DNA from: Ensifer sp. BR816
GTDB lineage: Bacteria > Pseudomonadota > Alphaproteobacteria > Rhizobiales > Rhizobiaceae
Direction: 5' to 3'
Assembly (NCBI RefSeq): GCF_000378985.1
Contig: NZ_KB905370.1
Location: 620,001 to 684,000 of the forward strand
DNA: 64,000 nt
This document shows, in pieces, positions 1-64,000 of the stretch (positions are counted from its first letter, which is position 1; each line of letters opens with the position of its first letter). The notes beneath the pieces were generated by a model, which was given only the letters and a program-made list of their open reading frames with translations, ran no database searches and had not been told where the DNA came from. The position numbers and the translations under genes are program-made.

Positions 1-334
1 CTTCCTCGATCAGCGCGTAGATCTGGTCCGTGGCAATACCTTCGCGAATGACGATTTCGGGCTCGATGCCGATCCGCTCGCGCACCGTCTGGGCGACCTT
101 GGCGAGCGTCGCCTCCGCCTCCTCGCGCGCCTCCGCACGCATGATTTCCTCGACACCCAGCCATTGCTGGAAGTCGGCGTCGGCGATCACGTAGAGCAGC
201 ACGAGACCGCCATTCGAGTTCTTCGCGCGCATGCCTGCATAGTGCACGGCACGGCCGCATTCGGGCGTGTCGTCGATCACCGCCATGAACTTGCGGCGAT
301 GACCTTCCATTCGTGAGAGTCGGGCAGAAACCAT
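1..334 (-). CDS. Universal stress protein (UspA family), C-terminus cut by window edge
   Basis: The minus-strand frame open to the window edge begins MVSARLSRM and continues with MAVIDDTPECGRAVHYA, which resembles the beta1-alpha1 start of UspA domains, then LVLLYVIADADF. USPs are small cytoplasmic stress proteins, often nucleotide binding. Two in-frame ATGs exist, at 334 and 310; the first gives the longer N-terminus and I use it. The protein lies just upstream of trpS on the same strand with about 50 bp between them. The C-terminal half, including any ATP-binding G-2x-G-9x-G motif, is outside the window, so nucleotide binding cannot be judged. Confidence 0.8.
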   Translation of the reverse strand, partial: MVSARLSRMEGHRRKFMAVIDDTPECGRAVHYAGMRAKNSNGGLVLLYVIADADFQQWLGVEEIMRAEAREEAEATLAKVAQTVRERIGIEPEIVIREGIATDQIYALIEE

Positions 335-386
335 GCGGCGAACATTACATCGCCGCACGCGTCCCGCAAGATCTCATTTCGGCGGA

Positions 387-1451
387 TTACTGCAAGAAGC
401 CGATGATCTCGCGAACCTCGCGCATGGTCTTTTCCGCCCTCGCCCGCGCACGCTCGCCGCCATTCCTGAGGATCGCGTCGATATGCGCCGTATCGTCCAT
501 CAAGCGGCGCATTTCGCCGGTGATCGGCGACAGCACCTCGACGGCGAGATCGATGAGGGCCGGCTTGAAGACCGAAAATTGCTGGCCGCCGAACTCGGCG
601 AGAACCTCGTCCCTCGTCCGGTCGGCAAGCGCCGCATAGATGCCGACGAGGTTTTCGGCTTCCGGACGGCCCTTCAACCCCTCCGCTTCGCTCGGCAGCG
701 CATCGGGATCGGTCTTGGCCTTGCGGATCTTCTTGGCGATCGTCTCCGGGTCATCCATCAGATTGATGCGCGACAGATCGGATGGATCGGACTTCGACAT
801 CTTCTTCGTGCCGTCACGCAGCGACATGACGCGCGGCGCCGGGCCGCCGATCAGCGGCTCGACCGGCGGGAAATAGGCATGGATCGGCTCTTCGCCGACG
901 ACGATGTCGACGCCGTAGCCGCGCACCCGGATATGCTCCATGAAGTCGATATTGAACTTCTGGGCGATATCGCGAGTGAGTTCGAGGTGTTGCTTCTGGT
1001 CGTCGCCAACAGGCACATGTGTGGCACGGTAGACGAGGATGTCGGCCGCCATCAGGCTCGGATAGGCGAGCAGGCCGAGCGAGGCGTTTTCTCGGTCCTT
1101 GCCGGCCTTGTCCTTGAACTGCGTCATCCGGTTCATCCAGCCGATGCGGGCGACGCAATTGAAGATCCAGGCGAGTTCGGCATGCTGCGGCACCGCCGAC
1201 TGGTTGAAGACGATATGTTTCTCCGGGTCGATGCCGGAGGCGACGAAGGCGGCCGCGATCGAGCGGATCTGGCCGGGCAGGTCCTCGTGCACGAGCTGCG
1301 CGGTGATCGAGTGGAGGTCGACGACGCAATAGATGCAGTCGTTGTTCTCCTGCAGCGCGACGAACTTGCGGATCGCGCCCAGATAGTTGCCGAGATGCAG
1401 ATTGCCGGTCGGTTGCACGCCGGAAAATACGAGCGGCTTGAATTCGTTCAT
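387..1451 (-). CDS. trpS: Tryptophanyl-tRNA synthetase
   Basis: This is a class Ic aminoacyl-tRNA synthetase that charges tRNA-Trp in the cytoplasm. The ATG at 1451 gives 354 aa starting [22 protein letters not shown]; the GNLHLGN segment is the HIGH-like signature and KKMSKSD is the KMSKS loop. The frame stays open far upstream of this ATG, but that extension is not TrpS-like, so I reject the longer start. The length fits bacterial TrpS. It sits between murJ/VOC and a universal stress gene on the same strand. Confidence 0.97.
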
Positions 1452-1542
1452 GTCGTCCCCATCGGGCTTGTGGAGGGCCCACCGATTGATATCGCCGCGC
1501 TTATGCACGGCGGGAGAAATGCAATCAAGAGGCAGGACGCAG

Positions 1543-1932
1543 TCAGGCGGGTTGCAGGAGGTCCCAACGATTGCCGAACGGATCGGTGAAAACGACGACG
1601 GTCCCGTAGGCTTCATGGCGCGGCGTCTCGAGAAATTCGACGCCGGCGGCAAGCATCGCCGCATGGTCGCGGGCGAAATCGTCGGTGAAGAGAAAGAAGC
1701 CGACGCGGCCGCCGGCCTGATTGCCGATCGCCGCCCGCTGCCGATCGCCCTCTGCCCTGGCGATGAGCAGCGCGGTTTCGCTCGCGCCCCTCGGCCGAAC
1801 CAGCACCCAGCGCTTGTCGCCACCGAGATCGGTGTCCTCGATCAGGTCGAAGCCCAACCGGCCGCAATAGAAGGCAAGACCCTCGTCGTAGTCCGGAACG
1901 AGAATGGCGACACGGGCAATAGTCTGTCTCAT
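1543..1932 (-). CDS. VOC (glyoxalase/bleomycin-resistance fold) family protein
   Basis: The 129 aa protein starts [22 protein letters not shown] and ends in [18 protein letters not shown], the paired beta-alpha-beta-beta-beta signature of single-module VOC proteins. The substrate is not predictable. Its ATG overlaps the murJ stop codon (ATGA), so it is translationally coupled to murJ in a glnD-murJ-VOC run. The frame is open further upstream, inside murJ, but that part is a shadow. Confidence 0.85.
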
Positions 1933-3530
1933 GGGCCGTCCGTGCCTTCGGCCGGTCCGGCAGACTGTTCCGCCTTGCGCTTCACACTGCGCCGGATCAT
2001 CCCCAGGCTGGCGCCGCCAAGTCCGAAGGCCGCGGCGAAATAGATCACCATCGCAGCCGCGACGAGAGCGCAGACGGTTGCGGCGCGGACAGCGAGCGGC
2101 GCTGCCGATGAAAGCGGGAAGGTCAGCCACTGGATGGCATAATAGAGCGCCGTCGCCATGATCGCGGCGGCGATCACGAGCCGCGGCATGCGGGTCAGAA
2201 GCGGAATGTCGCGGCCCCAGTGGCCGCGCCAGGCGAGCGTCGCAAAGAGGAGCATCGCATTGACCCAGCCGGCGACGATCTCGGCGGTGGCGATGCCGCT
2301 TGCACCGAGCGACGGAAACAGCGTCAGCGCCAAGGACACGTTCACCACGACGGAGATCGCGGCAAAGATCATCGGCGTGCGGGTATCCTCGCGCGCGAAG
2401 AAGCCAGGAATGAAGGCCTTGATCAGCACGAAGGCGGGCAGGCCGAGACCGTAGATCGCGAGGATATGCCCGACGATGACGGTCGATTCCGGCGAGAACT
2501 TGCCGCGCTCGAAAAGCAGCCGAACGATCGGCTCCGACATGACGAGCAGCGCGGCCGCGGCCGGCAAGGTCAGGAACAGGGTGAACTCGACGGAGCGGTT
2601 CTGCAGGTTCGATGCCTCGTTGAGGTTGCCTGCGCGAAGCGCGCGCGCCAGTTCCGGCAGGAGCACGGTCGCAACCGCGATGCCGACGACACCCAGCGGA
2701 AGCTGGTAGATGCGGTCGGCATAGACGAGCGACGAGACCGCTCCTTCCTGCGCCGAGGCGATATTGGTGTTGATCAACAGGTTGATCTGGGTGATGCCGC
2801 CGGTAATCGCCGCCGGCAGCGCCAGGACGAGCAGACGCCGGACATTGGCCGTCAGCCGCGGACGGCGGAAGCCGATCTTGATCCCGGCGTTGCGGACGGC
2901 GATCCAGACGATCGCGAGCTGGACGAGGCCAGCCGCCATGACGCCCCAGGAAAGGCTGTAGCCGACGGCGACCGCGTCCTGGCCGCTATACCAGGCATAG
3001 CCAAGCACGCCGATCAGGATGACGTTCAGGAACACCGGCGCGATGGCCGCCGCGAAATAGCGATGCAGCGAATTGAGCATGCCGGCCATCATCGCCGCGA
3101 GCGACATGCAGGCGAGGTATGGGAACATGATCGTCGCGAAGGTGACGGTGTTCGCGAATTTCGCCGGGTCGTCGGCGAAGCCGGGGGCGATCAGTTCGCG
3201 CACGATGAACGGCATAGCCAGTTCCATCGCGATGGTCAGGAACAGAAGGACGGTGAAGAGCACGCCGAAGACTTCTTCGGAAAAGCGGCGGGCACCGTCC
3301 ATGCCGCGCTGCTCAATCTCCTTGGCGAAGAGCGGCACGAAGGCCGAATTGAAAGCCCCTTCGGCGAAAAGCCGGCGGAAGGTATTCGGCAGTCGGAAGG
3401 CGGTGTTGAAAGCGTCGGCGACCGGTCCCGTGCCGAGCGCGGCCGCCATGAAGGTTTCGCGCACGAAGCCGAAGACGCGGCTTCCGAGCGTCGCGCCGCC
3501 GACCGTTGCGAATTTCTTGACCAGGCTCAT
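1929..3530 (-). CDS. murJ: Lipid II flippase MurJ (MviN)
   Basis: The 533 aa polytopic membrane protein begins [25 protein letters not shown], the typical MurJ N-terminus, and has about 14 hydrophobic helices, fitting the MOP exporter fold that flips lipid II for peptidoglycan synthesis. It overlaps the glnD stop by 4 bp (ATGA) and the following VOC gene by 4 bp, so the three genes look like one transcription unit. glnD-murJ adjacency is common in Rhizobiales. Confidence 0.97.
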
Positions 3531-6376
3531 GTTTCGGCTTCTGTGGTTCTCGAAGCGTCGGATGCGCGCGGCACCGAGGCCGGCGCGATGATGCCGGAGG
3601 GCATGCGCTCACGCGCCTCGTCCACCTCGCCAGCCAGAACGGCCTTCAGGCGCGCGGCAATATTGGCCTGCCGATTCTCGTTGGTGATCTTCGCGCCAAC
3701 GAGGTCGGTCACATAAAAGGTATCGATCACCTTCTCGCCGAACGTGGTGATATGGGCCGAAGCGATATCGAGCGACAGGTCCGACAGCACCGCCGTGATC
3801 TCCGAAAGCAGGCCGGTCCGGTCAAGGCCCTCGACCTCGATGACGGTGAACTTGTTCGACAGCGTGTTGCTGATCGTCACCTCCGGGGTCACCGAGAAGG
3901 CCTTGCTGCGCTTCTTCGCCCGGGTGCGGCTGGCGATGACCTCCGGCAGGCGCTTACGGCCGGAAAGCACGTCCTCGATCAGCTTGCCGATGCTCGCCGC
4001 CCGCCGCGTCTCGTCCTCGTCGACCGAAAACTCGCGGTTGACGAGGATCGTATCCAGCGCCCGGCCATCCGAGGTCGTATGGATCTGCGCGTCGACGATG
4101 TTTGCGCCCGCGGCGGCGCAGGCGCCGGCGATAACCGTCAGCAGGCGCGGATGGTCCGGCGACAGCACGGTGATCTCGGTGATGGCGTGGAAATGATGGG
4201 TGCGCACCATCGTCGCCAATGTCTTGCCGGCGCGGTCGGCGTCGCGGATGAACTCGGCGTGCCGCACCTGGTCCTCGAGCGCCACGGTGAGGAGATAGGG
4301 CTGGTAGTGAAGCCGGACATAGGCGTCCCGCTCCTTCTTCGACCAGTCCTTGAGCGCCTCGCTCAGCATATGGGCGGCGTGCTTTGCCCGCTCCTTGCGC
4401 GACAGTTCCGAGAAGCCGCCGGAGAGAAGCAGCTCCGTCTCATAATAGAGCGTGCGCAGCAATTGCCCTTTCCAGCCGTTCCAGACGCCGGGGCCGACCG
4501 CCCGGATGTCGCAGACGGTCAGGATGAGCAGCATCTTCAGGCGATCGAGCGATTGAACCCGGTCGGCGAAGTCGAGGATGGTCTTGCGGTCGTTGAGATC
4601 ACGGGTCTGCGCGACCATCGACATGGTCAGGTGTTCCTCGACCAGCCAGACCACCGTTTCCGTCTGCTTCGGCGAAAGGCCCAGACGCGGGCAGAGCTTG
4701 CGGGCCACCTTGGCGCCGGCGACCGAGTGATCCTCGGGGCGGCCCTTGGCGATGTCGTGCAGCAGCACGGCGACGTAGAGCGCCTCTCGGTCCTCGATGC
4801 CGGGCATCAGCATGGCGGTCAGCGGGTGTGCCTCCTCCTCGAGGCCGCGGTCGATCCGCGAGAGAACGTCGACCGCGCGCAGCAGATGTTCGTCCACCGT
4901 ATAGTGGTGATACATGTTGAACTGCATCATGGAGACGATCTTGCCGAAATCAGGAATGAAGCGGCCAAGCACGCCCGCCTCGTTCATCCGCCGCAGGACC
5001 AGTTCCGGATTGCGCCGGGAGGTGAGGATCGACAGAAACAGCCGGTTGGCCTCGTCGTTCTCGCGCAAGTGCGGCGTGATCAGGCCGAGCGAACGCGTCA
5101 CCTGCTTCAGCGCGTTCGGATGGAACTCCAGGCCGTGGATATCGGCGATGTGGAACAGGCGCAGCAGGTTGACCGGATCGCGCTTGAAGACATCCGGGCT
5201 TGCGAGCGCGATGCGACCGCCATCGTCGACGAAGTCGAGCGTGCCGGCGATCTTGCGCGTGCGGTGCTTGAAGCGGCTGAAGACGCCCGAAATCCCCGGC
5301 GTATCCTTCGCCTGCTGATCTTCAAGTGCCGCGCAGAAGATGCGGGTGAGATCGCCGACGTCCTTCGCGACGAGGAAGTAGTGCTTCATGAAACGTTCGA
5401 CCGCCGAGAGGCCCGGATGGTCGTGATAGCCGAGCGCTTCGGCAATCTCGCGCTGGATGTCGAAGGACAGGCGCTCCTCCGCCTTTCCCGTCAGGAAATG
5501 CATGTGGCAGCGCACCGCCCAGAGAAAGTCGTCCGATTTCTGGAACAGCTTGTATTCCTGCTTCGAAAGCACCGCGAGCTTTACGAGATCGGCCGGATCC
5601 TTGACCCGGTAGAAATACTTGGCGATCCAGAACAGCGTGTGCAGATCGCGCAGCCCCCCCTTGCCTTCCTTGACGTTCGGCTCGACGAGGTAGCGGGTAT
5701 CGCCCGCCTTGCGGTGCCGCCCGTCGCGTTCGGCAAGCTTGGCGGCGATGAATTCGGGGCCGGTGTTGCGGACGATCTCATGATCGAAACGCTGCTCGAG
5801 TTCGCCGGCCAGCGCCTCGGAACCGCAAATGTAGCGGCACTCGAGAATTGCCGTGCGGATCGTCATGTCGGCGCGCGACAGCCGGATGCATTCGTCGATC
5901 GTCCGCGTCGCATGGCCGACCTTGAAGCCGAGGTCCCACAGAACATAGAGCATGAACTCGATGGCCGGTTCCGACCAGACCGCCTTTTTGGACGGCAGCA
6001 GGAAGAGCAGGTCGATATCCGAGCCCGGCGCAAGCGTGCCGCGACCGTAGCCGCCGACCGCCGTCACCGCGAGCCGGGACGCCGGCGGCGCCTGGGCCGC
6101 GTCGAACACCTCGTTCAGCACGAAATCGTGCAGCACCGTGATGAGCTGGTCCTGCAGCCAGGAGATGCGCTCGGCGCATTTGATCCCCGCACCGTCGACG
6201 GCAAGCAGTTCGCGTGCCTTGGCGCGGCCGGCATTGTTCGCTTCCTTGAAGGCGGCGAGAAGCGCGCGGCGCATCGGCTCACGCTGCTCGGCATGGGCCG
6301 ACGCAATGAAGCCGCACTTCGCCCGAAGCGCGGCGACGTCGAGAATTTCGAGGAAGGAAGTTTCGTGTTTGGCCAT
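3527..6376 (-). CDS. glnD: Bifunctional [PII] uridylyltransferase / uridylyl-removing enzyme
   Basis: GlnD senses glutamine and modifies PII (GlnB/GlnK), setting NtrBC and glutamine synthetase activity. The 949 aa protein has a nucleotidyltransferase motif GSDIDLL at residues 118-124 preceded by GGYGRG, an HD phosphohydrolase motif LLHDIAKG near residue 522, and two C-terminal ACT domains (about 730-810 and 840-920; the second contains [15 protein letters not shown]). All expected catalytic motifs are present. It heads a likely glnD-murJ-VOC operon. Confidence 0.97.
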
Positions 6377-6572
6377 TTAGTGCCGGGAGGCGTCCTGTCC
6401 GACTGATCGTATGGTTCGTTGCATGTGCAAGCGCCGGAATCATGCAGCATTTCAAGCACTACTGCATGCCCTCATGAAAAGGCACGCGGCGCTGTATAGC
6501 CTTTTTGCCGGTCGATTGACAGGGAAAATCGGGGCACTGCAAACGCGCTGGCGCGTAGAGATGCGCCCCACG

Positions 6573-9320
6573 TCAGCGGCTGGCAAAGTCCTTTTTCAAG
6601 GCGTAGAGCGCATCCAGCGCCTCGCGCGGCGTCATGTCGTCGGGATTGAGCGCCTTCAGCGCCTCTTCGGCCCTGGAGGGGCCGGAGGCCCTTGCCGCCT
6701 CTTCGCGCCTGACCGCGACCTGGAAGAGCGGCAGGTCGTCGATCAGCTGGCTTGCCGGGTTCTTGCGGTCGGCATCCTCGAGCTTGGCGAGCACGTCCCT
6801 CGCCCGCGCGACGACGGAGGCGGGAAGACCCGCGAGGCGGGCGACCTGAATGCCGTAGGACCGGTCGGCCGCACCCGGGCCGACCTCGTGCAGGAAGATC
6901 ACGTCGCCGTCCCACTCCTTGACCCGCATGGTGGCGTTCGACAGGCGCCCGAGCTTTTCGGACAGAACGGTCAATTCATGAAAATGGGTGGCGAAGAGCC
7001 CGCGGCAGCGATTGACCTCGTGCAGGTGCTCGACCGCCGCCCAGGCGATCGACAGGCCGTCGAAGGTCGCGGTGCCGCGGCCGATCTCGTCGAGGATCAC
7101 CAGCGAACGGTCGGTCGCCTGGTTGAGGATCGCCGCCGTCTCGACCATCTCGACCATGAAGGTGGAGCGGCCGCGGGCGAGATCGTCCGAGGCGCCGACG
7201 CGCGAGAACAGCCGGTCGACGATACCCATATGGGCGGCGTTGGCCGGAACGAAGGAGCCCATCTGCGCCATGATGGCGATCAGTGCGTTCTGGCGCAGGA
7301 AGGTCGACTTGCCGCCCATGTTCGGACCGGTGAGCAGCCAGATCGCCCCGGCTTCCGGACCGTCCGGAGGGGAGAGGTCGCAGCCATTGGCGACGAAGGG
7401 ATTGGCCGCCTGGCGCCTCAGGGCCTGCTCGACGACGGGGTGGCGTCCGCCATCGATCGCGAACATCCGCGAGTGATCGACGAGCGGCCGGGCATAGTTC
7501 TGCTCCTCGGCGAGAACGGCAAGCCCCGCCGAGACGTCGAGCGTCGCGAGCGCCAGCGCCGCCGCCTTGATCGCGTCGGCCTCGGCAACGACCTCGCGGG
7601 TCATTTGGTCGAAGGCATCGAGTTCGATCGCGAGCGCCCGGTCGGCGGCATTGGCGATCTTCGTTTCGAGCTCGGCAAGTTCCGTGGTGGTGAAGCGCAT
7701 CGCGCTCGCCATCGTCTGGCGATGGATGAAACGGGCGCGGCCGGCGTCCGTGTCGGTCATCGCCCCGGCATTGCCGGCAGTGACCTCGATGAAATAGCCG
7801 AGCACGTTGTTGTGCTTGATCTTCAGCGACTTGATGCCGGTCTCTTCGCAATATTGGAGCTGCAGGCCGGCAATGACACGGCGCGACTGGTCGCGCAGCG
7901 CCCGCATTTCGTCGAGTTCGCCGCTCGCCCCTTCGCGCAGGAAACCGCCGTCGCGTTTCAGAAGCGGCAGGTCTTCGCCAAGCGTCGCATCGAGGCGCAC
8001 CAACAAGGACGCCGGCAAGGCGGCGATCGCGGCTTGCGCCTCGCTCAGCTCCGCGGAAAGCAGCGCTTTCGCAAGCAGCGCCGAGGTCGCCGCCGCTGCC
8101 CGAAGGCCAGCCTGGATGGCGCCAAGGTCGCGCGGGCCGCCGCGGCCGAGCGCGAGCCTCGACAGGGCGCGTGGCATGTCCGGCGCGCGCCGCAAGGCGT
8201 CGCGGACATCCATGGCGAAGCTCGGCTGGTCAAGCAGGACCTCGATCGAATCGAGCCTTTGATTGATCCGCTCCGGATCGGTCAGAGGCGACATCAGCCG
8301 CTCGGCGAGCAGCCGCGCGCCGCCGCTGGTGACGGTCCGGTCGAGGGCTCTCAGCAGGCTTCCGTCGCGGGTGCCGGACAGCGTCTTGACCAGTTCGAGA
8401 TTGGCACGGGTTGCCGGATCGATGAAGAGGGACGAGGCGGCGCTCTCGCGCTCGGGAACGCCGAGCGCTGGACGCTCCGCGAGCTGCGTCTTCTCGACAT
8501 AGGAGATTGCCGCCGAGGCGGCCGCGAGCTCGGCACGCGAAAAGGTACCGAAACCGTCGAGGGTCTTGACGCCGTAGTAGCGGCCGATCCGGCCCTCCGC
8601 CGTCGCGCTGTCGAACAGGACCGCGGGCTGCGGCACCGCCACCCGGCCCAGCACGTCGAAGACCGGGCGCAGTTCCGGATCGTGGAAGACGGTATCCGGC
8701 AGGATCAGCTCGCGCGGCTCGACGCGCAGGATGTCGGCGAGCAGCCGGCTCTCGGCCGTCTCGGCAAGGCGGAAAATGCCGGTGGAAATGTCTATCCAGG
8801 CGAGCGCGTAAGCCGGCTCGGAGCCGCTGCGGATGCGGGCGAGCGCCATCAGATAGTTCGTTTCCGAAGGCGAGAGCAGCTTGTCCTCGGTGATCGTTCC
8901 GGGCGTCACCAGCCGGACGACGTCGCGGCGCACGACGGATTTGCTGCCCCGCTTCTTGGCTTCGGCGGGATCTTCCACTTGCTCGCAGACGGCGACCCGG
9001 AAGCCGAGTGCGATCAGCTTCTGCAGGTAGTCGTCGGCGGCATGCACCGGCACCCCGCACATCGGGATGTCCTGGCCCAGATGCTGGCCGCGCTTTGTCA
9101 GCGTGATGCCGAGGGCGCGGGACGCGTCCACCGCATCCTGGAAGAACAACTCGTAGAAATCGCCCATGCGGTAGAAGAGCAGCGAATCAGGGTTGTTCGC
9201 CTTGATCTCGATGAACTGCTCCATCATCGGCGTGGCGGTGGAACGGCTCTCCTCGCTCGCCAGATCGGACACGGAAAGGACGTCGCCCGTGCGGCTCGAT
9301 GCGTCACGCATGAAATTCAT
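6573..9320 (-). CDS. mutS: DNA mismatch repair protein MutS
   Basis: The 915 aa mismatch-recognition ATPase has the mismatch-binding segment [11 protein letters not shown] near residue 50 (Phe-x-Glu wedge), Walker [10 protein letters not shown] near residue 665, and a Walker B region ending [11 protein letters not shown]. The N-terminus carries about 30 residues before the conserved MEQF start. Using that inner Met would also be plausible, but the upstream ATG at 9320 is kept because homologs in this group carry the same extension. It is divergently transcribed from the malic enzyme gene, with about 100 bp between the starts. Confidence 0.97.
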
Positions 9321-9422
9321 GATTGTTCCAAAAAAAGAGATGTCACACTATCCGCAAGCATTTATAGACGACAACAACAAAGAGGCTGATCGAAAGGGTC
9401 GCCCACAGGAGGTTGAGGAAAC

Positions 9423-11708
9423 ATGCCGGCTACCGACAAGTCCGACCGCACAAGGACGAGCGTTACTGAACAGGAAGCACTCGACTTCCATTCCCAGGGT
9501 CGTCCCGGAAAGCTGGAAATCTCACCGACAAAGCCGATGGCGACGCAGCGCGACCTGTCGCTCGCCTATTCGCCGGGCGTCGCCGTGCCCGTCAAGGCAA
9601 TCGCCGAGGATCCGGCGACGGCCTATGACTACACGGCGCGCGGCAACATGGTGGCGGTTATTTCCAACGGCACGGCGATCCTCGGCCTCGGCAATCTCGG
9701 GGCGCTTGCCTCCAAACCGGTGATGGAGGGCAAGTCGGTGCTCTTCAAGCGCTTCGCCGACGTCGATTCGATCGACCTCGAAGTCGATACCGAGAATGTC
9801 GACGAGTTCGTCAATTGCGTGCGCTTCCTCGGCCCCTCCTTCGGCGGCATCAACCTCGAAGACATCAAGGCACCGGACTGTTTCATCATCGAGCAGCGCC
9901 TGCGCGAGGTGATGGACATTCCCGTCTTCCACGACGACCAGCATGGCACGGCGATCATCGCCGCCGCCGGACTTATCAATGCGCTGACGCTGACGGGGCG
10001 CGACTTCAAGACGACAAAACTCGTCTGCAACGGCGCCGGCGCTGCGGCCATCGCCTGCATCGAGCTCATCAAGGCGATGGGCTTCAACCCGGAAAACATC
10101 ATCCTCTGCGACACCAAGGGCGTGATCTACAAGGGCCGCACCGAGGGCATGAACCAGTGGAAGTCGGCGCATGCGGTCGACACCGATCGCCGGACTCTGG
10201 CCGAGGCGGTCGAGGGCGCCGACGTGTTCTTCGGTCTCTCGGCAAAGGGTGCGCTGTCGCCAGATATGGTGCGCTCGCTCGCGCCACGGCCGATCATCTT
10301 CGCCATGGCCAATCCAGATCCGGAAATCACCCCGGAAGAGGTTGCCCAGATCCGCGACGATGCGATCGTCGCGACCGGCCGCTCCGACTATCCGAACCAG
10401 GTCAACAACGTCCTCGGGTTTCCCTATATCTTCCGCGGCGCGCTTGACGTGCGCGCTTCGACGATCAACGACGCGATGAAGATCGCCGCGGCGGAAGCGC
10501 TTGCCAGCCTCGCCAAGGAAGACGTGCCCGACGATGTCGCCGCCGCCTATCAGGGCAACCGGCCGCGCTTCGGAGCGCAATACATCATTCCGGTGCCCTT
10601 CGATCCGCGGCTGATCTCGGCGATCCCGATGGCGGTCGCCAAAGCGGCGATGGAGACCGGCGTTGCGCGCAAGCCGATCACCGATCTCAATGCCTATGGC
10701 CAGCAGCTTTCGGCCCGGCGCGATCCGATCGCCTCGACGCTGCAGCGCATCTTCGAGCGCGTCCGCCGCCAACCGAAGCGCATCGTCTTTGCCGAGGGCG
10801 AGGAAGTGCAGATGATGCGCTCGGCCATTGCCTATGCGAACCAGCAGCTCGGCACGGCGATCCTGCTCGGGCGCGAGGAACAGATGCGCGAAACCGCCGA
10901 GCGGGAAGGCATCGACCTCGACCGGCCCGGCATCCAGATCGTCAATGCCCGCCTGTCGAAGCGCGTCGGCGCCTATACCGATTTCCTCTATGCGCGCCTG
11001 CAGCGCAAGGGCTATCTCTTCCGCGACGTGCAGCGGCTGATCAACAACGACCGCAACCACTTCGCCGCCTCGATGGTCGCGCTTGGCGATGCGGACGGCA
11101 TGGTCACCGGTCTCACGCGCAACTATTCGACGGCGCTCGAGGACGTCCGCCGTTGCATCGACGCAAAACCCGGCCACCGGGTGATCGGCGTGTCGATCGC
11201 ACTCTGCCGCGGCCGCACCGTGCTCGTCGCCGATACCGCCGTGCACGACATGCCGTCGGCCGAGGAACTGGCCGATATTGCCGAGGAGGCCGCCGGCCTC
11301 GCCAAGCGGCTCGGCTACGTGCCGCGCGTCGCGATGCTCGCCTATTCGACCTTCGGCCATCCCTCGGGCGAGCGCTCCGAGCGGGTGCGCGAGGCGGTGA
11401 AGATCCTCGACAAGCGCCGCGTCGATTTCGAATATGACGGCGAGATGGCCGCCGACGTGGCGCTCAATCACCGGGTGATGGAGCAATATCCGTTCTGCCG
11501 GCTGTCCGGCACCGCCAACGTGCTGGTGATGCCCGCCTTCCACTCGGCCTCGATCTCCACGAAGATGCTCCAGGAGTTGGGCGGCTCGACGGTGATCGGT
11601 CCGCTGCTCGTCGGCTTCGACAAGTCGGTGCAGATCGTCTCCATGTCGGCCAAGGATTCCGACATCGTCAACCTGGCCGCGATCGCCGCCTACAATGCCG
11701 GGACGTGA
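9423..11708 (+). CDS. tme: NADP-dependent malic enzyme with C-terminal phosphotransacetylase-like domain
   Basis: The enzyme oxidatively decarboxylates malate to pyruvate. Residues about 20-430 form the malic enzyme part (SLAYSPGVAVPV, HDDQHGTAI, and VCNGAGAAAIAC for the dinucleotide). Residues about 440-760 are a Pta-like domain that in rhizobial malic enzymes has regulatory or oligomerisation roles, not proven acetyltransferase activity. At 761 aa it fits the Dme/Tme length class. The call of Tme rather than Dme rests on position: in S. meliloti tme lies beside mutS and olsB. A strong Shine-Dalgarno (AGGAGG) precedes the ATG. Confidence 0.9.
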   Translation: MPATDKSDRTRTSVTEQEALDFHSQGRPGKLEISPTKPMATQRDLSLAYSPGVAVPVKAIAEDPATAYDYTARGNMVAVISNGTAILGLGNLGALASKPVMEGKSVLFKRFADVDSIDLEVDTENVDEFVNCVRFLGPSFGGINLEDIKAPDCFIIEQRLREVMDIPVFHDDQHGTAIIAAAGLINALTLTGRDFKTTKLVCNGAGAAAIACIELIKAMGFNPENIILCDTKGVIYKGRTEGMNQWKSAHAVDTDRRTLAEAVEGADVFFGLSAKGALSPDMVRSLAPRPIIFAMANPDPEITPEEVAQIRDDAIVATGRSDYPNQVNNVLGFPYIFRGALDVRASTINDAMKIAAAEALASLAKEDVPDDVAAAYQGNRPRFGAQYIIPVPFDPRLISAIPMAVAKAAMETGVARKPITDLNAYGQQLSARRDPIASTLQRIFERVRRQPKRIVFAEGEEVQMMRSAIAYANQQLGTAILLGREEQMRETAEREGIDLDRPGIQIVNARLSKRVGAYTDFLYARLQRKGYLFRDVQRLINNDRNHFAASMVALGDADGMVTGLTRNYSTALEDVRRCIDAKPGHRVIGVSIALCRGRTVLVADTAVHDMPSAEELADIAEEAAGLAKRLGYVPRVAMLAYSTFGHPSGERSERVREAVKILDKRRVDFEYDGEMAADVALNHRVMEQYPFCRLSGTANVLVMPAFHSASISTKMLQELGGSTVIGPLLVGFDKSVQIVSMSAKDSDIVNLAAIAAYNAGT

Positions 11709-12107
11709 CGGGGTCGGCGTGCCGTTTTAGGACGGTCAATTTTGTCGCAGTTCGAATGCATTTCGAGAAACGTGCAATAACGGCACAGAGTCTCTAAACA
11801 AAACAAGAGCCCACGTCCTTGGGAAGGGAAGTGGGCTCAATATCTTGCGGCTGGTCTTCGCCTTACGTCATAAAAATGTAGGAATTTGTCGATGCCGCGA
11901 CCTGTCACGGACTGGGGCAGCGATTACTCCTTTGTTTTCTACACTGCTTCGTGATGAAAATCCGATCCAACCACGAGACTAGACTGTCGTATTTTTATGT
12001 TAGAAGTCAAACATATACTTAATAACTGGTTAATGCTCTAGACGGCGTCAAAATGGCATGGCTCCGCCTCGCTGGGAGCGGTTCAAATGATCGGCGTGAT
12101 GGAGAGA
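11709..12107. other. Intergenic region between convergent tme and olsB
   Basis: This 399 bp gap lies between two convergent genes. It holds a hairpin at 11807-11838 and an AT-rich stretch around 11985-12040. No credible protein-coding frame is seen on either strand. Its length is unusual for a convergent junction, and it may encode a small RNA or a long olsB 3' UTR on the minus strand (see findings). Confidence 0.6.
11793..11838 (-). terminator. Rho-independent terminator, minus strand
   Basis: Read on the minus strand, an 8-bp perfect stem (GAGCCCAC at one arm, GTGGGCTC at the other, 16-nt loop) is followed by TTGTTTTGTTTAG, a U-rich tail. It lies about 270 bp beyond the olsB stop. It could also help end tme transcription, but on the plus strand the stem is not followed by a T-run. 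Confidence 0.6.
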
Positions 12108-12998
12108 TCAGGAGACGGGTGAAGAAAAACGTCCCGCGTCGGCACCGTAGTAGTTGAGATAGCGACCGGAAATATTGCTGATCGGCAGAACGATCAGCAC
12201 GTCAGTCGTGCGAAAGGCGTGATCGACCACGGCCCCCTCTCCGACCATCGCGCCGAGCCGCATATAGCCCTTGATGAGCGGTGGCAGGGCGGCAAGCGCC
12301 TTTTTCGGATTGATCGCCTCCGGTGGCATCAGATCCATCGTGCGGTAGAGCTCCGGCCGGGCGGCGACCGCCCATTCGTCGCGAGCCAGAATATTGTGAT
12401 GCAGGAAAGAAAGCGCCAGCGCGTGCTCCGCGGGAACGACCCCCGGCAGCGAGCCGCAGCCGAACATGGCGTCGATGCCGTGTTTCAGCGCATAGGCCCA
12501 GTTGCCCTGCCAGAGAAGTTCCACGGTGCGCTTGGTCCGGTATTCCGGCAACACGCAGGAGCGGCCGAGTTCCATGAAGCGCTTGTCCGGGTGACGCGCG
12601 AGAAGGGCGTCGAGGGCGAACTCGGAAGCCGAATAGAAGCCGCCCGCCCGCGCGGCGACTTCCTGGCGCAACAGGCGGTAGGTGCCGACGATCTGCTCTT
12701 CCGGATCGCCTTCGATGGCTGTGTCGAGCACGAGCAGATGGTCGCAAATCGCGTCCCAACCGTCGACGTCGCGCTTGCGTCGTTCGGCGTCGGGGGTCAC
12801 CTGCGCCTTCATCTCCTCGACGAAGACCCGGTAACGGACGGCCTGCGCGGCGTCGATCTCCGCCGCAGAACGGGCGAGCCGCGTTTCGAGATTGGCGATG
12901 CGCCCGAGAACATCGGTTGCCGGTGCGGCAATCGTCTTGCGGACGCAAGCCTTTGAAGTGTCAACCACGCTCGTCGAATCCAAAAGGTCGATCGTCAT
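12108..12998 (-). CDS. olsB: L-ornithine N(alpha)-acyltransferase, first step of ornithine-lipid synthesis
   Basis: OlsB transfers a 3-hydroxyacyl group from ACP to ornithine to make lyso-ornithine lipid. The 296 aa sequence contains AQAVRYRVFVEEM, MELGRSCVLPEYR and the downstream motif of GNAT-like acyltransferases acting on acyl-ACP (DUF3419/PlsC-neighbouring class). The length and the tme-olsB neighbourhood match S. meliloti OlsB. The second enzyme, OlsA, is not in the window. Ornithine lipids typically replace phospholipids under phosphate starvation; I could not identify a clear Pho box upstream. Confidence 0.88.
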   Translation of the reverse strand: MTIDLLDSTSVVDTSKACVRKTIAAPATDVLGRIANLETRLARSAAEIDAAQAVRYRVFVEEMKAQVTPDAERRKRDVDGWDAICDHLLVLDTAIEGDPEEQIVGTYRLLRQEVAARAGGFYSASEFALDALLARHPDKRFMELGRSCVLPEYRTKRTVELLWQGNWAYALKHGIDAMFGCGSLPGVVPAEHALALSFLHHNILARDEWAVAARPELYRTMDLMPPEAINPKKALAALPPLIKGYMRLGAMVGEGAVVDHAFRTTDVLIVLPISNISGRYLNYYGADAGRFSSPVS

Positions 12999-13113
12999 GC
13001 CGTGTCATCCCGAATCGTCAGTGTCCGTCGGGCTTAAACCACGTTTCTGCAACAGCATAGTGACACGCAGGGGCGAGGCAACCCCCGATCCGGGCAATGC
13101 CTGAAGACGGAAA

Positions 13114-15366
13114 CTACGCCTTCCCGGCCTCGAGCAGCCGAGCGACTTCGGCGAGGAGCCGCTCCGGTTCGGCCGGCTTTGTCAGCACTGCCTCCGCACC
13201 GCTCGCAAGCAACAACCGATGAAGATCGCGGCGAGCGTCCGACGTCAGGACCACCACCGGTATCCGGCTCCAGCTCCCGGGCGCTTCCCCCCCTCGAAGA
13301 CGCCGGAGCAGGTCAAGGGCGTCGCCACCCGGCATGTTGAAGTCCGTTACGATGAGGCCCGGTGCACCCTTCCCCTGCATGAACGCCTCGAGCGCCGCGA
13401 AGTCGCCGACGTGGTCTACGGCTTTGCCGTCCCTCTCCAGCATCTTCCGCAGCACCAGGGCGTTTACCGGATCGTCCTCGGCGAGCAGAACCCGGCGACC
13501 ATCCTGCAGGGCCGCCGCCGCCTTGGGCGGTTCCGCCCTCAGCATTGGCCTGTTGTCGTTGATGCCGTCGCGTTTCTCGATGCCCGTCAGCCGGCCGAGC
13601 AGCACCTCCACCAGGGACTTTTCCCGCAAGGGACGGATCAGCCAGGCTTCGTACCCGCCCATCCGGTTCACCGGATGGCTCGTGCGCTCTTCCGGGCTGA
13701 TCAGGCAGGTCCTGCGCCATTGCTGACGTTCGATTGCCGGCTCCAGGGACAGGAGTTCGCGGAATTGCGCGGCGTGTCGGTGATCGACGATGATGTCCGT
13801 CAGCGGCAAGCGGCCGGCGAGCACCTTGGCCACCACGCCGCGCGCGGCCGACAGCGTCGGGGCGCGATGGCATTGGCCACCAAGCGTCTCGATCGTCGAG
13901 GCAAGGGCCGTCGAAGCGGGGCCGTCGGGAGCGAGCACGAGCACATGCGCGGCGGCGAGGATGCCGCGGCGGGGATGAGCCGCTGAATCGGCCCCCTCGA
14001 TCGGAAAGCAAATTTCGAAGCGGCTTCCCTCTCCCGCGACGCTCGACGCCGTCAGGTTGCCGCCGAAAGCCTCCATGATGCGGCGGGATATCGCCAGCCC
14101 AAGACCGGTTCCCTTGGAACGCTGGGCGTCGTCACCGGCCTGCTCGAAGTCCTCGAAGACGCGCGCCAGTTCGTCTGCCGACATGCCGGGGCCGCTGTCA
14201 TCGACACGAATGCGGATCTGTCCCCCGACGACGTCGGCCGTGACCAGCACGCCGCCGGTCTCGGTGAATTTCACGGCGTTGCCGATGACGTTGAACAGGA
14301 CCTGCCGCAGGCGTGCAGAATCGAACGCAAAGCGGGTCGGCACCGTGGCATCGATCGCCGCACCGATTTCGATACCTTTCTCGTGGGCGCGATGAGAAAG
14401 CATCTCGACCACGTTCTCGATCACCAGGCGCAGTTCCTGCTCGGACGGATGCAACTGGAACCGGCCGGCCGAGAGCGCGGAGAAATCGATCAGGTCCTCT
14501 ACGAGTTGTACCAGGGCATGGCCGGACTGCTGCATGTCCGCGAGATAGTTCCGCTGCTCGGGCGACAATTGCGTCTGGGCGAGCAGATGGCTCATCCCGA
14601 GGATGCCGGAAAGCGGCGTGCGGATCTCGTGTGTCACGGTCGCAAGCAGGCGTGACTTTGCCTGGCTCGCCTCTTCGGCGCGCAGCCGCGCCTCCTCCCC
14701 CCGACGCGCTGCCTGCGCCTCTTCCGTCACGTCCCGGGCGATGCTGTGGCGCATCAGCCGGCCGCTTGCCGGCTCACGGATGACGACATCATGCCAATCG
14801 TAGAGGCGCGTGCCGGCCGGCGTCGCGAACCGCACGATGAAACGGTCGGGATCCGGCCGCGGCTCAAAAATGAGGCCCAGCGAAGCGCAGGTCAGCCCGC
14901 CTACGTCCGTCCGGCCGCACATCCGACGGAAGACGCCATTCGCCTGCACGATCCGCCCATCCATTCCACGAATGAGGGCAATGTCCCCCAGCGCGTCATG
15001 GATGGTCGAAAGCAGCTTGGCGGTTTCCGCACATTGCCGCTCCGCATCGCTTGCGACTTTGCCCGGCTGGGGGGGTGCGCTGTCGCTGGAGAGCAGCAGG
15101 AATGCGCCGGCGAGAGCGCCGACGGCCGCAAGGGCCGGGAACAGATGAAGGCCGGCGCGCACGCCGACGACGAGGAGAAGCGCTGCGGCACAGAGACCGG
15201 CGAGAGCAAGAAAAATGCGGCCAACGGACATTTCCCGGCCGGTCGGCGACCGGGAAAGGCCACCGGCGATCGCCGTGACCATGGCGGATGATGCGACGTC
15301 AATGGCGTCGGATCTTGCGCCCGAGCCGGCTCGTTTGGGCTGCTTGGCTGGTGAAGGCTCGCTCAT
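13114..15366 (-). CDS. Hybrid sensor histidine kinase with PAS and receiver domains
   Basis: The ATG at 15366 gives 750 aa; an in-frame TTG 21 bp upstream is possible but weaker. In order: a cytoplasmic N-tail, two membrane helices (about residues 48-92), a PAS-like region (about 115-215), HisKA with THEIRTPLSG (phospho-acceptor His about 246), an HATPase_c domain with NVIGNAVKFTE and DSGPGMS, a degenerate receiver-like middle, and a C-terminal receiver with LIVTDFNMPGG carrying the phospho-acceptor Asp. The C-terminal receiver suggests a phosphorelay. No response regulator gene is adjacent and the signal is unknown. Confidence 0.92.
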   Translation of the reverse strand: MSEPSPAKQPKRAGSGARSDAIDVASSAMVTAIAGGLSRSPTGREMSVGRIFLALAGLCAAALLLVVGVRAGLHLFPALAAVGALAGAFLLLSSDSAPPQPGKVASDAERQCAETAKLLSTIHDALGDIALIRGMDGRIVQANGVFRRMCGRTDVGGLTCASLGLIFEPRPDPDRFIVRFATPAGTRLYDWHDVVIREPASGRLMRHSIARDVTEEAQAARRGEEARLRAEEASQAKSRLLATVTHEIRTPLSGILGMSHLLAQTQLSPEQRNYLADMQQSGHALVQLVEDLIDFSALSAGRFQLHPSEQELRLVIENVVEMLSHRAHEKGIEIGAAIDATVPTRFAFDSARLRQVLFNVIGNAVKFTETGGVLVTADVVGGQIRIRVDDSGPGMSADELARVFEDFEQAGDDAQRSKGTGLGLAISRRIMEAFGGNLTASSVAGEGSRFEICFPIEGADSAAHPRRGILAAAHVLVLAPDGPASTALASTIETLGGQCHRAPTLSAARGVVAKVLAGRLPLTDIIVDHRHAAQFRELLSLEPAIERQQWRRTCLISPEERTSHPVNRMGGYEAWLIRPLREKSLVEVLLGRLTGIEKRDGINDNRPMLRAEPPKAAAALQDGRRVLLAEDDPVNALVLRKMLERDGKAVDHVGDFAALEAFMQGKGAPGLIVTDFNMPGGDALDLLRRLRGGEAPGSWSRIPVVVLTSDARRDLHRLLLASGAEAVLTKPAEPERLLAEVARLLEAGKA

Positions 15367-15413
15367 GCCTTCAACCTGACATGGCAAGCCTTCCGAATGG
15401 CTTCAACGGACTT

Positions 15414-15914
15414 CTAAAGTTTTAGCGACCGCGTTTTTTTCGACTGCAACAGCTCGTCCAGGATGATCGCTCCGGCGCCGACGGTGATGAAACTGTCGGC
15501 GAGATTGAAGACGGCGAAGGACCAGGTGGCGGTGTGGAACAGGATGTAGTCGATGACATAGCCGAAGAGCAGCCGGTCGACGAGATTGCCGAGTGCGCCG
15601 GCGATGATCATCGCATAGCCGAGATGGGCGAAGAAGCGGTCCTTCGGGGTGCGGCGCCACAGCCAGAGCACGAAGGCGACGACGGCCAGGCGCATGCCGA
15701 CGATGAACCAGCCCTCCATGCCGGACAGCATCGAGAAGGCGACACCGTAGTTATAGGTGCGATAGAGCGCGAGCATCGGGATGACCGGCACCGCCTCCTG
15801 GAAGGGCAGCAAGCCTTCCACCAGGTATTTGATGGCCTGGTCGGCAACGAGCGCGACGACAATGAAGAGCGCGATCGGCAGCGGCCTGGAAAAGACGGTG
15901 TTGTGTTCGCTCAT
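15414..15914 (-). CDS. lspA: Lipoprotein signal peptidase (signal peptidase II)
   Basis: This inner-membrane aspartic protease removes prolipoprotein signal peptides after Lgt modification. The 166 aa protein has four hydrophobic segments and both catalytic Asp motifs, GALGNLVDR and FNLADSFI. Its ATG overlaps the stop of the upstream TrmH-like methyltransferase gene (TGATG), so the two are coupled. Confidence 0.96.
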
Positions 15915-16771
15915 CAGCGCTCATCCAAGGAAAGAAGGTGGCGGCGCGCCTCGAACAGCATGATGCCGGTGGCGATCGCCAGATTGAGCGAGTCGGCCCG
16001 GCCGGCTTGCGGAATGCGCGCCAATGCGCCGGCTTCGCGGGCGAGTTCGACCGGCAGGCCGGCCTGTTCGTTGCCCATCAGCAGGACGACCGGTTTCGAC
16101 CGGTAGTCGATGGTGCGGTAGTCGACGGAGCCCGCCAGATGCGTCGCCACGACCTGGACCGCCGCCGACTTTTGCCAACGGACAAATTCGTCAACGCTGG
16201 CCCGGGCGATCGGCATGGCGAAGACCGAACCCATCGTCGCGCGCACCGTTTCGAGCGAGAAGGGATCGGTGGTCTCGCCGACCAGGATGATGCCGGAGGC
16301 GCCGGCGGCATCGGCCGTGCGGATGATCGTGCCGAGATTGCCGGGGTCGCGCACCCGGTCGAGCGCCACATAGGTCTCGCCCTCCTGCGGGCGGATGTCC
16401 TTCAGCGGCTGGTAGCGCTGCTCGAAGATGCCGACCACCATCTGAGGGTTGTCGCGGCGGGTGATCGTCGAGATCACCTTCTCGCTGACCTCAAGGACGA
16501 GCCCGCCCTTTGCCACCGTCTTGACCGCCACCTGCTCGACCTGCGGCTTGCCCTTGGCCGCCTTGGCATAGACGAGCGTCTTGATCTTCCAGCCGAGATC
16601 GAGCGCGTCGATCACCAGCTTCAGCCCTTCGGCCATGAAGGCATGCGTCTCGTCGCGGTGCTTCTTCTGGGCAAGGGCGCGGATGTCCTTGATGATCGGA
16701 TTGGTGAGGCTCGTGACCTCCTTAACCTGGCCGACGCGCGGCGTGCCGTGATCGCTTCTGTCAGAGTTCAT
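15914..16771 (-). CDS. TrmH/SpoU family RNA 2'-O-methyltransferase
   Basis: The 285 aa protein from the ATG at 16771 has an N-terminal substrate-binding extension ([12 protein letters not shown]) and a SPOUT C-domain with the three signatures [36 protein letters not shown] and [14 protein letters not shown]. The substrate is probably 23S rRNA or tRNA but cannot be fixed from sequence. The stop overlaps the lspA start, and the start overlaps the end of the neighbouring methyltransferase gene by 4 bp. A longer upstream frame is a shadow of that gene. Confidence 0.9.
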
Positions 16772-17955
16772 TTGGGTACCCAGCGGCTGAAGAGGGAGGT
16801 GGATAGCGCCCGCCCCGGCGCCGTGCCGTCGAGACCGCCCTCGCGGATGATGAGTTCGCCCGATTCCACCCGGCCGCCGCACCCGCGCATCGTCTCGCGC
16901 ATGAGCTCGTGGATCGAATAGAAGCTTGCCCGGATGGAATAGGCGGTCAACACCAGGCCGCGGGCATCGGGCGACAGGATTTCGCGGCAAATGTCGAGCA
17001 TCGCCGCCAGGTGGTCGAAGAGCTGCCAGACTTCGCCGTTCGGTCCCCGGCCGAACTTGGGCGGGTCGGTCAGGATGACGTCATAGCGGCTGCCGCGCCG
17101 CTCCTCGCGCTGGATGAACTTCATGGCGTCGTCGCAGATCCAGCGGATCGGCAATTTCTCGGCGCGCGCCATGGCCTGGTTCTCGCGCGCCCAGCCGATC
17201 GCCTTCTTCGACGCATCGACATGGGTCACTTCCGCGCCCGCCTTTGCGGCGATCAGCGAGGCGACGCCGGTATAGCCGAACAGGTTGAGAACCTTCAGCG
17301 GCCGGCCGGCCGATGCCACCTGGTCCTTCATCCACGACCAGTGGGCAAGCTGCTCCGGAAAAACGCCGACATGGCGGAAGGACGTGAAGCGGCCGAGAAA
17401 ATCCGTGTCGAGCAGCTGCATCGGCCAGGTTTCGCCGAGCGCCTCGCGCGGGAAGCGCCAGCGCCCCATGCCGTCCTCCTCGGTGTCGCCGGTGAAGATC
17501 GCATCCGCCTTTTCCCAGACGGCGCCCGGCAATGCCTTCGGCCACAGCGCCTGCCCCTCGGGCCGGACGATGCGATAGGGTCCGTACTGCTCCAGCTTCT
17601 CGCCGTCGCCGCTGTCGATCAGATGATAGCCGCCGGTCGGTACCGTTTCGAGGATCAGCGGCACCGTCTCGGCCGGCTTCTCGCCGCTCCGCGGCCCGAT
17701 GACACGGGCGGGGGTGTTTTCCTGTGCGGCCGGCCGTTGCGGTTTCTGCGGCGTCGTGTCGGGCGCCCTGGGCGCGGGCGTGGCGCCGGCCTTGCCCTTG
17801 GGGGCGCCGCTCTTTGCCGATGGATGCCGTTGCTCGTGGCGACCGCCACGCGCCTCCGCGCCGCGGCCCTTGGCCGCCGTGACCGAGGCGTTCTTCGATC
17901 GACGATCTTTTTCCTTCACGCGCTGACCCTTGGATTTTCGCTCGACCGCCGGCAC
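16768..17955 (-). CDS. Class I SAM-dependent rRNA methyltransferase (RlmI/RlmK-like)
   Basis: Residues about 1-110 are a low-complexity Lys/Arg/Ala-rich tail, and the rest is a Rossmann methyltransferase: NLFGYTGVASL (SAM motif I), VDASKKAIGWAREN (motif II) and LTDPPKFGRG (the DPPxF catalytic motif of base methyltransferases). Similar proteins methylate cytosine or guanine in 23S rRNA. The GTG at 17955 begins the longest form (395 aa). Because the N-terminal tail is poorly conserved, an internal start is possible. Confidence 0.85.
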   Translation of the reverse strand: MPAVERKSKGQRVKEKDRRSKNASVTAAKGRGAEARGGRHEQRHPSAKSGAPKGKAGATPAPRAPDTTPQKPQRPAAQENTPARVIGPRSGEKPAETVPLILETVPTGGYHLIDSGDGEKLEQYGPYRIVRPEGQALWPKALPGAVWEKADAIFTGDTEEDGMGRWRFPREALGETWPMQLLDTDFLGRFTSFRHVGVFPEQLAHWSWMKDQVASAGRPLKVLNLFGYTGVASLIAAKAGAEVTHVDASKKAIGWARENQAMARAEKLPIRWICDDAMKFIQREERRGSRYDVILTDPPKFGRGPNGEVWQLFDHLAAMLDICREILSPDARGLVLTAYSIRASFYSIHELMRETMRGCGGRVESGELIIREGGLDGTAPGRALSTSLFSRWVPK

Positions 17956-18100
17956 ATCCGCTCGTGTCCAACAAGACAGAATACGCCTCGCCGGCGCATC
18001 CCGAACGGGCGCGCCGCATGCTCGATGCGTGCAATAGCATCGCGGATGCTCTTGGCAAAGCCGTTTCCGGTCGGGCGGGGGAAGCCTGCCCTATCCCCCG

Positions 18101-18442
18101 TCAGTTCTGCGGCGCCGGCAGGTTCGTCTGCGCCAGCCTTTCAGCCTCGCTGCGGTGCTTTTCCGCCTCGCGATGCCACTTCAGCGCCTCGTGGGCTTCG
18201 TTGCGCGCACGGCGACGGTATTTTCCCTGGTTGAGCCAGACCGCGGCCGCTCCGAGGACCAGGCCGACGATGACTGCGGCAAACAGGAAGAGGAAAAAGG
18301 GCCCGGACACCGAAAGAACGTTGTCGGCGGTGTCGAACGGATTGAGCGCCAGCGTCACCGTCTGGCGGTTGGCGACGCTCAGGGCGATGAGGATCACCCC
18401 CAGCGGGACGAGCACGAGGATGTTGACGATTTTCTTGATCAT
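18101..18442 (-). CDS. LapA-domain (DUF1049) inner-membrane protein
   Basis: The 113 aa protein starts MIKKIVNILVLVPLGVILIALSVANRQ, has a second hydrophobic segment (FFLFLFAAVIVGLVLGAA), and ends in a charged coiled-coil-like tail (ARNEAHEALKWHREAEKHRSEAERL). This is the lipopolysaccharide assembly protein A architecture; LapA helps regulate LpxC/LPS synthesis in enterics, but the rhizobial role is not established. It is followed on the same strand by the RNA methyltransferase and preceded by ihfB. Confidence 0.82.
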   Translation of the reverse strand: MIKKIVNILVLVPLGVILIALSVANRQTVTLALNPFDTADNVLSVSGPFFLFLFAAVIVGLVLGAAAVWLNQGKYRRRARNEAHEALKWHREAEKHRSEAERLAQTNLPAPQN

Positions 18443-18562
18443 GCACCGCTCCGGCTATGGCACCGGCTCGGAATGCTCTTCGGCAGGCACGGCGCGCAGA
18501 TTGGAATGGGGGGACGCTTGCCGATTCGGAAAACGGCCGGCCGTGGCCGGCGCGCCTCTCGT

Positions 18563-18865
18563 TCAGTCATCTTCCCTGTCGTTCATGCCGGGATTGAGCC
18601 GCTCGCGCAGTTCCTTGCCGGTCTTGAAGAAGGGCACCCATTTTTCCTCGACGAAGACGGAGTCGCCGGTGCGCGGGTTGCGGCCCGAGCGCGACGGCCG
18701 GTTCTTCACCGAGAAAGCACCGAAGCCGCGCAATTCGACCCGGTTTCCGGCCGCAAGCGCATCAGTGATCTCATCGAGAACCGCATTGACGATATTTTCG
18801 ACATCACGGTGATAGAGGTGCGGATTGCGCGCGGCGACAATCTGCACCAGTTCTGACTTGATCAC
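18563..18865 (-). CDS. ihfB: Integration host factor subunit beta
   Basis: This 100 aa HU/IHF-family DNA-bending protein starts [18 protein letters not shown] and contains the arm signature [24 protein letters not shown] assists sigma-54 promoters, replication and recombination. It lies downstream of sppA on the same strand, an order usual in Rhizobiales. Confidence 0.94.
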
Positions 18866-18987
18866 TTTCGCCCCCTTGGTTTTTTTGCTTCTTCTGTCTG
18901 TTCTGTGACGCTTGGAAAGCCTCGTCCCACGGCCGATCTTACGGCGAGGGCCCTCATGGCGCCTCAGGGCAACTTGTCGCGCCTTCC

Positions 18988-19947
18988 CTATTGACCATCA
19001 ACCTGCCAAACCGAAACAAGACCGTCAAGAAACAACTTGTCGCCGCCGATCTTTTCGAGCCCGTTCATCGCCGGAAAAGCGTCATATCCCAACAGCTTGA
19101 GCCAATGGGAGACGGCCGCCCCGAGACCGAACGGCAAGGAACCGCCCGGCGCCTTCCAATCCACCACCGGTAGATCCTTCGACACCTTGCGCTCGGCTAG
19201 AAAGGCCCGGATCTCGTCGTCTCCGCCGATCGTATCGATGAGCTTGCCCTGAAGGGCCTGCCGGCCGGTAAAGATGCGGCCATCGGCGAGCGCCAGCGCC
19301 TCCGCCCGCGGCAGCTTGCGCCGTTCGGCCACCAGATCGACGAACCAGTCGTAGCTGTCGTCGATCATCGTCTGGATCATCGCTCTCGCCTCCGGGCTCG
19401 GCGGGTGGAAGGGAGAGGGCTCGGCCTTCAGCGGCCGCGACTTTATCGACTCCAGCGACACGCCGACCTTGTCCATCAGTTGCTTGACCTGCGGATACTG
19501 GAAGATGACGCCAATCGAACCGGTGATGGAGGTTTCGCCGGCGACGATGCGATCGCCGGCAAGCGCGATCATATAGCCGGCGGAGGCGGCGAGCGTCCGG
19601 ACATCGGCGACGACCGGCTTCTTGGCTGCGACCTTGCGGATCGCCTTGTAGAGCACTTCGCCGCCATAGGTAGTGCCGCCCGGCGACGATATCGTCACGA
19701 TCAGGGCCTTGGCGGAACTATTGTCGGCGATCGTCTCCAGTCTCTCGACCAGTTCGCGATCGTCCTGGATGACGCCGGTAACGGTGACGCGCGCAACGTG
19801 ATCGCGGGCGCGTTCGCCGACGTCGGTCCAGCCGGAGAAGGCAAGCAACGCGAGGCCGCCGAGAACAAGAATGGCGGCAGCCGCCCAGCGCCAGAAACTC
19901 AGCTTCCTGCGCAGGCTGCGGCGATCGGCAATGGCGAGTTCGTCCAT
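18988..19947 (-). CDS. sppA: Signal peptide peptidase SppA, short form
   Basis: This inner-membrane serine protease digests cleaved signal peptides. The 319 aa protein has one N-terminal membrane helix (about residues 18-42) and an S49 peptidase domain with ISSPGGT, the nucleophile region [20 protein letters not shown], and the general-base Lys region near IKSRPLKAE. Its length matches the half-size SppA of B. subtilis type rather than the tandem E. coli enzyme. It is upstream of ihfB and divergent from lptC. Confidence 0.93.
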
Positions 19948-20206
19948 GAATATCTCCCGAATTTTGGCGCGGGTCCTGTCAGTTTCCTCAGGAACATGCT
20001 ATCTGCGCGCGCAGTGGCAGGCTAGATAGGCGCGGCTGGCGGCTGAGGAAAGCCAAAACCCGCGTTTTTCGCAGCCCCTTCAAAGTTTTTGTCCCTCCAT
20101 TGCCGGACGATAACAAAATAACCATATTCGCCGTGACTTACGCCATTGTATGTAAATGCGGATCCGGCGGATATCGCAGGATCTCAAGAGAACTGACGGG
20201 CCCTTG

Positions 20207-20875
20207 ATGCTGAACCAAGCGCGCTTTCCCGACATCTTTTCCGATTCGGGCACGAGTCCTGCGGATGCCTATGCATCGGCGGCGCGCCACTCCGCGCGGG
20301 TCAGGAGCCTGAAAGTCGTCCTGCCGCTCGCGGCCGGCGTCATTGCCCTCGTCTTTGCGGCCGTTTCCTTCGTGCGCGCCTTTCTGCCGGAAGACCTGCA
20401 GCTCGAGACCGCAACGATCGAAGACGGCAAGATCGTCATGCAGAATCCGGCAATTTCCGGCCGCAACCGGCAGGACATCAGCTATTCCATGAAAGCGCGG
20501 AGGGCGCTGCAGGACATCGCCAACCCGGACCTCATCACGCTTGAGCGGATCCATGCCGAAATGCCGGTCAACGACACGCTGGTCGCCACGGTGGAAGCGA
20601 CGAGCGGCATTTACGATCGCGGTGCAAATACGCTCGATATGAACGCCCCGTTCACTATTTCTATGAATAATGGGGTCAATGCCGATTTCCAGACGGCCTA
20701 TCTGGATATCAACGCCGGCGAAATGGAAACGAAACGTCCGATTGCCATCAGCATGAACGGCGGATCGATCATTGCGCAGTCGCTGCGAATGACAGATAAG
20801 GGACGTATTGTAACATTCGAAGGCATGGTCCGGGTCAATGTCGAACCCAGCGCCATCCGCAAAAACGCCAAATAG
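20207..20875 (+). CDS. lptC: LPS export ABC transporter periplasmic/bitopic protein LptC
   Basis: LptC links the LptB2FG extractor in the inner membrane to the LptA bridge. From the ATG at 20207 (222 aa) there is a cytoplasmic tail, one membrane helix (VVLPLAAGVIALVFAAVSFV) and a beta-jellyroll ectodomain ending before MVRVNVEPSAIRKNAK. An upstream in-frame ATG at 20156 has no ribosome-binding site, so I prefer the inner start. It is first in lptC-lptA-lptB-rpoN. Confidence 0.9.
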   Translation: MLNQARFPDIFSDSGTSPADAYASAARHSARVRSLKVVLPLAAGVIALVFAAVSFVRAFLPEDLQLETATIEDGKIVMQNPAISGRNRQDISYSMKARRALQDIANPDLITLERIHAEMPVNDTLVATVEATSGIYDRGANTLDMNAPFTISMNNGVNADFQTAYLDINAGEMETKRPIAISMNGGSIIAQSLRMTDKGRIVTFEGMVRVNVEPSAIRKNAK

Positions 20876-20890
20876 GACCCGGTGCACCCC

Positions 20891-21454
20891 ATGTCGGTCA
20901 CTTCTTCTGTTTCTTTTAAGGTATCCGCCGCCCTGGCTGCCGCCGGGATCGGCGCTTTGATGATTGCATCCGGCGCCTTGGCGCAGGCCACATCCAGCCG
21001 CATGAAGGGCATGCAGCTTTCCAACGACCAGCCAATCCAGATCGAGAGCGACAAGCTCGAGATCAAGGACCCTGAAAGCAAGGCGATTTTCACCGGCAAT
21101 GTGAAGGTCGTACAGGGCACGACGACGCTGCAGGCCGGCAACATGACCGTCTTCTACAAGGCGACCGAGGGTGCGACGATCACCAGCGGCAACGCCGATA
21201 TCGACCGGATCGAGGTCAGCAACAAGGTGTTCTTAAGTTCCGGCGCCCAACAGGCCACGGGCGATACCGGCCTTGTCAACCTGACCAAGCAGACGATCGT
21301 GCTCAAGGGAGAGAAGGTGGTGCTGTCGGAAGGCAAGAATGTCTTCGTCGGCTGCCAGTTGAATGTGCAGATGGATACGGGCGAAGCCCAGCTCGAGGCC
21401 TGCGGCGGCCGCGTGCAGATTCAGCTCGATCCGCAGTCCCGCAAGCAGAATTGA
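20891..21454 (+). CDS. lptA: LPS transport periplasmic protein LptA (OstA)
   Basis: The protein has a signal peptide (hydrophobic to about ASGALAQA) followed by an OstA-like domain beginning QPIQIESDKLEIKDPESKAIFTGNVKVVQG, the hallmark of LptA. It forms the periplasmic bridge for LPS. The ATG at 20891 is preferred over a GTG 9 bp upstream. It overlaps lptB by TGATG, and the C-terminus (CGGRVQIQLDPQSR) is typical for Rhizobiales. Confidence 0.92.
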   Translation: MSVTSSVSFKVSAALAAAGIGALMIASGALAQATSSRMKGMQLSNDQPIQIESDKLEIKDPESKAIFTGNVKVVQGTTTLQAGNMTVFYKATEGATITSGNADIDRIEVSNKVFLSSGAQQATGDTGLVNLTKQTIVLKGEKVVLSEGKNVFVGCQLNVQMDTGEAQLEACGGRVQIQLDPQSRKQN

Positions 21455-22281
21455 TGCAAGATTCGGACGTGCAGATTCCCTTTTTTCCCAAACGCAAACG
21501 GGTCAAGAAGCCGTCGGCGGCAAGCGTCGCTGAGCGGTCGGTTGACAAGGCGCGCTATGACGGCACGCTGATCGCCCGTGGCCTGACGAAATCCTACCGC
21601 TCGCGCCGCGTCGTCAATGGCGTCTCGCTCGTCGTGCGGCGCGGCGAGGCGGTCGGCCTGCTCGGCCCGAACGGCGCCGGCAAGACGACCTGCTTCTATA
21701 TGATCACCGGCCTGGTCCCCGTCGACGAGGGATCGATCGAGATCAACGGCAACGACGTCACCACCATGCCGATGTACCGCCGGGCACGGCTCGGCGTCGG
21801 CTACCTGCCGCAGGAGGCTTCGATCTTCCGTGGGCTGACGGTGGAGGAAAACATCCGCGCGGTGCTGGAGATCCACGACAAGAATGTCGATCGGCGCGAG
21901 AGCAAGCTCAACGACCTGCTTGGCGAATTTTCGATCACGCACTTACGCAAATCGCCTGCCATCGCGCTTTCGGGCGGCGAACGCCGACGCCTGGAAATCG
22001 CCCGTGCACTGGCAACCGACCCGACCTTCATGCTGCTCGACGAACCCTTTGCGGGCGTCGACCCGATCTCGGTTGCCGATATCCAGGCGCTGGTGCGGCA
22101 CCTGACGTCGCGCGGCATCGGCGTGCTGATCACCGATCACAACGTGCGCGAGACACTCGGACTGATCGACCGCGCCTATATCATCCATGCCGGCGAAGTG
22201 CTCACGCATGGCCGTGCCAACGACATCGTCACCAATCCGGATGTGCGCAGGCTCTATCTCGGCGATAATTTCAGCCTGTAA
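21454..22281 (+). CDS. lptB: LPS export ABC transporter ATP-binding protein LptB
   Basis: The 275 aa ATPase has Walker A GPNGAGKTT, Q-loop YLPQEASIF, ABC signature LSGGERRR, Walker B FMLLDEPFAGVDP and H-loop ITDHNVRETL. It powers LPS extraction. It carries an N-terminal extension of about 35 residues rich in Lys/Arg, longer than E. coli LptB but usual in rhizobia. It is translationally coupled to lptA and rpoN follows. Confidence 0.96.
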   Translation: MQDSDVQIPFFPKRKRVKKPSAASVAERSVDKARYDGTLIARGLTKSYRSRRVVNGVSLVVRRGEAVGLLGPNGAGKTTCFYMITGLVPVDEGSIEINGNDVTTMPMYRRARLGVGYLPQEASIFRGLTVEENIRAVLEIHDKNVDRRESKLNDLLGEFSITHLRKSPAIALSGGERRRLEIARALATDPTFMLLDEPFAGVDPISVADIQALVRHLTSRGIGVLITDHNVRETLGLIDRAYIIHAGEVLTHGRANDIVTNPDVRRLYLGDNFSL

Positions 22282-22421
22282 CCGATCCGTGCCGGCGAAT
22301 CGGCCGGTACAACGCCTCGGCGCTTGACCAAATCCAAGTTATAAGCAATTTTTGGGCCAATTAATAAATGGCCCGTCCACGCAAGACAGGCCCGGAGATA
22401 TGACGGGAGTTTCGCGTCTGC

Positions 22422-23987
22422 ATGGCTTTGTCCGCCAGCCTTCATTTGCGACAGTCACAGTCGCTGGTCATGACGCCGCAACTGATGCAGTCGATCCAGC
22501 TGCTTCAGATGACGCATCTCGAACTCGGCCAGTTCATCGCCCAGGAAGTCGAAAAGAACCCGCTGCTTGAATTTCAATCGGCCGAGGAGACCGGCGGCTT
22601 CGGCTCGGACCGGTCCGAGCGCGAGGATGCCGGCCTGGCGGCCGAGGCGGATGGCGGCACGGAGCAGGCTGCCGGCACGGGCGACCTCTATGACAGTGCC
22701 ACGTCACGCTCCGGCGAGCGGCTCAGCGAAGAGCTCGACGCCGATTTCGCCAACGTCTTCCAGGACGACACCGCCCCGCAGCGCGCCGATGCGCCGGAAC
22801 TGCTCGGCCAATGGAAATCGATGCCGGGCGCCGGCGGCAGCGACGATGGCGAGGGATACGACCTTGACGATTTCGTCGCCGGCCGGAAGACCCTGCGCGA
22901 GACCCTGCTCGAGCAGATCCCCTTTGCGCTCGGTGCCCGCGGCGACCGGCTGATTGCCCAGCATCTCATCGACCAACTCGACGAAGCGGGCTATCTGCAT
23001 GCGGAGATCGCCGAAACGGCGGCAAGGCTCGGCGCGGCCACGGAGGATGTGACGCGCGTGCTTCTCGTGCTGCAGCAGTTCGATCCGCCCGGCGTCTTCG
23101 CGCGCTCGCTCAGCGAGTGCCTCGCCATTCAGCTGCGCTTGCGCAACCGCCTCGATCCGGCCATGGCGGCGCTTGTCGCCCATCTCGAGCTTCTGGCGCG
23201 CCGTGACTTCGCGAGCCTCAAGAAGATTTGCGGCGTGGACGAGGAGGACCTCATCGACATGCTTGCGGAAATCCGCAAGCTCGATCCGAAGCCGGGGACC
23301 AGCTTCGAGACCGGGGTCAGCGAGTCGATCATACCGGATGTCATCGTGCGTTCGGCGCCCGATGGCGGCTGGCTGGTCGAGCTCAATCCCGACGCGCTGC
23401 CGCGGGTTCTGGTCAATCACGCCTATTTCGCCGAAATCTCGCGCGGCGCCCACAAAAACAGCGCCGAGCAGGCCTTCCTCAGCGAATGCATGCAGAACGC
23501 CAACTGGTTGACGCGCAGCCTCGACCAGCGTGCCAGGACGATCATGAAGGTCGCCAGCGAGATCGTTCGGCAGCAGGACGCCTTTTTGGTTCACGGCGTC
23601 GACCATTTGCGGCCGCTGAACCTCCGGATCGTCGCCGACGCGATCAAGATGCATGAATCGACGGTGAGCCGCGTTACGTCGAACAAGTACATGCTGACCC
23701 CGCGCGGCCTTTTCGAACTGAAGTATTTCTTCACCGTCTCGATCGGCTCGGCGGAGAACGGCGACGCCCATTCGGCGGAATCCGTCCGGCACCGCATCCG
23801 CACGTTGATCTCTCAGGAAAGCGCCGATGCTGTGCTGTCCGATGACGATATCGTCGATATCCTCAAGCAAGCCGGCGTCGACATCGCGCGGCGCACCGTC
23901 GCCAAATATCGCGAGGCGATGAACATCCCCTCCTCGGTCCAGCGGCGGCGCGAGAAGCGCGCCCTTGCCAAGGCGGCCGGCTTCTGA
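22422..23987 (+). CDS. rpoN: RNA polymerase sigma-54 factor
   Basis: The 521 aa protein has region I (LHLRQSQSLVMTPQLMQSIQLLQ), an acidic linker (about 50-110), the core-binding domain, a DNA-binding HTH and the RpoN box ARRTVAKYRE near residue 487. It directs transcription of nitrogen, C4-dicarboxylate and other NtrC-type-activated genes. It is followed by hpf and ptsN, the conserved rpoN neighbourhood. The 140 bp to lptB could hold its own promoter. Confidence 0.97.
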   Translation: MALSASLHLRQSQSLVMTPQLMQSIQLLQMTHLELGQFIAQEVEKNPLLEFQSAEETGGFGSDRSEREDAGLAAEADGGTEQAAGTGDLYDSATSRSGERLSEELDADFANVFQDDTAPQRADAPELLGQWKSMPGAGGSDDGEGYDLDDFVAGRKTLRETLLEQIPFALGARGDRLIAQHLIDQLDEAGYLHAEIAETAARLGAATEDVTRVLLVLQQFDPPGVFARSLSECLAIQLRLRNRLDPAMAALVAHLELLARRDFASLKKICGVDEEDLIDMLAEIRKLDPKPGTSFETGVSESIIPDVIVRSAPDGGWLVELNPDALPRVLVNHAYFAEISRGAHKNSAEQAFLSECMQNANWLTRSLDQRARTIMKVASEIVRQQDAFLVHGVDHLRPLNLRIVADAIKMHESTVSRVTSNKYMLTPRGLFELKYFFTVSIGSAENGDAHSAESVRHRIRTLISQESADAVLSDDDIVDILKQAGVDIARRTVAKYREAMNIPSSVQRRREKRALAKAAGF

Positions 23988-24178
23988 TTGCGGTTTTTTT
24001 GCGGCTGCAATTGACTCCCCGCGGCGCAGGCGATATTAGGCCGCCGCGAATTGCCGAGGCCACCACTCCACTTCGGCGGCTCAAGGCGGCCCATCCGCAC
24101 CCCTTGCCGAAACGCTTGGATGACGGAAGCGCTTGGAATAGACTGGATGCGCAAGTCACGAACGAGAGAGGAAACTCC

Positions 24179-24751
24179 ATGAGTGTGCGTGTATCCGGTA
24201 AACATATGGAAATCGGTGAATCGTTTCGCTCGCGCATAGGCGAGCAGATCCGAGAGGCCGTAGCCAAATATTTCGACGGAGGATATTCAAGCCAGGTCAC
24301 TGTGGAAAAGTCCGGCTCACGCTTCAGCGCCGACTGCAAGCTTCATCTCGATACGGGCGTGGTCTTGCAGGCAAACGGTCAGGCGAATGAGCCACAGGCG
24401 GCCTTTGATGCAGCCTCGGACCGCATCGAGAAGCGGCTCCGGCGCTACAAGCGTAAGCTCAAGGACCATCACAACGGCAATGGACAGAATGCTACCGAGG
24501 TGGCCTACAGGGTAATGGACTCGGTTCCTTTCGAGGACGAGGAAGTTCCCGATGATTATGCACCGACCATCGTTGCCGAAAGCACGAAACAATTGAGAAC
24601 GATGTCCGTCGCCAACGCCGTCATGGCGCTCGACATGACGGACGAACCGGTGCTGATGTTCCGCAGCCCCGGCAAGGAAGATCTGAACATCGTCTATCGG
24701 CGCAACGATGGAAATATTGGCTGGATCGACGCCGCCAATATCAAAGGATGA
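24179..24751 (+). CDS. hpf: Long-form ribosome hibernation promoting factor
   Basis: The 190 aa protein has an N-terminal ribosome-binding domain (MSVRVSGKHMEIGESFRSRI, about 1-100) and a C-terminal dimerisation domain (about 130-190, PVLMFRSPGKEDLNIVYRR). This is the long HPF that makes 100S dimers alone in stationary phase. The frame is open upstream, but the ATG at 24179 with GAGAGG upstream starts the conserved sequence. It is located between rpoN and ptsN. Confidence 0.93.
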   Translation: MSVRVSGKHMEIGESFRSRIGEQIREAVAKYFDGGYSSQVTVEKSGSRFSADCKLHLDTGVVLQANGQANEPQAAFDAASDRIEKRLRRYKRKLKDHHNGNGQNATEVAYRVMDSVPFEDEEVPDDYAPTIVAESTKQLRTMSVANAVMALDMTDEPVLMFRSPGKEDLNIVYRRNDGNIGWIDAANIKG

Positions 24752-24857
24752 GTGGGATAGGGGGATGCCGGCGTGGCCGGCCTTCCCCGCCGCTCCGATC
24801 GGTGGGCCGCCCGAAAAGCTCGACTTTTCTGTGCATGGGATCCACCAGGCTAAAGAT

Positions 24858-24906
24858 GGTTAGAGCCATTGCGGCATATTTGTGATGAAGTTGTCAGGCT
24901 CTAACC
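24858..24906. promoter_or_regulatory. Perfect 10-bp inverted repeat upstream of ptsN
   Basis: GGTTAGAGCC at 24858-24867 and GGCTCTAACC at 24897-24906 form a perfect inverted repeat with a 29-nt AT-leaning spacer, ending 19 bp before the ptsN ATG. It could be an operator or a leader hairpin sequestering the ribosome-binding site. Function is inferred from position only. Confidence 0.5.
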
Positions 24907-24925
24907 GGCGAACGAGGATAAAAGA

Positions 24926-25390
24926 ATGGCATTGGCAGGCTTGCTGCATCAAAATGCGATCATCCCGGCCATGAGGGCCAACTCGAAAAAACAGCTCCTT
25001 CTGGAATTGGCGTCAAGAGCATCGAAACTCACCGGTCTGCCGGAACGGGAGATTTTCGACGTCATCCTGCAGCGTGAACGGTTAGGCTCGACCGGCGTTG
25101 GCAACGGCATCGCCATTCCGCACGGAAAGCTCAGCAATCTTTCATCGCTCGTCGGCATCTTCGCACGGCTCGAGACGCCGGTCGATTTCGAGGCGCTCGA
25201 CGACCAGCCGGTGGACCTCGTCTTCCTTCTGCTCGCGCCGGAGGGCGCCGGAGCCGATCATCTGAAGGCACTGTCGCGCATTGCCCGAGTGCTGCGCGAC
25301 CACGACATGGTGACGCGGATCCGGGCGACCGAGTCCGCAAGCGCCATCTATATGCTCCTCAACGAAGACACGACCTCGCACGCCGCGTGA
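24926..25390 (+). CDS. ptsN: PTS IIA-like nitrogen-regulatory protein EIIA-Ntr
   Basis: The 154 aa EIIA domain of the nitrogen PTS carries the phospho-acceptor His in GIAIPHGKL. EIIA-Ntr is phosphorylated through PtsP-NPr and regulates potassium transport, PHB and stress functions. It closes the rpoN-hpf-ptsN cluster. The leader contains the inverted repeat described separately. Confidence 0.95.
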   Translation: MALAGLLHQNAIIPAMRANSKKQLLLELASRASKLTGLPEREIFDVILQRERLGSTGVGNGIAIPHGKLSNLSSLVGIFARLETPVDFEALDDQPVDLVFLLLAPEGAGADHLKALSRIARVLRDHDMVTRIRATESASAIYMLLNEDTTSHAA

Positions 25391-25663
25391 GAGACGGCTG
25401 GCATTTCATGTTTCTTGAATCGGGGCTGATTTAACGCCGTAGCGTGCAAGCGACCCGAGACCGGTGCGGCCACGCCTTCGGCAAGCGTCATCGCTTGTCG
25501 ACGCCCAAGGTCTGCAGGCGCGAATAATCACGTAATTCAAGCGTTGCGCTGCTGCCCGCCTATCTCCGAAAGGTTGCTGTCGCCCATCCCCGGCGGCTAT
25601 CGACAGCTTACCCGTCGTCGACAATAATCCACCTGAGCGTTCGATCTGCGGGAGGAGTACATC

Positions 25664-26431
25664 ATGACGGGAAGGCTTTCGGGCAAGGTTGCGCTGATCA
25701 GCGGCGGCGCCGGCGGCTGCGGGCTGGCGGCGTCGCGGCTCTTCGCGCGCGAGGGCGCCAAAGTCGGCATCGTCGACCTGCCGAAGAGCAAGGGCGAGGA
25801 GGTCGCGGCGTCCATTCGCGCCGAGGGCGGGCAAGCCGTGTTCGCGGCCGCCGACGCCTCGGTCTCGGCCGAGGTCAGCGCCGCCGTCCGCACCGTCGAG
25901 GCTGCCTTCGGCCCGATAACCGTGCTCTTCAACCATGCCGGTATTCTCGCCGTCGGCCCTTTCCTCGAAACGGAGGAAGAGGAGTGGGACCGGCTGATGG
26001 CGGTGAATGTGAAGAGCATGTTCCTGATGACCAAGGCGGTGCTCCCGGGCATGATCGGCGCCGGCGGCGGCAGCATCGTCTGCACCTCGTCGATCTCGGC
26101 GGTCGCGGCGACGCCGATGGAAGTGCTCTACGACACGACCAAGGGCGCCTGCCACATGTTCGCCCGGGCGATTGCCGTCGAGTTTCGTGACCGGGGCATT
26201 CGCTGCAACGCCGTCTGCCCCGGCTTCATCGCCACCGATCACGGCAAGCGCGAGCTGGTGGGCCTGAGCAAATACGGGGTCGATGTGTCCGAGGCGGCAA
26301 TCGCCGCCCAGCAGGGGCGGATGTGCGATCCGATGGAAGTCGCCAATGCCGCGCTGTTCCTGGCGAGCGATGAGGCGAGCTTCGTCAACGGCACGCACCT
26401 GTTCGTCGACAATTGCTTCACGGCCGTCTGA
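25664..26431 (+). CDS. SDR-family NAD(P)-dependent oxidoreductase
   Basis: The 255 aa classical short-chain dehydrogenase has the cofactor motif SGGAGGCG near residue 12, structural NHAG, catalytic Ser (TSSISAV) and YDTTK (Tyr-x3-Lys). The substrate is unknown. A strong Shine-Dalgarno (GGGAGGAG) precedes the ATG. The following flavoprotein begins 12 bp after the stop, so the two form an operon and probably act on the same sugar- or lactone-type pathway (inference). Confidence 0.88.
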   Translation: MTGRLSGKVALISGGAGGCGLAASRLFAREGAKVGIVDLPKSKGEEVAASIRAEGGQAVFAAADASVSAEVSAAVRTVEAAFGPITVLFNHAGILAVGPFLETEEEEWDRLMAVNVKSMFLMTKAVLPGMIGAGGGSIVCTSSISAVAATPMEVLYDTTKGACHMFARAIAVEFRDRGIRCNAVCPGFIATDHGKRELVGLSKYGVDVSEAAIAAQQGRMCDPMEVANAALFLASDEASFVNGTHLFVDNCFTAV

Positions 26432-26442
26432 GGAGACAAAGC

Positions 26443-27678
26443 ATGCTGCAAGCGGGTGGTCATTGGCGTAACTGGGTCGGAAATCAGTCCTGCATCGTCC
26501 GTCATCGCGGCGCGCCGGAGAGCGAAGCGGCGCTTGCCGAGATGGTGCGGGAAGCAACGTCCGCCGGTCTCAACGTGCGCTGCGCCGGCTCCGGCCATTC
26601 CTTCACCCCCGTCGCCCTGACGAGCGGCCTGCACCTGACACTGTCCGGCATGCAGGGCGTCACCCATATCGACCAGGCACGCAAACGGGTGTCGGTGAGC
26701 GCCGGAACAACGATCAACCAGCTCGGCAAGGCGCTGAAATCGAACGGCCTGTCGCTCATCAACCAGGGTGACATCGACAGCCAGGCGCTCGCCGGCGCAC
26801 TCACCACCGGCACGCACGGCACCGGCGCGGCGCTCGGCAACATGGCGTCGCAGATCGTCGGCATGCGCCTCGTGCAGCCGGACGGCTCGATCCTCGTCGT
26901 CGACGAGACGACCCCGGATCTGCTGGAGGCGGCGCGAGTCTCCGTCGGCATGCTCGGCGTCATCTCGGAAATCACGCTGCAGGTGATGGACAGCTACAAC
27001 CTTCATGAGAAGCTGTGGCGCTGCGACTTCGACGAATGCATGGAGCAGCATGACGAGCTCGCCGCCAAGCACCGGCATTTCGGCTTCTTCTGGTGCCCGG
27101 TTCCGGAAAGCCGCCATTGCTACTGCCTGCCGGATACCTCATCCGCCTCGACGACGGAAAAGACCGCCGACGTCTGCGAAATGAAGGTGATCGACATCAC
27201 CGACCAGCCACCGATGGACGGCGCCTTCGAGCGGATCGCCTATTCCTCGGAGATCTACCCGATCGAATATGTCCCCAATTTCCATGAGCTCGAATATGCA
27301 GTGCCGGTCGCGCACGGCAAGGAAGCGGTCCAGGCGGTGCGCAAGCTGATGCTGGAGAAGCACCCGACCTGTATCTACCCGATCGAATACCGCTTCACCG
27401 CCGGCGATTCCGGCTGGATCAGCCCGTTCTTCGAGCAGGATTCGATCACCCTCTCCGTTTCCGGCGAGCCGGGCACCGATTATTGGGACTACCTGAAGGA
27501 CGTCGACACGATCCTGCGGCAATACGGCTCGCGCCCGCATTGGGGCAAGCTGCACTTCCTCGGCGCCGAAGACGTGACGGCGCTCTATCCGCGCTCCGGC
27601 GACTTCCGGGCGTTAAGAGCGAAAGTCGACCCGGAGGGCCGCTTCCTCAACGACCACCTCCGGCAGCTCTTTGGATAG
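26443..27678 (+). CDS. FAD-dependent aldonolactone oxidase family protein (D-arabinono-1,4-lactone oxidase-like)
   Basis: The 411 aa VAO-family flavoprotein starts MLQAGGHWRNWVGNQ. The FAD-binding part has VRCAGSGHSFTP and LTTGTHGTG, and the C-terminal ALO domain ends HWGKLHFLGAEDV and FRALRAKVDPEGRFLNDHL. Members oxidise aldono-1,4-lactones or alditols. The ATG at 26443 follows AGGAGA; an upstream in-frame ATG lies inside the SDR gene. It forms an operon with the SDR gene. Confidence 0.85.
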   Translation: MLQAGGHWRNWVGNQSCIVRHRGAPESEAALAEMVREATSAGLNVRCAGSGHSFTPVALTSGLHLTLSGMQGVTHIDQARKRVSVSAGTTINQLGKALKSNGLSLINQGDIDSQALAGALTTGTHGTGAALGNMASQIVGMRLVQPDGSILVVDETTPDLLEAARVSVGMLGVISEITLQVMDSYNLHEKLWRCDFDECMEQHDELAAKHRHFGFFWCPVPESRHCYCLPDTSSASTTEKTADVCEMKVIDITDQPPMDGAFERIAYSSEIYPIEYVPNFHELEYAVPVAHGKEAVQAVRKLMLEKHPTCIYPIEYRFTAGDSGWISPFFEQDSITLSVSGEPGTDYWDYLKDVDTILRQYGSRPHWGKLHFLGAEDVTALYPRSGDFRALRAKVDPEGRFLNDHLRQLFG

Positions 27679-27783
27679 GGACTCTTGCAAGGTCGTTTGA
27701 ACTTCACCTTACGCGGTGGCGCCGAACGCGGGTCGGACGAACAGTTGGGGCACCGAACCGGCTGCTAGCAGCACACCAAAACA

Positions 27784-28140
27784 TCAGACGTTCAATAGCG
27801 ACTCGTCGTACCAAACATCCTCATAGTTCCCGCTTACCAGAAATCGCCATCCGGGCGGCAAAGCAAGATACTTCTGAACCTCTGGCCACCAACCATCCAA
27901 ATGCCGCACATGCAGTGGTTCAAAGAAATCTGGGTCGGCAGATAGCTCTTCACCGGTCCATATATACCAGCCGGTGGTGTCGCCTTCGGGCGGATGGCGC
28001 AAGCCATTTATGGGCGTTGTGCCATCCCAGCCGTTCAAAGCAATCCCTACCTTCATCCCTGGTGACGAAGGGTAGTAAGCCGTGCCGTATTTCTCGCAGA
28101 TTTCTTTCTGCGCATTTTCAATTGCGTCGGTCAGGCGCAA
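27784..28140 (-). CDS. Small hypothetical protein, immunity (Imm33-like) resemblance
   Basis: The 118 aa acidic, Trp-rich cytoplasmic protein has no signal peptide. The block [19 protein letters not shown] and the C-terminal [18 protein letters not shown] resemble small proteins annotated as Imm33-like immunity domains; this is recalled likeness, not a search. The start is TTG (28140) preceded by GGAGGAGGAG, only 14 nt after the grpE stop, so it is probably cotranscribed with grpE. Base composition looks less GC-rich than its neighbours, suggesting acquisition. No toxin gene is adjacent. Confidence 0.65.
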
Positions 28141-28154
28141 CTCCTCCTCCGTCC

Positions 28155-28778
28155 TCAGGCAGCCGGCGTTTCGCTTTCCGCGGCAACAACCTTCGGGCCA
28201 CCCTTGGCGACGCCGACCATGGCCGGGCGGAGCACGCGCTCGCCGATCGTGTAGCCGGCCTGGACGACCTGGACGACCGTGTTGTTTGGAACCTCAGGGT
28301 TCGGAACCTCGAACATGGCCTGGTGGAAGTTCGGATCGAACTTCTGGCCGGTCGGGTCCAATTGCTTCACGCCATGGCGCTCGAGCGCGGACAGCATCGA
28401 GCGCTCGGTCATCTCCACGCCTTCGATCAGCGCCGTGAGGCCGGCATCGCCGGATTCCCGCGCCTCGGCCGGAATGGCTTCCAGCGCGCGGCGCAGATTG
28501 TCGGAGACGGCCAGCATGTCGCGCGCAAAACCGGCGACGGAATAGGACTTTGCATCCTTCACCTCGCGCTCGGTGCGGCGGCGCAGATTGTCCATCTCGG
28601 CGGCCAGGCGAAGATATTTGTCGCGCAACTCCGCATTTTCCGCCTTGGTGAGTTCCAGCGGGTCCGGCGCAGCGGCGGAAGCATCGGCCTCCGGCTTTTC
28701 CGCTTCGGGAGCGGCAGTCTTTACAGTCTCTTCCGGCGCCGCGGCCTCAGGTCCGTTCTTGTTCGTTTCGTCGGTCAT
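28155..28778 (-). CDS. grpE: Nucleotide exchange factor GrpE
   Basis: The 207 aa DnaK cochaperone has an acidic Ala/Pro-rich N-tail (about 1-40), a coiled coil ([22 protein letters not shown]), and a C-terminal beta domain with [16 protein letters not shown] and [21 protein letters not shown] signature residues. It lies 156 bp after hrcA on the same strand, the usual heat-shock arrangement. Confidence 0.96.
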
Positions 28779-28934
28779 GACGTTCTCCGAATGTCATCTC
28801 TTTGGTGTTCGGCATCATCAAACCAGCGGAAGTCGCTTTGCTTGAACGTTCTGTTGCCTGGATTTGAAGCCGATATCGAGGTTTGAGCTCGAAAAATCAA
28901 GGGTCCAGTGAACCCGATGCGCAAAAGGACGGCT

Positions 28935-30014
28935 TTAACGCGACAGTCGCGACATGAGCTGGGCGGTGTAATCCACCATCGGAACGATCCGCGAATAGTT
29001 GAGCCGCGTCGGGCCTATGACGCCGACGGCGCCGACGATCCGGTCGTCGCTGTCGCGATAGGGTGCGACGATCAGCGACGATCCGGACAGCGAAAACAGC
29101 TTGTTTTCCGAGCCGATGAAGATGCGCACGCCCGGACCGCTTTCGGCAAGATCGAGGAGTTCGATCAGGCTATCCTTCTTTTCGAGATCGTCGAACAGCA
29201 TGCGCAGCCGTTCGATGTCCTCGCTTCCCTCCAGGCCTTCCAGCAGGTTGGCACGGCCGCGGACTATGAGGCGGGCGGGCTTTTCGTCGCCCTCGCTTCC
29301 CGACCAGATTGCAAGTCCGCGCTCGACCAGCTCATGCGATAGCGCGTCGAGTTCGCCGCGCACGGTTTCCTTGACCCTCTCCAACTGGCCTCGCAGTTCC
29401 GGGATGGTCTGGCCAGCAAGATGCGCGTTGACAAAGTTCGCCGCCTCCGTGAGCTGCGCGCTGGTGATGCCCGCCGGCAGCTCGATGATCCGGTTTTCCA
29501 CCTGATCGTGATCGCCGACGAGGACCGCGAGCGCCTTGGTCGGCGCGAGCCGGATGAATTCGACGTGCTTGAGCACCGGATCGCTCTTCGTCGTGATCAC
29601 GAGGCCGGCGCCGCGGGACATGCCCGACAGCATCTGGCTTGCCTCGGTGAGAAGACTTTCGACCGGTTGATCGCGCTCCCCCCGCCGCACCTGCCGATCG
29701 ATCGAGGCGCGCTCCTCGGCGGAAAGGTTACCGACCTGCATGAATGCATCGACGAAAAAGCGCAGGCCGGTCTGCGTCGGCAAACGGCCTGCGCTGACAT
29801 GAGGCGAATAGATCAGCCCCAGATCCTCGAGATCGCTCATCACATTGCGCACTGAGGCGGGAGACAGCGACATTGGCAGGAGGCGCGAAAGATTGCGTGA
29901 CCCGAGCGGCTCGCCGCTTTCCAGATAGGTCTCGACGATGCGGCGAAAGATCTCGCCGGAGCGCTCGTCCAGCGTCGATGCGATCCCCTTCTTTTGAGGG
30001 TTGCGCAGTACCAT
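28935..30014 (-). CDS. hrcA: Heat-inducible transcription repressor HrcA
   Basis: The 359 aa repressor has an N-terminal winged helix (LSPASVRNVMSDLEDLGLIYSPHVSAGRLPT) and the HrcA C-domain. It binds CIRCE elements, typically at groESL; no CIRCE was seen in this window. The ATG at 30014 is preferred to an open but dissimilar upstream extension. It is divergent from rph, with 157 bp between starts. Confidence 0.95.
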   Translation of the reverse strand: MVLRNPQKKGIASTLDERSGEIFRRIVETYLESGEPLGSRNLSRLLPMSLSPASVRNVMSDLEDLGLIYSPHVSAGRLPTQTGLRFFVDAFMQVGNLSAEERASIDRQVRRGERDQPVESLLTEASQMLSGMSRGAGLVITTKSDPVLKHVEFIRLAPTKALAVLVGDHDQVENRIIELPAGITSAQLTEAANFVNAHLAGQTIPELRGQLERVKETVRGELDALSHELVERGLAIWSGSEGDEKPARLIVRGRANLLEGLEGSEDIERLRMLFDDLEKKDSLIELLDLAESGPGVRIFIGSENKLFSLSGSSLIVAPYRDSDDRIVGAVGVIGPTRLNYSRIVPMVDYTAQLMSRLSR

Positions 30015-30171
30015 GTCACTCCGTGCAAACAACCATTCGTGTCCCACAGAATATAGTGACCGGCCGGGTGAATGGCAAAAGGGAAAAATCACTCCCCTCC
30101 CCGGATATCAACTGGTTCCCTTTATTGATGCCATGCTCTAGAAGGCTCAGCAGAGACGACAGGAGTTGACG

Positions 30172-30891
30172 ATGCGGCCATCCGGCAGAAAAACCGACCA
30201 AATGCGCAAGGTTTCCTTCGAGCGCAATTTCTCCAAGCATGCCGAGGGATCCTGCCTCGTACGCTTCGGCGATACACATGTGCTCTGCACGGCGAGCCTC
30301 GAGGAGAAGGTCCCGGCCTGGCTGCGCAATGGCGGCAAGGGCTGGATCACCGCCGAATACGGCATGCTGCCGCGGGCGACCGGCGAGCGGATGAGGCGCG
30401 AGGCATCGGCCGGCAAGCAGAGCGGCCGCACGCAGGAGATCCAGCGGCTGATCGGCCGTTCGCTTCGGGCCGTGGTCGACCTGCCGGCACTCGGCGAGCG
30501 CCAGATCTCGATCGACTGCGACGTGATCCAGGCGGATGGCGGCACCCGCACCGCCTCGATCACCGGCGCCTGGATTGCACTGCACGACTGTCTGAAATGG
30601 ATGGAAGCGCGCAACATGATCAAGCTCGAGCGGGTGCTCAAGGACCACGTCGCCGCCATTTCCTGCGGCATCTTCGCCAACCAGGCGGTGGTGGACCTCG
30701 ACTATCTCGAGGACTCGGCGGCTGAAACCGATGCCAATTTCGTCATGACGGGCAGCGGCGGCCTGGTGGAGATCCAGGGAACCGCCGAAGGAAAGCCCTT
30801 CAGCGAGGAAGAATTCGCGAGCCTGATGCAACTCGCCAAGGATGGCATCGCCGAGCTCGTCGCGTTGCAGAAGCAGGCGATCGCCGGCTAG
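30172..30891 (+). CDS. rph: Ribonuclease PH
   Basis: This phosphorolytic 3'-5' exoribonuclease trims tRNA 3' ends. The 239 aa sequence includes [44 protein letters not shown] and the phosphate-site region [24 protein letters not shown] lies 7 nt before the ATG; a TTG at 30166 is less likely. rdgB and hemW follow, a conserved rhizobial order. Confidence 0.96.
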
Positions 30892-30925
30892 CGGTCGGCG
30901 GGCGCGCGCCCGCCTTGGCTGACAG

Positions 30926-31357
30926 ATGAGAGGATTGGCGTTGGCTCCGGCTCTTGAAGGCATCCTCGAAACCGCGCTCTACGCGGACGATCTTGACGCC
31001 GCCGAGGCATTCTACGGCACCGTGCTCGGATTGGCGCGGATCACGCGTGCCGGCAACCGCCACGTCTTCTTCCGCTGCGGCGACGGCGTGCTGTTGATCT
31101 TCAACGCGGCAGAAACGACAAAGCCGCCGCCGGCCGGCGCGCTGCCCGTGCCGCCGCATGGCACGCAGGGCAAAGGGCACATGTGCTTCCGTGTCGCGAC
31201 GCAAGCGCTCGATGCGTGGAAGACGAAGCTGGAGGCGGCCGGGGTCGCGATCGAGGCGGACATCCGCTGGCCGAACGGCGCCCGCTCCTTCTACTTCCGC
31301 GATCCGGCGGGGAACAGCCTGGAATGTGCCGAACCCGGCCTCTGGGCCATTGATTGA
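30926..31357 (+). CDS. VOC family protein (glyoxalase-fold)
   Basis: The 143 aa protein has [24 protein letters not shown], the VOC N-module, and [19 protein letters not shown], the C-module with the metal-ligand Glu. The exact reaction is unknown. It is placed between rph and rdgB on the same strand, with 34 bp before and after, so it is cotranscribed with them. A short alternative start a few codons inside (MGLA-like region absent) was not better. Confidence 0.83.
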
Positions 31358-31391
31358 TGCGGCTTTGAAAGTTTGGACGGAACGGAACGGA

Positions 31392-32036
31392 ATGCGCAAA
31401 CTCGTTGACAAGACGCTCGTGGTCGCAAGCCACAATGCCGGCAAGATCCGTGAGATCCGCGACCTGATCGGTCCGCTCGGCTTCCAGGCAAAATCGGCCG
31501 CCGATTTGAATTTTGTCGAGCCGGAGGAGACCGGCACGACCTTCGAGGAGAACGCGACGATCAAGGCGCTGGCTTCGGCCAGGGCCTCCGGCCTGCCGGC
31601 GCTTTCGGATGATTCCGGCCTCGCCATCGATGCGCTCGGCGGCGCCCCCGGCGTCTACACGGCCAATTGGGCCGAGCGCGAGGATGGCAGCCGCGATTTC
31701 GCCATGGCAATGGAGAAGGTCGAGCAAGAACTCAAGGAAAAGGGCGCAATGGCGCCGGAGGAACGGACGGCCCGCTTCGTCTCGGTGCTCTGCCTCGCCT
31801 GGCCGGATGGGCATGTCGAGCTGTTTCGCGGCGAGGTCGAGGGCCAGGTCGTCTGGCCGCCGCGCGGCACGAGCGGCTTCGGCTACGATCCGGTCTTCCA
31901 ACCGGAGGGCTACGCCACCACATTCGGCGAGATGAGCGCGGAAGAGAAACACGGCTGGAAGCCGGGTGATGCGACAGCCCTGTCGCATCGCGCCCGCGCC
32001 TTCAAGCTGTTTGCCGAGACCTGCCTCGGCGCCTGA
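31392..32036 (+). CDS. rdgB: dITP/XTP pyrophosphatase (RdgB/HAM1)
   Basis: The enzyme hydrolyses non-canonical purine triphosphates. The 214 aa sequence has [13 protein letters not shown] (substrate loop), [31 protein letters not shown] and [10 protein letters not shown], all standard RdgB motifs. The ATG at 31392 starts the conserved segment; an upstream open frame is a shadow of the VOC gene. hemW begins 8 bp after the stop. Confidence 0.96.
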
Positions 32037-32044
32037 GAACGAGA

Positions 32045-33229
32045 ATGATCCAGACGGCCCCGCTTTCGGCAATCGGTGACGGCATGGACCCAGGCTTCGG
32101 GGTCTATGTGCACTGGCCCTTCTGCGCGGCCAAATGCCCCTATTGCGACTTCAACAGCCATGTCCGCCACCAGCCGGTGGACCAGCCGCGTTTCGTCGCG
32201 GCCTTCCTTCAGGAGATGGCGGCGGTGCGGGCGCTCTCCGGCCAGAGAACTGTTACCAGCATCTTCATGGGCGGCGGCACGCCGTCGCTGATGGACGCGG
32301 CGACCGTCGCCGCGATCCTCGACGGCATCGCGAAGCACTGGCACGTGCCGGACGGCATCGAGATCACCATGGAGGCCAATCCCTCGAGCGTCGAGGCGAC
32401 ACGCTTCCACGGGTACCGGGCGGCTGGCGTCAACCGTGTCTCGCTCGGCGTCCAGGCGCTGAACGACCGGGACCTCAAGTTCCTCGGCCGGCTGCACAAT
32501 GTCGAGGATGCGCTGAAAGCGGTGCGGCTGGCGCGCGAGATCTTTCCGCGCATGTCCTTCGACCTGATCTATGCCCGGCCGAAGCAGACGGTCGAAGAAT
32601 GGGAGCGCGAGCTCAAGGAGGCTGTTTCCTATGCCGTCGACCATCTGTCGCTCTACCAGCTCACCATCGAGGAAGGCACGCCCTTCTTCGGGCTGCACAA
32701 GGCCGGCAAGCTCGTCGTGCCGGATGGCGAACAGTCGGCGGTGCTCTATGAGGCAACGCAGGAGATCACCGCGGCGATCGGCATGCCCGCCTACGAGGTT
32801 TCCAACCACGCCCGCCCGGGGGCGGAAAGCCGGCATAACCTCACCTATTGGCGCTATGGCGACTATGCGGGGATCGGCCCCGGCGCCCATGGGCGCCTGA
32901 CCGTCGGGCCTGGCAAGATCGCGACTGCAACGGAACGCAATCCCGAGGCATGGCTGCGCCTCGTCGAGGAGCACGGCTACGGCATCATCGAGCAGGAATC
33001 GCTCGACCACGAGGCACAGGCCGACGAATTGCTGCTGATGGGGTTGAGACTGCGGGAAGGCGTCGATCTCGCCCGCTGGCAGAGCCTCTCCGGCCGCGAT
33101 CCGGATCCGGACCGCGAACAGTTCCTGATCGAGCACGGTTTCATCGAGCGGCTCGGCAATTCGCGCCTGCGCTGCACGCCGGCCGGCATGCTGATCCTCG
33201 ACGCGGTGGTCGCCGACCTCGCTTGCTGA
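32045..33229 (+). CDS. hemW: Radical SAM heme chaperone HemW
   Basis: The 394 aa protein carries the 4Fe-4S radical-SAM motif CAAKCPYC near residue 30, the SAM-binding GGGTPS, and a HemN C-terminal domain. It lacks the extra N-terminal residues of true coproporphyrinogen oxidase HemN, and the family member beside rdgB is generally HemW, a heme-trafficking chaperone. An inner Met (residue 14) could also start it. It overlaps no neighbour. Confidence 0.9.
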   Translation: MIQTAPLSAIGDGMDPGFGVYVHWPFCAAKCPYCDFNSHVRHQPVDQPRFVAAFLQEMAAVRALSGQRTVTSIFMGGGTPSLMDAATVAAILDGIAKHWHVPDGIEITMEANPSSVEATRFHGYRAAGVNRVSLGVQALNDRDLKFLGRLHNVEDALKAVRLAREIFPRMSFDLIYARPKQTVEEWERELKEAVSYAVDHLSLYQLTIEEGTPFFGLHKAGKLVVPDGEQSAVLYEATQEITAAIGMPAYEVSNHARPGAESRHNLTYWRYGDYAGIGPGAHGRLTVGPGKIATATERNPEAWLRLVEEHGYGIIEQESLDHEAQADELLLMGLRLREGVDLARWQSLSGRDPDPDREQFLIEHGFIERLGNSRLRCTPAGMLILDAVVADLAC

Positions 33230-33281
33230 CACGGACAGCGTCGCGCGGCCGTGTCAGAGCGCTGGCCCCTTGCAGTACAGT

Positions 33282-33896
33282 TCAGTCGTGCGTCTCGCCG
33301 GAAAGCGGCGTCGCCTGCATGGATGGGCGCCGCTCGAATGCATCGAACCACCGGGCCAGCCTCAGTCGATCGCGAAACGACGGCAGGCCGCGGAACGCCA
33401 TCCAGGAAAGCGCCGTCGCCAGCGCAATATGGCCGACATGGAGCGGCGCCTCGAAGTCCGGTGTCGTCTCCAACCAGTCATAGGTCGCCTCGATCTTTTC
33501 GGCATAGCCATCGCGAAGCGCTTCGTAGCGCAGCGGTTCCGGCCGTCGAACGGTTTCCCAGCGCAACGCAATTCCCGTCTGGGCCAGCCCTTGCGCGACC
33601 GATTGCAGCGTCAATGCCTGCCAGCGGCTTTCACCGTCCTCCGGAACGAGCCTTCTGCCGCCGTGGATGGTATCGAGATAGGCGCAGATCACATCGGAAT
33701 CGAAGATCGGCGCCGCATCTGCACGGAGCAGCACGGGCACCTTGCCGAGTGGATTTTCGGCGTACACCCGATCGTTGCGCAATGTCGGGCTCGTCTCGTG
33801 GTGGATGACCTCCAGCCGGGCGGCTATCCCCGCTTCATGGGCAAAGACGAGCACCTTTCGGGCGAAGGGGGAGTGCGTCTGATAATACAGGATTAT
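33282..33896 (-). CDS. Glutathione S-transferase family protein with an apparent ATA start codon
   Basis: The 204 aa sequence reads (start)ILYYQTHSPFARKVLVFAHEAG, an N-terminal thioredoxin fold with a SPFAR active-site turn, then NPLGKVPVL and the cis-Pro loop, FDSDVICAYLD, and an alpha-helical C-domain. The codon where homologs carry ATG is ATA at 33896, with GCGAGG about 5 nt upstream. The first standard start in frame is GTG at 33854, which would remove the active-site turn. I therefore take the ATA coordinate. Substrate unknown. Confidence 0.75.
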   Translation of the reverse strand: MILYYQTHSPFARKVLVFAHEAGIAARLEVIHHETSPTLRNDRVYAENPLGKVPVLLRADAAPIFDSDVICAYLDTIHGGRRLVPEDGESRWQALTLQSVAQGLAQTGIALRWETVRRPEPLRYEALRDGYAEKIEATYDWLETTPDFEAPLHVGHIALATALSWMAFRGLPSFRDRLRLARWFDAFERRPSMQATPLSGETHD

Positions 33897-33968
33897 GTTG
33901 CCTCGCGTGAACCTACGTCGCTCCGCGAAGAATAGGAAATCAGCCGCAAGATTTGCGCTCTGTTTCGC

Positions 33969-34005
33969 CGGCCGCCGCGCAAGTTTGTTTCACGCGCGGC
34001 GGCCG
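33969..34005 (-). terminator. Strong GC hairpin after the SnoaL-VOC gene
   Basis: A perfect 12-bp stem (CGGCCGCCGCGC / GCGCGGCGGCCG) with a 13-nt loop begins 18 bp past the stop of the fusion gene on the minus strand. No U-tract follows, so it may be a factor-assisted terminator or 3'-stabilising hairpin. Confidence 0.5.
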
Positions 34006-34022
34006 TGGGTGTACGCAAGTGC

Positions 34023-34889
34023 TCAATCGCTCTTCTTCACCGGCGCGACGATCCCCCAGGTAATGCCGAAGGGATCGCGGAGCTGGCCGTAATAGTCGCC
34101 CCAGAAGGCGATCTCCAGCGGCATCGTCACTTCCGCCCCCGCCGCAACGGCCCGCTCCCACCAGAAATGGGCGTCGTCGACGATGAGGTGCAGGACGAAG
34201 CCCTCCGGCGGCTTCCAGGGAATGCCGAATTCCGGGAAGGGGTCGTTCAGCATCAGCGCGCCGCCGTTGATCGTCAGGTGGCAATGGATGAGGCGCTTGC
34301 CGTCTTCGGCATATTTGCGGTCCTCCTCCTTGGCGCCAAAGGCACGGCTGTAGAATTTGGCGGTTGCGTCCGCATTCTCGACGTTGAGATAGGCGATGAC
34401 GCCAGCCATCGGCGGATGCGAGGGCGCGTTCCAGTCGATCTTTGACGTGGGTTCGAGATCGATCGCCGCCTTGAAGCTCCCATCCATATAGAAGGGGACG
34501 GACTCGTGCTGGTGGGCGATCTTCCAGCCCTTGTCGGTGCGTTTCAGGCCGAGCGTATGGCGGTGCCAGAGCGAGACTTTCGCCCCGTCCTGCTTCTCGC
34601 CGGAAAGATGCGCCAACGCCGTGGCGAAGGCGACATCATCGCTTGATGAAATGTCGAGGTCCTGAAGCTCGTAGCCGAGCGGACCCTTCCAGGTGGAAAA
34701 CCACTTTTCCAGTCCCCCGGCATCGGCGTCCGAGGCCTTCAGGGGCGGCGCCAGCGAAAAGACCAGGCAATCCTCCGTGCCGTGGGAAAGCACGCGGCTT
34801 GCATCCTTCTGCCGCAGCGCTTCCGCCCAGTCTTCGATCACCGCCCGAATTGCCGCGGTGTTTGCGGTGCTGTTCTCGGTGGTGGACAT
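34023..34889 (-). CDS. SnoaL/DUF4440-like and VOC (PhnB-like) fusion protein
   Basis: The 288 aa protein has two parts. Residues about 8-140 look like a SnoaL/ketosteroid-isomerase-type cone (IRAVIEDWAEALRQKDASRVLSH ... WKIAHQHESVPF). Residues about 160-285 are a VOC domain (PPMAGVIAYLNVENADATAKFYSRAFGAKEE ... LRDPFGITWGIV). Each occurs alone elsewhere; here they are joined. It follows the SRPBCC gene with 14 bp between them, so they form one operon, probably driven by the ECF42-type promoter at 35420-35446. Confidence 0.85.
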   Translation of the reverse strand: MSTTENSTANTAAIRAVIEDWAEALRQKDASRVLSHGTEDCLVFSLAPPLKASDADAGGLEKWFSTWKGPLGYELQDLDISSSDDVAFATALAHLSGEKQDGAKVSLWHRHTLGLKRTDKGWKIAHQHESVPFYMDGSFKAAIDLEPTSKIDWNAPSHPPMAGVIAYLNVENADATAKFYSRAFGAKEEDRKYAEDGKRLIHCHLTINGGALMLNDPFPEFGIPWKPPEGFVLHLIVDDAHFWWERAVAAGAEVTMPLEIAFWGDYYGQLRDPFGITWGIVAPVKKSD

Positions 34890-34903
34890 GGCTCATACCC
34901 CCT

Positions 34904-35386
34904 TCAGAGTTTTGCGACCAGGGCGGCGAGCTGGTCGGCGCATTGGCCCCAGCCGTCGTGAAAGCCCATCTTCTCGTGCGCCTCGCGGTCCGCGGCGCTC
35001 CAGTGGCGGGCGCGAGCCGTATAGCGGGTCTTGCCGCCCTCGTCCTCGAAGGTCAGGATTGCCGTCATGAAGGGTTTCTCGGACGGCTTCCAGGCCTCCG
35101 TGTAGGCGTCGGTCATCACCAGCTTCTCGTTCGGCACGACGTCCAGATAGACGCCCTGGTTCGGATAGAGATCGCCCTCCGGCGAACGCATGACGAAGCG
35201 ATTGGTGCCGCCTGGCCTGACATCGAGTTCCGCTTCCGTGATCGTCCACGGCAGGGGTGCGAACCATTGCTTCAGCAGTTCCGCGTCGGTAAAGGCGCGA
35301 TAGACTTTTTCGCGCGGTGCATCGATCAGGCGGATCAGAACCAGTTCGCGTTCGTCGGCAGGCTTGATGTCGGTCGCTGCGGTCAT
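34904..35386 (-). CDS. SRPBCC/AHSA1-family protein
   Basis: The 160 aa START-like protein begins MTAATDIKPADERELVLIRLIDAPREKVYRAFTDAELLKQWFAP, the Aha1-domain signature, and ends GWGQCADQLAALVAKL. Its hydrophobic-cavity fold suggests small-ligand binding; the true function is unknown. The ATG at 35386 has AGGAGGAATT upstream. An ATG at 35413 lies only 7 nt after the inferred -10 and is rejected. It is the first gene of a two-gene unit with the SnoaL-VOC fusion. Confidence 0.86.
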   Translation of the reverse strand: MTAATDIKPADERELVLIRLIDAPREKVYRAFTDAELLKQWFAPLPWTITEAELDVRPGGTNRFVMRSPEGDLYPNQGVYLDVVPNEKLVMTDAYTEAWKPSEKPFMTAILTFEDEGGKTRYTARARHWSAADREAHEKMGFHDGWGQCADQLAALVAKL

Positions 35387-35419
35387 TTTTGAATTCCTCC
35401 TTGATGGCTTCATGCATAG

Positions 35420-35446
35420 GACGGCCGGCCAGGTCGGGTCCCGACA
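35420..35446 (-). promoter_or_regulatory. Predicted ECF42-type promoter for SRPBCC-VOC unit
   Basis: On the minus strand, TGTCGG (35446-35441), a 17-nt spacer and CGTC (35423-35420) lie 33 bp before the SRPBCC ATG. The identical hexamer, spacer and tetramer occur before the YCII gene. The form agrees with the ECF42 motif I recall (TGTCGR at -35, CGWC at -10). Transcription from it is not demonstrated. Confidence 0.7.
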
Positions 35447-35467
35447 GCGGTCGTCGATTTTTTTCGT

Positions 35468-36736
35468 TTATTTTGCGGTGAGGTCCGAGGTGTCCGCCTC
35501 ATCTGCCAGATGATCGAGCTGCTGACGGATATAGGTGGCTTCCGCCGTGTTGGTAGCAAGCGCAATCGCCCGGTCGAAGGCGGTGCGCGCCTCCCGCGAC
35601 CGGCCCATCTGCTTGAGCAGGCCGCCGCGCAGGCCGTGGAAATAGAAATAGCCGGAGAGCCTGTCGGCGAGCGGCTCGACCAGCGCCAGCGCCGCCTCCG
35701 GCCCGTCGCGCTTCGAGACGGCCACCGCCCGGTTGAGGGTGACGACCGGGGACGGCTGCAGACGCTCGAGCGCCTGGTAGAGCAGGTCGATCTCCTCCCA
35801 ATCCGTCGCTTCCGGCCGCTCGGCGCGCGCATGCAGCGCCGCAATCGCCGCCTGGATCTGGTAGGGACCGGGGCGGCGATGGCGCATCGCCTTGTCGATC
35901 ATCGCCAGGGCTTCGGTGATCATCGGCCGGCTCCACAACTTCCGGTCCTGGTCGTCGAGCAGGACGATGGCGCCATTGGCATCGAAGCGGGCACGGGCAC
36001 GCGAATGCTGAAGCAACAACAGGGCCGTCAGCCCCATGATCTCCGGTTCTGCGGGAAACAACCGCAGCAGCAGCCGCGACAGGCGGATCGCCTCGTCGCA
36101 GAGGTCGGCCGAAACGCCTTCGGACCCATTCATCGCCGAATAGCCCTCGTTGAAGACGAGGTAGATCATCGTCGCGACGGCCGCGAGACGCTCGGCCCGG
36201 TCAGAAGCGTCCGGCGTTTCGAAGGGGATGCCGGCGGCCGCGACGCGCGCCTTGGCGCGGGTGATGCGCTGTTCCATCGCCGCCTCGCTGACGAGGAAGG
36301 CGCGGGCGATCTGCCGGACGGAAAGGCCGGACACGATCCGCAGCGCCAGCGCGATCTGCTGCGTCGCCGGCAGGGCCGGATTGCTGCAGACGAAGAGCAG
36401 CCGCAGGATGTCGTCGCGGTAGTGCACGCCATCGAGACGGTCCGCAAGCTCACTTTCCCTGTCATCGAGATCGGAAAGCAGTTCCTCCGGCGGCAGCGCC
36501 GTCTCGCGCGCTTGCCGCCGGACCTTGTCGATGCCGCTGTTGCGGCCGACGAAAATCAGCCAGGCTGCCGGATCGCGCGGCGGGCCGTTCTTCGGCCAGG
36601 TCTTCAAGGCCCGGATGCAGGCCTCCTGGAAGGCTTCCTCCGCCAGATCGAGATTGCGGAAATAGCGCAGCAGCGCGCCCATGGCCTGCGGCCGCGCCGA
36701 AACCAAGGCAAGATCGATCCAGGCGGTGTCGGTCAT
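35468..36736 (-). CDS. ECF42-type RNA polymerase sigma factor with long C-terminal extension
   Basis: The 422 aa protein has sigma region 2 (LAEEAFQEACIRALKTWP), region 4 (SVRQIARAFLVSEAAMEQRITRAKARV) near residues 150-180, and a roughly 230-residue C-terminal extension with TPR-like helices (YQIQAAIAALHARAERPEATDW, SPVVTLNRAVAVSKRDGPEAAL). This length and the linked DGPF/YCII gene fit group ECF42, where the C-terminal extension is thought to control activity in place of an anti-sigma factor. No anti-sigma gene is adjacent. It overlaps the YCII gene by 4 bp (ATGA). Confidence 0.9.
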   Translation of the reverse strand: MTDTAWIDLALVSARPQAMGALLRYFRNLDLAEEAFQEACIRALKTWPKNGPPRDPAAWLIFVGRNSGIDKVRRQARETALPPEELLSDLDDRESELADRLDGVHYRDDILRLLFVCSNPALPATQQIALALRIVSGLSVRQIARAFLVSEAAMEQRITRAKARVAAAGIPFETPDASDRAERLAAVATMIYLVFNEGYSAMNGSEGVSADLCDEAIRLSRLLLRLFPAEPEIMGLTALLLLQHSRARARFDANGAIVLLDDQDRKLWSRPMITEALAMIDKAMRHRRPGPYQIQAAIAALHARAERPEATDWEEIDLLYQALERLQPSPVVTLNRAVAVSKRDGPEAALALVEPLADRLSGYFYFHGLRGGLLKQMGRSREARTAFDRAIALATNTAEATYIRQQLDHLADEADTSDLTAK

Positions 36737-37107
36737 GGGGCGAGCTCGCTCGGCTTATAGAGGGAAAGGGGGCGGATTTCGTAAGAACCCGCAGCCGGAT
36801 TGGCTGCACTCAGCTCGCGGGCGAAATCGAGCGCCTCGTCCAGCGATGCGCAATCGATCAGGTAGAAGCCGAGCAGTTGCTCCTTGGTTTCGGCAAAAGG
36901 TCCATCGATGACGATGGTCTCGCCCGGGCTGTGGCGCAAGGTCGTGGCCGCCGTCGTCGGCAGGAGCCGCGCAACGGGGCCGAGCTTGCCGGCCTCGACA
37001 TATTTGCGCTGGACGGCAGTCAGGTCGCGCATGACCTTGTCGTCTTCCTCCTTGGTCCAGCCGCCGGTCACATCTTCCGAATTGTAGCAAAGCACCGCGT
37101 AAAGCAT
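36733..37107 (-). CDS. YCII/DGPF-domain protein
   Basis: The 124 aa protein starts MLYAVLCYNSEDVTGGWTKEEDDKVM and contains the family motif VIDGPFAETKEQLLGFYLID. DGPF proteins are the hallmark partners of ECF42 sigma factors; their chemistry is unknown. The ATG at 37107 is 27 bp from the predicted -10, and the stop overlaps the sigma gene start, so the pair is translationally coupled. Confidence 0.9.
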   Translation of the reverse strand: MLYAVLCYNSEDVTGGWTKEEDDKVMRDLTAVQRKYVEAGKLGPVARLLPTTAATTLRHSPGETIVIDGPFAETKEQLLGFYLIDCASLDEALDFARELSAANPAAGSYEIRPLSLYKPSELAP

Positions 37108-37134
37108 CGAGACCTCTCCCGCTTCGATTGAAAA

Positions 37135-37161
37135 GACGAATGACGAAAGAGATAGCCGACA
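37135..37161 (-). promoter_or_regulatory. Predicted ECF42-type promoter for YCII-sigma operon
   Basis: On the minus strand TGTCGG (37161-37156), a 17-nt spacer and CGTC (37138-37135) precede the YCII ATG by 27 bp. The same hexamer-17-tetramer is repeated before the SRPBCC gene, which implies autoregulation. The identification rests on this internal repetition plus the motif recalled for ECF42. Confidence 0.72.
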
Positions 37162-37319
37162 AGCGGGGCGAAAAAAATGCTCGTCGACGCTCCATCTCGA
37201 AGGAGGAACCGAGACGGGTCGCCCCTGACGGTGGTGGCCTTTCCTTGCCTTGCGGATTTCGGATGCGGCGAAAAGCCGAGAGGGCTGTCGAGCGACACCG
37301 CCGGCTGGTCTCATAACGC

Positions 37320-37347
37320 AAAAAGGCCCGGCGAACCGGGCCTTTTT
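37320..37347 (-). terminator. Rho-independent terminator of dnaA
   Basis: A perfect hairpin (GGCCCGG / CCGGGCC, GCGAA-type loop) flanked by A5 and T5 starts 16 bp beyond the dnaA stop on the minus strand. The symmetric A/T tracts make it bidirectional. Confidence 0.88.
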
Positions 37348-37363
37348 GTAAGCCTCAGCTTAC

Positions 37364-38884
37364 CTATTCGTTGATCAGCCGCTTGAGCAGCTCGATCTCG
37401 TGGCTGAGCTTCGTGTCGCCGGCGATCAGTTCCTCGATCTTGCGCACCGCGTGCAGCACGGTGGTGTGGTCGCGACCGCCGAAGCGGCGACCGATTTCCG
37501 GAAAGGAGCGCGGCGTCAGCGTCTTCGACAGGTACATGGCGATCTGGCGCGGCTTGACGATGACACGGGTGCGGCGGTTCGAGACCAGTTCCTGACGCGA
37601 GACGTTGTAGTGCTTGGCAACGACGCGCTGGATATCCTCGATGCGGACGCGGCGCGGTTCGCCGGCATTGACCAGATGGCCGAGGAGTTCGTCAACACGC
37701 TCGATCGACAACTGCGGCTCAAAGGAACGGCGGAAGAGGAGCTGGTTGAAGGCGCCCTCCAGCTCGCGGCCGCTGGCCGTGACGTTGCGCGCCACATGCG
37801 AGAGAATTTCCTGCGGAATGTCGAGCGAGCCATCGTCCTGGCGTGCAGACTCGAGACGGCGCTTCAGCATTTCGAGGCGCATGTCGTAGTCAGGCCCCTC
37901 CATCTCGATGGCCACGCCGCCCTGGAGGCGCGAGCGAACGCGGCTGTCGAGCGATTCCAGTTCCCAGGGTGCCCGGTCCGCCGCCACGACGACCTGCTTG
38001 GCCGAGTCGAGCAGCATGTTCAACAAATGGCAGAACTCATGCTGGATCGACTTGCCCTGGAGGAACTGCATGTCGTCGATGACGAGAAGATCGATGTTGC
38101 GCAGCGATTCCTTCAGCGACAGGGCGTCGTTGTCACGGATCGCAGTGGCGAAGCGCCACATGAAATATTCGGCCGTCAGGTAAACGACGCGCGGTGCCCG
38201 GGCGCTTTGCAAGGCGGCAAGCGCGATCGCCTGCAGCAGATGCGTCTTGCCGAGACCGACGCTCGAATGGATGAACAGCGGATTGAAGCGCACGGCGCCG
38301 GCGCCGGCCTCTGCGATCGTGCGCGCAGCGGCGAGCGCCACGCGATTGGACGAGCCTTCGACGAAGCTCTCGAAATTGTAGCGCTGGTCGAGCGGCGAGC
38401 CGAACAGCGGCGCCTGCGCCGGCCTTGCGGCGGCGGCGACCGTGGCGGCGGCAGCGGCGACCGGCTGCGGCGAGGTGCGGCGGACCGGGGCAGCCGGCGC
38501 CGGTTCGGCTGCCGCGGTCACAGCCTCCTCGTGAACAGCCGGACGCTGGCCGCGGGTCGCGGTGCGAACGAGGATCTCCACTTTCAGGATCTCACCGTCT
38601 TCCTGCTGGAAAAGGTTCGTGATCAGATCGAGATAGCGGTTGTTGATCCAGGACTTCAGAAACGTCGTGGGCACCGACAGGCGCACGACGCTTTTCGATA
38701 CCGAATGGAGCTTGAGACGCCCGAACCAGCTTGCGAAGACATCCGGACCGACCTGGGCTTTCAGGCGCGCACTTACCCGCTCGAAAAGTGCGTCATGCCG
38801 CATGTCGTGTTTTTCCCCCGCCGCCTGAGACTGATTGCTTCCGGCCTGAAATCCGTCAGACGCCGTCGCCAAATTCATCTGCAT
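37364..38884 (-). CDS. dnaA: Chromosomal replication initiator protein DnaA
   Basis: DnaA opens the origin and regulates replication. From the ATG at 38884 (506 aa; GGAAGG upstream) there is domain I ([23 protein letters not shown]), an Ala/Pro-rich linker, the AAA+ domain with Walker A GLGKTH near residue 208 and Walker [11 protein letters not shown], and the C-terminal DNA-binding domain with the signature [12 protein letters not shown]. Several upstream ATGs exist, and a start at MRHDALF (38803) is also possible. oriC in this group is normally near hemE, not here. Confidence 0.95.
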
Positions 38885-39088
38885 TTTGCCGCCTTCCAAT
38901 ATATTATCCGATGCCGTCATCGCTGCCGGCCTCATCTCTTTTATGTCCATCGGACACGGCTGCCTCCAATGCCATGCCGCGCCCGACGGACGCTCTGTCG
39001 CAACGAAACCAGGCTCCTCATATCCCGCCCCGTTGCGCGCTGCGCTCACTCGCTCGCCTCGTTCAAGCGAATGTCCCCTCGCGCCTGC

Positions 39089-39190
39089 TGCATGGCTTCC
39101 TTAAATCGGAATCGATTTAAGGCGAAGTCATGCAGCCATTCAAAGTGCTACAGCGACCCTTGCGCGTCTATCGGACGCGCGGCGCTGTAG
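39089..39190 (-). repeat. Two-palindrome intergenic mosaic repeat, copy 1
   Basis: Two adjacent inverted repeats, 39089-39134 (TGCATG...CATGCA ends) and 39148-39190 (CTACAGCG...CGCTGTAG ends), are linked by a 13-nt spacer. The reverse complement matches 47103-47203 closely over most of its length. This is a RIME-like non-coding element of Rhizobiaceae. Confidence 0.8.
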
Positions 39191-39860
39191 TCCTATCGAT
39201 TCCGTGCGGCTGTTTTCAAGCTATCCGGCCTTACCCTTTTATGACTACACCGCGCCCTCGTACGAAGCGGGTAGCCTAGGTCTCCGTCAATCCTGAACAC
39301 ACACCCGCACAGTACCGACGGGAACCACGCGCACCACAACCACAAGACGAAATGTCCTCGTTCCGCGGCGAAGGCTCGCCCGGCTTAACCATCTCGACTT
39401 GTCTGATTGAGCGACGTGGATTTCCCCCGCCACAGGGAACAGAATGCCCGAAGCCATCTCGTTGAAATGACCTCAAACCTCCTTATTACAGATGTGATCC
39501 GTGTCCCCTGTGGAAGTCATTTAGGCAGGATCGTGGGGCAAGATCAATGGTGATTTTTACCGCTTCTTAAGCGCTGCCAGTTGACTCTCGTGCAGCGTTT
39601 TGCATGGGCGTTTGCGAGTCCCGCAAGAATCGCTTTTGAATCAAGGGTTTTGATTTTTGCGGCCATGTTTAGCTGGCGAAAAAGAAAAAAAATAAAAATT
39701 CTCTTGACTCACCTTGCGTCGAAGACGCCGGCGCACCGGGACGCGGCGCTCGCGATATCCTCGCGCAACCCTTTGAAATTATTGAGAGAGTTATGTCACC
39801 CCACTGACACAGATGCCTTCGCGGCAGATTAACTATGACCGTGGCAGAAATATGAATCCG

Positions 39861-39888
39861 AAAAGCCCGGCGCAGGCGCCGGGCTTTT
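39861..39888 (-). terminator. Rho-independent terminator of rpsT
   Basis: AAAAGCCCGGCGC and its complement form a perfect stem with a 2-4 nt loop, A4/T4 flanks, 27 bp beyond the rpsT stop on the minus strand. Confidence 0.88.
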
Positions 39889-39914
39889 CATCATTTGCTT
39901 TTTATTTAGCCGGG

Positions 39915-40181
39915 TTAGGCCGAAAGCGACTTCACGCGCTGTGCCAGACGGGACACTTTGCGCGATGCCGTGTTGGCATGCAGCACGCCCTTGGTGGCGG
40001 CGCGCATCAGTTCCGGCTGCGCTGCCTTGAGCGCTGCGGCGGCGGCTGCCTGATCGCCGGAAGCGATCGCCTCTTCAACCTGGCGGACGAAGGTGCGGAC
40101 GCGCGAACGACGAGCCTTGTTCACTGCGGTACGGCGTGCGATCTTGCGGGTCGCCTTTTTCGCCGAAGTTGTATTGGCCAT
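39915..40181 (-). CDS. rpsT: 30S ribosomal protein S20
   Basis: The 88 aa basic protein starts [26 protein letters not shown] and ends [21 protein letters not shown], fully typical of S20, which binds 16S rRNA. The ATG at 40181 is used; the open upstream extension is not S20. It lies upstream of dnaA in the same direction with its own terminator. Confidence 0.97.
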
Positions 40182-40300
40182 TGATGCCTCTCTTCGAAAA
40201 CTGACATGAACCCCGCCCTCGCCGTGCCGGGTCACTGCGACCTGTCATCCAAGCAATTCGGGAGCATTATCGGAAAGCCATGCGAGATGGCGTTTCAAAC

Positions 40301-40332
40301 TGAGGGCGGCGTATAACGGGAAACCGCCCTCA
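40301..40332 (-). terminator. Hairpin after the enoyl-CoA hydratase gene
   Basis: A perfect 9-bp stem (TGAGGGCGG / CCGCCCTCA) with a 14-nt loop lies 40 bp past the hydratase stop on the minus strand and about 120 bp before rpsT. Only a weak U-rich stretch follows, so termination is likely but not certain. Confidence 0.5.
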
Positions 40333-40371
40333 CGTCAACGCGCATTTTGAGAAAACCGGCGCGTTCCAGAC

Positions 40372-41145
40372 TTACCTGTGTTTGAATTCCGCTTTGCGCT
40401 TCGCAACAAAGGCGGCCATCCCCTCCTTCTGGTCCTCGGTCGCGAAAAGCGCCTGGAAAAGCCGGCGCTCGAAACGCAGGCCTTCGGCAAGTGTTACCTC
40501 CAGCGAGCGGCTGACCGCCTCCTTGGCCATCACCACCGCCGGGAGTGCGAAGGAGGCAATCTTCTCGGCCGCGGCGAGCGCCTCTTCCATCAATTTGTCA
40601 GGCGCGACGATGCGCGCAACGAGGCCCGCCCGTTCCGCTTCGGCCGCGTCCATCATGCGGCCGGTGAGGATCAGGTCCATCGCCTTCGCCTTGCCGACCG
40701 CCCGGGTCAGGCGCTGCGAGCCGCCCATGCCGGGAATGACGCCGAGAGTGATTTCCGGCTGGCCGAATTTCGCCGTCTCCGATGCGATGATGAAATCGCA
40801 CATCATGGCGAGCTCGCAGCCGCCGCCCAGCGCAAAGCCGGAAACGGCCGCGATCATCGGTTTGCGGGCGCCGGCGACGTGTTCCCAGCCGCCGAGAAAG
40901 TCGCCGAGATAGCTGTCGACAAAATCGAGCGACTGCATTTCCTTGATGTCGGCGCCGGCCGCGAAGGCCTTCTCCGAGCCGGTGATGACGATCGCGCCAA
41001 CACCCCTGTCCGCGTCCAGGGCTTTCAGCGCTTGATCGAGCTCGCGCATCAGGGTCGAATTCAGCGCATTGAGCGCCTGCGGCCGGTTGAGGGTGATCAG
41101 GCCGACGCGCCCGCGCGTTTCGACCAGCAGCGTCTCGTAACTCAT
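40372..41145 (-). CDS. Enoyl-CoA hydratase/isomerase family protein
   Basis: The 257 aa crotonase has [11 protein letters not shown] (oxyanion hole), [15 protein letters not shown] and the catalytic-Glu region [22 protein letters not shown]. Both Glu residues of hydratases are present (GGGCEL and PEIT), so 2-enoyl-CoA hydration in fatty-acid beta-oxidation is likely. It follows mutM on the same strand. Confidence 0.92.
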
Positions 41146-41224
41146 GTCGTCTCCTCCACTTCAAGATTCTCTATTCAAAAAGGGCGCGCGGCAGACATCG
41201 CCCCGCGCACGACCTCGTGTGAGC

Positions 41225-42115
41225 CTATTTCTGGCAGCGCGGGCAATGGAAGGTCGAACGCCCCGCCTGGACAATCCGGGCGACCGTACCGCCGCAGCCC
41301 GATGTGCGGCAAGTCTCGCCTTCTCGATCGTAGACGGAGAAGGCGTGCTGGAAATAACCGAGGCTGCCATCCGCCTGGATGTGGTCCCTGAGCGAGGAGC
41401 CGCCCGCGGCAATCGCGTCCGCAATCACCGCGCGGATCGCCTCGACGAGCGCAGTGAGCGCTGGCTTCGGGCGGCCGCGCCTGTCGACAAGCGTACCGGC
41501 CGCCCGCTTCGGCGACAGGCCCGAGCGCCACAGCGCCTCGCATACATAGATATTGCCAAGCCCGGCAATGATCCTCTGGTCGAGAAGGGCCGCCTTCAGC
41601 GGCTGTATCTTCCCAGCAAAGCGGGCGGCGAGATAGGCGGCGTCGAGCGCATTGCCCGTCGGCTCCTCGCCGAGTTCGCGGAAGAAGGCGTGCTCGGCGA
41701 TGGTGTCGCGCCGCGCCAGATCCATGAAGCCGAAGCGGCGCGGGTCGTTGTAGATCACGCGCGCCGGGCCGGACCGACCGTCGAGATGGAAGATCACATG
41801 GTCGTGCTTCTCGTCCTTGCCGCGCGGCTGATGGAACGCGCCGGGCGCGACGGGCTCCGCGCCGGCCTCGATGCGGAACGACCCGGACATGCCGAGATGC
41901 GCGACGATCACGTCGCCGCCCTCGAGATCGATCATCAGATACTTCGCCCGACGCGACAGCGCGACGATGCGGCGCCCCGAAACGGCGGCGGCGAAATTCT
42001 CCGGGAAAGGAAAACGCAGGTCCGGCCGGCGCAGTTCGGCGCGCACCAGCAGCGCCCCTTCCATCGTCGGCGACAGTCCGCGTTTGACCGTTTCCACCTC
42101 GGGCAATTCCGGCAT
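41225..42115 (-). CDS. mutM: Formamidopyrimidine-DNA glycosylase
   Basis: The enzyme removes 8-oxoguanine and Fapy lesions. The 296 aa protein begins [14 protein letters not shown] (catalytic Pro1 after Met removal; Glu2), has the helix-two-turn-helix, and ends in the zinc finger with four Cys (CRTSGCGG ... FHCPRCQK). It is divergent from ubiE, the conserved mutM-ubiE arrangement. Confidence 0.97.
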
Positions 42116-42295
42116 CGGCCGTCTTCCTTCACTCTTTGTTCATTCCATCCGCCCGCACCGCAAGCGCGCCATTCCCATGGCAGGATTGATGGCCTATAGG
42201 GAGCGCTATGTCGCAGCCATGCCCCGCCGCTGAGATAGCGCGCGCGGAACGATTTCGCTATGGTTGCGGCAAAATTCGTTGAAGTGGAGTTTCGC

Positions 42296-43072
42296 ATGAC
42301 GGATGAGCGCGTATCGGCCGATGGCGGAATGGAGACCTCCTTCGGTTTCCGCGAAGTCGGCACGGGCGAAAAGCAGCCGCTCGTCAACGATGTCTTCCAC
42401 AAGGTCGCCAAACGCTACGACATCATGAACGACGTGATGTCGGCCGGTCTCCACCGCGTCTGGAAGGACGCGATGATCGCCGCGCTCAATCCGCCGCGCC
42501 TGGAGGACTACCGGGTCCTCGATGTCGCCGGCGGCACGGGCGACATCGCCTTCCGCATCGTCGAGGCCTCGGCGCGCCGAGCGCATGCGACGGTACTCGA
42601 CATCAACGGCTCGATGCTCGCCGTCGGCGCCGAGCGCGCCAGGAAGAAGGGGCTCACCGCCAATCTCGAATTCGTCGAGGCGAATGCCGAGGACCTGCCC
42701 TTCGCGGCAAATTCCTTCGATGCCTATACGATCGCCTTCGGCATTCGCAACGTGCCGCGCATCGAGGTGGCGCTCACGGAAGCCTATCGCGTGCTGAAGC
42801 GCGGCGGGCGGCTGCTGATACTCGAATTCTCCGAGGTCGAAATGCCGCTGCTCGATCGCTTCTACGACGCCTGGTCGTTCAACGCGATCCCGAAATTCGG
42901 CAAGCTCATCACCGGTGACGAGGCGCCCTATCAATATCTGGTCGAATCGATCCGCAAGTTCCCGAACCAGCGCGATTTCGCAGCGATGATCCGCACTGCC
43001 GGATTTGGCCGCGTCTCCTTCACCAACTATACGGGCGGCATCGCCGCCTTGCATTCCGGCTGGAAAATCTGA
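42296..43072 (+). CDS. ubiE: Ubiquinone/menaquinone biosynthesis C-methyltransferase UbiE
   Basis: The 258 aa SAM methyltransferase starts [21 protein letters not shown]. Motifs: [31 protein letters not shown] (UbiE signature 1), [13 protein letters not shown] (SAM), and the second signature [15 protein letters not shown]. It methylates the benzoquinol ring for ubiquinone. GGAG precedes the ATG; an ATG 36 bp upstream is poorer. ubiB follows after 4 bp. Confidence 0.96.
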
Positions 43073-43076
43073 CCAC

Positions 43077-44651
43077 ATGAGCACGCCTGGAGCATATTTC
43101 CGTCTCGTGCGGATCGGCTGGGTGCTGGCGCGCGAGGATGCCTTTTCGGCCGTCCCTGCCGAACACCTGCCGCCGCTGGCGCGTTTCGTGCAGAGGCTCG
43201 CCGGGCTGCTCGCCCGCCGCCGGGCCCGGCTCGAGGTGCGCAGCGGCCGGCTTGCCCGGGCCGTCGAACGGCTCGGCCCTTCCTATGTCAAGATCGGCCA
43301 GTTTCTCGCGACGCGCCCGGACGTAGTCGGCGCGGAGCTCGCAGCCGACCTGTCGCTCCTCCAGGACCGGATGGCGACGTTTCCCGAGAGCGAGGCCCGG
43401 GCCGCGATAGAAGGCTCGCTCGGCCGCTCCGTCGATGCGCTGTTCGCCGAATTTTCCGAACCGATGGCCGCCGCGTCGATCGCCCAGGTCCATCCGGCCG
43501 TGGTCCTGCGCGACGGCCGGCCCGAAAGGGTGGCCGTCAAGGTCATCCGCCCGGGCGTGCGCCAGCGCTTCGCCGCCGATATCGAGGCGATGTACCTGGT
43601 CTCGCGCATGCAGGAACGGTTCCTGCCTTATACAAGGCGGCTGAGGCCGGTCGAGGTGACGAAGACGCTCGAACAGACGACCAAGGTCGAAATGGACCTG
43701 AGGCTCGAAGCGGCGGCCCTTTCCGAACTCGGCGAGAATACCAAGGAAGATTCCGGGTTTCGCGTACCCAAGGTCGATTGGGAACGCACCGGCCGCGATG
43801 TCGTGACGATGGAATGGATCGACGGCGTGAAAATGTCGGACATCGAAGGTCTGAAAGCCGCCGGCCACGATCTCAACACGCTCGCCGAAACGCTGATCCA
43901 GTCCTTCCTGCGCCATACGCTGAGGGACGGCTTCTTCCACGCAGACATGCACCAGGGCAATCTGTTCGTCGACGACGCCGGCCATATCGTTGCGGTCGAC
44001 ATGGGCATCGTCGGGCGGCTCGGCAAGAAGGAACGCCGCTTCCTCGCCGAAATCCTCTTCGGCTTCATCACCCGCGACTACCAGCGCGTTGCCGACGTGC
44101 ATTTCGAGGCTGGTTACGTGCCATCGCATCACGACGCGGCGAGCTTTGCCCAGGCGATCCGCGCCATCGGCGAACCGATCCACGGCCAGCCGGCCGAAAC
44201 CATCTCAATGGCCAAGCTCCTGACGCTGCTCTTCGAGGTGACCGAGCTCTTCGACATGCAGACGCGGCCCGAGCTCGTCATGCTGCAGAAGACCATGGTC
44301 GTCGTCGAGGGCGTGGCGCGTACGCTCAACCCGCGCTTCAACATGTGGAAGGCGTCGGAGCCGGTCGTCGGCAAGTGGATCCGCGACAATCTCGGCCCGA
44401 AGCGCATCGTCGCCGATTTGCGCGACGGGCTGCACGCCGCACTCCGCGTCGCCGAAGCCCTTCCGGAGATCGCCGCCCGCACCGAACGGTTCTCGGCGGA
44501 AATCATGGCCATGACCGAGAACGGCCTGCGCTTCGATGCGGAGACGGCGGAGGCAATCGGCAAGGCGGAGGCACGCCATACGCGCTCCGGCCGGCTGGCG
44601 CTCTGGGTAATTGCGGCAACGCTCGTTTATATTGCCTGGCGGTTGGCCTGA
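43077..44651 (+). CDS. ubiB: Ubiquinone biosynthesis kinase-like protein UbiB
   Basis: The 524 aa UbiB/ADCK-family atypical kinase has an ExxN-like/KxGQ region (SYVKIGQFLATRPD), SIAQVHPA, VAVKVIRPG (kinase Lys), HADMHQGN and VDMGIVGRL motifs. A C-terminal membrane helix (LALWVIAATLVYIAWRL) anchors it. It supports CoQ biosynthesis. The start is 4 bp after the ubiE stop, so the genes are coupled. Confidence 0.95.
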   Translation: MSTPGAYFRLVRIGWVLAREDAFSAVPAEHLPPLARFVQRLAGLLARRRARLEVRSGRLARAVERLGPSYVKIGQFLATRPDVVGAELAADLSLLQDRMATFPESEARAAIEGSLGRSVDALFAEFSEPMAAASIAQVHPAVVLRDGRPERVAVKVIRPGVRQRFAADIEAMYLVSRMQERFLPYTRRLRPVEVTKTLEQTTKVEMDLRLEAAALSELGENTKEDSGFRVPKVDWERTGRDVVTMEWIDGVKMSDIEGLKAAGHDLNTLAETLIQSFLRHTLRDGFFHADMHQGNLFVDDAGHIVAVDMGIVGRLGKKERRFLAEILFGFITRDYQRVADVHFEAGYVPSHHDAASFAQAIRAIGEPIHGQPAETISMAKLLTLLFEVTELFDMQTRPELVMLQKTMVVVEGVARTLNPRFNMWKASEPVVGKWIRDNLGPKRIVADLRDGLHAALRVAEALPEIAARTERFSAEIMAMTENGLRFDAETAEAIGKAEARHTRSGRLALWVIAATLVYIAWRLA

Positions 44652-44796
44652 CCCAGACGCAAAGTCACTTCCGATTTCTTGCATCCTGGGATAGCATCCG
44701 TTGATGGACAGTCGTTTTTCGCTTGCGATGATGGTGACCACGCGGACCCCGGGGTGTGCGGGAGGCCTGGCGCGCTAAGCGAACTGTCTTCACGCA

Positions 44797-44820
44797 AACC
44801 CTGCCGAGGCGAGCAGGGTT
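44797..44820 (+). terminator. Hairpin in ubiB-acetyltransferase gap
   Basis: A perfect 8-bp stem (AACCCTGC / GCAGGGTT) with an 8-nt loop lies 146 bp after ubiB and 37 bp before the damaged acetyltransferase gene. A short pyrimidine-rich stretch follows. It may terminate ubiEB or be a leader hairpin. Confidence 0.4.
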
Positions 44821-44856
44821 CAGCTCTGTTTCCTCGGCCAGTAGAGAGAGGAAACA

Positions 44857-45359
44857 ATGAACGCAGCCTCGCCCGACCTCCATATTCGCGCTGCATCCGC
44901 TGCCGACTGGCAGGCGCTCGCCGCCTTACGCGATCTGCCCGGCGTCCGCTCCGGAACTCTGCGCCTGCCTTTCGCCCCGCCGGAGCAGACGCGACGCTGG
45001 CTCGAAAGCCTCACGGAAAACGATATGGTCATCGTCGCCGAGTTCGAGGGGCAGGTCGTCGGGCTCGCCGGATTGCACCGCCACAAAGGGCGGCGGCAGC
45101 ATTCGGCCGACCTCGGCATGTGGTCCACGACGACTACCGCCGGCGCGGCATAGGCAAGGCTCTGCTCGAGGCGCTGATCGAGGCGGCGGACCGCTGGCTC
45201 GGCATCGCCCGCCTCGAACTGACGGTCTTTACCGACAATGAGGCGGCGATCGGCCTCTATCGCCAGGCGGGTTTCGTCACCGAAGGTGTCCTGAAATCCT
45301 ATGCACTGCGAGACGGAGACTATGCCGACGTCTTTGCCATGGCGCGATTGCGAGGGTGA
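44857..45359 (+). pseudogene. GNAT acetyltransferase, frameshifted
   Basis: Frame 1 (44857-45123) encodes MNAASPDLHIRAASAADWQAL...LGMW. The sequence then continues in another frame from 45123 (VHDDYRRRGIGKALLEALIEAA...LYRQAGFVTEGVLKSYALRDG). Joined, they make a full RimI/PhnO-like GNAT with the acetyl-CoA loop RRRGIGKAL. The break is one missing base at the TGG/GTC junction (expected TGG GTC, seen TGGTC). It is either a recent pseudogene or a sequencing error in a G-run. Confidence 0.85.
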
Positions 45360-45483
45360 GCGGAACGAAGATGTCCTGCTGCCTTGCAAGGGCAGAGGGA
45401 AGGTCGGACCGATTCACTTTCCCCGCGTCTTGCGATCAATCGTCGGAACTGCCATGCCGTTTGCCAACCGAGAGACCAGACAC

Positions 45484-46335
45484 ATGAAGCATGAAGCCCA
45501 CCCCGTTCAAGCCGGCGCCACCATCCGACAGGGCGGAAGGACGTGCTTTCATCGCCTGACGAATACAACTCCGGTGCTCATTCACGTGCGCTCGGGAAAC
45601 AAGGTGGTTGTCCACGACACAGCTTTGCTCCTCACGGCCGGCGAGTTTGGCCTGTTGCCCGACCACCAGCCCATGACGATGGAGAACATTCCCAAGGCGC
45701 CTCAGAACTACGAAGCGCGCATCCTGCCTGTTCCACGTCCCCTGTTCGAGGAGACCTACGCGCATTTTCCTTTCATTACGCCTCCGCGGACAGCACGACC
45801 GGTGAAGGCCGTCGACCTGCCCGCCGAGGCCATGGCGCTGTTTGATTTCTGTTGCTGCTCGGAGAACATGTCGAGGCTCCCCGTCCCCGTCGCCACGGTC
45901 CGCTTGATGGAACTCATCACCTGGTTCGCCCTGAGCGGGGCCGTGCTCGGCGACCGGGAAAGCCCCCTCTTGCAGCATCGCCTGCGCCAGATGATCGAGG
46001 CCGACCCTGCCCGCGACTGGACCTTGGGCCACGCTGCCCGCACCTTCAACATGAGCGAGGCCACGCTTCGGCGTAAGTTGGCGGCGGAAGACACCAGTTT
46101 CACGGAGACATTGGGCGACACGCGCATGACGCGGGCACTGGCGCTCCTGCAGACGACCACCCTGCCGATCGCCCACGTCGCCCAGGAGGTGGGCTACGAC
46201 TCTCCATCGCAGTTTTCGGCCCGGTTCAAGGAGCGGTTCGGCATCAATCCGCGCGAGGTACGCGGAGATCTCGGATTTTTTGAGCGGATCGGGACAGAAG
46301 TTGAGCAGATCAGGAGAGACGCTGTGTCCGCCTGA
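45484..46335 (+). CDS. AraC-family transcriptional regulator
   Basis: From the ATG at 45484 (283 aa) the protein has an AraC-type N-terminal sensory part (about 10-150) and a C-terminal double HTH: WTLGHAARTFNMSEATLRRKLAAEDTSF and TLPIAHVAQEVGYDSPSQFSARFKERFGINP. An ATG at 45454 is an alternative. The ligand and targets are unknown; the downstream PEBP-like gene is a possible target. Confidence 0.88.
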   Translation: MKHEAHPVQAGATIRQGGRTCFHRLTNTTPVLIHVRSGNKVVVHDTALLLTAGEFGLLPDHQPMTMENIPKAPQNYEARILPVPRPLFEETYAHFPFITPPRTARPVKAVDLPAEAMALFDFCCCSENMSRLPVPVATVRLMELITWFALSGAVLGDRESPLLQHRLRQMIEADPARDWTLGHAARTFNMSEATLRRKLAAEDTSFTETLGDTRMTRALALLQTTTLPIAHVAQEVGYDSPSQFSARFKERFGINPREVRGDLGFFERIGTEVEQIRRDAVSA

Positions 46336-46475
46336 GGCTACGGTTGCTTTGTTGGATCATCTCATTGTTTCCTTGAAACACCGAAATGACCTAACCCTTT
46401 GAAACTACGCAATTCCGGACGGAAAACCCTTGCACACTTTTCCTGGAATTGCTCCAGCAACTGCAGGAAAGATCC

Positions 46476-47018
46476 ATGCGCTTCATCACCACATTTCTCG
46501 CCCTGAGCTTCCTCGGCGCCACTGCAGCCCATGCCGAAATGAAACTGACGTCCAACGATCTGGTGGCGGCCAAACCCATGGCCGAGGCGCAGGTCTTCAA
46601 CGGTTTCGGCTGCAGCGGGAAGAACATCTCGCCGCAACTGCAATGGTCGGGCGCGCCTGCGGGCACCAAGAGCTTCGCGATCATGGCCTATGATCCTGAT
46701 GCCCCGACCGGCTCCGGCTGGTGGCATTGGACAGTGTTCAACCTTCCGGCTGATGCGACGGAGGTCGCAAACGGAGCGAGCGGCAGCGGAAAGCTTCCCG
46801 CCGGCGCCATAGAAGGCCGCACCGATTTCGGCGCCTCCGGCTACGGCGGTGCATGCCCGCCGGAAGGTCATGGACCGCACCGCTATCAGTTCACCGTATA
46901 CGCTCTATCGCTCGACAAGCTCCCACTCGACAGCCAGGCTCCGGGGGCGATGGTCGGATTCTTCGTCCGGGCGAATGCGCTTGACCAGGCGACTGTCGAG
47001 GTTACGTACGAGCGCTGA
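46476..47018 (+). CDS. YbhB/YbcL-type PEBP (Raf-kinase-inhibitor-like) protein, secreted
   Basis: The 180 aa precursor has a Sec signal peptide (MRFITTFLALSFLGATAAHA) and a PEBP domain with MAYDPDAPTGSGWWHWTVFNLP and the GPHRYQFTVYAL ligand-pocket motif. The mature protein is probably periplasmic. Bacterial function is unclear. AGGAAAG precedes the ATG. A hairpin follows at 47042-47065. Confidence 0.9.
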   Translation: MRFITTFLALSFLGATAAHAEMKLTSNDLVAAKPMAEAQVFNGFGCSGKNISPQLQWSGAPAGTKSFAIMAYDPDAPTGSGWWHWTVFNLPADATEVANGASGSGKLPAGAIEGRTDFGASGYGGACPPEGHGPHRYQFTVYALSLDKLPLDSQAPGAMVGFFVRANALDQATVEVTYER

Positions 47019-47041
47019 CCTGCGCTTCGGTCACGGCTTTG

Positions 47042-47065
47042 CCCGCGGCGGCTCCCCGCCGCGGG
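47042..47065 (+). terminator. Terminator-like hairpin after the PEBP gene
   Basis: A perfect 10-bp GC stem (CCCGCGGCGG / CCGCCGCGGG) with a tight 4-nt loop lies 24 bp after the stop. A U-tract is absent, so confidence is moderate. Confidence 0.55.
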
Positions 47066-47102
47066 TACATTCCCGCCCCAGTTGCGCGCAACCCGTTCGC
47101 TC

Positions 47103-47203
47103 CGCTGCAACCCCGCGCGTCCTATCAGACGCTCAAAGGTCGCTGTAGGACCTTGAATTGCTGCGTGATTCCTTAAACCGATTCCGATTTGAGGAATCAT
47201 GCA
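47103..47203 (+). repeat. Two-palindrome intergenic mosaic repeat, copy 2
   Basis: This is the inverted counterpart of 39089-39190. It reads CGCGCGTCC...GTCGCTGTAG, then a TTGAATTGCTGC linker and a CTTAAACCGATTCCGATTTGAGG palindrome ending CATGCA. The left arm of the first palindrome has decayed. It lies upstream of coaBC. Confidence 0.78.
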
Positions 47204-47249
47204 GTAGGGTCGCGTGAAACAGCAAGGAGCGGCGAGAGGCCGAAACGGA

Positions 47250-48455
47250 ATGACACTGTCGGGCAAGCGCATTCTCCTCATCATTTCCGGCGGCATCGCG
47301 GCCTATAAGAGCCTGGACCTCATCCGCCGGCTGCGCGAACGCGGCGCCGCGGTGCGGCCGGTGATGACGGCGGGGGCGCAGCAGTTCGTGACGCCACTTG
47401 CAGTCGGCGCGCTTGCGGCCTCGCGCGTCTATACGGAGCTCTTTTCGCGCGAGGACGAGCAGGATGTCGGGCATATCCGCCTCGCGCGCGCGTGCGACCT
47501 CGTCCTCGTGGCGCCGGCGACCGCCGACCTGATGGCCAAGATGGCGAACGGCCATGCCGACGACCTTGCCTCGACGGTCCTGCTCGCAACCGACCGCCCC
47601 GTGCTTGTCGCTCCGGCGATGAACCCGATGATGTGGATGCATCCCGCGACCCGCCGCAACCGTGCGACGCTTGCCGCCGACGGCATCCGTTTCGTCGGGC
47701 CGGCCTCCGGCGAGATGGCGGAAAGCGGCGAGGCCGGCGAAGGCCGGATGGCCGAGCCCGTGGAGATCGTCGCGGCGATCGAGGACCTGCTCTCAGGCGC
47801 CAAACCGCTTGCCGGGCGGAAGGCGATCGTCACCTCCGGGCCGACGCACGAGCCGATCGACCCGGTCCGCTATATCGCCAACCGCTCGTCCGGCAAACAG
47901 GGCCATGCTATCGCCGCCGCGCTCGCCCGGCTCGGGGCTGACGTCACGCTCGTGTCCGGTCCCGTGACCATCGCCGAGCCCGCGGGGGTCCGTGTCGTGC
48001 ATGTCGAGCGCGCCGAGGAGATGCGCGACGCGGTCGTTGCCGCGCTTCCGGCCGATGTCGCGGTGATGGTCGCGGCGGTCGCCGACTGGCGTGTTGCGTC
48101 CGCGGCCGGCAACAAGATTAAGAAGCGGCCGGGCGAAGCCCCGCCGCCGCTGCAGCTTGCAGAGAACCCGGACATCCTGAAGACGGTGGGCCATCATGCG
48201 TCACGCCCGAAACTGGTGATCGGCTTTGCCGCCGAGACGGAAAACGTCGCCGCGAACGGCCGCGCCAAGCTCGAAAGAAAGGGCGCCGATTACATCCTGG
48301 CAAACGACGTTTCCCCGGCAACCGGCATCATGGGCGGCGACCATAACCGGGTGAAGCTGATCGGCCGCGACGGCACGGAGGAGTGGCCGGAGATGGGCAA
48401 GGACGAGGTGGCCGAAAGGCTGGCCGCGCTGATTGCCGCGAAACTTTCCGCATAG
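47250..48455 (+). CDS. coaBC: Bifunctional phosphopantothenoylcysteine decarboxylase/synthase
   Basis: The protein carries out two coenzyme A steps. The 401 aa sequence has an N-terminal flavin decarboxylase CoaC (ISGGIAAYKSLDLIRRL, the PASAN-like APATADLMAKMANG, catalytic-loop MNPMMWMHPAT) and a C-terminal CoaB synthase (VTSGPTHEPIDPVRYIANRSSGKQGHAIA). A GTG 36 bp upstream could extend it by 12 residues. Confidence 0.96.
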   Translation: MTLSGKRILLIISGGIAAYKSLDLIRRLRERGAAVRPVMTAGAQQFVTPLAVGALAASRVYTELFSREDEQDVGHIRLARACDLVLVAPATADLMAKMANGHADDLASTVLLATDRPVLVAPAMNPMMWMHPATRRNRATLAADGIRFVGPASGEMAESGEAGEGRMAEPVEIVAAIEDLLSGAKPLAGRKAIVTSGPTHEPIDPVRYIANRSSGKQGHAIAAALARLGADVTLVSGPVTIAEPAGVRVVHVERAEEMRDAVVAALPADVAVMVAAVADWRVASAAGNKIKKRPGEAPPPLQLAENPDILKTVGHHASRPKLVIGFAAETENVAANGRAKLERKGADYILANDVSPATGIMGGDHNRVKLIGRDGTEEWPEMGKDEVAERLAALIAAKLSA

Positions 48456-48470
48456 CTGCGGTTCGGGACT

Positions 48471-49319
48471 TCAGGCGAGTTGAACATCCTTGCCGGCCGC
48501 CCGGGAAAGCGGCGCGGTATGAACCGGATCGCGCGCGGGCGCTTCAATGGCGTTGAAAAGGCGAACATCGACGCCATTTTCGCCGACGATCACTGCCGAG
48601 CCGTCCGGAATTTCGGCCCAGGCGTTGTCGTCGTCATTGAGCGGTTCCGAGACGAGGCAGTAGCCGCCCTGTGGTCCCATCGGGGCGGCATAGAGCGTCG
48701 GAGCCTTGCGGTCGGAGGCGTAGCGGACCGCATAGAGATCCTGGCCGTTGGAAAACGCCGCGGTGAAGCGGACGAGCACCTTCAGGTTCAATTGTTCTGC
48801 CAGGCGCTCCACGAAGCCGAGCGCCTCGGCAACGGCGCCGAGCGGGTCGCGGTCGAGACCGAACTGCAGCGCCAGAAGAAAAAGCAGCTCCGAATCCGTC
48901 GTGCCGGTGCGCGCCGCGTAGAGATCGTCGTCGAGCATGTTTTCCATTGGCCGGCGCAGATGCTCGAAATGGCCGATCTGGCCGTTGTGCATGAAGGCCC
49001 AGCGGCCGAAGACGAAGGGGTGGCAATTGTCGCGTCGCGTGCCGCCGCCGGTCGCCGCGCGAACATGGGCGAGAAAGAGCCGGGAGCGTATCTGCCGAGC
49101 AATGCTCCGCAAGTTGCAGTCGGACCAGGCGGGCAGGATATCGCGGTAGCGGCCGGGCTCGGCGCGGTCGCCATACCAGGCGATGCCAAAACCGTCGCCA
49201 TTGGTGGCGGTCTTCGCCCGTGTCGCGCAATGGGACTGCTCGATCAGCGAATGCGCCGGCGACGTCACCAGTTCCTCGAGATAAAGCGGCTCTCCACGAT
49301 AGGCTGCCCAGCGGCACAT
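48471..49319 (-). CDS. Class II glutamine amidotransferase (YafJ/EgtC-like)
   Basis: The 282 aa Ntn-type GATase has its nucleophile at Cys2 after Met removal (MCRWAAYRGEPLYLEELV), plus the NGDGFGIAWY loop and FMHNGQIGHF. The partner enzyme or acceptor is not identified. It ends 15 bp from coaBC in convergent orientation. Confidence 0.9.
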   Translation of the reverse strand: MCRWAAYRGEPLYLEELVTSPAHSLIEQSHCATRAKTATNGDGFGIAWYGDRAEPGRYRDILPAWSDCNLRSIARQIRSRLFLAHVRAATGGGTRRDNCHPFVFGRWAFMHNGQIGHFEHLRRPMENMLDDDLYAARTGTTDSELLFLLALQFGLDRDPLGAVAEALGFVERLAEQLNLKVLVRFTAAFSNGQDLYAVRYASDRKAPTLYAAPMGPQGGYCLVSEPLNDDDNAWAEIPDGSAVIVGENGVDVRLFNAIEAPARDPVHTAPLSRAAGKDVQLA

Positions 49320-49498
49320 GCGTCGATCACTCCGGTTGCGGGACTTCGATAAAAGGCGATTCGCTGACCATCGTCACGGCGATGTTCCAACGGAACATGG
49401 TAAAAATGCGTTAACACTTTTCGCAAGGCCGTCCTTTTCAACAGTAGCGAGAGACCTTCGAGGGCGCTGTTTCGCCTGGCACATCAGAAAGCTATTTC

Positions 49499-49511
49499 GA
49501 ATAAACATTCC
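49499..49511. promoter_or_regulatory. Putative IolR box upstream of Gfo/Idh gene
   Basis: GAATAAACATTC (GAA-N6-TTC) is immediately followed by CATATTGACA, which supplies a -35-like TTGACA at 49515-49520. The arrangement is nearly identical to that before iolC. The IolR half-site recalled for S. meliloti is GGAA-N6-TTCC. Confidence 0.6.
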
Positions 49512-49581
49512 ATATTGACAAGCGCCGCACACTTCATTTCATTTCCACCCCGTCATGCTAAGGCTCGACCCGGGAGGAAAC

Positions 49582-50712
49582 ATGAGCGGCAAGCGCAAAC
49601 TGGGCGTCGGCCTGATCGGCACGGGCTTCATGGGCAAGGCCCATGCCCTCGGCTTCACGATCGCCTCGCGGGTCTTCGACCTGCCCTTCGAACTGGATCT
49701 GGTTTCGGTTGCGGACGTGACTGCGGAGAGCGCCGAGGCGGCCCGCGCGCGCCTCGGCTTCCGCAAGGCGACGGCCGACTGGCGGGAGCTATTGAGCGAT
49801 CCCGACATCGACATCATCGACATCACCACGCCGAACCTGCTGCATAAGGAGATGGCGCTTGCGGCGATTGCGCATGGCAAGCACGTCTACTGCGAAAAGC
49901 CGTTGGCACCGACCGTTGCCGACTGCGCCGAAATGGTCGCGGCGGCCGAGAAGGCCGGCCTCGTCACCCAGGTCGGGTTCAACTATCTGAAAAACCCGCT
50001 GATCTTCCTTGCCAAGGAGATCATCGACAGCGGCGAGATCGGCGAAATCCGGTCGTTCCGTGGCGTCCATGCCGAAGACTTCATGGCCGATGCCGATATC
50101 CCATGGGCCTGGCGACTCGATCCGAGAAGCGGCGGCGGCGCGCTCGCCGATATCGGCAGTCATATCATCGCCTGCATGCGCCACTTGGTCGGACCGATCA
50201 AATCGGTGCTTGCAGAGACGATCACCCACATAGCGGAGCGCCCGGTCTCCCGCGGCGCGGCCGAGACCCGCCCCGTCGAAGTCGACGACATAGCCCGCGC
50301 CTTCGTTCGCTTCGAAAGTGGCGCGAGCGGCAGCTTCGAGGCGAACTGGATCGCCACCGGCCGCAAGATGCAGCATGACTTCGAAATCTACGGCTCCAAG
50401 GGCAGCATCGTCTTCACCCAGGAGCGGCTGAACGAAATCAAGGTCTATTCTACCGGCGACGACATCAAGAGCCGCGGCTTCCGCACCATCTGGGCCGGGC
50501 CGGAGCACCCGCCTTACGGCGCCTTCTGCGTGGCGCCCGGCCACCAGATCGGCTTCAACGATCTGAAAGCCATCGAGGCGCACGAATTCCTGGAGGCGAT
50601 CGCCAAGGGCGGCAAGCCTTCGACGGATTTCCGCGAGGGCTACGAGGTGCAGAAAGTGCTCTCCGCCACCTACCGGTCGGCCAGGACCAACGCGTGGATC
50701 GACATCGGCTGA
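49582..50712 (+). CDS. Gfo/Idh/MocA-family oxidoreductase of the inositol cluster
   Basis: The 376 aa protein has an N-terminal NAD(P) Rossmann motif (GVGLIGTGFMGKAHAL), the family motif YCEKPLAPTV with the catalytic Lys, and the dehydrogenase C-domain (GGGALADIGSHIIA). Its position beside iolR and a GAA-N6-TTC box suggest it acts on inositol or an inositol derivative (inference). GGGAGG precedes the ATG at 49582. Confidence 0.88.
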   Translation: MSGKRKLGVGLIGTGFMGKAHALGFTIASRVFDLPFELDLVSVADVTAESAEAARARLGFRKATADWRELLSDPDIDIIDITTPNLLHKEMALAAIAHGKHVYCEKPLAPTVADCAEMVAAAEKAGLVTQVGFNYLKNPLIFLAKEIIDSGEIGEIRSFRGVHAEDFMADADIPWAWRLDPRSGGGALADIGSHIIACMRHLVGPIKSVLAETITHIAERPVSRGAAETRPVEVDDIARAFVRFESGASGSFEANWIATGRKMQHDFEIYGSKGSIVFTQERLNEIKVYSTGDDIKSRGFRTIWAGPEHPPYGAFCVAPGHQIGFNDLKAIEAHEFLEAIAKGGKPSTDFREGYEVQKVLSATYRSARTNAWIDIG

Positions 50713-50744
50713 TCCCGGATTGCGGGTGGAGAACCCGTCCAAAA

Positions 50745-50760
50745 TAGAACGTTCGTTCTA
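50745..50760. promoter_or_regulatory. Putative IolR operator upstream of iolR
   Basis: TAGAACG-TT-CGTTCTA is a perfect 7-bp palindrome containing GAA-N6-TTC (50747-50758). It lies 68 bp before the iolR ATG, consistent with autoregulation. Confidence 0.6.
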
Positions 50761-50827
50761 TACCCGCGACGGCTCATCGATTAGAGTGAGGCAAACGGAA
50801 CGCGGGCAAGCCTGGAGACGCTGAACG

Positions 50828-51685
50828 ATGTCAACGCCGGAGACGACCACGGATGTGCCGCAGGATTTCGAGGCGCTGAAGGCCGTCATCCTGGAGCGCA
50901 AGGCGCAACTGCCGAAGCGCCTGAAACAGGTCGCCGCCTATTCGCTCGACAATCCGGACGAGATCGCCTTCGGCACGGCGGCGAGCATCGCCACCTCCGC
51001 CGATGTCCAGCCCTCGACGCTCGTGCGCTTCGCCCAGCATTTCGGCTTCGAAGGCTTTTCGAGCCTGCAGCAAATCTTTCGGGCGCGCCTGCGCGAACGA
51101 ACGCCGGGCTACGAGGAGCGGCTGAAGGCGTTGCGCGGCGATGACCACAGCCGGCTCGAAAGCGGCTCGATCTTCAACGGCTTCGTCGCGGCCGCGCATC
51201 GCTCGCTCGACAATGTAGCAACATCCGTCGATCCGGAAGCCTTCGAGCGGGCCGTCGACATCCTCGCCAAGGCCGATACGATCTACCTTATCGCCAAGCG
51301 CCGCTCCTACCCTATCTCCAGCTACATGGCCTATGCCTTCGGCAAGCTGAAGGTGAAGTACCAGCATGTCGGCACGGCGGCCGGCATCGACGACGATATG
51401 CTGGCGATGGCGACCAGACAGGATGCCGCCTTCGCCGTCAGCTTCTCGCCCTATGCGTCGGAAAGTGCGGCCCAGGCGCGCCTGCTTGCCAACCGCAAGA
51501 TTCCGGTCGTGTCGCTGACCGATTCCGCCTTCTCTCCGCTCGCCGAGTCGTCGAAGGTCTGGTTCGAACTCGTCGAGGCCGATCACGCCGGATTCCGCTC
51601 GCTTTCGGCCAGCATGGCCTTTGCGATGGCGCTGACCGTGGCGATTGCCGAGAAGCGTCGCCGCGCGGGAGATGCAGCAATATAG
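50828..51685 (+). CDS. iolR: RpiR-family regulator of inositol catabolism
   Basis: The 285 aa protein has an N-terminal RpiR-type HTH (AASIATSADVQPSTLVRFAQHFGF, about 50-80) and a C-terminal SIS sugar-isomerase domain (TIYLIAKRRSYPISSYMAYAFG). It is expected to repress the iol genes until an inositol-derived inducer binds the SIS domain. iolC starts 110 bp downstream and has its own box overlapping the iolR stop. Confidence 0.92.
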   Translation: MSTPETTTDVPQDFEALKAVILERKAQLPKRLKQVAAYSLDNPDEIAFGTAASIATSADVQPSTLVRFAQHFGFEGFSSLQQIFRARLRERTPGYEERLKALRGDDHSRLESGSIFNGFVAAAHRSLDNVATSVDPEAFERAVDILAKADTIYLIAKRRSYPISSYMAYAFGKLKVKYQHVGTAAGIDDDMLAMATRQDAAFAVSFSPYASESAAQARLLANRKIPVVSLTDSAFSPLAESSKVWFELVEADHAGFRSLSASMAFAMALTVAIAEKRRRAGDAAI

Positions 51686-51729
51686 AACAGAAATTCCATG
51701 TTGACGAAACTACGGAATTTATGTTTCAT
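51685..51729 (+). promoter_or_regulatory. Putative IolR box and promoter of iolC
   Basis: GAACAGAAATTC (51685-51696) overlaps the iolR stop and is followed by CATG and TTGACG (51701-51706), then TTTCAT (51724-51729) after 17 nt. The same box-to-minus-35 spacing is seen before the Gfo/Idh gene. Confidence 0.55.
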
Positions 51730-51794
51730 AAGCTCATCGCCCATGACATAATCATAACTGTCGGCGCCGGCGCGGCGTCCGCGGGGAGGAAGCA

Positions 51795-53762
51795 GTGAGC
51801 CAGATTCCATCGGCCCAAACTCCATCAGCCCAAATTCCTTCGGCAAAGGGCGCCAAGCCCCTCGACATCATCACCATCGGAAGAGCCTCGGTCGATCTTT
51901 ACGGTCAGCAGATCGGCACGCGGCTCGAGGACGTGGCGAGTTTTGCCAAGTCCGTCGGCGGCTGCCCCTGCAATATTTCGGTCGGCACGGCGCGCCTCGG
52001 GCTGAAATCGGCGCTGTTGACGCGCGTCGGCAACGAGCAGATGGGCCGTTTCATCCGCGAGCAGCTGCAGCGCGAAGGGGTCGAGACGCGCGGCATCGTC
52101 ACCGATCCGGAACGGCTGACTGCACTCGCGATCCTCTCCGTCGAGAACGAAAAGTCCTTCCCGCTGCTCTTCTACCGCGACAATTGCGCCGACAACGCGC
52201 TCAATGAACATGACATCGCGGAGGACTTCATCCGCTCCGCCCGCGCGATCCTCGTCACCGGCACGCATTTCTCCAAGCCGAATACCGATGCCGCCCAGCG
52301 CAAGGCGATCCGGATCGCCAAGGAGAACGGCGCGAAGATCGTCTTCGACATCGACTATCGCCCGAACCTCTGGGGTCTCGCGGGCCACGATGCGGGCGAA
52401 AGCCGCTACATCGCTTCCGACCGCGTCTCGGCGCATCTCAAGACCGTGCTCGGCGATTGCGACCTGATCGTCGGCACCGAGGAAGAGGTGCTGATCGCTT
52501 CGGGCGAGAGCGACTTGCTCCAGGCCCTCAAGACCATCCGTTCTCTCTCCGGGGCAACGATCGTGCTCAAGCGCGGGCCGATGGGCTGCATCGTCTATGA
52601 CGGGCCGATCTCGGACGATCTCGAAGACGGCATCGTCGGCAAGGGCTTCCCGATCGAGGTCTACAACGTGCTCGGCGCCGGCGACGCCTTCATGTCCGGC
52701 TTCCTGCGCGGCTGGCTGAGGGGCGAGCCCCATGCGACCTCCGCCACCTGGGCCAATGCCTGCGGCGCCTTCGCGGTGTCGCGGCTGCTCTGTGCGCCGG
52801 AGATCCCGACCTGGACCGAGCTCCAGTTCTTCCTCGAATACGGCAGCAAGGAAAAGGCGCTGCGCAAGGACGAGGCGATCAACCACGTGCACTGGGCGAC
52901 GACGCGCCGCCGCGACATCCCGCTGTTGATGGCGCTCGCGATCGACCATCGCAGCCAGCTGGAGGATATCGCCGAGGGCAAGCCGGAGCTGCTGGCGCGC
53001 ATCCCGGCCTTCAAGGCGCTGGCCGTCAAGGCGGCCGCTCAGGTCGCTGCCGGCCGGCCCGGCTTCGGCATGCTGATCGACGACAAATACGGTCGCGACG
53101 CGCTTTTCGCCGCCGGCGCACACCGCGATTTCTGGATCGGCAAGCCGATCGAGCTGCCAGGGTCGCGGCCGCTGCAGTTCGAATTCAGCCAGGATCTCGG
53201 CAGCCGGCTCATCGATTGGCCCGTCGATCATTGCATCAAGGTGCTCTCCTTCTATCACCCGGACGATCCGGCCGAACTGAAGGCCACGCAGGTCGCCAAG
53301 CTTCGTTCGGCCTTCGAGGCGGCCCGCAAGGTCGGCCGTGAAATCCTGATCGAAATCATCGCCGGCAAGCACGGGCCGCTCGACGACCAGACCATTCCGC
53401 GGGCGCTCAACGAGCTTTATGATGCCGGGCTGAAGCCGGACTGGTGGAAGCTCGAGCCGCAGGCGAGCCGCGGCGCCTGGGCGGCCATCGACGCCGTCAT
53501 CGAAAACCGTGACCCTCTCTGCCGGGGCGTCGTCCTGCTCGGCCTGGAGGCCCCTTACGAGGTGCTGAAGGACGGTTTTGCCGCGGCAAGGACGTCGACG
53601 ACGGTGAAGGGTTTCGCGGTCGGCCGGACGATCTTCGCCGACGCCGCCAAGAGCTGGCTCACCGGTTCGATGACCGACGACGAGGCCGTCGCCGACATGG
53701 CGGCGAAGTTCAAGGCGCTGGTGGATCTCTGGCTGCGCTTGGGTGAAACAAAGGCCGCCTAA
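51795..53762 (+). CDS. iolC: 5-dehydro-2-deoxygluconokinase IolC fused to DUF2090 aldolase-like domain
   Basis: The 655 aa two-part protein has a PfkB kinase (about 20-340; GGCPCNISVGTARLG and the catalytic GAGDAFMSGFLRG) and a C-terminal DUF2090 domain (about 345-650). The kinase phosphorylates 2-deoxy-5-keto-gluconate. DUF2090 is related to the aldolase that splits its phosphate (IolJ-type), so the fusion may do two consecutive steps. The start is GTG with GGAGGAAGC upstream. The N-tail has a PSAQ-type tandem repeat. Confidence 0.93.
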   Translation: MSQIPSAQTPSAQIPSAKGAKPLDIITIGRASVDLYGQQIGTRLEDVASFAKSVGGCPCNISVGTARLGLKSALLTRVGNEQMGRFIREQLQREGVETRGIVTDPERLTALAILSVENEKSFPLLFYRDNCADNALNEHDIAEDFIRSARAILVTGTHFSKPNTDAAQRKAIRIAKENGAKIVFDIDYRPNLWGLAGHDAGESRYIASDRVSAHLKTVLGDCDLIVGTEEEVLIASGESDLLQALKTIRSLSGATIVLKRGPMGCIVYDGPISDDLEDGIVGKGFPIEVYNVLGAGDAFMSGFLRGWLRGEPHATSATWANACGAFAVSRLLCAPEIPTWTELQFFLEYGSKEKALRKDEAINHVHWATTRRRDIPLLMALAIDHRSQLEDIAEGKPELLARIPAFKALAVKAAAQVAAGRPGFGMLIDDKYGRDALFAAGAHRDFWIGKPIELPGSRPLQFEFSQDLGSRLIDWPVDHCIKVLSFYHPDDPAELKATQVAKLRSAFEAARKVGREILIEIIAGKHGPLDDQTIPRALNELYDAGLKPDWWKLEPQASRGAWAAIDAVIENRDPLCRGVVLLGLEAPYEVLKDGFAAARTSTTVKGFAVGRTIFADAAKSWLTGSMTDDEAVADMAAKFKALVDLWLRLGETKAA

Positions 53763-53872
53763 GCAGGACGAGGACGTGGGAAGCGCCCGAAGCCTGCTCT
53801 ACTTATAGCCGGCCTGCGGCATCAAAAACGACAATGGGCGGAGCGGACTTCGCCACCTGGAGGAAATTCAAG

Positions 53873-55726
53873 ATGAGCCAGAAAACCGTGCGCCTGACCA
53901 TGGCACAGGCCGTGGCGCGGTTCATGACCCGGCAGATGACCATCATCGATGGCAAGCGCGTGCCGATCTTCGGCGGCGTCTTCGCGATCTTCGGCCATGG
54001 CAACGTCGCCGGCGTCGGCGAGGCGCTCTATGCCATCCGCGAAACCCTGCCGACCTACCGCGCCCAGAACGAACAGGGCATGGCGAACGCCGCGATCGCC
54101 TTCGCCAAGGCAAGCTTCCGCCGCCGCTTCATGGCCTGCACGAGCTCGATCGGCCCGGGCGCGCTCAACATGGTGACCTCCGCGGCACTTGCCCATGTCA
54201 ACCGCCTGCCGGTCCTGTTCCTGCCCGGCGACGTCTTCGCCAACCGGCGGCCTGATCCCGTGCTGCAACAGGTTGAAGGCTTCGGCGACGGCACGGTCTC
54301 GGCCAATGACTGCTTCCGCCCGGTGTCGCGCTATTTCGACCGCATCGCCCGGCCGGAACAGATCATCCCGGCGCTACGCCGTGCCATGCAGGTGCTGACC
54401 GATCCGGCAGACTGCGGCCCGGTGACGCTTTCGCTCTGCCAGGACGTCCAGGCCGAAGCCTACGATTATCCGGAAACCTTCTTCGACGAGAAGGTCTGGG
54501 TGCCGCGCCGCATCGAGCCCGATCTCGACGAGCTGGCGGCAGCGATTGCGGCGCTGAAGGAGGCGAAGAAACCGATCATCGTCGCCGGCGGCGGCGCGCT
54601 CTATTCCGAAGCGACGAGCGACCTCGCGGTTTTCGCCGAGAAGTACGGCATTCCGGTCGTCGAGACGCAGGCCGGCAAGTCGGCGCTGCCGCATTCGCAT
54701 CCGCTCAACATGGGCTCTGTCGGCGTCACCGGCACGTCCGCCTCCAACCGGCTTGCCGAGGAGACCGATCTCGTGCTTGCCGTCGGCTCGCGGTTGCAGG
54801 ATTTCACCACCGGTTCCTGGGCGCTCTTCAAGAACGACGACCTGAGGATCATCGGCCTCAATGTCCAGCCCTTCGACGCCGGCAAGCACAACGGCCTGCC
54901 GCTGATCTCGGACGCGCGGGTCGGCCTCAACCGGATGTCCGGCGGGCTCGGCAGCTATAAGGCAGATGCGAGCTGGACCGAGAAGGCCAAGGCCGGCAAG
55001 GCCGAATGGCTGGAGGCCGCCGACAAGGCGACGGCCACGACCAATGCGGCGCTTCCCTCCGACGCCCAGGTCATCGGCGCCGTCCAGCGCGCCCGCGGCG
55101 GCAAGAAGACGACGCTCGTTTGCGCGGCCGGCGGTCTACCCGGCGAGTTGCACAAGCTCTGGCAGGCGGAAGAGCCCGGCGGCTACCACATGGAATACGG
55201 CTTCTCGACCATGGGCTACGAGGTCGCGGGCGGCCTCGGCGTCAAGCTCGCCAGGCCCGAGCGCGACGTGATCGTCATGGTCGGCGACGGCAGCTACATG
55301 ATGCTGAACTCGGAAATCGCCTCCTCGATCATGCTCGGCGCCAAATTCACCATCGTTCTCCTGGATAATGCCGGCTACGGCTGCATCAACCGGCTGCAGA
55401 TGGAAACCGGTGGCGCCAACTTCAACAACCTGCTTCAGGACACGCACCACGTCGAACTGCCGCAGATCGACTTCGCCGCGCATGCGGCCGCGATGGGCGC
55501 CGTCACCCGCAAGGTCGGCTCGATCCCCGAACTCGAAGCGGCGCTTGCCGAAACCGCCAACGAGGCCCGCACCACAGTCATCGTCATCGACACCCATCCG
55601 CTGATCACGACCGAGGCCGGCGGCCATTGGTGGGACGTCGCCGTTCCGGAAGTCTCGGAGCGCGAGCAGGTGAAAGTGGCCCGCGAAGGTTACGAGAAGG
55701 CGCTCCAGTCGCAGCGCTTCGGCTGA
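53873..55726 (+). CDS. iolD: 3D-(3,5/4)-trihydroxycyclohexane-1,2-dione hydrolase
   Basis: The 617 aa ThDP-dependent enzyme opens the inositol-derived ring diketone. It has TPP_enzyme_N (YRAQNEQGMANAAIAFAKA), the middle domain, and the C-terminal ThDP/Mg site MVGDGSYMMLNSEI near residue 468. The ATG at 53873 follows GGAGGAAAT. An ATG 39 bp earlier is weaker. Member of the iolC-D-E-B run. Confidence 0.95.
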   Translation: MSQKTVRLTMAQAVARFMTRQMTIIDGKRVPIFGGVFAIFGHGNVAGVGEALYAIRETLPTYRAQNEQGMANAAIAFAKASFRRRFMACTSSIGPGALNMVTSAALAHVNRLPVLFLPGDVFANRRPDPVLQQVEGFGDGTVSANDCFRPVSRYFDRIARPEQIIPALRRAMQVLTDPADCGPVTLSLCQDVQAEAYDYPETFFDEKVWVPRRIEPDLDELAAAIAALKEAKKPIIVAGGGALYSEATSDLAVFAEKYGIPVVETQAGKSALPHSHPLNMGSVGVTGTSASNRLAEETDLVLAVGSRLQDFTTGSWALFKNDDLRIIGLNVQPFDAGKHNGLPLISDARVGLNRMSGGLGSYKADASWTEKAKAGKAEWLEAADKATATTNAALPSDAQVIGAVQRARGGKKTTLVCAAGGLPGELHKLWQAEEPGGYHMEYGFSTMGYEVAGGLGVKLARPERDVIVMVGDGSYMMLNSEIASSIMLGAKFTIVLLDNAGYGCINRLQMETGGANFNNLLQDTHHVELPQIDFAAHAAAMGAVTRKVGSIPELEAALAETANEARTTVIVIDTHPLITTEAGGHWWDVAVPEVSEREQVKVAREGYEKALQSQRFG

Positions 55727-55742
55727 TACTGCAATCAATTGC

Positions 55743-55846
55743 TCACCCTAAACCTCTCCCGCTCGCGGGGAGAGGGGACTTGAGAGGGCGCGACATACAC
55801 CTTCTCCCCGCATGGGGGGAGAAGGTGGCAGCAGCCGGATGAGGGG
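55743..55846 (-). repeat. Palindromic repeat between iolD and iolE
   Basis: Two hairpins in tandem, around CCTCTCCCGCTCGCGGGGAGAGG-like and CTTCTCCCC / GGGGAGAAG stems, end in CCGGATGAGGGG. The reverse complement closely matches 56826-56945 on the other side of iolE. Confidence 0.75.
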
Positions 55847-55919
55847 CTAGCCCGCCCTTTACACATAAGACGAGAGACAGCGAAGCAATCGCTTCAAGCA
55901 ATGATAGAAAGCAAAAGAC

Positions 55920-56822
55920 ATGATCCGCTACGGAACCAACCCGATCGCCTGGAGCAATGACGACGACCATTCGATCGGCGCGCATCTGACGCTCGAGGAC
56001 TGCCTGTCCGATTGCCAGAAGATCGGCTTCGACGGCATCGAGAAGGGCCACAAGATGCCGTCCGATCCGGAGGCACTGAAGCAGAAGCTCGGCTCCTACG
56101 ACCTCGTCTTCGTCTCCGGCTGGCACTCGACCAATCTCTTGACCCATGACGTCGAAGCCGAGAAACGGGCGATCCAACCGCATCTCGACCTTTTGAAGCA
56201 CAATGGCTGCAAGGTGGCGATCGTCTGCGAGACCTCGAACGCCATCCACGGCGACGATTCCAAGTCGCTCGTCAAGGACAAGCCGGTGCTGCCGGCCGAC
56301 CAGTGGAAGACGTTCGGCGCCGATCTCGAAGCGGTCGCTGAGTATTGCGCCGCCCAGGGCATCGATCTCGTCTATCACCACCACATGGGCACGATCGTCC
56401 AGACCGGCGAGGAGATCGACCTGTTGATGGAAAACACCGGCCCGGCGACGAAGCTGCTGCTCGACACCGGGCACGCCTGGTTCGGCGGCTCCGATCCGGC
56501 GGACGTCGCCAGGAAATACATGGACCGTGTCCGTCACATCCATTGCAAGAACGTCCGTCCGGCGGTCCGCAAAGTGGTCGAGGGCGAAGGCCTCTCGTTC
56601 CTCGAAGGCGTGCGCCGCGGCGTCTTCACGGTGCCGGGCGATTCCGAAGGCGGCGTCGACTTCCTGCCGGTGCTGAAGATCGCGGCCGAGCATGGTTATG
56701 ACGGCTGGCTGGTGATCGAGGCGGAGCAGGATTCGGCCGTACGCAACCCATTCGAATTCCAATCGCTCGGGCTGAAGTCGCTGAAGGCGTTCGCCAAGGA
56801 AGCGGGACTGGATCGGGCATAA
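55920..56822 (+). CDS. iolE: myo-Inosose-2 dehydratase
   Basis: The 300 aa TIM-barrel (xylose isomerase-like) enzyme dehydrates 2-keto-myo-inositol. It starts [20 protein letters not shown], with [10 protein letters not shown] and [12 protein letters not shown] metal-ligand regions, and ends [18 protein letters not shown]. It is placed after iolD with a 193 bp gap filled by a palindromic repeat. Confidence 0.95.
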
Positions 56823-56825
56823 CTG

Positions 56826-56945
56826 CCCCTCATCCGGCTGCCGCCACCTTCTCCCCGCTTGCGGGGAGAAGGGATATGCCGGGCCGTCGAAGTCCCCTCC
56901 CCGCTTGCGGGGCTAGTCCTCGGGTTAAACCCGAGGAGAGGGGCT
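56826..56945 (+). repeat. Palindromic repeat between iolE and iolB
   Basis: The element begins 4 bp after the iolE stop with CCCCTCATCCGG, followed by CTTCTCCCCGCTTGCGGGGAGAAG and a second hairpin around CTCGGGTTAAACCCGAG. It is the opposite-orientation copy of 55743-55846. It could act as a transcript-stabilising or attenuating hairpin inside the operon. Confidence 0.75.
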
Positions 56946-56985
56946 AAGCGCCGCGCCCGGAACCTAACAAACAGGAGACCGTCAC

Positions 56986-57786
56986 ATGTCCAAACTGCTC
57001 GTCAAACCCAAGGCACAATCCGGCCTGGTGCAGGACATCACGCCGGAGAGCGCCGGCTGGACCTATGTCGGTTTTGCGCTCAACCGGCTGAAGCCGGGGG
57101 AAAAGACCGGAGGCGAAGCGGGCGACAAGGAACTCTGCCTAGTGCTCGTCAGCGGCAAGGCGCAGATCTCCGTCGACGGCGAGGATTTCGGGGAGTTGGG
57201 CGAGCGCATGACGCCCTTCGAGGGTCAGCCCTATGCCGTCTACGTGCCCAGGGGCAGCAAGTGGCAGGCCGAGGCGACGACGGACCTCGAGCTCGCCGTC
57301 TGCTCCGCACCCGGCGGCGAAGGCTTCAAGGCGAAGGTCATCCGCCCCGGCACGCATCCGCAGATGACACGCGGCAAGGGCACCAACACTCGCTACGTCA
57401 CCAATATCATGCCGGAGGACGACGGTTCGGCACAGTCGCTGCTCGTCGTCGAGGTGATCACGCCCGGCGGCCACACCTCCTCCTACCCGCCGCACAAGCA
57501 CGACCAGGACAACCTGCCGGCCGAAAGCTATCTGGAGGAAACCTATTACCACCGCCTCAACCCGCCGCAGGGCTTTGCCATGCAGCGCGTCTATACGGAC
57601 GACCGCACGCTCGACGAGACCATGGCGGTGGAAAACGGCGACGTGGCGCTCGTTCCAAAGGGCTACCATCCGGTTGCGGCCATCCACGGCTACGACTCCT
57701 ATTACCTCAATGTCATGGCCGGACCGAAGCGGATCTGGAAGTTCCACAACGCCAAGGAACACGAGTGGCTGTTCACCGGCATCTGA
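56986..57786 (+). CDS. iolB: 5-deoxy-glucuronate isomerase
   Basis: The 266 aa double-cupin enzyme converts 5-deoxy-glucuronate to 2-deoxy-5-keto-gluconate. Motifs: cupin GGHTSSYPPHKHDQD with His/Glu ligands and YYHRLNPPQGFAMQRVYTDD. AGGAGA precedes the ATG. It ends the iol cluster; iolA and idhA are not in the window. Confidence 0.95.
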   Translation: MSKLLVKPKAQSGLVQDITPESAGWTYVGFALNRLKPGEKTGGEAGDKELCLVLVSGKAQISVDGEDFGELGERMTPFEGQPYAVYVPRGSKWQAEATTDLELAVCSAPGGEGFKAKVIRPGTHPQMTRGKGTNTRYVTNIMPEDDGSAQSLLVVEVITPGGHTSSYPPHKHDQDNLPAESYLEETYYHRLNPPQGFAMQRVYTDDRTLDETMAVENGDVALVPKGYHPVAAIHGYDSYYLNVMAGPKRIWKFHNAKEHEWLFTGI

Positions 57787-57866
57787 GCCGGGGCGGCAAT
57801 ACACTCGACGAATCGAGCGGGCGCCCTATCGTATCTTGCTGAGGCAAAGCGACGAGGAGCCCTCCC

Positions 57867-58268
57867 ATGCACATCGACGGCCAATGCCATTGCGGCTTCG
57901 TGACCTATGAGGCGGAGATCGACCCGGAGGACGTGTCGATCTGCCACTGCACCGATTGCCAGCAACTCACCGGCTCCGCCTATCGCGTGACGGCGGGCAC
58001 GCCGCGCGCCTCCTTCCGGCTGACCGGCGGCGAGCCGAAGCTCTATATCAAGACTGCCGAGAACGGCCGCAAGCGGCTGCAATTCTTCTGTCCGCAATGC
58101 GGCTCGCCGGTCTATACGACCGGCGAGGGCGAGGATGCGGAGGAGATCGGCATCCGCGTCGGCACGATCAACCAGCGGCGCGAACTCAGGCCGCGGTCGC
58201 AGATCTGGTGCTCCTCCGCCCTGCCCTGGGTCGACGTCGGCGAACTCCCGGGCAGGTCACGGGAATAA
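57867..58268 (+). CDS. GFA (CENP-V/glutathione-dependent formaldehyde-activating) family protein
   Basis: The 133 aa zinc protein has the ligand clusters CHCG, CHCTDCQ and FCPQCG, and ends RSQIWCSSALPWVD. GFA-fold proteins bind zinc and sometimes glutathione adducts; enzymatic activity is uncertain. It is separated from iolB by 80 bp on the same strand. Confidence 0.88.
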   Translation: MHIDGQCHCGFVTYEAEIDPEDVSICHCTDCQQLTGSAYRVTAGTPRASFRLTGGEPKLYIKTAENGRKRLQFFCPQCGSPVYTTGEGEDAEEIGIRVGTINQRRELRPRSQIWCSSALPWVDVGELPGRSRE

Positions 58269-58282
58269 GAGAGGTGTTGATA

Positions 58283-58480
58283 CCCCCCCTCTGCCCTGCC
58301 GGGCATCTCCCCCACAAGGGTGGAGATTGGCCAGAAGCAATGCGCTGCCAGGCGATGAGTCCGCAAATGCCGAAGCCCTCGAAGGCAACGGCATGTTCTC
58401 AGTGTATTTGATCGAGCGAGACACCGCGCCTTGCCGATCTCCCTGCTTGTGGGGGAGATGCCCGGCAGGGCAGAGGGGGG
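58283..58480. repeat. ~200 bp element with 48-bp imperfect inverted ends
   Basis: The left arm (58283-58330) and right arm (58433-58480) are reverse complements. The outer ~35 bp are almost perfect (CCCCCTCTGCCCTGCC... paired with ...GGCAGGGCAGAGGGGG) and the inner part is diverged. The ~100 bp centre has no gene. It is a palindromic or MITE-like unit between convergent genes. Confidence 0.75.
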
Positions 58481-58536
58481 TGCGACCCAGGGGCACTCCA
58501 CAGATCCAACCCCGCGCAATCTCCGCGAACCGATGA

Positions 58537-59520
58537 CTACGCCACCGGATAGGGTCCCTCGGCGAATACCGTGTCATGATACCCTTTTGAGCCGATTTCG
58601 CGCGCGAGCGGGCTTCGGAAATCCTCTCCCCGGCTTAGGCAAGAAAGCACGTGCCGGAAATCATATTTAGGCCGCCAGCCGAGAGATGAGACTGCCCGGG
58701 CGCTCACATAAACCCGGTCGATCGACGGAAAGAGCTTCCAGTCCCGTTCTGCATAAAGCGCTTCGCATTCCGGGAAATGGCGCAGAACGACGCGCGCGGC
58801 GTCCGTCCTGAGCTCGGCCAGGTCGTCCGGCGAAAAGGGCGTCGGCGCCGAGACGATATAGCGCCCGAAGCCAATCTCCTCTGCGCGCTCCAGCGCCGCC
58901 AGATGGGCGCTCACCACGTCTTCGATATCGGCCCGGCGGTAGAGGAGTTCGCTCGCTTGCGCATTCTCCGTTTCATAGCGGCCACGGATTTCCGCATCGT
59001 CGTCGGCCTCGGGAAAAAAGCGGGAGGTGCGCAGGATGATGACGGACAGCCCGTGCCGCCGGGCAAAAAGTTCGCAAAGTCCTTCCGCCGCAAGCTTGCT
59101 TGTGCCGTAGATGTTGCGTGGAATCGGTGTGACATCCTCGGTAATCCAGGCGGCCGGCGCGCCGGGTGCCGGCGTCAGCGCCGAGCCGAAGGCGCTGGTG
59201 GTGCTGGTGAAGACGAAGGCGCCGACACTGACATCGGCTGCGGCCTCGAGCAGGTTGAGCGTCCCGGTGATATTGGTTTCGACGAATTCCGAATAGCCGT
59301 GCGTTGCCACATGCGGCTTGTGCAGCGTCGCCGCATGGATGACGGCGCGCACGCCCTTGACGGCGTGCCGGACAAAGGCGGGATCGGTGATCGAGCCGAC
59401 ATGGTCAGTGAATTCCGAGGGCTTGATGTCGATGCCGCGCACCGGGCGCCCCGCCCGGCGCAATACCCGCATCAGCGCCTCGCCGAGATGGCCCGCGCTC
59501 CCCGTCACCAGAGTCGTCAT
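58537..59520 (-). CDS. NAD(P)-dependent epimerase/dehydratase
   Basis: The 327 aa extended SDR has TGSAGHLGEAL (cofactor), HAATLHKPH, TSTTSAFG and the active-site YGTSK (Tyr-x3-Lys). The substrate is probably a nucleotide sugar or sugar derivative but is not identifiable. Its promoter region faces the XRE regulator gene on the same strand, with about 75 bp between them. Confidence 0.88.
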   Translation of the reverse strand: MTTLVTGSAGHLGEALMRVLRRAGRPVRGIDIKPSEFTDHVGSITDPAFVRHAVKGVRAVIHAATLHKPHVATHGYSEFVETNITGTLNLLEAAADVSVGAFVFTSTTSAFGSALTPAPGAPAAWITEDVTPIPRNIYGTSKLAAEGLCELFARRHGLSVIILRTSRFFPEADDDAEIRGRYETENAQASELLYRRADIEDVVSAHLAALERAEEIGFGRYIVSAPTPFSPDDLAELRTDAARVVLRHFPECEALYAERDWKLFPSIDRVYVSARAVSSLGWRPKYDFRHVLSCLSRGEDFRSPLAREIGSKGYHDTVFAEGPYPVA

Positions 59521-59595
59521 CCGTTCGTTCCTCGTTTCCTGGAAGGCTAAACGCGGCCGCAGGGGAGCGACAAGGCATAAATTATACCCCCGCGA

Positions 59596-60120
59596 TCACG
59601 TCAGCGTCGTCACCAGGCGACCGATCGCTCCGTCCGAAAGGGGAATGCGTTCCCACAGCACGCTGCCCGCGAGGATCGGCACGTCGTCGCGGCCGTTCGG
59701 CCCGGTCTCGACGACAAGCGACGACGTCTGGCCGTGATACCAGCCAAGATCTTGAAGCGCCGCCTCGGCCTGCTGAATGCCCTCCGACGCATAGCGGAAC
59801 ATCGGCGTTCCGAGCATGTCTCGTCGCCATTCGTTCCGCCGGCCCGGCGACGCCGCCAGCAGTCGATGCGAGTGGTCGCAAATCAGATGGACGCGCGCTG
59901 TCGAGGTTTCGACGAGCCGCTTGATGGCTTGATCGGCGGTCGATGCCTGGGGTGCGAAGAGGCGTTCGAGAGCGGCTCGCTGATCCTCCGCAGGCATCAG
60001 GACGCCTGTCTCCCAGCGCGAAACGGTCGCCTGCGTGACGTTCAGCAGCTCCGCCACGTGGCTTTGCTTGATGCCACGCATCAGACGCAACCGCTTCAGC
60101 GCTCTCCCGGTGTAAAGCAT
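59596..60120 (-). CDS. XRE-family transcriptional regulator
   Basis: The 174 aa protein has an N-terminal HTH (ALKRLRLMRGIKQSHVAELLNVTQATVSRWETGV, about 6-40) and an unassigned C-terminal sensor-like domain (RVHLICDHSHRLLAASPGRRNEW, faintly PAS-like). GAGGAGG precedes the ATG at 60120. It is divergent from the AraC-type regulator gene, so the two may cross-regulate. Confidence 0.85.
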   Translation of the reverse strand: MLYTGRALKRLRLMRGIKQSHVAELLNVTQATVSRWETGVLMPAEDQRAALERLFAPQASTADQAIKRLVETSTARVHLICDHSHRLLAASPGRRNEWRRDMLGTPMFRYASEGIQQAEAALQDLGWYHGQTSSLVVETGPNGRDDVPILAGSVLWERIPLSDGAIGRLVTTLT

Positions 60121-60223
60121 TGCCGCCTCCTCGAATCCGAACCGCGTGCCGCTTTGCCGCGGGACGACGGAAAGGCTATACCAGCATTCGGGCTCAACGA
60201 AGAACACAGACGGCGATCGGATC

Positions 60224-61036
60224 GTGACGAAAGGCCAATTCAGCGTGATGCCGCGCCGCATTGACGGGGTTGACGTGGTCGAAGCCGCGACACGCCATTC
60301 CTTCGCGCGCCACACCCATGAGCAATTCGGCATGGGCCTCATTCACCAAGGCGCGCAGAAGTCGCTGAGCGGGCGCGGCACCGTCGAGGCCGAAGCCGGC
60401 GACGTGATCACCGTCAATCCGGGCGAGGTCCACGACGGTACGCCGATCGGCGACTCCGGTCGCTCCTGGCGGATGCTCTATCTCGCGCCGTCGCTGGTCG
60501 AGGCTATCGTCAGCGACATCAGCGAAGGCCGGAGACAGACCTGCGAGTTCGCGGATCCTGTCATCCGGAACGCTGCCCTTGCCGCCCGCTTTCGCGCGAT
60601 CTTCGCGACCGCGGCGACCGCAGGCAGCAACGAGTCCAAGCTTCGTTGGGAGGAACTGGCGGTGACGTTGCTTGCCGAGGCGATGCGTCTTGTCCCCCGA
60701 TCCGCCGCCGGGCAAAAAGTGCCCGCTTCAATTGCAGCGGCGGTCAACCTGATCGACGACGATCCGCTGACGCCGCTCACCTTGGCGGACCTCGCCCGCG
60801 AAAGCGGCTTGAGCCGTTTCCAGGTCGTGCGCGGCTTTGCCAGGGCGATCGGCTTGACGCCGCATGCCTATCTCATGCAGCGGCGCATCGATATCGTCCG
60901 CCGCCTGATCGGCAAGGGTACGCCGCTTGCGGAGGCGGCGGCTGCCGGCGGCTTTGCCGACCAGAGCCATATGACGCGGGTATTCGTCCGCAAGTATGGG
61001 TTTTCGCCAGGCGCCTATGCGCGGGCTGTCGGTTAG
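60224..61036 (+). CDS. AraC-family transcriptional regulator (cupin sensor)
   Basis: The protein of about 270 aa has an N-terminal AraC-binding cupin (FARHTHEQFGMGLIHQG, PGEVHDGTP) and a C-terminal double HTH (LTLADLARESGLSRFQVVRGFARAIGLTPHAY and LAEAAAAGGFADQSHMTRVF). The start is uncertain: GTG at 60224 or ATG at 60248; an upstream ATG at 60146 overlaps the divergent promoter region and is unlikely. It probably regulates the neighbouring DMT exporter gene (inference). Confidence 0.87.
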   Translation: MTKGQFSVMPRRIDGVDVVEAATRHSFARHTHEQFGMGLIHQGAQKSLSGRGTVEAEAGDVITVNPGEVHDGTPIGDSGRSWRMLYLAPSLVEAIVSDISEGRRQTCEFADPVIRNAALAARFRAIFATAATAGSNESKLRWEELAVTLLAEAMRLVPRSAAGQKVPASIAAAVNLIDDDPLTPLTLADLARESGLSRFQVVRGFARAIGLTPHAYLMQRRIDIVRRLIGKGTPLAEAAAAGGFADQSHMTRVFVRKYGFSPGAYARAVG

Positions 61037-61137
61037 TGCATGTCGCCCAAAAGTGTGCAGCGGTTTTGGGACAACGACATGCACAAAACAAAGACCCAAA
61101 GCGCGTCGCATGAATATGGTTGAATGCGACGCGCTTT
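61037..61137. repeat. Two-palindrome intergenic repeat
   Basis: Palindrome 1 (61037-61083) has ends TGCATGTCG / CGACATGCA and an inner CCCAAAA...TTTTGGG; palindrome 2 (61098-61137) has arms AAAGCGCGTCGCAT / ATGCGACGCGCTTT. The structure is like the 39089 repeat but the sequence is a different family. It fills the AraC-DMT gap. Confidence 0.78.
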
Positions 61138-61215
61138 ATGACCTGCAATTCCGTACAAGACCGCCAACCCCCGATGCGATTTTCTGCCGCCTCCAAACAA
61201 GTAAATGGCGGCAGC

Positions 61216-62118
61216 ATGTCGAAGCAAGTTCAGGGGTATTTCTATCTGTCTCTCGCGATGGTTCTGGTGGGGAGCACGGTTGCTACGAGCAAGATCATCG
61301 CCGCCGGCCTGCCGCCTTTCACCGCGACGGCACTGCGCTTCGCCATCGCTTTCCCGCTCTTGCTGTTGCTGATGCGGGGAACCCGAACGCCGTGGCCGCG
61401 GCTCCCAAGGGGCGACTGGCTCATCCTTTTCCTGCAGGCCGGCGCCGGCGGCGTCGGCTATACGACCCTGCTCATTTCCGGCTTGAAGTTCACCCCCGCG
61501 GCAGATGCCGGCGTAATCATCGGTACGCTTCCCGTCGTCTCGGCGGCGATCGCCATCATCATCCTTGGTGAAAGACCGCATCCTTCGACGCTTCTCGCGA
61601 TCGCTCTTGCCGCCGCAGGCGTGCTGACGATCGTTTTCCGATCGGAGACGGGCGGCATGCATTCGCTCACCGGTAGCCTGCTGATCTTCGGCGCCGTCAT
61701 CTGCGAAGGCTTGTTCATCCTCCTCAACAAGCGATTGAAGCGCGTAATCCCACCGCTGACGCTGTCCGGCCTGATGGCGGGCCTCGGCGGCGCGATCGCC
61801 GCGCCGATTGCGCTTGCGGAGGTTCCCTGGGCCGGATCGATAACCACGGCTGCCATTGCCGCCGTCGTCTATTATGCACTGGTGCCGACCGTCGGCGGCT
61901 TCCTGCTCTGGTATGCGGGGCTGGCCAAGGTGAGCGGTACCGAAGCGTCGGTCTTCACCGCGCTTGCGCCGGTTTCCGCGGTGCTGCTTGCTTTCGCGGT
62001 GCTCGGCGAACCGCTGGCTCTCAATCAGCTGCTCGGCATCGGCTGCGTCCTTGTCTCGGTACTCTGCCTCGGCATTTTCGGACCGACGACTCAGCCTGCC
62101 AATACGGCCCGAACCTGA
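61216..62118 (+). CDS. DMT-family (EamA) transporter
   Basis: The 300 aa inner-membrane protein has ten hydrophobic helices in two EamA repeats (SLAMVLVGSTVATSKII and GSLLIFGAVICEGLFIL). It probably exports small metabolites. The ATG at 61216 is chosen since an upstream frame runs through the repeat. A B3/4-domain gene follows, which is a recurring neighbour pair. Confidence 0.88.
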   Translation: MSKQVQGYFYLSLAMVLVGSTVATSKIIAAGLPPFTATALRFAIAFPLLLLLMRGTRTPWPRLPRGDWLILFLQAGAGGVGYTTLLISGLKFTPAADAGVIIGTLPVVSAAIAIIILGERPHPSTLLAIALAAAGVLTIVFRSETGGMHSLTGSLLIFGAVICEGLFILLNKRLKRVIPPLTLSGLMAGLGGAIAAPIALAEVPWAGSITTAAIAAVVYYALVPTVGGFLLWYAGLAKVSGTEASVFTALAPVSAVLLAFAVLGEPLALNQLLGIGCVLVSVLCLGIFGPTTQPANTART

Positions 62119-62136
62119 TTGAACAGGAGCAGCCTC

Positions 62137-62831
62137 ATGCATTTCCGTCACTCGACCGATATCTGGACAGAGTTCCCCGAACTTGCGGCGGGCGTCCTCC
62201 ATGTCGAGGGCATCCATCGCGACATGTCCGTCGCAGCCCATGGCGATGAGTTCGAGGCCGTCGCGAAAGCCCGACTTGCAGAAGCTGCAGAGGGTGATCT
62301 TCCCGAAATACAGGCCTGGCGCGCCGCGCCTTTTCGCGCATGGGGATGAAGCCGACGCAATATCGCTCAGCCTCGGAGGCGCTGCTCAGGCGGTTCAGGA
62401 AGGAGGGAACGCTACCCAAAATCCATCCGCTGATCGATCTTTGCAATGCGGCTTCGCTCGCCTTTGCGGTTCCGATCGCAGTCTTCGATCTCGACAAGGT
62501 GGCGGCCCATCTCGAAGTGCGCCGAGCTGCCGGCAGCGAGATCTACACGACCTTTGCCGGTGAAACCGAACATCCCGAGCCGCAGGAAGTCATCTTCGCT
62601 GATGCGGAAGGGCGGGCGCATGCGCGGCGCTGGACCAATCGCCAGAGCGGTTATTCGGCCGTGCGCGACGAGACAAAGCGCGTGCTGATCGTCGCCGAGG
62701 CGCTGCATGCCGGCGCGTCGTCTGATGTGAAACGGCTCACCGACGAACTTGGCGCCGCCATCCGTGCCGTCTGGTCCGTCGAGCCTCGGCGCGCGATACT
62801 GGGCCGGACGGCGCCGCGTCTTGATTGCTGA
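62137..62831 (+). pseudogene. B3/4 (PheT-like editing fold) domain protein, frameshifted
   Basis: The first frame runs MHFRHSTDIWTEFPELAAGVLHVEG to QAWRAAP and stops at about 62349. The second continues from about 62331 as FSRMGMKPTQYRSASEALLRRF...AVFDLDKVAAH. Together they make a complete B3/4 domain (about 230 aa), a fold related to the tRNA-binding domain of PheT. The break is in the GC-rich run 62320-62331. AGGAG precedes the ATG at 62137. Either decay or sequencing error. Confidence 0.82.
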
Positions 62832-62924
62832 ACGGCCACCATTCGCTTGGTCATCGCCTCACTGCTGCCAAAAAGCTTTGAACGGCTAAGGCGCGTACCA
62901 ATCGCGACAGCGAGGATCAAATCC

Positions 62925-63296
62925 ATGCTTGATCGAGGCGTTCCATCACTTGCTGCACGCGCCAAGCAGGCGCTCTTCGATCGCGGCGGGCTCGAAGAGA
63001 TCTTCCGTCACGCCCGCAACCTGGTCGTCGCGACACTGGTCACGGCGGCGGGAATCCACGCCGTCGAAAACCCCGACCTCATCGAAGCCAAGGGACTGCT
63101 GAATATCTCGGTCGCCGGCTATATCGTCTTTGCGATCGGTATCGCGCTGTTCCTGATGAACTTCGTCGACGGTCTTTACAGGCTATCGAAAGTCCGGCGG
63201 CATGTGGCGCTGCAGCTTCTCGTCGCCGCGGTCTACGTGATCGTCACGATCCGCGTCGCACAGCTGATCCTGGCGCTGCGAATGTCGTTCTCGTAA
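62925..63296 (+). CDS. Small hypothetical inner-membrane protein
   Basis: The 123 aa protein has about three hydrophobic stretches (NLVVATLVTAAGIHAV, NISVAGYIVFAIGIALFLMNF, ALQLLVAAVYVIVTIRVAQLIL). I do not recognise the family. The ATG at 62925 is used; a TTG-type start at 62847 would add a charged tail. It converges with prfC. Confidence 0.65.
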   Translation: MLDRGVPSLAARAKQALFDRGGLEEIFRHARNLVVATLVTAAGIHAVENPDLIEAKGLLNISVAGYIVFAIGIALFLMNFVDGLYRLSKVRRHVALQLLVAAVYVIVTIRVAQLILALRMSFS

Positions 63297-63303
63297 GGGT
63301 CGA

Positions 63304-64000
63304 TCACGCCGCCTTGGCGACGTGATACTCCTTGATCGCCACCATCTTGATCGCCGGGTAGCGTTCCGACTCGTAGCGCAGCGAGAAGCCGTCCTGGGCC
63401 ATGAACACCGGATCGCCGTCGAGGTCGCGGGCGATGTCGCCCCGGCGCGCCGTGATGAACTTGTCGAGTTCGGCCGGATTGTCGGCGGAGATCCAGCGGC
63501 AGACGGAGAAGCGTGACATTTCAAAGGAAACGGGCAGGCCGTATTCCGCCTGCAGGCGTTCCTTCAGCACGTCGAGCTGCAGCGCACCGACGACGCCGAC
63601 GATGGCAGGCGCGCCGTCGTCCGGGGAAAAGAGCTGCACGACGCCCTCTTCCGCCATCTGCTGCAGCGCTTCCTTCAGCTTCTTCGCCTTCATCGCGTCC
63701 TCGAGCCTCACGCGGCGGAGGATTTCCGGCGCGAAGTTCGGCACGCCCTGGAACACGAGCGGCTCGCCCTCGGTCAGCGTGTCGCCGATCCTGAGCGTGC
63801 CGTGGTTCGGGATCCCGACGACGTCGCCGGCGAAGGCGGTATCGGCAAGCTGGCGCTGCGAGGCAAAGAAGAACTGCGGCGCGGTCAGCCCCATCTGCTT
63901 GCCGGTACGCGACAGCCGTGCCTTCATGCCGCGCTCGAGCTTGCCCGAGCAGACGCGAACGAAGGCGATGCGGTCACGGTGGTTCGGGTCCATGTTCGCC
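63304..64000 (-). CDS. prfC: Peptide chain release factor 3, C-terminal part
   Basis: The frame runs into the window edge. The visible sequence includes MDPNHRDRIAFVRVCSGKLERGMK, LRIGDTLTEGEPLVFQGVPNFAPEI and GALQLDVLKERLQAEYGLP, which are domains II/III of RF3, the GTPase that recycles RF1/RF2. The G-domain is outside the window. Confidence 0.95.
   Translation of the reverse strand, partial: ANMDPNHRDRIAFVRVCSGKLERGMKARLSRTGKQMGLTAPQFFFASQRQLADTAFAGDVVGIPNHGTLRIGDTLTEGEPLVFQGVPNFAPEILRRVRLEDAMKAKKLKEALQQMAEEGVVQLFSPDDGAPAIVGVVGALQLDVLKERLQAEYGLPVSFEMSRFSVCRWISADNPAELDKFITARRGDIARDLDGDPVFMAQDGFSLRYESERYPAIKMVAIKEYHVAKAA

Follow-up and report, generated by a model that had tools for sequence, protein, structure and literature searches.

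The window, i.e. the whole stretch of 64,000 nucleotides from Ensifer sp. BR816 that was analysed, contains two neighbouring units on the minus strand. One comprises the gene of a YCII-related (DGPF-type) protein of 124 aa (36733..37107; Pfam YCII, 77.1 bits) and that of an ECF42-type sigma factor of 422 aa (35468..36736), the rpoE10 orthologue, in which sigma2-sigma4 is followed by a helical-repeat extension of about 240 residues. The YCII stop overlaps the sigma gene start by 4 nt. All of 80 relatives have YCII immediately 5′ of the sigma gene, and 74 of the 80 show the 4-nt overlap. The other unit starts with the gene of an SRPBCC (AHSA1) protein of 160 aa (34904..35386; Pfam AHSA1, 131.2 bits), the ATG of which at 35386 is preceded by GGAGG. 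It is followed by a gene of 288 aa (34023..34889) encoding a fusion of SnoaL-like and VOC/glyoxalase domains (Pfam SnoaL_3 and Glyoxalase, above cut-off). An alternative SRPBCC start, ATG 35413, which would coincide with the predicted transcript start, was rejected. The pair of units is conserved in Sinorhizobium.

Promoter elements of the two units

A pattern scan of the window found TGTCGG-N17-CGTC twice in exact form on the minus strand, at 37161-37135 (feature 37135..37161) upstream of YCII and at 35446-35420 (feature 35420..35446) upstream of the SRPBCC gene. The distance from element to ATG is 27 bp for YCII (ATG 37107) and 33 bp for SRPBCC (ATG 35386), and the two spacer sequences are unlike. 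The original prediction of two identical elements with these gaps and differing spacers, giving the YCII-sigma and SRPBCC/SnoaL-VOC units a common promoter form, is exact in every part. From their placement and conservation, both are confirmed as genuine promoter-like elements.

In both elements, the -10 part is extended to CGTC-Y-T. The sequence and the A/T profile also reveal an A/T tract roughly 10 bp 5′ of each TGTCGG. These UP-like tracts are located on the minus strand at 37171..37177 (YCII, 9 bp upstream of TGTCGG) and 35457..35464 (SRPBCC, 10 bp upstream). Neither the CGTC-Y-T tail nor the A/T tract had been described in the initial reading of this DNA. The element before SRPBCC, which continues with CTAT, is the counterpart of the SMc01149 promoter of S. 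meliloti (PMC6180224), and its transcript is predicted to start at about position 35411; by analogy with SMc01149, the start before YCII is predicted at about 37126. Inspection by eye revealed no convincing hexamers of an overlapping sigma-70 promoter before YCII.

The element before SRPBCC is present in many relatives, and the strict pattern was found upstream of YCII in 70 of the 80 relatives. Across these, the 17-bp spacing is kept while the spacer sequences diverge. An example of partial loss is presented with the YCII promoter of locus L103, where TACTCCTT-CGTC is retained and the -35 part has decayed. The base following CGTC is C in 10 of 70 distinct YCII promoters versus 135 of 142 other-target promoters, GST promoters being excluded from the latter; it is T in 21 of 28 GST promoters and in 3 of 8 DoxX promoters.

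Occurrence of the element compared with chance

Allowing at most one mismatch, the window holds 8 matches versus 8.35 expected, and 61 of 100 shuffles reach 8. A third exact match in the window (13775-13801) was scored as coding. In the whole genome, 28 matches to the strict pattern compare with 18 for the reversed pattern, and the looser TGTCGR-N17-CGWC, a scan suggested with the original prediction, gave 111 versus 50. The looser form was set aside; just four loci (L044-L046 and L052) have a YCII promoter with TGTCGA. Within the window, the motif is thus no more frequent than expected by chance. Because the case is made by placement and conservation and not by the window counts, we regard the elements as standing above chance.

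Placement was scored by script, which put 7 of the 28 strict sites of this genome in promoter position versus 1 of 16 control sites; hand correction led to 8. Two sites, C1:493497 and C1:2349780, had been scored as coding by the script, as an open frame extends upstream, and were counted by hand given the outcome of the conservation test and the divergent orientation of the genes. The site C2:414193 (aldo/keto reductase), promoter-placed according to the script, was rejected: it falls within the last part of an ABC-2 membrane gene, and genome G005 has exactly the same spacer. C1:1540987 (CGTC-TT) overlaps the start of a frame that by eye looks like an MFS gene and was taken as chance. Across 33 genomes, all with the sigma gene, the strict pattern occurs 932 times versus 411 for controls and exceeds the control in 33 of 33. 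The extended pattern with CGTC-YT gave 501 sites versus 86 in 50 genomes, all sigma-bearing, and was above control in each of the 50. All of the 11 CGTC-NT sites found in S. meliloti 4H41 are followed by a plausible gene start (control count 2).

Sigma factor and C-terminal extension

The sigma protein is 93% identical to that of S. meliloti 4H41. Pfam matches above cut-off are Sigma70_r2 (15-77), Sigma70_r4_2 (121-164) and DUF6596, while TPR_2, TPR_21 and TPR_1 match the extension below cut-off. Structure prediction gave a confident helical repeat with a TPR domain as best match (Z 16.0, rmsd 3.4, 200 aligned), although helical repeats easily score high Z values in structural comparison; the sigma2-sigma4 part was modelled with low to middling confidence. 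The traits of ECF42 factors are found here: sigma2 and sigma4 as only sigma domains, a TPR-bearing C-terminal extension of some 200 residues, a YCII-related neighbour gene (here and in all 80 relatives) and an S. meliloti RpoE10-type promoter identical in hexamer, spacing and tetramer (PMC6180224). The SnoaL extension of ECF41 factors is absent from the sigma protein at E values up to 0.01; the SnoaL domain sits in a separate target protein. A PDB sequence search returned four matches at E <= 0.001, of which two are ECF-type sigma chains and the others repeat or designed proteins; none of the four shows the whole architecture.

No anti-sigma gene was detected among three scanned neighbours (GST-like, DnaA and HemN-like) and the two target proteins; the remaining neighbours were read as open frames only. 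The original prediction of an ECF42 factor with C-terminal extension beside YCII, and of a missing anti-sigma gene, holds on these data. Control of sigma activity through the TPR-like extension would fit the picture.

Predicted dispersed target genes

In the same genome, the element is found upstream of six further transcription units, encoding a VOC/Ble-like protein, a GST, an alpha/beta-hydrolase, a RibD_C protein, DUF6958 and a PhnB-like VOC protein; five of them have a conservation test. It is conserved before the VOC (28/30), GST (29/30) and RibD_C (27/30) genes, in 14 of 14 orthologues of the hydrolase and in 8 of 14 of DUF6958, those lacking it including L220 (89%), L221 and L227. A divergent DUF1428 gene is also preceded by the element with one mismatch. 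The gene set of S. meliloti 4H41 includes an MFS gene, and SMb20475, published as an RpoE10 target (PMC6180224), encodes a PhnB-like VOC protein. The regulon had been proposed to be self-contained, a view contradicted by these elements elsewhere in the genome. Judged by sequence, the gene set is scattered over the genome and consists mostly of detoxification-type enzymes. Our literature searches revealed no wider ECF42/RpoE10 regulon of rhizobia in titles and abstracts.

Proposed regulation and alternative explanations

In S. meliloti, the orthologous locus is SMc01151-rpoE10/SMc01149-48, and the system is as such known in kind (PMC6180224). According to that report, the promoters of this ECF42 factor are near-identical to those found here, and only six genes rose upon RpoE10 overexpression, at least 2-fold in four cases. 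SMc01149-48 and the distant target SMb20475-74 on pSymB were up, the SMc01151 level was unaltered and the mapped SMc01151 start overlaps the motif. Since only six genes were raised, most of the new targets remain predictions. Thus, the counterpart of the SRPBCC unit responds to the sigma factor in S. meliloti, whereas autoregulation of the YCII-sigma operon, as assumed at first, appears doubtful.

We consider it very probable that the Sinorhizobium rpoE10 locus encodes a TPR-gated ECF42 factor with dispersed detoxification-type targets. Its C-terminal TPR-like half would stand in for an anti-sigma factor, and the small YCII protein would be co-produced from the overlapping genes. The active sigma factor would direct RNA polymerase to promoters composed of an A/T tract, about 10 bp, TGTCGG, 17 bp and CGTC(C/T)T. 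Such promoters would serve the local SRPBCC/SnoaL-VOC unit and the dispersed genes listed above, including the one-mismatch DUF1428, whose products look like enzymes and binders handling reactive or foreign small molecules. The TPR half, perhaps via YCII, may gate sigma activity, and the remaining units would be driven by the same factor. The signal may be a reactive or hydrophobic compound, with which the GST, VOC, hydrolase and RibD_C set and the MFS gene of 4H41 agree. Promoter anatomy, conservation, placement before the targets and the predicted TPR-like fold can be read from the DNA. Against this scheme, most predicted targets gave no visible response to RpoE10 overexpression in S. meliloti (PMC6180224).

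A small, local and autoregulated regulon confined to the two units of the window, as first proposed, would account for the perfect elements at both units, the conservation of the pair in Sinorhizobium and the few genes raised in S. meliloti. However, it seems quite unlikely in view of the conserved elements before five dispersed genes, the published distant target on pSymB and the missing SMc01151 response (PMC6180224). That a different sigma factor recognising a similar promoter, e.g. the ECF41 factor RpoE9 (TGTCACA-N16-CGTC), drives some of the sites is highly unlikely: the TGTC and CGTC cores are common to both (PMC3616915), but the sites keep TGTCGG and N17 instead of CAC and N16, and published TGTCGG-N17 targets respond to RpoE10 (PMC6180224).

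A dispersed regulon in which the YCII element forms a separate promoter subclass is a real possibility, though we would give it less than even chances. Here, the operon would mainly be fed from another start, and active RpoE10 would use the element weakly or only together with a further factor. The unaltered SMc01151 level and the start overlapping the motif (PMC6180224) argue for this, as do the rare C after CGTC in YCII promoters (10/70 versus 135/142) and the -10 region kept in L103 despite the -35 decay. However, a strict element kept in 70 of 80 relatives is hard to explain if unused, and the tail is no clean divider, given T in many GST and some DoxX promoters and CGTC-AT in the induced SMb20475 promoter of strain 1021 (PMC6180224).

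Going furthest, and again at less than even chances, RpoE10 may command a so far unrecognised detoxification regulon across the genus, with about 8-11 scattered promoters, while its own operon would carry a distinct promoter subclass used differently by the active factor. If true, output genes and sigma supply would be wired separately, and the switch would be the TPR half with its co-translated YCII partner. ECF42 sigma factors are widespread. The conserved promoters (GSTs, VOC, hydrolases, RibD_C and the 4H41 MFS transporter) could serve as reporters in a screen for inducing compounds and offer a way to ask if the TPR half is under the control of YCII or of a ligand.

Comparison with known systems

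Gene order and protein kinds match the S. meliloti rpoE10 locus (SMc01151-SMc01150 and SMc01149-SMc01148), as do hexamer, spacer length and tetramer before both units (PMC6180224). Unlike the targets reported there, SMc01149-48 and SMb20475-74, a wider conserved promoter set is predicted here; the two loci are not known to differ in function. Like ECF41 factors such as S. meliloti RpoE9, the sigma factor carries a C-terminal extension replacing an anti-sigma factor and is associated with a CGTC -10 core (PMC6180224, PMC8999054, PMC3616915). However, RpoE9 combines a SnoaL extension with TGTCACA-N16, and the factor studied here a TPR-like extension with TGTCGG-N17 (PMC3616915). Among other ECF42 factors, Sven_0747, Sven_4377 and Sven_7131 of Streptomyces venezuelae and ECF-10 of Pseudomonas putida likewise have a C-terminal TPR extension of some 200 residues, a YCII gene nearby and no anti-sigma factor, and the ECF42 extension is reported in a review as required for activity (PMC8999054).

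Promoter elements at the ECF42 locus

The strict element TGTCGG-N17-CGTC was found on the minus strand of the window at 37161-37135, 27 bp ahead of the ATG of the YCII gene (37107), and at 35446-35420, 33 bp ahead of the ATG of the SRPBCC gene (35386), both as originally described. Pfam assigns YCII (PF03795) to the first gene product, Sigma70_r2, Sigma70_r4_2 and DUF6596 (with TPR matches below threshold) to the sigma factor, AHSA1/SRPBCC to the SRPBCC gene product and a fusion of SnoaL_3 and glyoxalase to the second gene of that unit. The SnoaL-VOC gene is followed by a GST-like gene (Pfam GST_N_2; 33282-33854), which is also on the minus strand. At up to one mismatch the window alone shows no excess of the motif, with 8 matches for an expectation of 8.35; a third exact match lies at 13775-13801. 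Across the 6.95 Mb of the genome (three contigs), 28 strict matches stand against 18 of the reversed control pattern.

The nearest named relatives of the sigma factor belong to Sinorhizobium and Ensifer (84-94% identical), and in its own genome it matches no second protein at E <= 0.001. The YCII gene lies directly 5′ of the sigma gene in 80/80 named relatives, and in 74 of them the two genes overlap by 4 nt. YCII is preceded by the strict element in 70 of these 80 and by a TGTCGA variant in four more; of the last six promoters, three read GGTCGG with the remainder of the element intact. A second element often stands ahead of the next gene, which is SRPBCC in many loci, and the spacer is 17 at both sites. 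The two elements of the window are thus real. In eight loci, five from Ensifer and three from Bradyrhizobium (L051, L053-L056, L097, L098 and L102), the promoter is in place and a DoxX-like membrane protein gene is found 3′ of sigma instead of SRPBCC, an identity which a Pfam check confirmed for one of them, L054. In twelve loci, mostly of Neorhizobium and Rhizobium (L065, L069, L072, L074, L075, L080, L083, L084, L088, L090, L096 and L103), a VOC gene that is oriented divergently lies close to the YCII-sigma operon and has its own element on the minus strand. Ensifer adhaerens ST2 carries a second YCII-sigma pair immediately 3′ of the first (L055:7488-9590), 36% and 43% identical to the pair of the window.

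Dispersed sites and their conservation

Several of the 28 genomic sites closely precede gene starts with a ribosome-binding site; the genes encode VOC/Ble-like, GST, alpha/beta-hydrolase, RibD_C, DUF6958 and PhnB-like VOC proteins. Script scoring placed 7/28 strict sites as promoters versus 1/16 control sites. One of the seven, at an aldo/keto reductase gene, was rejected because it falls inside the last part of an ABC-2 membrane gene, and two sites scored as coding were added by hand, giving eight, the two window units included. Of 61 strict sites fetched from the genomes G003, G004 and G005, a set that omits 17 sites (mostly known targets), this script placed 12 as promoters; the 12 include more VOC, SRPBCC and hydrolase genes.

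Conservation within the genus is a stronger test than script scoring. With up to 30 loci per gene fetched from 33 genomes and the element sought within about 400 bp upstream, it was present at VOC (28/30), GST (29/30), RibD_C (27/30) and hydrolase genes (14/14 orthologues; 18/19 counting 35%-identical paralogues). For DUF6958 it was found in 8/14 loci, or 8/11 at >=75% identity, and the closest orthologue (L220, 89%) is without it. The PhnB-like gene is divergent from a DUF1428 gene; G005, the genome in which conservation of this site was observed, has the strict element on both sides, and our genome reads GGTCGG instead of TGTCGG on the DUF1428 side. Because the strict element also precedes dispersed genes, in the own genome and across the genus, the idea of a self-contained, closed regulon of two units is wrong. 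We infer that the new targets depend on the sigma factor.

Spacer sequences differ in most target groups, and that of GST is unusually constant. Besides the element, most Sinorhizobium loci among L140-L169 share a near-identical GST spacer (AATCTCGTTTAGCC...), nearly the same also in one Neorhizobium and one Rhizobium genome (G064:C2:382342, G062:C30:462209). It looks as if the site of a second regulator might overlap the element.

A refined promoter model

In most sequences across groups the element extends to CGTC-Y-T with a nearly invariant T; 15/70 YCII promoters have AT after CGTC. A tract at about -16 to -10 before TGTCGG is 0.82 A/T, versus 0.39 at -45 to -26; GST and DUF6958 promoters show this tract weakly. 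The strict pattern gave 932 matches versus 411 controls in 33 genomes and was higher in 33/33. In 50 genomes where the sigma gene is known to be present, TGTCGG-N17-CGTCYT gave 501 versus 86 (2-16 matches each) and was higher in 50/50. S. meliloti 4H41 has 11 sites of the CGTC-NT form (control 2), all ahead of a plausible start codon. The genes behind them, identified by Pfam for some, are YCII, SRPBCC, two VOC/Ble-like, hydrolase, RibD_C, DUF1428, two GST genes, one for an MFS transporter and the counterpart of SMb20475. The latter encodes a PhnB-like VOC protein and is a published target of RpoE10, the S. meliloti ECF42 factor (PMC6180224).

Possible autoregulation, and control of the sigma factor

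Overexpression of RpoE10 is reported to raise six genes, four of them at least 2-fold (PMC6180224). Most of the 11 promoters found in 4H41 thus did not visibly respond in that experiment, which speaks against a broad response. Either the factor was for the most part kept inactive, for example by its own extension, or some of the sites are non-targets. That sigma drives its own operon was part of the original prediction: the element is indeed present before YCII, but SMc01151, the YCII gene of S. meliloti, is described as unchanged under overexpression, with a mapped start overlapping the motif (PMC6180224). C follows CGTC in 10/70 distinct YCII promoters versus 135/142 of the other promoters included (Fisher test, p about 5e-34, relatedness ignored, GST and DoxX groups excluded). 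T is found at this position in 21/28 GST and 3/8 DoxX promoters, and strain 1021 has CGTC-AT at the induced SMb20475 promoter (PMC6180224), so the tail is no clean divider of own and target promoters. The YCII spacer often ends in TACTCCTT or similar. Many Rhizobiaceae retain TACTCCTT-CGTC there, about 10 bp before CGTC, and so do promoters whose TGTCGG has decayed, as the -35 part of L103 has. The YCII element may form a subclass or overlap another start, and self-activation of the sigma operon is uncertain.

For the C-terminal part of the sigma factor, beginning near residue 220, the model shows a helical repeat at high confidence; for the sigma part, confidence is low to middling. The C-terminal part is best matched by the structure of a TPR domain (Z 16.0, rmsd 3.4, 200 aligned), although helical repeats easily reach high scores. 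According to one review, the ECF42 extension is essential and proposed to interact with a protein, YCII being a suspected partner (PMC8999054); another presents the proposal that binding of a ligand or a protein brings about suppression (PMC9023288). The conserved 4-nt overlap agrees with a coupled supply of YCII and sigma, and is no proof of contact.

Relation to the rpoE10 locus

Our analysis adds a conserved list of dispersed targets and a sharper promoter model. The system itself is of a known kind: the window locus corresponds to SMc01151-rpoE10 and SMc01149-SMc01148 of S. meliloti, classed as ECF42 (PMC6180224), and the ECF42 reading was right. The SMc01149 start, mapped by two methods, lies 9 nt 3′ of CGTC (PMC6180224); by analogy, transcripts of the window are predicted to start near 37126 and 35411. 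As described for the already studied rpoE10 locus, the promoters before SMc01151 and SMc01149 share hexamer, spacer length and tetramer with those of the window (PMC6180224).
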